DNA of 33,424 bases from positions 1 through 33,424 of the forward strand of contig JANQKX010000135.1 in assembly GCA_028280915.1 (NCBI GenBank), given 5' to 3'. Positions within the stretch are counted from its first letter, which is position 1. Each line of letters starts with the position of its first letter. Shown in pieces: positions 1 to 33,424 of this stretch. Below the pieces are notes generated by a model. The model was not told the DNA's origin and ran no database searches. It worked only from the letters and a program-made list of their open reading frames with translations. Position numbers and translations under genes: made by a program. Source of the stretch: Kiloniellaceae bacterium (GTDB taxonomy: Bacteria; Pseudomonadota; Alphaproteobacteria; Kiloniellales; Kiloniellaceae).

Positions 1-2763
1 ATCCAGACCGGCCAGCAGATGCAGCTGGACGTGAGCCTGGCGCCGGAGGCGTCCGATCCGCCCGAAGCCCTGGTCAACGACGCCAAGCTCAGCCTGACCC
101 GGGCTGAGGCCAACGGGCCGGCCCAGGTGCAAGGCGCTGTGACTTTTCGTGGTCAACAAATCGAACTCACCGCTTTGGGCACGCCCGAAGGCGCTATCGA
201 AGAAGGCGGCGGGACCTTCACCGCTCAGGTCTCCTCGGCCCTGGCCTCCCTGAACCTGGACGCCAAGCGGGAGCCGGGCCCGGACAACCCGGTGGACGCG
301 GACATCACCTTCAAGACGTCGGGCTTGCAGGCCATGGCGGCCTGGCTCGGCGGCAGCGCGGGAACGGGGCGGACCGGCGATCCCGTGGACCTCTCCCTGA
401 ACCTCAACGGACGGCCCGACAAGATCGCCATAAAGGACCTAAAGGTGACCAGCAACGTCATCGCCCTGGCCGGCGAGGGGGAGCTGGACAACACCGGCGC
501 AGTGCCCAATGTGACGGTGACTCTGCAGTCGGACCAGTTGGACCTTGACACGCTCCTCGCGGCGCTGCGCGAAGGCGAAGGGGCGGCGGATACGTCGGAG
601 CAGACCGGCGCGGCCGAGGCCTCTGAAGCGACCGATGAGCCCGCGGCCGAAGAACCCGAAACGGCCGAAACGGCGCCGGAGGACGGGCCGGTCGCCGAAG
701 ACGTCTTCGCCTTCCTGCCGGATGAGCCCCTGGATCTGTCGCCGCTGAAAGCGGCCAATGGGGTGGTGGACCTCACCCTGGTCAAAGTGCTGTACAGCGA
801 TCTGGAAATCGGGCCGGTGGCGGTCAAGGGCGCCTTGCAAGACGGCAAGTTGAGCGTTGACCTGACCGAGTTTCGGGTGGAAGCGGCCAACCTGCAGGCC
901 AAGTTGAACGCCGAGGCGGGGGACGAGGGGCTTAAGGCCCAGTCCCGGGTGGATCTGGTATCAGGCAAGGGCACCTTGGTGGAGGAAAAGACCCAGGGCC
1001 GCATCGACATCGCCGAAGGGGTGACGGGTCATCTGGATCTGACCACCGCCGGTGCGTCGGTCAGAAGCCTTGTGCTCCAGCTGACCGGTGACGGGGAACT
1101 GGCGGTGCCCGGGGTCACCCTGACGGGCTCCGATGTGGCCGGTCTGAAGGACGGCAAGATCCGCTTCGACCTGCCGGGAGTGACCGATCCGCCGGAGGTG
1201 GGTGTGACGGCCACCCTGCTGGTGGGCGAGCGGCATGTTGAGTTGCCCTTGGACCTGAAGCTCAAAACCGGTCCCTTGCCGGACATGGCCCGCGGCCGCG
1301 AGGCGCCGGTGGACCTGACCGCCGACTTGGGCCAGACCCATGTAAACCTCAACGGCAAGATCAGCGGCCTGACCACGGTCCCCGTGTTCAACTTCGACCT
1401 TTTGATCGATGCGCCCAGCACCGAGGCGTACCGGGTTTTTGTCAAGGAGCTGCCGATCCTTGAGCCCGTGCAGGCCAAAGCGGTCATCAAGAGCGAGGGA
1501 GAGATCCTGACCGTGGATGGCCTGACCGCCCAGGTGGGCCCCTCCGACATGGTCGGGGAGGTGCGCCTGGACTACGGCAGCCGGCCCATGGACCTGAAGG
1601 CCAGCATCACCTCGAAACTGCTTGATCTTCACAGTCTGGAATCCCCGCAAGACGGTAAGGAGGACGCGAAAGCAGAACCCGCCCAGCAAGAGCAGGTGAC
1701 CGAGCCCAGCAACAAGGCGTCGGACGAGACCAGCCATGGGACCCAAGGCCAGACCGAGAGCGCGTCCAAGGACTATCTGCTGAAGGATGATCCCTTGCCG
1801 TTGGATGCGCTGGCCGCCCTCAACGCCGATGTGAAAGTGGTCGCCGATAGCTTCAAGGTCAGTGAAAACCTGACCTTGAGCAAGGTGGATATCGGGATCC
1901 TGCTCAAGGACAAGGTCCTCAACGTGGACCCCCTCAAGCTCAACATGAACAACGGCGACATGGACGGCGTGGTCAAGGTGGATGCCACCCAGGAACCGGC
2001 CCAAATGAGCCTGGCCATCGAAGTGGACAGCTTCGACATGGTGGTGTCCGAGCAGGTGCATATGACCCTGGACGGCTACACGGATTTCAAGGCCAGCGGC
2101 AACAGCCCCCGGCAGCTGGGCAGCACCTTGACCGGTCGTACCGACTGGGTCTCCCGCAAGGGAACGGTGGACAGCGGCTTCTTGGGTCTGCTCACCTTCG
2201 GTACCGGGGACATCTTGGGGCCGCTCTTCGGCGGCAAGTCCAACGCCGCCTTCAACTGCCTGGTGGGCCGCATCGATTTTGAGACGGGCATCGGCACGCC
2301 CACGGTTTTCATGCTGGATTCCCAGGATCTCATCGTGGCGGGCGACGGCACCATCGACCTGCGGGACGAGACCTTGAACATGAGCGTGGGCACCGCGACC
2401 CGCTCCATTTCCCTGGCCGACTTGGCGGTGCCTTTCCTGGTGGTGGGGCCCATTGCCTCGCCCACGGTGATTCCCGATCCGGTGGGTGGCGTGGGCAAGC
2501 TGAGTTCCAAGGCCTTGGAACTGGTCAACCCCATCAACGCCGTCGACATGGTGTTCGGCGCCGACATCCTGGGCAGCAAAAAGACGCCTTGCGAGACCGC
2601 GTTCGAGAAGATCGCCGATACCAAGGCGCCGGCCGACCTGGTGGTCACCGACGCCCAGAAGGAAAAGTCCAAAGGCCTGGTTGGCGGTGCCATGGAATCC
2701 ATTGGCGAGGGCCTGGGCAGCCTCTTTGGCGGCGGCAGCGACAAGGAAAAGGCGGAGGAATAA
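1..2763 (+). CDS. AsmA family protein, C-terminal part (frame is open to the left window edge)
   Basis: Long ORF 19..2763 whose frame stays open to base 1; repeated beta-rich AsmA-like segments ('LDLHSLESP', 'GDGTIDLRDETLNMSVGTATRSISLADLAVPFLVVGPIASPTVIPDP'). Confidence 0.85.
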   Translation: MQTGQQMQLDVSLAPEASDPPEALVNDAKLSLTRAEANGPAQVQGAVTFRGQQIELTALGTPEGAIEEGGGTFTAQVSSALASLNLDAKREPGPDNPVDADITFKTSGLQAMAAWLGGSAGTGRTGDPVDLSLNLNGRPDKIAIKDLKVTSNVIALAGEGELDNTGAVPNVTVTLQSDQLDLDTLLAALREGEGAADTSEQTGAAEASEATDEPAAEEPETAETAPEDGPVAEDVFAFLPDEPLDLSPLKAANGVVDLTLVKVLYSDLEIGPVAVKGALQDGKLSVDLTEFRVEAANLQAKLNAEAGDEGLKAQSRVDLVSGKGTLVEEKTQGRIDIAEGVTGHLDLTTAGASVRSLVLQLTGDGELAVPGVTLTGSDVAGLKDGKIRFDLPGVTDPPEVGVTATLLVGERHVELPLDLKLKTGPLPDMARGREAPVDLTADLGQTHVNLNGKISGLTTVPVFNFDLLIDAPSTEAYRVFVKELPILEPVQAKAVIKSEGEILTVDGLTAQVGPSDMVGEVRLDYGSRPMDLKASITSKLLDLHSLESPQDGKEDAKAEPAQQEQVTEPSNKASDETSHGTQGQTESASKDYLLKDDPLPLDALAALNADVKVVADSFKVSENLTLSKVDIGILLKDKVLNVDPLKLNMNNGDMDGVVKVDATQEPAQMSLAIEVDSFDMVVSEQVHMTLDGYTDFKASGNSPRQLGSTLTGRTDWVSRKGTVDSGFLGLLTFGTGDILGPLFGGKSNAAFNCLVGRIDFETGIGTPTVFMLDSQDLIVAGDGTIDLRDETLNMSVGTATRSISLADLAVPFLVVGPIASPTVIPDPVGGVGKLSSKALELVNPINAVDMVFGADILGSKKTPCETAFEKIADTKAPADLVVTDAQKEKSKGLVGGAMESIGEGLGSLFGGGSDKEKAEE

Positions 2764-2854
2764 ACGCCGCCGCAAATGGGGCTTTTCAAGGGTGGCGATA
2801 CGCTTGGTAACGGCGACCGTTTTGTGTCACTAATTCCTTTTGTAGCTGGACTTT

Positions 2855-3799
2855 GTGTCAGGGGGCGGCGTATTGACGAAAAGTAAGGTCATCATCGACA
2901 CGGACCCGGGTATCGATGATGCCATGGCGATTTTGTTCGCCTGTCAGCACCCGCAAATCGACCTTGTCGGCCTGACCTCCATTTTCGGCAACGTGAAAGT
3001 GGAGACGGCCACGCGCAATGCCCTGGCGCTGAGCGACCTGGCCCGTCATCCGGTGCCGGTGGCTCGTGGGGCCGCCCATCCCCTGGGTCAGCCGCCCCGG
3101 GAACCGGCCACCCATGTGCACGGGATTGAAGGCTTCGGCCATCTGCCGCCCATCATCCCGCGCCATCAGGCCGATGGTCGCAGCGCCGCGGCCTTCATTT
3201 GCGACATGGCCAATGCCCACCCGGGGGAGCTGGTGCTTTGTCCGGTCGGCCCTCTGACCAACCTGGCCCTGGCGCTGGACCTGGATCCCGGTATTGCCCA
3301 AAAGGTCAGGGCCGTGCATGTCATGGGCGGCAGCCTGCGTGTGGGCGGCAATGTCTCGGACTATGCGGAGGCCAACATCTGGCAGGACCCCCATGCGGCC
3401 GATCAGGTTTTTGCCGCCGGTTGGGACGTCAAACTGATCGGTCTGGACGTAACTCACTCGGTGACCTGCCAGCCCGAGGATTTCGATAAACTGGCCGAGG
3501 CGGCACCGGTCCTGGGTGGTTTCCTAAAGGACGCGGCCAAGTTCTATTTTGAGTTCCACGAATGGAACGACGGGTTTTACGGCGCCTACATGCATGATGC
3601 CTTGGCGGTGATCTCCATCATCCGGCCGGAACTTTTCACCTTCGAGCGTCATGGCGTGATGGTTCGCCTCGACGGGGCCGCGGCGGGGGAGACCTTCATC
3701 GTCGACGATCCGGCGCGGGCGCAGATCCAGTGGGCCAGTGATGTTCAAGTCGAGGCGGCGAAGTCGCTTTATTTTGAAACCCTCGGCGCTTCGTTTTGA
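2855..3799 (+). CDS. Inosine/uridine-preferring nucleoside hydrolase family protein
   Basis: N-terminal DTDPGIDDA signature, 'VMGGSLRVGGNVSDYAEANIWQDPHAA' and 'MHDALAV' motifs. Start could be GTG 2855 or TTG 2873. Confidence 0.93.
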   Translation: MSGGGVLTKSKVIIDTDPGIDDAMAILFACQHPQIDLVGLTSIFGNVKVETATRNALALSDLARHPVPVARGAAHPLGQPPREPATHVHGIEGFGHLPPIIPRHQADGRSAAAFICDMANAHPGELVLCPVGPLTNLALALDLDPGIAQKVRAVHVMGGSLRVGGNVSDYAEANIWQDPHAADQVFAAGWDVKLIGLDVTHSVTCQPEDFDKLAEAAPVLGGFLKDAAKFYFEFHEWNDGFYGAYMHDALAVISIIRPELFTFERHGVMVRLDGAAAGETFIVDDPARAQIQWASDVQVEAAKSLYFETLGASF

Positions 3800-3897
3800 G
3801 ACCGCCGAATTGGCATCGCGGAGCGGACCGTGAGTGACTTTGCGGTTTTGGCCATTGATCGCAATCAAGCCGACGCGCCTGCCGCCACGGCCCTGCC

Positions 3898-4647
3898 TTA
3901 CGAAAAATAGCGCCCGGACCAAAAGGGCTGAACCGGGGCGGCTGTCCGCAGGTTGGTCATGAAGCTTTCCAGCTTTTGCTTGGAGAGACCGCCTTCATCG
4001 CGTACCCCGTTGCACAGGTCCACGCCAAAGGGATTGACCCGGCGCACCGCCTCCACAATGTTGCCGGGATTGAGCCCGCCGGCCAGGAAGACCGGCTTGG
4101 GCGAGCGTTTGACAAATTCCGCCGAGATACGCCAGTCGTGCACCCGCCCGGTGCCGCCCAACTCGGCCACCGTCATGGAGGGGCGACCCGAATCCAGCAG
4201 AAAGGCGTGCACGTGCGGGGCATAAAGGGGGATCAGGTCCAGGGCATCCATGCCTTCCACGTGGATCACCTGCACCCGGCGCACCCCCTCGGGCAGCAGG
4301 CGCTTCAGGTCTTCGTGTTCCCGGGGGTCGATGTGGCGCACGATCTGCACCGTCGAGGTGCCGCAATGGCGCACGTGATCGGCGATATCCTGGGCCCGGC
4401 TGCGCTGGGTCAGCAAAAAGGTGGCAATGGGCGGCGGTACGATCTCGGCGATGTCCCTGGCCACATCGTCGTCGATCACCCCGGGGCCCGAGGGCATGTC
4501 CGCGACCAGCCCGAGCGCATCGGCGCCCAGGGCAATGGCCAGTTCGGCCTCCTCAAGCGAGGAAATGCAGCAGATCTTAATTCTTGGAAACAACGAATCC
4601 TCCACCCCCATGCCACTAAATCTTGCGCGCCAAGACTCGCCTGTCAA
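3898..4647 (-). CDS. Phosphoribosylanthranilate isomerase-fold (TrpF-like) protein
   Basis: 'RIKICCISSLEEAELAIALGADALGLV' (KIC motif), 'FLLDSG...GGTGRVHDW', 'LAGGLNPGNIVEAV', 'GVDLCNGVR'. An internal ATG near 4611 is a possible start. Confidence 0.8.
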   Translation of the reverse strand: MTGESWRARFSGMGVEDSLFPRIKICCISSLEEAELAIALGADALGLVADMPSGPGVIDDDVARDIAEIVPPPIATFLLTQRSRAQDIADHVRHCGTSTVQIVRHIDPREHEDLKRLLPEGVRRVQVIHVEGMDALDLIPLYAPHVHAFLLDSGRPSMTVAELGGTGRVHDWRISAEFVKRSPKPVFLAGGLNPGNIVEAVRRVNPFGVDLCNGVRDEGGLSKQKLESFMTNLRTAAPVQPFWSGRYFS

Positions 4648-4706
4648 TCGGCCAAAAAGGGCACCGTCATGGGGGCAGTCCAGACCAAATACAGCAAGAA
4701 AAATTC

Positions 4707-5303
4707 TCAGTCTGAGGATGGGAGCAAACGCGCGTCGGTCATAGGCGCCACATTTGTCTTTGCAAGCAGCGAACCAATCGCCTCCCAGTCCTCAATTACT
4801 GTCCGATAGATCCATCGATAAACAGATGGGTCATCAAACAACCGAAGAGTGGCCTCACGACCGATCAAGCTGCTGGTTGCTTCAATCTCCAACCAGTTTA
4901 CCGCCAGATGTAGGTAGATCGAATAGACGTCACGGGCGCGCTGTGACACTGGGGAAGGGACCTTGGGATACCGAACCTTCAGCGCGTCGATGGCATTGGG
5001 CAACTCGGCTTTGCAATGATCGCTCAGGTACCAGTGGATTTGCTCATGGAGGTATGTGCTCAGAAATCTCTTTGGATTTCCGACTTCCAGCGTATTCAAC
5101 GTCAATATGGGATGGCTGTGTGGAACTTCGTTTGGCGCAATTCTAACCTCCTGGGTGAATTCAAACCTGGCCAGGTCGTATTGGGCCCTGAGGCTAACCA
5201 GCAGTTTTTTCGCCGCTTCAGCGTTTCGTTCGCTGGTCGACAGATCAATTTTGATACAGATGGGCGAGATCACGCTTTTCATCGGGACAAACACATTCAC
5301 CAA
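4707..5303 (-). CDS. Hypothetical protein with an HExxH motif (possible zinc metallopeptidase-like)
   Basis: ORF with 'STYLHEQIHWYLSDH' (HEQIH) and downstream 'NWLEIEAT'; same strand and just upstream of the TrpF-like gene. Confidence 0.6.
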   Translation of the reverse strand: MVNVFVPMKSVISPICIKIDLSTSERNAEAAKKLLVSLRAQYDLARFEFTQEVRIAPNEVPHSHPILTLNTLEVGNPKRFLSTYLHEQIHWYLSDHCKAELPNAIDALKVRYPKVPSPVSQRARDVYSIYLHLAVNWLEIEATSSLIGREATLRLFDDPSVYRWIYRTVIEDWEAIGSLLAKTNVAPMTDARLLPSSD

Positions 5304-5485
5304 GGTAGGTCTTTTCTTTGCCCGACTTTCCTCGCACGATCAACGGGAAGGGGACGACTGCACTGGTTCCTCCATTTGACTCCTCAACTTCCCGCCGATT
5401 TATTCCGGCGCCCTGACCTTTTACATCCAATAGGGGTGCTTATATGCAAAAGATCCCTGACCCCGCGGATGAGGAGAAAGACGTT

Positions 5486-5770
5486 ATGAATCGGGACCAA
5501 TACGTGGAAATGCTGAAAGCCCGCCTGGATGAATGGAACGGGCAGATTTCCAAGGCCGAAGTGCAGATCAAAGACGCCTCCGACGATATGAAGGCCCGCT
5601 ACGAGGAACAGTTGGCCGAGATGACCAAACAGGCGGAAGCGGCCCAGGATAAAATCCAAAGCGCGATCCAGACCCATTCCGAAGATTGGGAAAAGCACCG
5701 CGCCAACATGGAAACCGCCTGGAACGATATCGCCGAGGGCTTCACCAAGGCCTGGTCCCGCTTCAGTTGA
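5486..5770 (+). CDS. Small coiled-coil protein
   Basis: ATG 5486 preceded by 'ggagaaag'; charged, heptad-like helical sequence 'EMLKARLDEWNGQISKAEVQIKDASDDMKARYEEQLAEMTKQAEAAQDKIQ'. ORF track starts at 5444. Confidence 0.7.
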   Translation: MNRDQYVEMLKARLDEWNGQISKAEVQIKDASDDMKARYEEQLAEMTKQAEAAQDKIQSAIQTHSEDWEKHRANMETAWNDIAEGFTKAWSRFS

Positions 5771-5848
5771 GCTCTCCGCCGTTAGGCGATGAAAGTTCAC
5801 AAGGGCCGGTTGGCCCCCTGAACGACGCTTGAACGGTGAGAGCGGTCG

Positions 5849-7000
5849 TCATGCGGCCCTTGACCGCCACAGTTGGGGCAGGCCCCAGAGGGCCAGGCCC
5901 GCCAGCAATCCCCAAAAGGCCGCGCCGATGCCAAAAGCGCTGTAGCCCGAAGCGGTGACCACGAAGGTGGCCGCCGCCGGGAAGCGGTCGCCCTCGGCGG
6001 CCATGCCGGCGCGCAAGGCGCCCACAAAGGGGCCCGTCAAGGCGATGCCAGCGACCGCGGCGATGAGGGCTTCGGGAAAGCTGGCGAAGAGGGTCACCAC
6101 CGAAGCGCCGAAAACCGCCAGCACCGCATAACCCAGGGCATAAAAGGGCCCCGTCAGCCAGCGCTTGTCCTTGTCCGAATGGGCATCGGGCCCGGTGCAG
6201 AGGGAGGCGGTAATCGCCGCCAGGCTGGTGGTATGCGCTCCAAAAGGGGCGCTCAAGAGGGAAGCCAGACCGGTCACCGTGAGGACGGAGCGGCTGGGCG
6301 GCGTATAGCCGGCCGCTTGCAAGACGGCAAAGCCCGGCAGGTTTTGCGACGCCATGGTGACCAGGTAGAGGGGAATGCCCACCCCGATCATCACCGCGGG
6401 ATCAAAGCGTGGCGCCACCCAGACAAAGCTGGAGATGCTAAGGTTGCCCAGAGGACTGGTCATACCCAGGCCGTAGGAAAGGGCGATGCCCAGTGCCAGT
6501 ACGGCCAAGACCGCCCAGGCCGGGGAAAATAGCCGAATGACGGCAAAGACCACGATCAGCGGCAGCACCAGGGCCGGCGCGTCCTGCAGGTGGTCAAAAA
6601 CGGCGACCACAAAGGCAAACAAAACCCCCGCCAACATGGCCGAGGCGATCGAACTGGGGATGCGTTGCAGGGCATCGTTGACCGGGCGAAAGAGCGCGGT
6701 GGCCAGGATCAGCGCCGCCGCGAGGAAAAAGGCGCCCACCGCCTCGGGCATGGCGATGCCGCTGGTGGCCGCGATCAAGGCGGCGCCGGGCGTGGACCAG
6801 GCGGTGACGATGGGCTGGCGGTGGCGCCAGCTCAAAATCGCCGTGGTGGCCATCATGCAGATACACAAAACGGCGATCCACGACGACGTTTGTGCCGGCG
6901 TGGCCTGAAGCGCCGCGGCGGCCGCCAAAATGATGGCGATGGAGCCGCCAAAGCCCACCAGGACCGCCACCAAGGCGGAAATGACAACAGAAGCCCTCAT
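5849..7000 (-). CDS. BenE family (benzoate/H+ symporter-like) transporter
   Basis: ORF 5849..7033; multi-spanning protein with 'TAWSTPGAALIA' and 'FGAHTTSLAAITASLCTGPDAH', typical of BenE. Start placed at internal ATG (MRASVVISAL) because the upstream ATG overlaps a putative operator. Confidence 0.88.
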   Translation of the reverse strand: MRASVVISALVAVLVGFGGSIAIILAAAAALQATPAQTSSWIAVLCICMMATTAILSWRHRQPIVTAWSTPGAALIAATSGIAMPEAVGAFFLAAALILATALFRPVNDALQRIPSSIASAMLAGVLFAFVVAVFDHLQDAPALVLPLIVVFAVIRLFSPAWAVLAVLALGIALSYGLGMTSPLGNLSISSFVWVAPRFDPAVMIGVGIPLYLVTMASQNLPGFAVLQAAGYTPPSRSVLTVTGLASLLSAPFGAHTTSLAAITASLCTGPDAHSDKDKRWLTGPFYALGYAVLAVFGASVVTLFASFPEALIAAVAGIALTGPFVGALRAGMAAEGDRFPAAATFVVTASGYSAFGIGAAFWGLLAGLALWGLPQLWRSRAA

Positions 7001-7015
7001 GACAATCTGAAAAAG

Positions 7016-7025
7016 TTGTATCCAA
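7016..7025. promoter_or_regulatory. Putative GntR/FCD operator TTGTATCCAA in the benE-like/gntR divergent region
   Basis: TTGTATCCAA (reverse complement TTGGATACAA) resembles known FadR/FCD-subfamily half-palindromic operators and lies next to the divergent GntR gene. Confidence 0.4.
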
Positions 7026-7086
7026 TTTTTCAATTTGGCGACAAAAAAGAATTTCTGTCAACAATCTCCGTCGCCTATGATGGGGA

Positions 7087-7770
7087 ATGAGTAAAGAAAA
7101 CTCCCACTTCCGGCCGGCACAGACAAAGGACGCCGATTCAGCCAAGGCGCGGGGCAAGCGGGCGGCCGAAATCGCCCTGGATCTGCGCGGACAGATTATC
7201 TCGGGTGATCTGCCGCCCGAGGCCAAACTGGGCCAGGAGTCCCTGGCCGAACGGTATCAGGTCAGCCGCATCCCCGTGCGCGAGGCCTTGCGGCTTTTGG
7301 AAGCGGAAGGCCTGGTCATCTTCGATCCCAACAAGACCGCACGGGTGGCGCCGCTCAGCAAGGCGGACATGCTGGAGATCTACGCCATGCGTGTCGCCGC
7401 CGAGACCCTGGCCCTCAAGGTTGCCCTTCCGGAACTGAGCAACCGGCAAATCGACGCGGCCGAGGAGATCCAGGCGCAAATCGAAGAGGCACCGCTCGGC
7501 CGGTTCGGCGAGCTCAACACGGCGTTCCACCGCTGCCTTTACGAGCCGGCCTGTTGGCCCCGGCTATTGGCCCACATCGACGTGCTGGGGCACGCGGCCG
7601 ACCGCTACCTGCGCTTGGCCATTGCCGGGCTGGACTACGCCGCCAAGTCCCACCGGGAGCATCATGAACTGCTCAAGGCCTGCCGGGCGCGGGACGAGGC
7701 CGCCGCCGTGGACTGCCTCACCAAACACATCGGCGAAGCGGGGGAAGCGCTGGCAAAGCTGCTCAGATAG
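7087..7770 (+). CDS. GntR family transcriptional regulator (FCD domain)
   Basis: wHTH 'LGQESLAERYQVSRIPVREALRLLEAEGLV', FCD-like C-terminus 'FHRCLYEPA...HREHHELLKACRARDEAAA'. Confidence 0.93.
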   Translation: MSKENSHFRPAQTKDADSAKARGKRAAEIALDLRGQIISGDLPPEAKLGQESLAERYQVSRIPVREALRLLEAEGLVIFDPNKTARVAPLSKADMLEIYAMRVAAETLALKVALPELSNRQIDAAEEIQAQIEEAPLGRFGELNTAFHRCLYEPACWPRLLAHIDVLGHAADRYLRLAIAGLDYAAKSHREHHELLKACRARDEAAAVDCLTKHIGEAGEALAKLLR

Positions 7771-7937
7771 CGGGCACCGGCCACGGCCTATGAGGTATAC
7801 AGGGAGCGCCGCAGCACTCTGTCAGACCGGGCGCCTCGGATCAGGTCCAAAGTCTTTCCCCCGCTTGCGCCGCGCCCGTAAAGGGTTCAGTCTGGAACGA
7901 CGAGGTGCAAAGTTTCTCATTGGGGGGAGGGGGATCG

Positions 7938-9464
7938 GTGTTCAAAAATCCGTTGTTGCTGACCGCGCTTGTGGTGACGGGAGCGATCGCGGTTTGGGGC
8001 ATCGTGGATACGGCCGGGCTGGCCGCCACGGCCGCCAGGCTGGTGGAGATCCAATTCACCAGCCGGGCCTGGTTCATCATGCTCACCATCAGTTTTTTGC
8101 TGCTGGTCAGCCTGGCGCTGGCGGTCTCGCCCTATGGCAGGATTAAGCTGGGGCGGGACGGGGACGAACCGGAGTTCGGCACCGTGTCCTGGCTCACCAT
8201 GCTGTTCGCCGCCGGCATGGGGGTGGGCCTGCTTTATTGGGGCACGGCCGAGCCCTTGACCCACTACATGATCGTGGACGACTACGAAGATCCGCGCCAG
8301 GCCGCCGACATCGCCCTCTTCCTGACCAATTTTCACTGGGGCTTTCACGCCTGGGCCATCTATGCCCTGACCGGGCTGGTCATCGCCTATTTCGGCTTCC
8401 GCCTGGGCTGCCCCAGCCTGGTCAGCGCGCCATTGCTGCACGTCTTGGGCCGGGGCTGGCTGGTGCGGGCCGTGGGCTGGATGAGTGATCTGCTGGCCAT
8501 CGTCGCCATTGCCATCGGCCTGGGTGGCTCCGTCGCCATGGGGGTGTTTCAGGTCAAGGAAGGCATCGACGCCTTGTTCGGGCTCCAGGGCACGGGGCTC
8601 GGCCTGGCTCTGATCATCTTCGCCGTGCTCTGCGCATCTTACGTGGTGCCCTTGATGGTTGATTTGAGCAGCGGCATGGCGATCCTGTCCAACACGGCCA
8701 TGGCCGTGGCCTGCGGCCTGATGGTCTTCATCCTTCTGGCCGGGCCGACCCATTTCCTCATGGGCGGGATCGTGCAGGCCCTGGGCGAGTATCTGGGCGG
8801 GGCCTTTACCCACGGCTTTCGCACCTTCGCTTATCTGGATGACCGGGTCGGCGACTGGTTTCAGTCCTGGACCCTGACCTACATGGTGTGGTGGCTGGCC
8901 TGGGCGCCCTTTGTGGGCGTCTTCATCGCCCGTATTTCACGGGGCCGTACCATCCGCGAATTCCTCTGCGGCGTGATCCTGGTACCCACCGCCTTTTCCA
9001 TCTTGTGGTTCGGCGTCTTTGGCGGGGTCGGTTTTTTCGACCACCTGCGCCTAAACGTGCCCATTCTGGAGAGCGTTCGGGACAACGTGAGCGGCGTGAC
9101 CTTTTTTGTCCTGAATCAGTTCCCGCTGCCCTGGCTCACCATGGGTGCCGTGGTGGTGGCGGCGTTTTTGTTCATCGTCACCAGCGTGGTCAGCGCCGCC
9201 TTTGTGCTGGGCATGTTTTCCACCGGCGGCGATCTTAACCCCAGCGCCCGGGTCAAGCTCAGCTGGGGCGTGGTGCTGGGGGCCCTGGGCCTGGTGATGA
9301 TCCTCTCGGGAAGTATCGACGCGGTGAAGTCCATCATCGCCCTGGGGGCGCTGCCCTTCGTCTTTATCGTCCTGCTGCTGGTGATTTGCCTGCTCAAGGC
9401 CCTCAAGGCGGAAAAGGGCGCGTTAAAACCGGAGGCCGTCCCCATGAGTGTTTCCCATGACTGA
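7938..9464 (+). CDS. BCCT family (betaine/carnitine/choline-type) transporter
   Basis: 'FGTVSWLTMLFAAGMGVGLLYWGTAEPLTHY', 'FHWGFHAWAIYALTGLVIAYF', 'WTLTYMVWWLAWAPFVGVFIARISRGRTIREF'. GTG 7938 preceded by a strong 'ggggggagggg' RBS; ORF track starts at 7905. Confidence 0.93.
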   Translation: MFKNPLLLTALVVTGAIAVWGIVDTAGLAATAARLVEIQFTSRAWFIMLTISFLLLVSLALAVSPYGRIKLGRDGDEPEFGTVSWLTMLFAAGMGVGLLYWGTAEPLTHYMIVDDYEDPRQAADIALFLTNFHWGFHAWAIYALTGLVIAYFGFRLGCPSLVSAPLLHVLGRGWLVRAVGWMSDLLAIVAIAIGLGGSVAMGVFQVKEGIDALFGLQGTGLGLALIIFAVLCASYVVPLMVDLSSGMAILSNTAMAVACGLMVFILLAGPTHFLMGGIVQALGEYLGGAFTHGFRTFAYLDDRVGDWFQSWTLTYMVWWLAWAPFVGVFIARISRGRTIREFLCGVILVPTAFSILWFGVFGGVGFFDHLRLNVPILESVRDNVSGVTFFVLNQFPLPWLTMGAVVVAAFLFIVTSVVSAAFVLGMFSTGGDLNPSARVKLSWGVVLGALGLVMILSGSIDAVKSIIALGALPFVFIVLLLVICLLKALKAEKGALKPEAVPMSVSHD

Positions 9465-9615
9465 CGGCACCATCAGCGCCTGGCTGGACACCATCATGAA
9501 CATTGAGGTCTTTGCCTTCATCGGCTTGCTCATTTGGATCTATTTCAAGCCAGACAAAAAAGACCCCGCCAGAAACGATCCCGCCGGAGAAGACAAACAG
9601 CACCGGCGCCCCTGA
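9457..9615 (+). CDS. 52-aa putative single-pass membrane microprotein overlapping the BCCT stop codon
   Basis: ATG 9457 overlaps the BCCT stop (9462..9464); translates MTDGTISAWLDTIMNIEVFAFIGLLIWIYFKPDKKDPARNDPAGEDKQHRRP*. One hydrophobic helix, then a charged tail. Confidence 0.6.
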   Translation: MTDGTISAWLDTIMNIEVFAFIGLLIWIYFKPDKKDPARNDPAGEDKQHRRP

Positions 9616-9668
9616 AGCAAAACCCGGTCTAAATCAGGGGCACGACCCTCCCGCGGCCTTTATGGTGC

Positions 9669-10160
9669 TTAATCGGAGTCGCCGGTCTTGTGCAGCTGGG
9701 TCATGAGGTGTCCGGCGGTCTGGTAAACCGGCTCCAGGCCGTCCTTGGCCAGATTGGAGGCCATCTCGGTCATGCGGCCGGCATGGGCCACATATTCCTG
9801 CAGGGTCTGCTGGGCCCAATCCTGCTGTACCTGCATGGCATCGGACCAGGTATGGCAGTGGGAGAGAGCCTGGCCCAGATCCGCGTCGTGCTGCAGGCGG
9901 CTGTTGAGAAAGCTCATCATTTCCCCGTTATAGGCGACGATACCATTGCTATAGGCCTGCATGGCGTTGGCGAAGGCGGTCATGGCGTCGCTGTTGACGG
10001 CCGCCCGCTGCGCCACGGGCGCCTGTGGGGTGGTTTTTGGCGCTGAGTTGGTTTTTGGCACTGGATCGGCTTTTTGCACCGGGGCGCTTTGTGCCCGAGT
10101 TTGCTTGGCGGCGGCGGGCTTGGCAGCCGGGGTGCGGCGGGACCGGGTGGATTTTTGCAT
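9669..10160 (-). CDS. Phasin-like protein
   Basis: Lys/Ala/Pro-rich N-terminus followed by 'FANAMQAYSNGIVAYNGEMMSFLNSRLQHDADLGQALSHCHTWSDAMQVQQDWAQQTLQEYVAHAGRMTEMASNLAKDG', phasin_2-like. ORF extends to 10175; MQKSTRSRR start preferred. Confidence 0.75.
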   Translation of the reverse strand: MQKSTRSRRTPAAKPAAAKQTRAQSAPVQKADPVPKTNSAPKTTPQAPVAQRAAVNSDAMTAFANAMQAYSNGIVAYNGEMMSFLNSRLQHDADLGQALSHCHTWSDAMQVQQDWAQQTLQEYVAHAGRMTEMASNLAKDGLEPVYQTAGHLMTQLHKTGDSD

Positions 10161-10471
10161 GGCGTTCCTCCTCATGCGAACAAGATTGCTATTAGGACGC
10201 GGCGCCGAGGTCGAAGCGTTATGGTGTCACGATTAAACCGCATTTCCGCAGCCCTGGATTCGTACAGCAGACATCATGGCTTGGCACACAAGCCTTGAAC
10301 TCTTTCGCCAGGTCGCAAGTGGAATTGGGCTGTTGGCCGCCCATTGTTCGCTGGTCAAACCGGCCCGTCACCTCCGGGCGGTCAAGGTTCGACTCAGGTG
10401 ATAAGAGAAACTTAGGGAGTCGCTGGACGCGGGTCAATGAGGGTTTGGTACGAAAAATTGATCAAGCTCAA

Positions 10472-10506
10472 TGAGGCCTTTCCGCCGCCGGGATAGGCTT
10501 TTTTTA
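10472..10506 (+). terminator. Possible imperfect stem-loop with T7 tract
   Basis: 'gcctttccgccgccgggataggcttttttt': imperfect GCCTtTCC/GGAtAGGC stem followed by seven T's. Confidence 0.4.
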
Positions 10507-10538
10507 GCTTGTGGCCCCACTGAACAGGAACTTTTCCG

Positions 10539-10661
10539 GTGAGCCTTCACAAACGCATTCTGGAATGGCAAGCAGCCCACCCCACCGCCACCTGGCTCTT
10601 TTGGGCGGTGGTCTGGGGCCTGGTGATCGCCTTTTTGATCTGGCCTAAAGCCGTGGGGTGA
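10539..10661 (+). CDS. 40-aa putative membrane microprotein
   Basis: GTG start with upstream 'aggaa'; (M)SLHKRILEWQAAHPTATWLFWAVVWGLVIAFLIWPKAVG*; single hydrophobic Trp-rich helix. Confidence 0.5.
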   Translation: MSLHKRILEWQAAHPTATWLFWAVVWGLVIAFLIWPKAVG

Positions 10662-10691
10662 GCCGGCCAACGCACGACCATGAGCGCGACT

Positions 10692-12002
10692 CTAATCGTA
10701 GCGGGCCTGATCGTAGACTTCGAAGGGCCATTGCTCGTCGGGAAAATACTTGCGCAGGCGCCAATCGCACGCCCGGGCGTGACCTTCCATGCCTTCCACT
10801 CGGGAAAGGCGGGAGGCGACGGCGCTGAAGTCCCGGTTTGCCTGCTGATCCAGGTGCTGATAGGTCAGCACCTTCATGAACTTGTGCACGTTCAGTCCGC
10901 CGCTGTAACGGCCGGCCCGTTTGGTGGGCAGGATATGGTTGGTGCCCGAGCATTTGTCACCGTGAGAGACGGTGCTGCCTTCGCCCAGGAACAGGGAGCC
11001 ATAATTCTTGAGGTTGGCTTTCCACCAGGGCAGTTCGGCGGCGATGATCTGCAGGTGTTCGGGGGCATAGTGATCGCTGATCTCCACGGCCTCCTCGCGG
11101 GTGTCGCAAACATAGATCTCGCCCCAATCACGCCAGGCCGCCAGCACCACGTCGGCGTTCGGCATGTCTTGTGCGACCTTCGGCATGAGCGCCGCCACCG
11201 CCGCGCCGAGCCCCGGCGAGGTGGTGAACAGCCAAACCGGCGAGTTGGGTCCGTGCTCGGCCTGTGACGCCAGATCCACGGCGACGGTCATGGGATCCGC
11301 GCTGTCATCGGCGATGATCGCCGATTCGGTCGGTCCGGCGAAGACGTCAATGCCCACCCGGCCGAAGAGGATGCGCTTGGCCTCGGCCACATAGGCGTTG
11401 CCCGGCCCGACGATGATGTCGGCCTCACGGCCGGTGAAAAGCCCCATGGCCATGCTGGCCACGGCGTGCACGCCGCCCATCTCCAAGATCACATCGGCCC
11501 CGGCCAGGTCCATGGCATAGGTGACCGCCGGATTGATGCTATCGCCCCGGGGCGGGGAGCAGGCCACGATGAACTCCACGCCGGCGACCTTGGCGGTGGC
11601 CACGCTCATGATGGCCGAGGCGGCGTGGGCATAACGGCCGCCGGGCACGTAGCAGCCCGCGCATTGCACCGGCAGGACCCGCTGGCCAAGCCGCACGCCG
11701 GGCCGGGTCTCGATCTCGAATTCCTGCAGGCTGTCCTTTTGCGCCTCGGCGAACTGGCGCACCTGGTCGTGGGCGAACTGAATGTCATCGCGCACCTGCT
11801 GGGGCACCTGGGCAATGAGTTGCGCTTTCTTTTCCGCGCTCAATACAAAGTCACCGGTCCAGCCGTCCAGTTTCTCGGCATAAAACCGCACCGCCGCCTC
11901 GCCGCGATTTTCGATGTCCGCCAACATGCTCTCGACGGTTTGCCGGACTTTCTCGTCTTGTTCTTCCGCGGCGCCTTGCGGTTTTTTCAAATGCTCTATC
12001 AC
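10692..12002 (-). CDS. Histidinol dehydrogenase family protein, HpsN-like (sulfopropanediol dehydrogenase-like) subgroup
   Basis: 'CAGCYVPGGRYAHAASAIMSVATAKVAGV', 'IIVGPGNAYVAEAKRILFGRVGIDVFAGPTE', 'HGDKCSGTNHILPTKRAGRYSGGLNVHKFMK' typical of HisD-fold enzymes of the HpsN type; gene context is transport rather than his biosynthesis. Confidence 0.85.
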   Translation of the reverse strand: MIEHLKKPQGAAEEQDEKVRQTVESMLADIENRGEAAVRFYAEKLDGWTGDFVLSAEKKAQLIAQVPQQVRDDIQFAHDQVRQFAEAQKDSLQEFEIETRPGVRLGQRVLPVQCAGCYVPGGRYAHAASAIMSVATAKVAGVEFIVACSPPRGDSINPAVTYAMDLAGADVILEMGGVHAVASMAMGLFTGREADIIVGPGNAYVAEAKRILFGRVGIDVFAGPTESAIIADDSADPMTVAVDLASQAEHGPNSPVWLFTTSPGLGAAVAALMPKVAQDMPNADVVLAAWRDWGEIYVCDTREEAVEISDHYAPEHLQIIAAELPWWKANLKNYGSLFLGEGSTVSHGDKCSGTNHILPTKRAGRYSGGLNVHKFMKVLTYQHLDQQANRDFSAVASRLSRVEGMEGHARACDWRLRKYFPDEQWPFEVYDQARYD

Positions 12003-12072
12003 TCGGTTTCTCCCCGACCCATCTCCTGAGCCGCTTTCTCTTTACTAAGTTACTGCTTAGCTGCGCTTCGCA

Positions 12073-12109
12073 CGGCGAGCCCGGCCCGTGCGGTGCGCCG
12101 GGCTCGCCG
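12073..12109. repeat. 13-bp perfect inverted repeat (intercistronic stem-loop) between permease and dehydrogenase genes
   Basis: CGGCGAGCCCGGC (12073-12085) / GCCGGGCTCGCCG (12097-12109), 11-nt loop. Confidence 0.8.
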
Positions 12110-12131
12110 ATTGCCGCAACCCTTAAGTCCC

Positions 12132-13721
12132 TTACTTCTGATCCGCCCGCCTGAAGGCGCCTTGCACGATCCGGTCGATCACCATGGCGCAGAACAGGAT
12201 GGCGAAGCCGCCCAGCAGGCCGGGACCCTTGGCGGCGTACTGCAGTGCCTCGAGGATGACTTTCCCGAGCCCGCCGCCGCCGATCAGCGAGATGATGACC
12301 ACCATGGACAGGCACATCAAAATGGTCTGATTGACGCCGGCCATGATCGACGGCAAGGCGAGCGGGATCTCCACGTCCTTCAGCAGCTGCCGGCGGGAGG
12401 CACCGAAGGCCACCGCCGCTTCCTTGATGCTGTCGGGCACCCCGCGCATGCCCAGTGCCGTCAAGCGGATCACCGGCGGCATGCCGAAAATGATCGTGGC
12501 CAGGATCCCCGGCGGATTGCCGGTGCCGAAAAAGGCGATGATCGGGATCAGATAAACGAAGGCGGGCAGGGTCTGCATGAGGTCCAGGACCGGCTCCGCC
12601 GTCCTGTAGGCCCGCATGGACTTGCCGAACCATATGCCAAGGGGAATGCCGATCACCACGCAGATCAACACCGATGCCCCCACCAGGGCGACCGTTTCCA
12701 TGGCGATCTCCCAATAACCCAGAAGGGCGATGTAGGCGAGGGCGGCTGCGGTGAATATGGCGACCCTCGGCCCCGCCGAGCGCCAGGCGACCACGCAGAT
12801 CACCACCATCACCACCGGCCAAGGTGTGCCGATCAAGGCGATGGTCAAGGCATCCAAGACCGATCGCACGCCGGCGGTCACGCTGTCGAAGGTGCCGGCG
12901 CCCGCCTGCGCGGCGGCGTCGATGCGGGCTTCCAGCCAGGTTGCCGTTTCGGTGTAGATGGTTTCGTTGGTCATGCCGAAAACATCATGGGAGATGGCTT
13001 TTTCCGGGAAGGCGTTCAACACCTCCAAGGGGCTGTCGACCGTGAACTTGTAGATCGTGAGCGGCGCGATCAGGAGCAGGAGCACCACCGCCAAAATCAC
13101 GTTCTTGGGCTTGCGGCCGCTTTCCACCGATTTTTGGTCAATCCGCCATTTGGAATATTGCTTTTCATAGGCAACGTTCGCGTAGAAGCCTTGAGCCAGC
13201 TTGAACAGCAGTAAAAATCCCAGGCCCGTCAGCAGGATCTGCAGCCCCTCGGCGTTCAAGGCGGCAGCCTGGGCCTCGCTTTTTTCGGCCGCCTTGGTGA
13301 TGTTGTCGGCCAGTTTTTCAAATCGGGTCGGGTCTTCACCTGCCTCTTTCGCGGCGGTCGCCCGTTCGATGAACTCGGCGGCGCGCTCGCGCTGTTTTTC
13401 CGCCCGTTCCACGAACTCGGCGCCCGGGTCGCCCCAGAGGCCGCGGCCGATCTGCACCCAGGCGATCATTTCCAGGATCAAGAAACCCCAGAACATGCCC
13501 CAGACCGCCCGCGCACCGGCCCACAAGGGCCCCAGCACCGCGGCGGCGATGTTGAAGGTATTGGGCGGCAGCCCGGTGGCGGAGTGAATCTTGTGAAAAG
13601 CACCCACATAATAGTCGCCATTGGTTTCGGCGAATTCGCGGATCGACGCGTCGAGAGCTTCGGTGTCGATTTCCACATCCGAGGCGGCGACGATGCCAAC
13701 CTCTGTTGTTTCGACGCTCAT
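12132..13721 (-). CDS. ProW/OpuAB-type ABC transporter permease with an unusual N-terminal extension
   Basis: C-terminal BPD inner membrane module ('GIPLGIWFGKSMRAYRTAEPVLDLMQTLPAFVYLIPIIAFFGTGNPPGILATIIFGMPPVIRLTALGMRGVP'); N-terminal ~200 aa are extra. Confidence 0.9.
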   Translation of the reverse strand: MSVETTEVGIVAASDVEIDTEALDASIREFAETNGDYYVGAFHKIHSATGLPPNTFNIAAAVLGPLWAGARAVWGMFWGFLILEMIAWVQIGRGLWGDPGAEFVERAEKQRERAAEFIERATAAKEAGEDPTRFEKLADNITKAAEKSEAQAAALNAEGLQILLTGLGFLLLFKLAQGFYANVAYEKQYSKWRIDQKSVESGRKPKNVILAVVLLLLIAPLTIYKFTVDSPLEVLNAFPEKAISHDVFGMTNETIYTETATWLEARIDAAAQAGAGTFDSVTAGVRSVLDALTIALIGTPWPVVMVVICVVAWRSAGPRVAIFTAAALAYIALLGYWEIAMETVALVGASVLICVVIGIPLGIWFGKSMRAYRTAEPVLDLMQTLPAFVYLIPIIAFFGTGNPPGILATIIFGMPPVIRLTALGMRGVPDSIKEAAVAFGASRRQLLKDVEIPLALPSIMAGVNQTILMCLSMVVIISLIGGGGLGKVILEALQYAAKGPGLLGGFAILFCAMVIDRIVQGAFRRADQK

Positions 13722-14752
13722 TCCTTACCTCCCTGGATGCCGCGCAGCAGACGCGGCTTGGTGACAATGCCGATCTCTTTGTCGCCGGCCGTGATGACCA
13801 CGGGCAGATCGGTGCCCACCGCAAGGTCGATGAGCTGATCCAGATCGGCCCCTTCGTCGGCCCGCGGCGCGCCGTCGAGCGATCCGCTATATTTGGACAG
13901 AGGCTCCACGATGGAGTGGGCCTTGACCAGCTTGAGCTTCGAGATGCCCTGCACGAACTCGCGCACGTAGTCGTCGGCGGGATTCATGACGATTTCCTCG
14001 GGCGAGCCGATCTGCACGATCACACCGTCTTTCATGATGGCGATGCGGTGGCCGATGCGGATCGCCTCGTCCAGATCGTGGGTGATGAAGAGCGTGGTCT
14101 TTTTGAGATGGGCCACCAGCGCCTTGAACTGATCTTGCAACTGCAGGCGGATGAGGGGATCGAGCGCCGAAAAGGGCTCGTCCATCAACAGCACTTCCGG
14201 GTCCGAGGCCAAGGCCCGCGCGATGCCGACCCGCTGCTGCATGCCGCCGGACAGCTCCCGCGGCAGGCGGTCCTCATAGCCGACCAGGTTCACCAGTTCC
14301 AGGGTGTGGTCGGACACCGCCCAGCGTTTGGACTTGGGAACCCCCCGGATCTCCAAGGGATAGCCCACGTTGTCCCGAACCGACCGGTGCGGCAACAAGG
14401 CCATGTGCTGGAACACCATGCCGATCTGGCGGGCCCGAACTTCCCGGAGTTCGGCTTCCTTGAGGGACGAAATGTCCCGGCCCAATACATTGATCACACC
14501 GGACGTGGGTTCGATCAGGCGATTGATATGGCGCACCAAGGTGGATTTGCCGGAACCCGACAGCCCCATGATGCAAAAGATCTCGCCCCGTTGGACCTGA
14601 AAGGTCGCGTCCTGTACCCCCACGACACAGGCAAAACGTTCCAAAACCTCAGGCTTGCCGATACCTTCGCTTTTAACCGCCGCCATCGCTTCTTGCGAGC
14701 GGGCACCGAAGATCTTCCAGACCCCCTGTAAGTCTACGACGATCTCTTCCAT
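13718..14752 (-). CDS. ProV-type quaternary amine ABC transporter ATP-binding protein
   Basis: Walker A 'GLSGSGKSTLVRHINRLIEPTSG', signature 'LSGGMQQRVGIARALASDPEVLLMDEPFSALDP', H-loop 'ITHDLDEAIRIGHRIAIMKDG'; 4-bp overlap with permease. Confidence 0.95.
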   Translation of the reverse strand: MEEIVVDLQGVWKIFGARSQEAMAAVKSEGIGKPEVLERFACVVGVQDATFQVQRGEIFCIMGLSGSGKSTLVRHINRLIEPTSGVINVLGRDISSLKEAELREVRARQIGMVFQHMALLPHRSVRDNVGYPLEIRGVPKSKRWAVSDHTLELVNLVGYEDRLPRELSGGMQQRVGIARALASDPEVLLMDEPFSALDPLIRLQLQDQFKALVAHLKKTTLFITHDLDEAIRIGHRIAIMKDGVIVQIGSPEEIVMNPADDYVREFVQGISKLKLVKAHSIVEPLSKYSGSLDGAPRADEGADLDQLIDLAVGTDLPVVITAGDKEIGIVTKPRLLRGIQGGKE

Positions 14753-14778
14753 GCCGTCGTCTCCTTTCTGGAAAAGAG

Positions 14779-14809
14779 ACCGGCCGCCTGCGGGATGCGG
14801 GCGGCCGGT
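14779..14809. repeat. 10-bp perfect inverted repeat (intercistronic stem-loop) between binding-protein and ATPase genes
   Basis: ACCGGCCGCC (14779-14788) / GGCGGCCGGT (14800-14809). Confidence 0.8.
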
Positions 14810-14819
14810 TTTGCGAGCT

Positions 14820-15779
14820 TTATTCAGTCAGCCAACCAAGAACCACGTCCTCGTTTTCGCTGACCCATTCATTGGCGTATTCCGCCGGGTCTTTTTTGTC
14901 GATGACGAGCGCGTAGGTCATGGCCGAGACCGTATCGGTGTCCAGCTTCATGTTCTTGAACAGCGTCGCCACTTCCGGATGGCTGTCTTCAATGGCCTTG
15001 GCATAGTGCAGGTGCAGATAGGCCGTGTCCCAAGCCATGCCGGCTTCCGATTTCTCCAGCCAGGCCGGATCGTCGGTCGGCTGAATCACGTTCCACTTGG
15101 CCGCGTCATAGGGCGGCTCTTCGAGGATCTGCAGGTCATGCAGCACGAAGACATAGTGAGGCGTGTAGCAGAACCCGACCCAGGGCTTATTGCCCTTGAC
15201 CGCGTTGTCCAGGTTCGCATAGGCCAAGGTCTCGTCGCTTTCGGTCAGCTCGAAGGTCTGGTCATAGCCATAGGACTTGGCCCGGACCTTCTCCACATTG
15301 GTGGAGGCCCAGCCGGGTGCGCCGATCCAGAGTTCACCCTTGCCGTCGCCATTGGTATCGAACAAGGCCGCGACTTCCGGATTGGAAAGGTCGTCGATGG
15401 AGGTGATGTTGTGTTCGTCGGCAAAAGCCTTTGGAACGCACATGCCCTGGAAAGCCTCGACGCCGTTCGGATTGGCCGCGACCGTGCCCTTGTCCTTCAC
15501 ATAGGTATCGTGCAGGTTCTGCTGGTTGGGCATCCACACTTCCGGATGCGCATGCATGGACCCCTTGTCCATCGCTTCAAACACGATGGGGTTGGTGCCG
15601 TTCTGCAGCTCCACTTCAAGACCCAGGTTCTGTTCGATGACGACCTTCAAGACGTTGGCGGTCGCCGCGACCGACGGCCAGTTCGGCACCCCAATCACCA
15701 CGTCGGCTGCCTGGGCCGCGACCGGCCCGGATATGGCCATGGCGAAGCCCGCGGCCATTAAAGCTTTTTTCAATTTCAT
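14820..15779 (-). CDS. ProX/OpuAC-type glycine betaine-like ABC transporter substrate-binding protein
   Basis: Signal peptide 'MKLKKALMAAGFAMAISGPVAAQA'; 'DVVIGVPNWPSVAATANVLKVVIEQNLGLEVEL', 'LFDTNGDGKGELWIGAPGWAS', 'WVGFCYTPHYVF'. Confidence 0.93.
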   Translation of the reverse strand: MKLKKALMAAGFAMAISGPVAAQAADVVIGVPNWPSVAATANVLKVVIEQNLGLEVELQNGTNPIVFEAMDKGSMHAHPEVWMPNQQNLHDTYVKDKGTVAANPNGVEAFQGMCVPKAFADEHNITSIDDLSNPEVAALFDTNGDGKGELWIGAPGWASTNVEKVRAKSYGYDQTFELTESDETLAYANLDNAVKGNKPWVGFCYTPHYVFVLHDLQILEEPPYDAAKWNVIQPTDDPAWLEKSEAGMAWDTAYLHLHYAKAIEDSHPEVATLFKNMKLDTDTVSAMTYALVIDKKDPAEYANEWVSENEDVVLGWLTE

Positions 15780-15807
15780 CGTATCGCTCTCCTATTTGTG
15801 ATCACTT

Positions 15808-15833
15808 CAGGTTTTATCCACAGGTTTTATCCA
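15808..15833. repeat. Perfect 13-bp tandem duplication upstream of the proX-like gene
   Basis: CAGGTTTTATCCA x2 (15808-15820, 15821-15833). Confidence 0.85.
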
Positions 15834-16015
15834 CGAGGGGCTTTTTGCCAACGGCGTTTGCTCGCCGCGAACATAGTCGTAAAGCTTGGGCTGGACCTGG
15901 CCGATCGACACCTCCCCATCCGGCGCTTTTTTTGGCTCGATTAGGTGCGGGTCGGCTTGTTTTGCGCCCGCGTTGGCTCTTTGCACCGGATAAAAGACGC
16001 TAGCACTGGAATTAT

Positions 16016-16063
16016 GTTTCGCATATGCTGAAACTTGTATTCTTGGTTTCATAAACATGAAAC
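16016..16063. promoter_or_regulatory. Putative LysR operator: two GTTTC-n-GAAAC inverted repeats
   Basis: GTTTC-gcatatgct-GAAAC (16016-16034) and GTTTCAT-aaac-ATGAAAC (16046-16063) in the divergent proX/lysR region. Confidence 0.55.
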
Positions 16064-16070
16064 ATTGATC

Positions 16071-16991
16071 ATGCGGCAAAAAGCCTTTCTGGGTCGCGTG
16101 AGCGACATTGATATTCGGCTGCTCCGGGTGTTTCGCGCGGTCGCCGCTTGCGGCGGCGTGACGGCGGCGGAACTAGAACTGAACATCGGTCGCTCCACCA
16201 TCAGTCGGCATTTGAGCGACCTGGAGCTGCGCTTGGCGGTCAAACTCTGCGACCGGGGGCCGGGGGGCTTTTCCCTGACGCCCGAGGGCGAGCAGGTCCT
16301 TGAGGCCTCGACCCGTCTCATGTCCGCCATCAACAGCTTTCAGTCGGATATCGACAAAGTGCATCAACGGCTCTCCGGCCATTTGTCATTTGCCCTCTTC
16401 GACAAGACGATCACCAATCCCCGGGCGCACCTGCCCCAGGCCATTGCCCTCTTCGATGAAATCGCCCCGGCCGTGAGCATCGAGGTTCATGCCGTGGCGG
16501 TCAACGTAATCGAAAACGGCGTGCTCACGGGTCAATTCGACCTGGCCATCGTCCCCACCCATCGCCAGTCCAGCAGCCTGCGGTACTGTCCGTTGTATAA
16601 AGAGCAGATGTACCTTTATTGCGGTGAAGGGCATACTTTGTTCGATCGGGCCGCGGGCCGGATCTCGCGCCATGACATCCAGCAGAGCAAGTATGCCGGC
16701 ATCGGTTTTCATTCGCCGAACATGACCAACAGCCATAGCTTCAAACTAAAACGCAACGCGGATGTTTATGACGAGGAGGCCTTGGCCGCCCTCGTGCTCT
16801 CGGGGCGCTACATCGGCTTTTTGCCCGATCACTATGCCAGGAGCTTCGAGGAGCGGGGCATCATGCGCCGCCTGCGCCCGGATTTTTTCAAGTATCAAAG
16901 CGAGCACGCCGCTATCGTGCGCCTGACCCCCAAGCCGTCTCGATTGGTGCTTGAATTCCTCGACTGCCTGCGCCGGGCCCACAACGCCTAA
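16071..16991 (+). CDS. LysR family transcriptional regulator
   Basis: HTH 'IDIRLLRVFRAVAACGGVTAAELELNIGRSTISRHLSDLELRLAVKLCDRGPGGFSLTPEGEQVL'; ATG 16071 preferred over ORF-track start 16035. Confidence 0.93.
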   Translation: MRQKAFLGRVSDIDIRLLRVFRAVAACGGVTAAELELNIGRSTISRHLSDLELRLAVKLCDRGPGGFSLTPEGEQVLEASTRLMSAINSFQSDIDKVHQRLSGHLSFALFDKTITNPRAHLPQAIALFDEIAPAVSIEVHAVAVNVIENGVLTGQFDLAIVPTHRQSSSLRYCPLYKEQMYLYCGEGHTLFDRAAGRISRHDIQQSKYAGIGFHSPNMTNSHSFKLKRNADVYDEEALAALVLSGRYIGFLPDHYARSFEERGIMRRLRPDFFKYQSEHAAIVRLTPKPSRLVLEFLDCLRRAHNA

Positions 16992-17157
16992 ACACACAGT
17001 GTGTGAACCCGCATGATCGGGTCTGAAACAGCAGGACGCCGCCACGGTATCCGCTTGTGGGACTCACTTTTGACGGCGGGGAAGGGTTTGCGCCCCTCCA
17101 CCGGAAACAACGCGGGGCATCAGGTTTGACTTTTCCCGACACGGGCGCTCGTCTCGT

Positions 17158-18048
17158 CTATGGGCCCCGCGCGGCCATCCCTTGAAGCCGCTGGAGCAGC
17201 CAGTGACCGGCCGGGCCAAGATGCCGGGTCTGAGACCAGACAAGATCAATCCCCTGCAAAACATCCGCCTTTTCAAAAGCCAGCTCCAGGGCGACAAGCT
17301 TTTGCGCCGACAGCTCTTCGTCGACGACGGCGCTGTTTAAGCGGGCCCAGCCAATGCCCGCGCAGACCAGATCGACGGTGACGTGTGGACTTTCGAGGAG
17401 CCAGACACGCGGGCTGAGCTTGCGCTTTAGATGGCTGTCGTCATCGGGATTTCGACTGTGCGGAATGAGCTGCCTGAACTGGCTCAACGTGAGTTCCGTC
17501 AGCGGCTGCAGCGGGACGAGCGGGTAATCCGGACTGCACACCGTGATCAGTTGCGAATGGCCGATGCCTCGAAAATGAAATCCCTTCGGCAAGGTTTCCG
17601 GCGCGATCATGACGCCCATGTCGGCCCGGCCGTCTCGCACCAGTTGTCCGGCATCGCTGCTTCCCGGGTCCAACAGTTCCAGGGTCACAAAGGGAAACCT
17701 GCTTTCGAAGTCCGAGAGAATCGGCAGGAGGGAGGGCGACCAAACGCTTTGGTCGATCGCCACACAGAGGTGGGTTTCCGAATGCGCGCCGAGGGCTGTG
17801 GCATGTGCGGTGAACTGACCGTGGCTTCTGAGGATGTACTCCGCGTCCGCCAGCAAAGAAGACCCCGCCTCGGTCAGGGTTGGATTGCGCGTGCTGCGGT
17901 CGAAGAGGTCAAAGCCGATGTCGATTTCCAGATTGATCACCGCGCTGCTAATGGTCGACTGGGCTTTGCCCAGGTGACGTGCCGCCGCGGAGAACGACCC
18001 CATCCTCGCGGTGGTGACAAAGGCTTCAAGTTGCTCGGCATTTGCCAT
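17158..18048 (-). CDS. LysR family transcriptional regulator
   Basis: 'MANAEQLEAFVTTARMGSFSAAARHLGKAQSTISSAVINLEIDIGFDLFDRSTRNPTLTEAGSSLLADA'. Confidence 0.95.
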   Translation of the reverse strand: MANAEQLEAFVTTARMGSFSAAARHLGKAQSTISSAVINLEIDIGFDLFDRSTRNPTLTEAGSSLLADAEYILRSHGQFTAHATALGAHSETHLCVAIDQSVWSPSLLPILSDFESRFPFVTLELLDPGSSDAGQLVRDGRADMGVMIAPETLPKGFHFRGIGHSQLITVCSPDYPLVPLQPLTELTLSQFRQLIPHSRNPDDDSHLKRKLSPRVWLLESPHVTVDLVCAGIGWARLNSAVVDEELSAQKLVALELAFEKADVLQGIDLVWSQTRHLGPAGHWLLQRLQGMAARGP

Positions 18049-18054
18049 TTGATC

Positions 18055-18088
18055 TCTCGATTTATCGATTTATCGATTTTCTCGATAG
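18055..18088. promoter_or_regulatory. 8-bp tandem direct repeats (TCGATTTA) in the lysR/MBL divergent promoter region
   Basis: TC-TCGATTTA-TCGATTTA-TCGATTTT-CTCGATAG immediately upstream of the lysR ATG. Confidence 0.55.
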
Positions 18089-18240
18089 TATCTAATTTTG
18101 AACTACAGGAAAATACGTTATTTTAATCGGAATTCTTCCCTTTGCTGAGAAGGAATCAAAAAGGTGACGCGCATCGTTCCTGGGAATTGCCGGAATTGCC
18201 CCCGCCATGGGGTGTGTGCCCTGTTTTGGGCCGCCGTCAC

Positions 18241-19011
18241 ATGACACTTCGCGTGGCCGGCACATGGTTTGAAAGGCGTCGGATCGACCCGGATATCACC
18301 CTGTTATGGGAGCCTCACGTTGTGCCGTTGGACAGATGCAACATCTGGCACATTCGCGGCAGGGACCGGGATCTGCTGATTGATTCAGGCATGGGCATAT
18401 GCAGCCTGCGGCAGGCCGCCGGCGATCTGTTCGGCCAGCAGACGATCGCCTTCGCGACCCATTCCCACTACGACCACACGGGTTGTTTCCACGAGTTCGA
18501 AACACGGGTTGCCCACGCCGCGGAAAGAGAGTCTTTTGTGGCCGATACCGCCAAGTCCCTGCGCGTCGACCACATCCCGGCATCCTTCCGGAGCTACCTG
18601 GACCGGGTCGGATACGGCCTCCGCTCCGAGTATCTCATCACGGCACTGCCCCATGAGGGTTTTCCGGTCGAGGCGTGGGAACAAAGGGGCGCATCGCCGA
18701 CTTGGCTGGTGGAAGAGGGCGACGTCATCGATTTGGGCGACAAGACCTTTGAAGTGCTGCATCTGCCGGGACACTCGCCCGGCAGCATCGGTCTTTGGGA
18801 TGCGCGCAGCGGCACGCTTTTTTCCGGTGACGCCATTTACGACGGGCCGCTGCTTGATGAACTGCCGGAAAGTGACGTCACCGTTTACATCGCCACCATG
18901 GAACGTCTTATGAAGCTGCCGGTCAACACCGTGCATGCCGGGCACGACAGCAGCTTCGGGCGGTCTCGGCTGGCCCGGATCGCGCGAAGCTACATCGATT
19001 CCCGGAGATGA
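18241..19011 (+). CDS. MBL-fold metallo-hydrolase
   Basis: 'THSHYDHTGCFHEF', 'LPGHSPGSIGLWDARSGTLFSGDAIYDGPLLD', 'VHAGHDSSF'. ATG 18241 preferred; ORF track begins 18142. Confidence 0.92.
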   Translation: MTLRVAGTWFERRRIDPDITLLWEPHVVPLDRCNIWHIRGRDRDLLIDSGMGICSLRQAAGDLFGQQTIAFATHSHYDHTGCFHEFETRVAHAAERESFVADTAKSLRVDHIPASFRSYLDRVGYGLRSEYLITALPHEGFPVEAWEQRGASPTWLVEEGDVIDLGDKTFEVLHLPGHSPGSIGLWDARSGTLFSGDAIYDGPLLDELPESDVTVYIATMERLMKLPVNTVHAGHDSSFGRSRLARIARSYIDSRR

Positions 19012-19925
19012 AAATGTCCGACAAGATTTTCATGCACTATGACGCGGCGGCCCTGGATCTCCAGTTCTGTATCGGCGAGCGCGATGAATGGGATAAGTAC
19101 GAACCCAAATACAAATCCTCGTCCGCGCGCGCCAGGCGGACTTTCACGGGTGCGCGCTACAACATCCCCTACGGCGACAGCCCCAATGAACGTTTGGATA
19201 TCTTTCCAGCCCCGTCAACGATGGCGCCAGTTGTCATCTATGTTCATGGCGGTTATTGGCGTTCCGGGGATATGGCCCTTTGGCGCTTCGTGTCCCTAGG
19301 GGTCGTCGGGAATGACGTCACGCTTGTACTGCCGACCTATGATATCGGCCGCGATATCCGGGTGGGGATAATCGTCGAACAGGTCCGCAAGGCCTTCGCC
19401 TGGACGGTGGACAATATCGCCGACTATGGTGGTGATCCGGCGCAGATCTCGGTGTCCGGCCATTCCGCCGGCGGCCAGCTGGCCGCCATGCTCTTGACGA
19501 CCGATTGGGGGACGCGGGGGTACGCGCGCGCGCCCATTCGGTCGGCGACGCTGATCGGCGGGCTCTTCGACCTGGAGCCCATCCGGCTTTGCCGTCACCT
19601 GCGGGATGACTACGGATTGGATCTCAACGCGGATGAGGTGGCAACGCTCAGCCCCTACCGGCTGACGCCGCAGGTCAACTGTCCGGTGACGGTTGTCGTC
19701 GGCGCCGAAGAGACTCAGGAGTACCGGCGCAGTTCCCGCCTTTTGGCCACGGCATGGCAGAAGCGGCAGGTTGCCGTGACCTTTGAAGAGTTTGAAAAGC
19801 ACCACCATTTTTCGATCATTTTCGAGCTCGCCGATCCGCAAAGCCGGCTTTCCAAGATGGTCTGCGGATTGCCCGGCCCCCGCGCGGAGCGGCCAGCCCC
19901 AACCCGGGAAACCGAAGGCCCATGA
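19008..19925 (+). CDS. Alpha/beta hydrolase (arylformamidase/carboxylesterase-like)
   Basis: 'YVHGGYWRSGD' oxyanion motif, nucleophile 'VSGHSAGGQLAAML', 'EKHHHFSII'; ATG overlaps upstream stop (ATGA). Confidence 0.88.
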   Translation: MKMSDKIFMHYDAAALDLQFCIGERDEWDKYEPKYKSSSARARRTFTGARYNIPYGDSPNERLDIFPAPSTMAPVVIYVHGGYWRSGDMALWRFVSLGVVGNDVTLVLPTYDIGRDIRVGIIVEQVRKAFAWTVDNIADYGGDPAQISVSGHSAGGQLAAMLLTTDWGTRGYARAPIRSATLIGGLFDLEPIRLCRHLRDDYGLDLNADEVATLSPYRLTPQVNCPVTVVVGAEETQEYRRSSRLLATAWQKRQVAVTFEEFEKHHHFSIIFELADPQSRLSKMVCGLPGPRAERPAPTRETEGP

Positions 19926-20005
19926 CGGGCCGGACCTTAAAAAACGTCGCGCCGCCGTCCTTACCGCACTCCCTTCATTGATTGCCACTTGCCAGGAAGT
20001 GAAAG

Positions 20006-21217
20006 ATGAGAAAGCTGTCTCAACTGCTGACCGAAAACCAAATCGCCAAGGTTCGAGCTCCCCTGGAGAATTCTTACTGGCTGCCCAACATCGCGTATAC
20101 CTCGGGTGACTTCTTTCGGCTTGAAACCGAGAATTTGTTTTCAAAGACCTGGATGAGCATCGGTTTTGCCTCCGAGGCCGAGTACCCTGGTGACGCACAT
20201 CCTCTGACCGTCCTGGGCCACCTACCACTGGTCATGGTCCGCGACGAGGCCGGCAGGCTTCGTGTCTTTCACAACGTTTGTCCCCATGATGGCAGCAAGG
20301 CCGTCTTCGGCGACGCCAAGGGGTTGGGCCGGATTGTCGGGCAATACCACGGATGGGTTTGGAACCTTGACGGCACGCTGCGTGACGCCACGCTCTTTGA
20401 CGGGACGAAGGGGCCCCACGGGCTGCCGGACCGGGATGCGGATTTGAAGGAGGTGCGGAGCTGTGTTTGGAACAACACCGTTTTCGTGAACCTGAGCGGC
20501 GACGCCTGCCCCTTTGCCGACTACATTGCCCCGGTGGAGGATTTGTACCGTGACATGGATCTGTCCGACATAAAGCCCGGCCTGACCAAAGAGGGGGACC
20601 AAGTCTTTATCGAGCGGGCGGTGATCGAAAGCAACTGGAAAAGTGTCTACGAAAATTTCGCCATCAACGTCTATCACGAGGGCTTCGTGCATAGAGGCTA
20701 TAAGGCCGCGCCGAACGTCCCCCGCGTCACGGACGACGGGAAAAAAACCTATGAGGAGATTGACGACCGGGGATACCAGGGCCTGCGCTTTACAAGCACT
20801 GAAGCCGATCTGGCCTATGGGCTGGTGCGGTCTCCGGTCCTATCGATGAAAGACGGCAGCGTTCCCGATTTCCACACCATCATGTCCCTTTACCCGAACA
20901 CGAACATTTCGGTGGCGCCGAACTACATGCTGATCACGGTTCTGACCCCGCAAGCGCCCGATCGGACCGCCTACGACAGCATGATGCTGTTGCCCAGCGA
21001 CGTGGCGCAGCAATCCAAGTATGCACGGCAAAGAGAACACTTGCTGACGGTGGATTGGGCCATCGCCCGGGATGAAGACGGGGCGGTTTTGAAAACCGTG
21101 CAGGCCGGCAGACATTCTCCCGCTTTCGATCAGCATTTTATCGTGCCGTTCTGGGGCGCCATGTGCCGCAGCTTTTGCAACCGAATTTTGGATGACCTGG
21201 AGCGCTCGGAAGAATAG
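20006..21217 (+). CDS. Rieske-type aromatic ring-hydroxylating oxygenase alpha-subunit homolog with altered metal-ligand motifs
   Basis: 'VFHNVCPHDGSKAVFGDAKGLGRIVGQYHGWVWNLDG' and 'SNWKSVYENFAINVYHEGFVH' align with Rieske and mononuclear-iron motifs; see findings for Gly112 and Asn221. Confidence 0.88.
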   Translation: MRKLSQLLTENQIAKVRAPLENSYWLPNIAYTSGDFFRLETENLFSKTWMSIGFASEAEYPGDAHPLTVLGHLPLVMVRDEAGRLRVFHNVCPHDGSKAVFGDAKGLGRIVGQYHGWVWNLDGTLRDATLFDGTKGPHGLPDRDADLKEVRSCVWNNTVFVNLSGDACPFADYIAPVEDLYRDMDLSDIKPGLTKEGDQVFIERAVIESNWKSVYENFAINVYHEGFVHRGYKAAPNVPRVTDDGKKTYEEIDDRGYQGLRFTSTEADLAYGLVRSPVLSMKDGSVPDFHTIMSLYPNTNISVAPNYMLITVLTPQAPDRTAYDSMMLLPSDVAQQSKYARQREHLLTVDWAIARDEDGAVLKTVQAGRHSPAFDQHFIVPFWGAMCRSFCNRILDDLERSEE

Positions 21218-21492
21218 AGGCCGTAACGATTTATTCCAAACAGATTTCCACGTCGCCTGAGCAAGGTTTCTGACGACGACACAGCCAGATGGCAGCCGGT
21301 TACCGGCCCGGCTGTTTGCGGTTCCTGGTGCCGGCACCCCTCTCGGTTGAGGGGGGATCGGCGGCATGATGCATCGGTGGAAGACATTTTTTGTGAAATG
21401 AGATAGAATAACGCTACCAATTGTGCTCTCGGCGTGTGTTGACGCTTGATGTCGTCAATCTCAGCGCGAGAGTGTGCTTGGAGGTAGATCCG

Positions 21493-24400
21493 TTGAAAAC
21501 CGGCTTCTTCATCTCCCACCCTGTCTTTACGATCGTTCTTTCGCTCGTCTTGGTTTTGGCCGGGACCATTTCGATCTTCATGCTGCCCATCGCTAAGTAC
21601 CCGCCGGTTCTGCCGCCGACCGTCGAGGTGCGGGCGTTCTACCCCGGCGCCAGTGCCGAGGTGATCGAGGAGACGGTCACGATCTGGCTGGAGGATGCCA
21701 TCAACGGCGTTCCGGGCATGCTCTACATGTCTTCGAGAAGCAACAACGACGGCACCAGCACGATTACGGTCACTTTCGAGCTGGGTTACGACGTGGACGT
21801 GGGGGAACTCGACATACTGAACCGGGTGACCCAGGTGACCCCCCGCCTGCCCGCCGAGGTGCAGCGCATGGGGGTTTCCGTTCGCAAGGTGCTGCAGAAC
21901 CTCGTGCTTTCCATGATGCTCTATGACGAAGAGCAGCGTTACGATACAAATTTCCTCAGCAACTACGCGCAAATCTACATGCTCGACGAGATGGCCCGGG
22001 TGCCCGGCGTGGGCGCCGTGGGATTTCGTGGACAGCGTATTTACGCCATGCGGATCTGGCTTGATCCCGATGCCCTGGCTCAGCGGCAGCTCACGGCAAG
22101 CGACGTGGTCGCGGCCATCGAAGACCAGAATCTGAGCTTGCCGGTCGGCGCGGCGGGCCTGCCGCCCACCGGCAACCAGGTGCGCTGGCAGCTCAGTGTC
22201 AACACCACCGGGCGATTGAGCTCGGTGGAGGAGTTCGGTCGAATTGTCGTCAAGGCGGGTCCGGCAAACTCCGTCGTGCGGCTTGCCGACGTGGCGGACA
22301 TCGAACTGGGTTCCAACAGCTACAGCACCCAATCCCGCTTCGAGGGCCACCCCTCGGTCGCCATCATCTTTAAACCCGTTCCCGGCGCCAACTTGGTGCA
22401 AATGGCCGATGACCTGCGGCACACGGTCGATCGCTTGCGCAAGGATTTTCCGCCCGGCCTGAAGATCGTCTATCCCTTTGATGAAACCATCTTCATCAGC
22501 GCGGCCATCAAAGAGGTCGTGCTCACCCTGATCGCCGCCATCTTCCTGGTCGGGCTGGTGATCTTCGCCTTCCTGCGGGACTGGCGCAGCACGCTCATTC
22601 CCATGATCACCATTCCGGTCTCCCTCTTGGGCACCTTCGCTCTCATGAAGGTCTTCGGTTTTTCCATCAATCTCTTGACGCTTTTTGGCCTGACCTTGGC
22701 CACCGGCCTGGTGGTGGACGACGCCATCGTGGTGGTCGAGAACATCAACCGCGTGGTCAAGGAAAAGGGCATCTCGGTCGTCAAGGCCACGGGCGAAGCC
22801 ATGGGCGAGGTTTTGGGCGCGGTCGTCGCGAGCACCTTGGCCCTTGTGGCCGTTTTTGTGCCCTGTGGCTTTTTCCCGGGCGTCACCGGCCAGCTTTACG
22901 AGCAGTTCGCCTTGACCATCGCCTGTTCGCTGGTTCTCTCGCTCTTCACCGCCCTGACCTTGGCGCCCGCCATAGCGGCCAGGTTGCTCAAAAACGCGCC
23001 GGCGAGGCAGAGCAGATTCGGCAGAGCCATTGAACGAGGCTTTGACGGAACGAACCGGGCCTATGGGCGCTTGCTTTACCGGTTGATCCCCCATCGTGTC
23101 CTTGCCGTGCTGGTCTTCTTGGCCCTGCTCGGCGCGACGGGCTACCTTTATCTGAAAACCCCGACCGCCTTTCTGCCCAATGAAGACCAAGGCTATTTTG
23201 TCATCAACGTGCGGGCCCCCACCGGCACCGCGCTGTCCGTCACCCAACAGGCCGTCGATCAAGTGACCCAAAGGATTGAGGCGCTACCGGGTGTTCTCAG
23301 CGTCATGTCCCTGACCGGTTTCAGCATGATCGCCGGCGGCGGCTCGAACTACGGCACCATATTCGCCAACCTGAAGCCCTGGGACGAACGCAGGGCGCCC
23401 GGCGAATCGGCCCTGGCTTTGATTGAGCGCCTCAACAAGGAACTGATGATGCAGCACAAGCAGTCGGGCTGGTCCATGATGGGCAAGGATCCGCCCAGCA
23501 TTCAGGGACTGAGCGCTTTTGGCGGCTTCCAAATGCAAATCAAGGTCAAGGCCGGCGGGCCGCTCAAGGAGCTTGAACGGGTTACGCAAGAGGTGGTCGC
23601 GGCCGCCAACAAGCATCCCAAGCTGCGGGCCGTTTTCTCCGACTTCAGGGCCGACAACCCGGAACTTTTCGCCGCCATCGACCGGGATCAGGCCTTGGCG
23701 CGCGGCATTCCCATGAGCCACATCTTCGAAACGCTGCAAATCTATTTGAGCTCGGTCTATGTGAATGACTTCAACGCTTTTGGGCGGGTTTATCAGGTGT
23801 TCGTCCAAGCGCGCCAGGATGCACGGGCGGACCCCATGGATATTCCCAAGCTCTATGTGCGCGCCGCCAGTGGAGAGATGGTGTCCCTGAGCAGTCTGGT
23901 GAATCTGGTGCCGAGCCGCGGATCGGCCAGCATACCTCACTATAACCTGGACCGCTCCTCGCTGGTCCAAGGCAAACCCGCGGCGGGGGTGGGCTCGACC
24001 GAGGCCATCCAAATCATGTCCAAGATCGCGGCGCAAATCCTGCCGGGCAACATGTCCTACGAGTGGACGGGCATCTCCCTGCAGGCCATCAAGGTGGGTC
24101 ACCTGACCCCGATTATTTTCGGACTGGGGCTGTTTTTTGTCTATCTCGTTTTGGCGGCCCAATACGGTAGCTTTCTACAGCCCTTGATCATCATGTTGGT
24201 GGTGCCGTTGGCGGTCTTGGGGGCCCTTTTGGCCTTGTGGTCGCGCGGGCTGCCCAGCGACATCTACGCCCAAGTCGGCTTCGTCATGCTCATCGGACTG
24301 TCGACCAAGAACGCCATTTTGATCGTCGAGGTGGCCAATCAGCTGCGGGCTCGTGGCGGCGCGCTGGTTCCGGCGACCATCCAAGCCGCTCAGATGCGGC

Positions 24401-24645
24401 TCAGGCCCATCCTCATGACCTCGTCCGCCTTTGCGATCGGTATCTTTCCCATGGTGATTGCCGTTGGCGCCGGTGCCGCCAGTCGCCAATCGATCGGCAC
24501 CACCGTGTTTGGCGGGCTCGTGGTTTCCACCGTCCTGAGCCTGATCCTGACGCCCGTTCTTTATGTGGCCATCGAAAAGCTCTGCGGGGATCGTTTTGCA
24601 TCGGCAAGGGATCAGGCTGGCGAGAATGAATTGGGGGTCCGATGA
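21493..24645 (+). CDS. RND (HAE1-type) efflux transporter permease subunit
   Basis: 'ISHPVFTIVLSLVLVLAGTISIFMLPIAKYPPVLPPTVEVRAFYPGASAEVIEETV', 'LVVDDAIVVVENINRV', 'IGLSTKNAILIVEVANQLR'. TTG 21493 with 'ggaggt' RBS preferred over the 21421 start. Confidence 0.95.
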   Translation: MKTGFFISHPVFTIVLSLVLVLAGTISIFMLPIAKYPPVLPPTVEVRAFYPGASAEVIEETVTIWLEDAINGVPGMLYMSSRSNNDGTSTITVTFELGYDVDVGELDILNRVTQVTPRLPAEVQRMGVSVRKVLQNLVLSMMLYDEEQRYDTNFLSNYAQIYMLDEMARVPGVGAVGFRGQRIYAMRIWLDPDALAQRQLTASDVVAAIEDQNLSLPVGAAGLPPTGNQVRWQLSVNTTGRLSSVEEFGRIVVKAGPANSVVRLADVADIELGSNSYSTQSRFEGHPSVAIIFKPVPGANLVQMADDLRHTVDRLRKDFPPGLKIVYPFDETIFISAAIKEVVLTLIAAIFLVGLVIFAFLRDWRSTLIPMITIPVSLLGTFALMKVFGFSINLLTLFGLTLATGLVVDDAIVVVENINRVVKEKGISVVKATGEAMGEVLGAVVASTLALVAVFVPCGFFPGVTGQLYEQFALTIACSLVLSLFTALTLAPAIAARLLKNAPARQSRFGRAIERGFDGTNRAYGRLLYRLIPHRVLAVLVFLALLGATGYLYLKTPTAFLPNEDQGYFVINVRAPTGTALSVTQQAVDQVTQRIEALPGVLSVMSLTGFSMIAGGGSNYGTIFANLKPWDERRAPGESALALIERLNKELMMQHKQSGWSMMGKDPPSIQGLSAFGGFQMQIKVKAGGPLKELERVTQEVVAAANKHPKLRAVFSDFRADNPELFAAIDRDQALARGIPMSHIFETLQIYLSSVYVNDFNAFGRVYQVFVQARQDARADPMDIPKLYVRAASGEMVSLSSLVNLVPSRGSASIPHYNLDRSSLVQGKPAAGVGSTEAIQIMSKIAAQILPGNMSYEWTGISLQAIKVGHLTPIIFGLGLFFVYLVLAAQYGSFLQPLIIMLVVPLAVLGALLALWSRGLPSDIYAQVGFVMLIGLSTKNAILIVEVANQLRARGGALVPATIQAAQMRLRPILMTSSAFAIGIFPMVIAVGAGAASRQSIGTTVFGGLVVSTVLSLILTPVLYVAIEKLCGDRFASARDQAGENELGVR

Positions 24646-25751
24646 TGAACAACAGCCGTCATGTGAGAACAGCGGTGCTGGCCATGCTCGCCGTGATCAG
24701 CCTTCACGGCAGTGCCGCGGCGCAGACCGAAAAGGCCGCCCCGAGGGTCGTGATCGCGCCGGTTACGGAAAAATCCCTACCCCTGGAGCTCGACTACATC
24801 GGCAATATTCGGCCCGTGCAATCCGCGGAAATCAAAGCGCGCGTGATGGGTCATATCATGAGCTACCACTTTCGCGAAGGCGAGGATGTGGAAAAGGACC
24901 AACTGCTTTTTACCATCGACCAACGCCCCTACGAGGCAAAGCTGAACACGGCAAAAGCAAGCTTGAAACAGCACCAGGCGGAACTTGAGTTTGCGAAAGA
25001 GGAAGTCGCCCGCTATTCCAAGCTGGTCGACAAGGGCTTCGTGGCGCGGGAAACATATGATCTCTACCGCCGGGATGTGGCCGTTAAGGAGTCCCTGGTG
25101 CGTTCGGACGAAGCGACGATCCGGCGCGCCGAGCTTGATATGGAATACAGCGCGGTCAAGGCGCCTTTTGCCGGGCGCGCCGGACGGCGGCTTGTGGATC
25201 CGGGAAACTTCGTGATGGCCGGGGGCAGCGATGCCGACACGATCTTGGTGGTGATCAATCAGATCGATCCCATCAAGGTGGAGTTTGCGGTGCCGCAGCC
25301 TGACTTGCAGCCGATCCGCAAGGCCCACGGGGCCACGCCTCTCGCTCTCCAGGTCGCCCTCGGCGGTGACGGGGAAACCACTCATGACGGAACGCTCTGG
25401 CTCATCGACAACCAGATTGATACCGGGACCGGCATGATCCTGCTTCACGGCATGGTCGACAACCCGGATCACACCCTTTGGCCCGGACAACTGGTCAATG
25501 TGCGGGTCAAGGTCGGAACCGCGTCCAAGACGCTGAGTGTTCCCAGCGCGGCGGTCTTTCGGGGCCAGCAGGGCCCCTACGTCTTCACGGTCGGGCCGGA
25601 CTCAAAACTAGAAAAACAGCTGGTCACCTTGGGCCGCACCCTTGGGCACGCCACAATCGTCACCGCCGGACTGAAGGCGGGACAACACGTGGTCGTCGAA
25701 GGATCGCCCGGACTTCAATCCGGCATGGTGGTTCAGGCCGATGGCAAGTAG
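24642..25751 (+). CDS. RND efflux periplasmic adaptor subunit (membrane fusion protein)
   Basis: Signal peptide; 'LDYIGNIRPVQSAEIKARVMGHIMSYHFREGEDVEKDQLLFTIDQRPYEAKL', 'APFAGRAGRRLVDPGNFV'; overlaps the pump stop by 4 bp. Confidence 0.95.
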   Translation: MMNNSRHVRTAVLAMLAVISLHGSAAAQTEKAAPRVVIAPVTEKSLPLELDYIGNIRPVQSAEIKARVMGHIMSYHFREGEDVEKDQLLFTIDQRPYEAKLNTAKASLKQHQAELEFAKEEVARYSKLVDKGFVARETYDLYRRDVAVKESLVRSDEATIRRAELDMEYSAVKAPFAGRAGRRLVDPGNFVMAGGSDADTILVVINQIDPIKVEFAVPQPDLQPIRKAHGATPLALQVALGGDGETTHDGTLWLIDNQIDTGTGMILLHGMVDNPDHTLWPGQLVNVRVKVGTASKTLSVPSAAVFRGQQGPYVFTVGPDSKLEKQLVTLGRTLGHATIVTAGLKAGQHVVVEGSPGLQSGMVVQADGK

Positions 25752-25784
25752 GCATAACGGGCCACCAGCCACATGTATCTACCC

Positions 25785-25844
25785 ATGACGGGTCTACACA
25801 TGACTGGTCTATCCGTGACAGGTCTATCCGCGACTGGCTCCGGA
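25785..25844. repeat. Imperfect 15-bp tandem repeat, about 4 copies
   Basis: ATGACGGGTCTACAC / ATGACTGGTCTATCC / GTGACAGGTCTATCC / GCGACTGGCTCCGGA. Confidence 0.75.
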
Positions 25845-25896
25845 CCGACAATCGACGCCGGGTGAAACCGAGGGCCGGCAGCCCCGTCCGCCCGCG

Positions 25897-26367
25897 TTAG
25901 CTGTCCATAACCGCCTGGGCGTGTTTCGCCAGCTCGCGGCTGGATTCCGCGCTTGCCTTGTAAACCGGATCGTCCCACTTGTCGCATTCGGCCGCGCAGT
26001 CGCTGCTCGCTTTGTGAACCGCCCTGGCCAAGTGCTTGGTGGTATCTGGATGCGCGGTGCCGTGAACGGCCACGGTGTGCATTGCCGGCGTCAAGGCAAG
26101 CATGTTGGTGCAGGAATGATGGCAATCGGCCATATCCGTATTGCCCTGCGCGAGATGTTGGGACGAAAGCGCCAGGGCCGCCTGACAGGACTGTTGCGAT
26201 GCGTGGCTGGCATCGGCAAGGGCCTGGCGCTTGTCGGCGTCAATGGCGTCAGCCGACGACGAGTCTTGCGCCCGCGCGGCGCTGACGCCGAGAGCCCCTA
26301 CGGCAAGTCCAGTGGCGCCGACGACCACCGCGCGGCGGCTAAAGCTTCCATCTGCTACCTTTTCCAT
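25897..26367 (-). CDS. Tat-exported Cys/His-containing helical protein, Csp-like (copper storage protein-like)
   Basis: Tat signal 'SFSRRAVVVGATGLAVGALGVSAARA'; 'SQQSCQAALALSSQHLAQGNTDMADCHHSCTNML', 'HKASSDCAAECDKW' resembling four-helix Csp/DUF326-like Cys motifs. ORF extends to 26409. Confidence 0.65.
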   Translation of the reverse strand: MEKVADGSFSRRAVVVGATGLAVGALGVSAARAQDSSSADAIDADKRQALADASHASQQSCQAALALSSQHLAQGNTDMADCHHSCTNMLALTPAMHTVAVHGTAHPDTTKHLARAVHKASSDCAAECDKWDDPVYKASAESSRELAKHAQAVMDS

Positions 26368-26460
26368 ATCGCTCTCCCATAGATTGTATGGTTTGATCCA
26401 ATTTTCCAACAGGCCCCCGAAGATAGAAATCTACGGCCAGCCAGGCGGAAAAACCCCATC

Positions 26461-26530
26461 AATTCTTAGAAGAATTCAACTCTATCAATTCCCTGTGGTG
26501 AAAGCAACTCAAAGCGCATAATGCTTTCAC
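26461..26530. promoter_or_regulatory. Two palindromes in a divergent intergenic region
   Basis: AATTCTT-ag-AAGAATT (26461-26476) and GTGAAAGCA...TGCTTTCAC (26498-26506/26522-26530). Confidence 0.45.
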
Positions 26531-26708
26531 AATTGACGGATAGGTTAGGGCAAGTCTCCCAGTCAATTCAGCGGAATGCCCGTTTTCACCCTCGGAGAAA
26601 GCTATTCCAACGAAGACCTGAGTCGCTGTCGGGGGCCGAACGTGCTAAGATCATTGGCGATCAGGCAGCAGGGTCCTGATAAATTCGGGGGCACCGGTCA
26701 TAGGGGAG

Positions 26709-27281
26709 ATGGGTATGTGGAAAAGGATGTTTCGTGGCGTACTGCCGGCGGCGGTGATTGCAGCTCTTTTTGCAAGCCAGTCTTCTTTTGCGAGTCAGTC
26801 TTCGGCGGCCGGGATATGGCACATCAAATGTTTTAACGAGCAGGGGCAATCCATGGCGGTTAAGGCGCTGAGCACGGAAGGTGTCACTTTTGACGTCAAG
26901 GGGATCGTGGTCAAGGACGCCACCACCTTGGACGTGAAGGCGATCCATCCGGAAACCGATGCACTGCTCCCGGTGAAGGTCTTGCCGGCGCAAGATGGCG
27001 CTGACTTCGCGGACGTGAAGGCGATCGGCCAGTCCAACCAGATCATACCCATCAAGGCGATCACCCATACTGGCAAGACTCTCGATGTGAAGGCCTTCCA
27101 AAACATCGATACCGATCAGTACGATATCAAATGTCTGGGCAAGGACGGCAAGCGGCTCGGGCTGAAGGCGATCTCGCCGCAGGGGGAGGTTTACGACGTC
27201 AAGGGCATCAAGGATCTGGAAGACGACGACGAGCTTGAGATCGAGATCCTGGCCCACATCAAGGCCAAAAAGCCGGATTAG
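26709..27281 (+). CDS. Exported protein made of tandem short 'DVKAI' repeats
   Basis: Signal peptide 'MWKRMFRGVLPAAVIAALFASQSSFA' followed by about 10 repeats of [DPG]-[VIL]-K-[AGCV]-[ILFV]-x(6-9)-[LYFI]. Confidence 0.8.
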   Translation: MGMWKRMFRGVLPAAVIAALFASQSSFASQSSAAGIWHIKCFNEQGQSMAVKALSTEGVTFDVKGIVVKDATTLDVKAIHPETDALLPVKVLPAQDGADFADVKAIGQSNQIIPIKAITHTGKTLDVKAFQNIDTDQYDIKCLGKDGKRLGLKAISPQGEVYDVKGIKDLEDDDELEIEILAHIKAKKPD

Positions 27282-27316
27282 AACGACCGGGCGGTAAAGC
27301 GGGGGGCACGATATGT

Positions 27317-27352
27317 CCGGTTATCCCGGCTCCCGGCAGCCGGGATAACCGG
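27317..27352. terminator. 15-bp perfect inverted repeat between convergent genes; likely bidirectional stem-loop terminator
   Basis: CCGGTTATCCCGGCT (27317-27331) / AGCCGGGATAACCGG (27338-27352), 6-nt loop, no T tract. Confidence 0.6.
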
Positions 27353-27396
27353 TGTTGGCCGGTAAGTCACGTGACCGACTGCTCCGGTCCGGTCAT

Positions 27397-28224
27397 CTAA
27401 TCGAAGATATCCCGTAAGGAACGCAGCGGGGCGGCATCGAGCCGTACAACCTGGTCGCCCAAGGCAGGGAAGGCCGCGGGGTAAAGCGAACACACAAGGG
27501 GGTCGTGGCCTGGAATGACGTGGTCTTCGCTGTCGGCGAGGCCTTCGATCATCCGGTAGCTTTCTTTCGTCGCGGGCCGGGACCAACAGATGGGGAAGGT
27601 CACCCGCCGCTTCCAGTGTTCATAATAATGGGTCGCGTCCGACGCCAAGAGCAGGTTCCCGCGCTTGGTTGGCACCCGCAAGGCCTGCATGCCCATGGTG
27701 TGTCCGGGCAGGGCATGGAGAGTCAGGCCCGGTGCGATGTCGCCGTCACCGGAATAGAACACGACACGCTTTTCGAACAGGCGATGCACGAACTCTGCGA
27801 TGTCGTCTGCCGAATAAAAATGACGCTGGTCGTCATCGAGCATCCAGCGACCGGTGGTGACCTGGGCTTCCCGCTCTTGGATATGAAAACGCGCTCGGGG
27901 AAACTCCGATAGGTTGCCTGCGTGATCGTTGTGCATATGGGTGATCACCACGTCTTCCACCTTGGCGGCATCGATGCCGAGCTCCGCGAGCATCAAACGT
28001 GGCAGACGCATGGCAGAGCAGCCGCGCAGCTTGCCTTGGTGTTGATTGAAGCCCGTGTCCACGATGATCGTTCGGTTCTCATTACGCACGACCCAAATGT
28101 AATAGGCGAGCGGCATGGGGGAATCGTGGTCGTCAACGGGCTCCAGAAAGAGCTCCTGACGGGCCCGCGCCGTGCGCTCGGCATAGCGCAGGGCAAAGAC
28201 TTCGTAAGTTTCATCAGCAGCCAT
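27397..28224 (-). CDS. N-acyl homoserine lactonase-like MBL-fold hydrolase
   Basis: 'VVITHMHNDHAGNLSEFPRARFHIQERE', 'LTLHALPGHTMGMQALRV', 'LLASDATHYYEHW', 'VIPGHDPLV'. MAADETYEV start preferred over ORF start 28332. Confidence 0.88.
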   Translation of the reverse strand: MAADETYEVFALRYAERTARARQELFLEPVDDHDSPMPLAYYIWVVRNENRTIIVDTGFNQHQGKLRGCSAMRLPRLMLAELGIDAAKVEDVVITHMHNDHAGNLSEFPRARFHIQEREAQVTTGRWMLDDDQRHFYSADDIAEFVHRLFEKRVVFYSGDGDIAPGLTLHALPGHTMGMQALRVPTKRGNLLLASDATHYYEHWKRRVTFPICWSRPATKESYRMIEGLADSEDHVIPGHDPLVCSLYPAAFPALGDQVVRLDAAPLRSLRDIFD

Positions 28225-28599
28225 GATGTATCTCGCGAGAGAAAGAGAAATCCGGAAACCGATCGCCGGCAAACTCCTGCCGAATATTACCAACGCACCC
28301 TTGCTCTTGGCTAGGCCCGGGGGGCATCGCATCCATGATGGGGCAGGATTGTTGGCGGCATGATGCGGTTATTGCCGATTTGATCGGTTCAGCTCTAAGT
28401 GTATGATAGGGGATTAGGGGTCCAGGACGTCTGCGTTTGGGCTCGACAGAACTCTTGCAACGTCCAAGGCGGCAAGGACTTGCCGTTGGACAAGGATTTG
28501 CCGCTGGCCTCTGCGGCGCAAGGGGCGGTCCTGAAAACGAGTTGCAAAACACCTGTTCTAAAATCTTGAAACCCCTTATCAGACAGAGGAGAAAGCCTC

Positions 28600-28893
28600 A
28601 TGGCCACCTTCATCATACTCGCCAATTGGACAAAAGAAGGCTTTCAACAGGTCAAGGAATCGCCGGAGCGATTGGATGCCTTCAAAGCCGCTTGCCGTGA
28701 ACATGGCGCGGAGATTGTCGCCTACTATATGACGATGGGCCCCTATGACATGGTCATCATCGTCCAGGCCCCCGATGATGAAACGGTGGCCCGCCTGCTG
28801 CTCCTGGGCGGTTCCCAGGGCAAGACCCGAACCCTGACGCTCAAGGCCTTTACCGAGGATGAATATCGCAAGCTCGTATCCGCGATGGCATAG
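28600..28893 (+). CDS. GYD domain protein
   Basis: 'MATFIILANWTKEGFQQVKESPERLDAFKAACREHGAEIVAYYMTMGPYDMVIIVQAPDDETVARLLL' typical GYD family. Confidence 0.9.
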   Translation: MATFIILANWTKEGFQQVKESPERLDAFKAACREHGAEIVAYYMTMGPYDMVIIVQAPDDETVARLLLLGGSQGKTRTLTLKAFTEDEYRKLVSAMA

Positions 28894-29035
28894 ATGGCAT
28901 TGCCTTCACCCATGAAGGCTTTCCATCCGGTCGTCCGGGTTTGACGCTTGGATTTGGAATGCCGGATCGTATGGAAGCCTGTGGCAAAGCCCGATCGGCA
29001 GAGGGGCCGACACAGATCTTGAGTTGGGGAATCAA

Positions 29036-29275
29036 ATGGCAAATGAAACAATCTCCAGAGAGGCCGCCACGAAAATGGTTGCGGTCGTGGAAAGAGCTTT
29101 TGGTGATTGAGATATCGATGGGTTCATGGCGGGTTTTACCGATGATGTCATCGTCCGTTTCGCAGACCAGCCGGAAATCGCCGGTAAAAAGGAGGTTCGC
29201 GAATTTCTTGAGTCGAGATTTGCGCGCCAAAAGCACCAGCTGGCTCAATGTCTTTGCGTCGAACCGCCTTCTTAA
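29036..29275 (+). pseudogene. SnoaL-like/NTF2-like protein remnant with in-frame TGA and truncated C-terminus
   Basis: MANETISREAATKMVAVVERAFGD*DIDGFMAGFTDDVIVRFADQPEIAGKKEVREFLESRFARQKHQLAQCLCVEPPS*; TGA at 29108-29110, same frame on both sides. Confidence 0.7.
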
Positions 29276-30777
29276 TCGGGAATAAAAACAAACCAAATGT
29301 AACCCACGCCGTTGTGGAAGCCTGGAGGGTCGGTGATGTCCCAGCTTGACGGGGCGGCGTAAGCACCACCACCGCCACCGCCGGCCTCCGCTTGATCGCC
29401 GCCATTGCCGCCGCCCCAGCCACCGCCGCCGCCGCCGTGACAGGAATCGCCGAACGGGGGAACCGGGCCGCCTTGACCCGCATGGAAGTTGTTGACTTCA
29501 CCGGTTGCGATCACCAAGGGGTTGCCCTGGAACCAGTAAGCGATGGCCGCGCCATCCGCCTCGCCGCCGGCCCCGCCCGGCCCACCGGCACCTTGACAAT
29601 TGGAAGTGGCTCCGTTGTCGCCACATAGTCCTGGCGCTCCGCCGCCACTACCGCCACCGGCGATGCCGCTGCCGCCCGTGCATCCGGCGATCGACGTATC
29701 CCCGACCGTACTGCCCTCTAAACAAAAGGCTCCCGGGCAAGACCCGAGCGTGCTCGAGATCGCAATGCCGCCCACGCCGCCGCCATTGCCGCCGTCGAAC
29801 CCATTCGCGGCGCCGCCGCCGCCGCCACCCGGGCCAATCAGAAGGACGCCGTCCGTGTTGAACTGATTGGCGACGTTGGCCGCCCGCAAGAGTGTGGCCG
29901 CGCCACCCCCGCCGGAATGTGTGTTGGAATGTGTTCCCGCCGAGGCCATTCCATAGGCCCAGGTGGTGGAGGCGCCATAAGTCGAATTGAGATCCGCGAT
30001 GGTGGTTCCCATCGCGGCAGATCCGCCCGCGCCGCCGCCATCGGTAAGCCCCACGTTCGCGCCGCGCGACCCCCAGGCGCCAGACGCGTGGATCATGAGT
30101 TTTGTATTATTCGACAAACTGCTGTCACATCCGGACGCGGCACTCAACAAGGTCGACATGCTGAACGCGTCGTCGCCTGCTGTCGAGGCCATCACGCACG
30201 TGGTTCGGCTCGTACTGGAATCAAAGTTACAGGTGAAGGTCGAATTGCTGCAGGAAGGGTTGACATCCGCAGGAACCGACACTGCCGCCTGGTCGATGGC
30301 TCCGAGGTTGTCTTCGACGACGACAACGGCTCGAAGGTTCGGTCCCAATTCACGATTCGGGTGCACCATGAGGCTGGCTCCCGGATTTCGCGTCGTGATC
30401 GGTCCCGCCAAGACCTCGCCATCCTCAGCCTCCAGCCAGAAATCATAGAGTTTCACATGGCCGTCGGGATCCATGGAATCGAGCGCATGGACATCCACGC
30501 GGCCCGGAAAGACCTGTTCGATCTCAAGCGCGGCCCAGGGTGACTGGTTGTTCCGGCGCAAATGCTCCAGCACGCGGGCCGCAAAGCGCCCGTGCGACCG
30601 GGTTCTGACGTACATGTGGGTGTTTGCTTCGGAGACCTGGACACGCACCTCCTGGGCAGGTTACTCGCCCTTGCTCACATCTCGGTCGGCCGTTTCAGCG
30701 GACGCTGCTCCCCAAGGGATGACCGCCCAAGACAGGAGAGCCAACACCAAAGCCAACGTGCTGACATCCCGCTTCAT
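29272..30777 (-). pseudogene. Secreted glycine-rich protein gene with in-frame TAA just after the signal peptide
   Basis: MKRDVSTLALVLALLSWAVIPWGAASAETADRDVSKGE*PAQEVRVQVSEANTHMYVRTRSHGRFAARVLEHLRR...; stop codon 30661-30663; ORF 29272..30648 continues in the same frame with extensive Gly-rich sequence. Confidence 0.7.
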
Positions 30778-31018
30778 TGAACCATCCTTCCATGTCTCGA
30801 CCAGGGACACACGGAAAACCCCTGTGCCATGACGGGACGAAGAAGCCTGTTTCCAAGAACGAAGTCTCGTACCAACTCTATTTTCGCGCCAACATAATTC
30901 GGTACGCGCGGTTTTCTCGCTGAAGCGACCGACCTGATTATGAACGGACTCCTTCATTCGACCTAAAATCTCGCTTCGCTAATATTAATACCAAAGTTAC
31001 AGATCGCGTGAAACTATT

Positions 31019-31064
31019 TTCTTCTTTAGTTCGCACTTGCGAAATGAATTCTTCCTTAGTTCGC
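31019..31064. repeat. Two 16-bp direct repeats with 30-bp period
   Basis: TTCTTCTTTAGTTCGC (31019-31034) and TTCTTCCTTAGTTCGC (31049-31064), 15/16 identical. Confidence 0.75.
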
Positions 31065-31366
31065 GCAGAACACATCAGATGGCATCTAAATCTCGTTGCT
31101 GCGGAATTGGCCGGCTCATTGGTAATCGACAGGTGCCTCCCGATGCCTGGCGACAACATGAATGCCCACCAATGGCACTGGGCAAACGGAGTGGCCTTTG
31201 GCGAGCGGACGGGGCTGTTTTTGTGAGTTGGTTTCTAATCTTCGACGGTGAGCCGCTGGCAGAGGCAAGAAGCTAAGCCCACGGTCGACACATTGATGTC
31301 GCCCCTCCAGCGGCCCGCGAGACATTGTTTTTCAGCCGTGTCCTTGCGCGGCGCCCGGCGCTACCT

Positions 31367-32926
31367 TTAAGAGACCGTGAAGGCGGTCATCATTCCGGAA
31401 TCCTCGTGTTCCAGGTTGTGGCAATGGGCCATGAACGGATGTTCTTTGGACGCCGGGTGCTCGAAGCGGACCTGGATCTCCGCCGAGCCGCCCTTTGCAA
31501 TGGGGGCCACGTCTTTCCAGCCGGCCATAAAGGCTGGCGGCGCCTTGCCGTCAAGGGCCAGGATGCGAAACTGGCAGCCGTGGATGTGGACCGGATGCAG
31601 CATGCGGTCCGAGCCCTCGGAGATAAGCCATCGCAGCTCGGTGTCGATGGGGGCCGCGATGGGAACGTCTCCGATTTTGAATGGAGCCCCGTTCACCGCA
31701 TTCGCGCTCAGCCGCTGGTCGAGAGGCAGCGCCGGGCCTTCCGTGATAAGTTTGGTGACAGCCGCCACCACCTTTGGGTCGGTCTTCTTTGCCTTGTTCA
31801 TCTTCATCAGACCGGCGGATTTCAGTTGCCCCATGCCTTGGTCGTCGAGGCGCATTTCCATGACCAGGTTTTGGCTGACAGGAGGCAGGTCCGTGACCAA
31901 TGGCGGCAAGTCGACCAGCTTCTCCGGTAAGGTACCGCCGCTTTCCGCGCCGTCGGGGCGCAGGGTGATCAGATTCAGATCGGCATCGAACGGCGGCAGG
32001 TTCATGGCCAGCTGGTCCACCGGCCGGGTCAAGAGATCGAAGGGGGCGCCGTTGCGCGCGTCGACCAGAACCTCATAACGTTCGCCGCCGTAGAGCATCA
32101 ATTCCTTTAACGCCATAGGTTCGGAAAGCAGGCCGCCGTCGCCCGCCACCACATACATGGAACGACCGTCCGACAGGGCAAGCCGGTAGCTTCGGGAATT
32201 GGACCCATTCAAGAGACGCAGCCTGAGCCAGCCGCGCGCGGTGCGGGCCTCTGGATAAACCGCCCCGTTGACCAGCATGATATCGCCCACGTAGCCGGCG
32301 GTAATGTCAATCATGTTAAAGCGGTGGAAGAAAGAGCCGTCCCCATTGAAGCGACGGTCCTGCAGGATCAGCGGGATATCATCGATTCCCCAGTGCGATG
32401 GCAGACCCAAGGCCTCGGATTCTTCGTCATCGATTATGAATAACCCTGCCAGGCCCTTGATCACCAATTCGGCGGTCGTCGGATACAAATGCGGATGGAA
32501 CCAGCATGTCGCTGCCGGCTGTGCGATGTTTAGCGTGGGCTCCCAGGATTTCCCAGGGTTTATGACGTTATAGGGGCCGCCGTCCAGTTCACCGGGGATC
32601 TTAAGGCCGTGCCAATGCATGGTGATATCTTCATTGATCTCATTGGCCACCTGAAGAGTGACTCTTTCCCCGCGACGCACTCGGATTGCCGGACCGAGAA
32701 AGGGACCATTGACGCCATAGGTAGGGGGCGCGATACCCGGCAGGAATTGTTGCTGACCGGATATGGCCCGCAGCGCAATGACCCCCTTCGCGTCCGCCCT
32801 TAACTCCGGCGGGACCGGCAAGGCGGGGCGGCCGGCGGCGTGGCTCTGCCTGAACCGGGCGAGGGCGCCCGTTGCAGCGGAAGCAGCCGCGCCGAATAGA
32901 AGCTTGCGCCTGGAAATCTCGTTCAT
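31367..32926 (-). CDS. Multicopper oxidase family protein with Tat signal
   Basis: 'MNEISRRKLLFGAAASAATGALARF' Tat signal; copper motifs 'HWHGLKIPGELDGG', 'CWFHPHLYP', 'HPVHIHGCQF', 'HCHNLEHEDSGMM'. ORF extends to 33010. Confidence 0.94.
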   Translation of the reverse strand: MNEISRRKLLFGAAASAATGALARFRQSHAAGRPALPVPPELRADAKGVIALRAISGQQQFLPGIAPPTYGVNGPFLGPAIRVRRGERVTLQVANEINEDITMHWHGLKIPGELDGGPYNVINPGKSWEPTLNIAQPAATCWFHPHLYPTTAELVIKGLAGLFIIDDEESEALGLPSHWGIDDIPLILQDRRFNGDGSFFHRFNMIDITAGYVGDIMLVNGAVYPEARTARGWLRLRLLNGSNSRSYRLALSDGRSMYVVAGDGGLLSEPMALKELMLYGGERYEVLVDARNGAPFDLLTRPVDQLAMNLPPFDADLNLITLRPDGAESGGTLPEKLVDLPPLVTDLPPVSQNLVMEMRLDDQGMGQLKSAGLMKMNKAKKTDPKVVAAVTKLITEGPALPLDQRLSANAVNGAPFKIGDVPIAAPIDTELRWLISEGSDRMLHPVHIHGCQFRILALDGKAPPAFMAGWKDVAPIAKGGSAEIQVRFEHPASKEHPFMAHCHNLEHEDSGMMTAFTVS

Positions 32927-33020
32927 GGTCCGCTCCGTTATTCGCTGCGAGAAAAGTTTGCGGCTGCCTAATGTGGCATTTAAACTTCCTTGCCGCAGCA
33001 TAAAATGCACTGCAAGAAGG

Positions 33021-33424
33021 TTAAACGGACGCTTCAGTCAAACGTTTTTCGGCAGCGGACCGACGTTCCGTCTCTCGGTTCTTTTCGTTCAAAAATCTTT
33101 TCAAAACATTTTCGGTGAGTTTGGAAACATCATTTTGATTGTTGTTTATGGGAAGACATCCGGTAAAGGTGATGGATCCGGCCGAAAAAACCATCCCGCC
33201 AGCGGGTGTTTCAAAAAAAACCATATCGCATCTGATCAAATCGGAAATGGGTTCCCCCGAGCCCGGTTCGTCGCTCCACAGAAGTTCCTCATTCACCAAT
33301 CTGAAGGAACGGCCCGGAGCCTCGGATGTGGCGATGACAACGGCATTCGGCGGGGCGGCCGGATATGAGCTTGACCGTGCCGATACGCACTTGGGCACCC
33401 CGTCGAATGCCGTTGTCATCGCCA
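33021..33424 (-). CDS. N,N-dimethylformamidase large-subunit-like protein, C-terminal fragment (cut by window edge)
   Basis: 'NAVVIATSEAPGRSFRLVNEELL...IRCDMVFFETPAGGMVFSAGSITFTGCLPINNNQNDVSKLTENVLKRFL' matches the C-terminal pattern of DMFase-like large subunits; frame stays open to the right edge. Confidence 0.7.
   Translation of the reverse strand, partial: AMTTAFDGVPKCVSARSSSYPAAPPNAVVIATSEAPGRSFRLVNEELLWSDEPGSGEPISDLIRCDMVFFETPAGGMVFSAGSITFTGCLPINNNQNDVSKLTENVLKRFLNEKNRETERRSAAEKRLTEASV

Follow-up and report, generated by a model that had tools for sequence, protein, structure and literature searches.

In beta-flowers, short antiparallel strands (8, 10 or 12, with twelve in the sixfold form) make up a shallow barrel; these proteins carry [DNEQ]XXG at the hairpin tips, include some members with lipoprotein motifs and have no Foldseek match in the PDB (PMC10584680). 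The beta-flower/Tubby-like barrels (clan CL0395) are the closest architecture by description to the protein analysed here, but its family, Pfam PF24307 (DUF7486), is not placed there, and profile tests failed. Another group for comparison is the Oscillatoria agardhii agglutinin (OAA) family of lectins, for which a repeat of ~66 aa is given in PMC8166773. DUF7486 itself is catalogued but uncharacterised: no paper naming it and no solved structure were found, and NCBIfam gave no model for the protein.

The window, i.e. the whole 33,424-nucleotide stretch of Kiloniellaceae DNA that was analysed, contains a gene of this family (Table 1). Its translation is identical to that quoted in the earlier note, and the product matches the PF24307 profile from end to end (residues 36-186 against profile positions 4-153 of 154; 105.4 bits, E 2.6e-30, gathering cut-off 27). 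A named family can thus be assigned where none had been recognised, although its function is uncharacterised, and the profile match does not lead to a well-characterised repeat family. By its sequence, the gene is a genuine, well-formed member, sharing with PF24307 a whole-domain match, equal length, the same twelve-unit repeat and export. It differs from most relatives in being single-domain, in carrying Cys in strands 1 and 9, and in representing a proteobacterial branch that is about 35-45% identical to the Bacteroidota members. As a gene it is unremarkable, its fold is of moderate interest, and family membership itself is no discovery; what the analysis adds is anatomy, namely a domain with a constant set of twelve strands, each carrying one lysine, together with family-wide export and repeated tandem duplication.

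Repeat architecture, export and conservation

The motif [VIL]K[AGCV][ILFMV] has 11 exact matches in the mature part of the window protein, spaced by ~12-14 residues, whereas 20,000 shuffled controls of the same residues gave a mean of 0.36 matches and never more than 4. A looser measure, the self-diagonal score, stands out less (33, compared with 20 ± 4.3 in shuffles, with at least 1 of 500 shuffles reaching 39), and the repeat signal is therefore carried by the exact motif. Core lysines are present in all twelve strands (residues 40, 52, 64, 77, 90, 104, 116, 128, 141, 153, 165 and 185). The dominant period of the domain is 12, against which a five-strand (OAA-like) internal duplication was disfavoured. 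The tandem repeats proposed in the earlier note are thus borne out, but its list of units needs amendment at both ends: the first unit (IWHIKCFNEQGQ) was missing, and the list stopped at EIEILAH, whereas the twelfth strand of the model is AHIKA. Its proposal of export also holds, as the protein has a hydrophobic N-terminal segment at about residues 8-28 and a comparable export-type segment occurs in 78 of the 78 relatives with complete N-termini (distinct contigs); a lipobox-like cysteine, called by a simple rule, was found in 39 of these. A reverse-strand ORF overlapping the DUF7486 gene is without support.

Table 1. Positions of the DUF7486 gene, its parts and nearby genes in the window
Feature	Position (nt)	Strand	Remarks
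Metallo-beta-lactamase-fold hydrolase	18142-19011	+	
RND pump	21421-25751		Near the DUF7486 gene
Tat-signal protein	25897-26409	-	Weakly Csp1-like, few Cys; also delimited as 25897-26367; TIGR04401 41.4 bits (cut-off 100); SRRAVVV near N-terminus
DUF7486 gene	26709-27281	+	190 aa, ATG start, exported, single-domain; open frame and PF24307 match
Signal peptide	26709-26792	+	Approximately residues 1-28 (K5 R6 ... VLPAAVIAALFA ... SFA), hydrophobic, upstream of the repeats; cleavage site assigned by eye
DUF7486 domain	26814-27266	+	Twelve predicted antiparallel strands, core [D/P/H/G]-[V/I/L]-K-[A/G/C/V]; from conservation and AlphaFold2
Strand 1 (IWHIKCF)	26814-26834	+	W37, H38 (either H or N across the family) and K40 conserved; C41 where Ala is usual
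Cys codons, strands 1 and 9	26829-26831, 27132-27134	+	Residues 41 and 142
Final segment	27207-27266	+	K168, E175 and strand 12 (A182-H183-I-K185-A); from column conservation
Metallo-beta-lactamase-fold hydrolase	27397-28332	-	Resembles AidB/AttM-type N-acyl homoserine lactonases, with scores far under their cut-offs
GYD-domain protein	28600-28893	+	Sole GYD found in the window genome
Glycine-rich protein	29272-30648	-	458 aa, long GGGG-rich region; no Pfam match at E<=0.001
Multicopper oxidase	31370-33010		Near the DUF7486 gene

Conservation was examined in an alignment of 93 domains from relatives picked at <80% mutual identity, and PF24307 was matched by all 93. The core Lys is kept in 94-100% of the domains in eleven of the twelve strands and in 78% in the sixth; Asp precedes it at position -2 in most strands, Ala or Gly follows at +1, and Asp/Glu-Gly occurs in most turns. 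Strands 1 and 12 carry His where the others mostly have Asp, Pro or Gly, and strand 9 also often has His. Outside the repeat, conservation is strongest at W37, H38, K168, E175 and strand 12, the final segment showing K168 in 90%, E175 in 96%, A182 in 97%, H183 in 98% and K185 in 96% of the domains (window numbering, equal to A1 numbering + 25, so that K143, E150, A157, H158 and K160 correspond to K168, E175, A182, H183 and K185, respectively). Cys replaces the Ala after the Lys of strands 1 and 9 in both alphaproteobacterial proteins; this pair, which is limited to a few members of the alignment, may form a disulfide across the core.

Domain length is near-constant in the relatives (~150 aa with twelve strands). 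The number of units is therefore constant, in place of the variable copy number that had been considered, and variation consists in the presence of one domain or two. Two full DUF7486 domains were found in 50 of the 78 relatives and one in 25, and no other domain was recognised in these proteins. Both copies within a protein group together in the tree for five of them; as such copies are nearest kin in several proteins, repeated duplication or homogenisation of copies would account for the tandem forms.

Predicted fold and its alternative readings

AlphaFold2, using the 93-row alignment, predicted an all-beta single domain with twelve strands of 6-9 residues, turns of mostly five residues and no C-terminal helix (pLDDT 92, pTM 0.87). 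For a tandem DUF7486 protein the values were pLDDT 94 and pTM 0.89, and the relative placement of the two domains is therefore confident. The regular, beta-rich architecture anticipated in the earlier note agrees with this model, whereas the beta-solenoid or propeller-like fold expected there finds no backing: each repeat comprises a single strand and its turn, and Foldseek returned nothing at E<=0.001, either from the PDB with the single-domain and tandem models or from BFVD (viral fold library) with the single-domain model. A search of solved structures with a single DUF7486 sequence gave nothing credible, and a profile search of them gave only flagellin (E 0.0075 and weaker, covering part of the profile), which was judged to be due to chance. 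Weak Pfam matches to PepSY_2 in 57 of the 93 members (best E-values 9e-6 for a single domain and 9e-7 for a tandem protein) cover short stretches only and were taken as a common GxxxDVK-like pattern. No solved relative was found by sequence or fold. The family occurs in Bacteroidota, Planctomycetota, Verrucomicrobiota and a few Proteobacteria, all of which a single structure would cover; as a target the domain is small and apparently rigid, and its regular one-strand repeat may interest protein designers.

In the proposed model, twelve strand-plus-turn units of 12-13 residues each would form a single antiparallel meander, each hairpin being closed by a putative type I turn with a Gly bulge (xxDG). 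The turn x-x-D-G-x in mid-period, together with standard hairpin geometry, would pair V with V, K with D and A with Y/L/F across neighbouring strands, and this arrangement would therefore give one face with a Lys/Asp salt-bridge checkerboard and another with a Val/Ala/aromatic core; register and two-face layout are deduced from the residue pattern and not from coordinates. The meander is likely to close as a twelve-strand barrel. Strand 12 would pair with strand 1, because each of them has His instead of Asp, and the conserved W37, H38, K168, E175 and H183 would sit at the seam between them.

The reading of the protein with the best support is that of an exported beta domain, small and rigid, which would bind something in or outside the envelope, perhaps a glycan, a lipid or another envelope component. 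When a small beta domain is exported and shows no evident catalytic set, binding is what one assumes by default; as a counterpoint, the row of lysines may have a structural role only. A stand-alone binder, rather than an enzyme with an operon partner, would fit because the most recurrent gene family beside DUF7486 was found at no more than six loci, most of them in close relatives. The full reading, a secreted or periplasmic single-domain protein whose twelve-strand meander is closed as a barrel and serves as a stand-alone envelope ligand-binding domain, is put forward tentatively and at rather less than even confidence. The broader proposal that the family has a fold of its own, hitherto unrecognised, in which twelve strands with a one-strand repeat and a continuous Lys/Asp checkerboard close into a barrel that acts as an exported ligand-binding domain and duplicates as a rigid tandem, is possible but doubtful.

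Descriptively, DUF7486 has much in common with the beta-flowers (PF21784, PF21785 and PF21786), of which it could be an unlisted membrane- or lipid-associated branch, perhaps binding phospholipid at the envelope: twelve short antiparallel strands are likewise predicted for it, its turns are DxxG-like, lipoboxes are frequent and the PDB holds no match. Most of its turns close on a Gly that has Asp, Glu or Asn close by, but this recurs at nearly every turn and on a 12-residue period. We consider such a branch unlikely, however, since the three beta-flower families were absent from Pfam scans (E<=10) of six diverse DUF7486 members and hhalign of the DUF7486 profile with three Bflower sequences gave a probability of 0.3% (PF21785 and PF21786 being tested by hmmscan only). 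Moreover, beta-flowers repeat a hairpin whose loops differ in length (nine and four residues), whereas the DUF7486 repeat is one strand with Lys in every strand and turns that are mostly alike, and the C-terminal helix is lacking from its predicted structure. The top-ranked, though weak, structural matches were to OAA-like lectins, which are also antiparallel barrels with tandem domains. The best PDB matches of the tandem model were Burkholderia oklahomensis agglutinin (BOA) chains, with E-values from 1.5e-3 to 5e-3 and Foldseek probabilities of 0.60-0.75, and Myxococcus MBHA and Solieria SfL, members of the same family, were listed too. TM-scores of about 0.2 and an rmsd near 16 A nevertheless indicate a local resemblance at best, the ~66-aa OAA repeat contrasts with the dominant period of 12, a five-strand offset is not favoured, six diverse members showed no Pfam lectin match, and there is no sequence match to this family; a glycan-binding lectin with an OAA-like barrel is hence quite improbable.

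A purely structural or surface-coat role, in which the Lys/Asp lattice stiffens a rigid sheet with no specific ligand, would suit the dominance of the repeat itself in the conservation and the presence of the single-layer sheet protein OspA, also a regular antiparallel meander, among the weak Foldseek matches. This role has a small chance of being correct: an open single layer would expose one hydrophobic face, the non-repeat residues W37, H38, E175 and H183 are at least 95% conserved or two-valued, suggesting a site, and OspA differs from DUF7486, which has one hydrophobic face, in its repeat length and with a TM-score of at most 0.2. The genes around the domain raise the further idea of a periplasmic copper or metal response shared with the Csp-like neighbour, the RND efflux pair and the multicopper oxidase. 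The DUF7486 gene and the Csp1-like gene share a ~340-bp intergenic region, and the Cys that stand in for Ala in strands 1 and 9 of the two alphaproteobacterial proteins count in favour of this idea. The neighbour had been described as a divergent Tat-exported Csp-like protein; its divergent orientation and Tat signal stand, whereas its TIGR04401 score is far under the cut-off. Few members have the Cys pair, the best scores of the RND adaptor are with general and multidrug-type models and not with CusB, and none of these genes was found beside the domain in the proteobacterial loci L102 and L013 or is prominent among the recurrent neighbours, so a metal response is very improbable. The stand-alone envelope-binding barrel is the reading that we prefer.

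Distribution, relatives and gene neighbourhood

DUF7486 is rare outside Bacteroidota. The window genome was the only carrier among 64 genomes of its own order, 399 of the phylum sample and 386 of the class sample, and a Flavobacteriales sample contained the domain in 2 of 244 genomes, including the genome on which the sample was centred. A degenerate DNA pattern that spans three repeats in a row identified 110 stretches in genome contigs, most carrying DUF7486. The carriers belong mainly to Flavobacteriia and Saprospiraceae, with some Planctomycetota and Verrucomicrobiota, an Oceanospirillales MAG, the alphaproteobacterial MAG L102, an interrupted Lysobacterales copy and two cyanobacterial MAGs, a list that depends on the DNA pattern used and is not a census. 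Maribacter arenosus is an example of a flavobacterial carrier that can be cultured. A peptide-pattern scan of genome contigs gave no confirmed relative, and tblastn searches of plasmids and phages gave no matches.

The window protein is 54% identical to the L102 protein (BLASTP). In a tree of 63 domains these two group together and are then joined by the Oceanospirillales protein (99/95 support), inside a Bacteroidota-rich tree, for which horizontal transfer of DUF7486, in either direction, would be the natural reading. Recent transfer as judged by composition gave no clear signal, since the GC3 of the gene (0.74, with a total G+C of 56%) resembles that of its neighbours. The Csp1-like gene has a third-position G+C of 0.53, compared with 0.70-0.84 in the other measured genes, which suggests a different origin of this gene.

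A GYD gene lies downstream of DUF7486 in both the window (1.3 kb) and L102 (about 0.1 kb; 4017-4337, + strand), in each case the sole one found in the genome. The association is suggestive only and may be due to chance or unexplained. A functional link was rejected: the GYD proteins of the two genomes share little similarity (28% over 53 aa), a related gene is present in 22 of the 64 genomes of the order, and any GYD gene was found in 3 of 57 other DUF7486 genomes, being located on another contig in the one whose DUF7486 contig is known. The window also contains a long glycine-rich protein and two metallo-beta-lactamase-fold hydrolases, one of them of lactonase-like appearance (Table 1).
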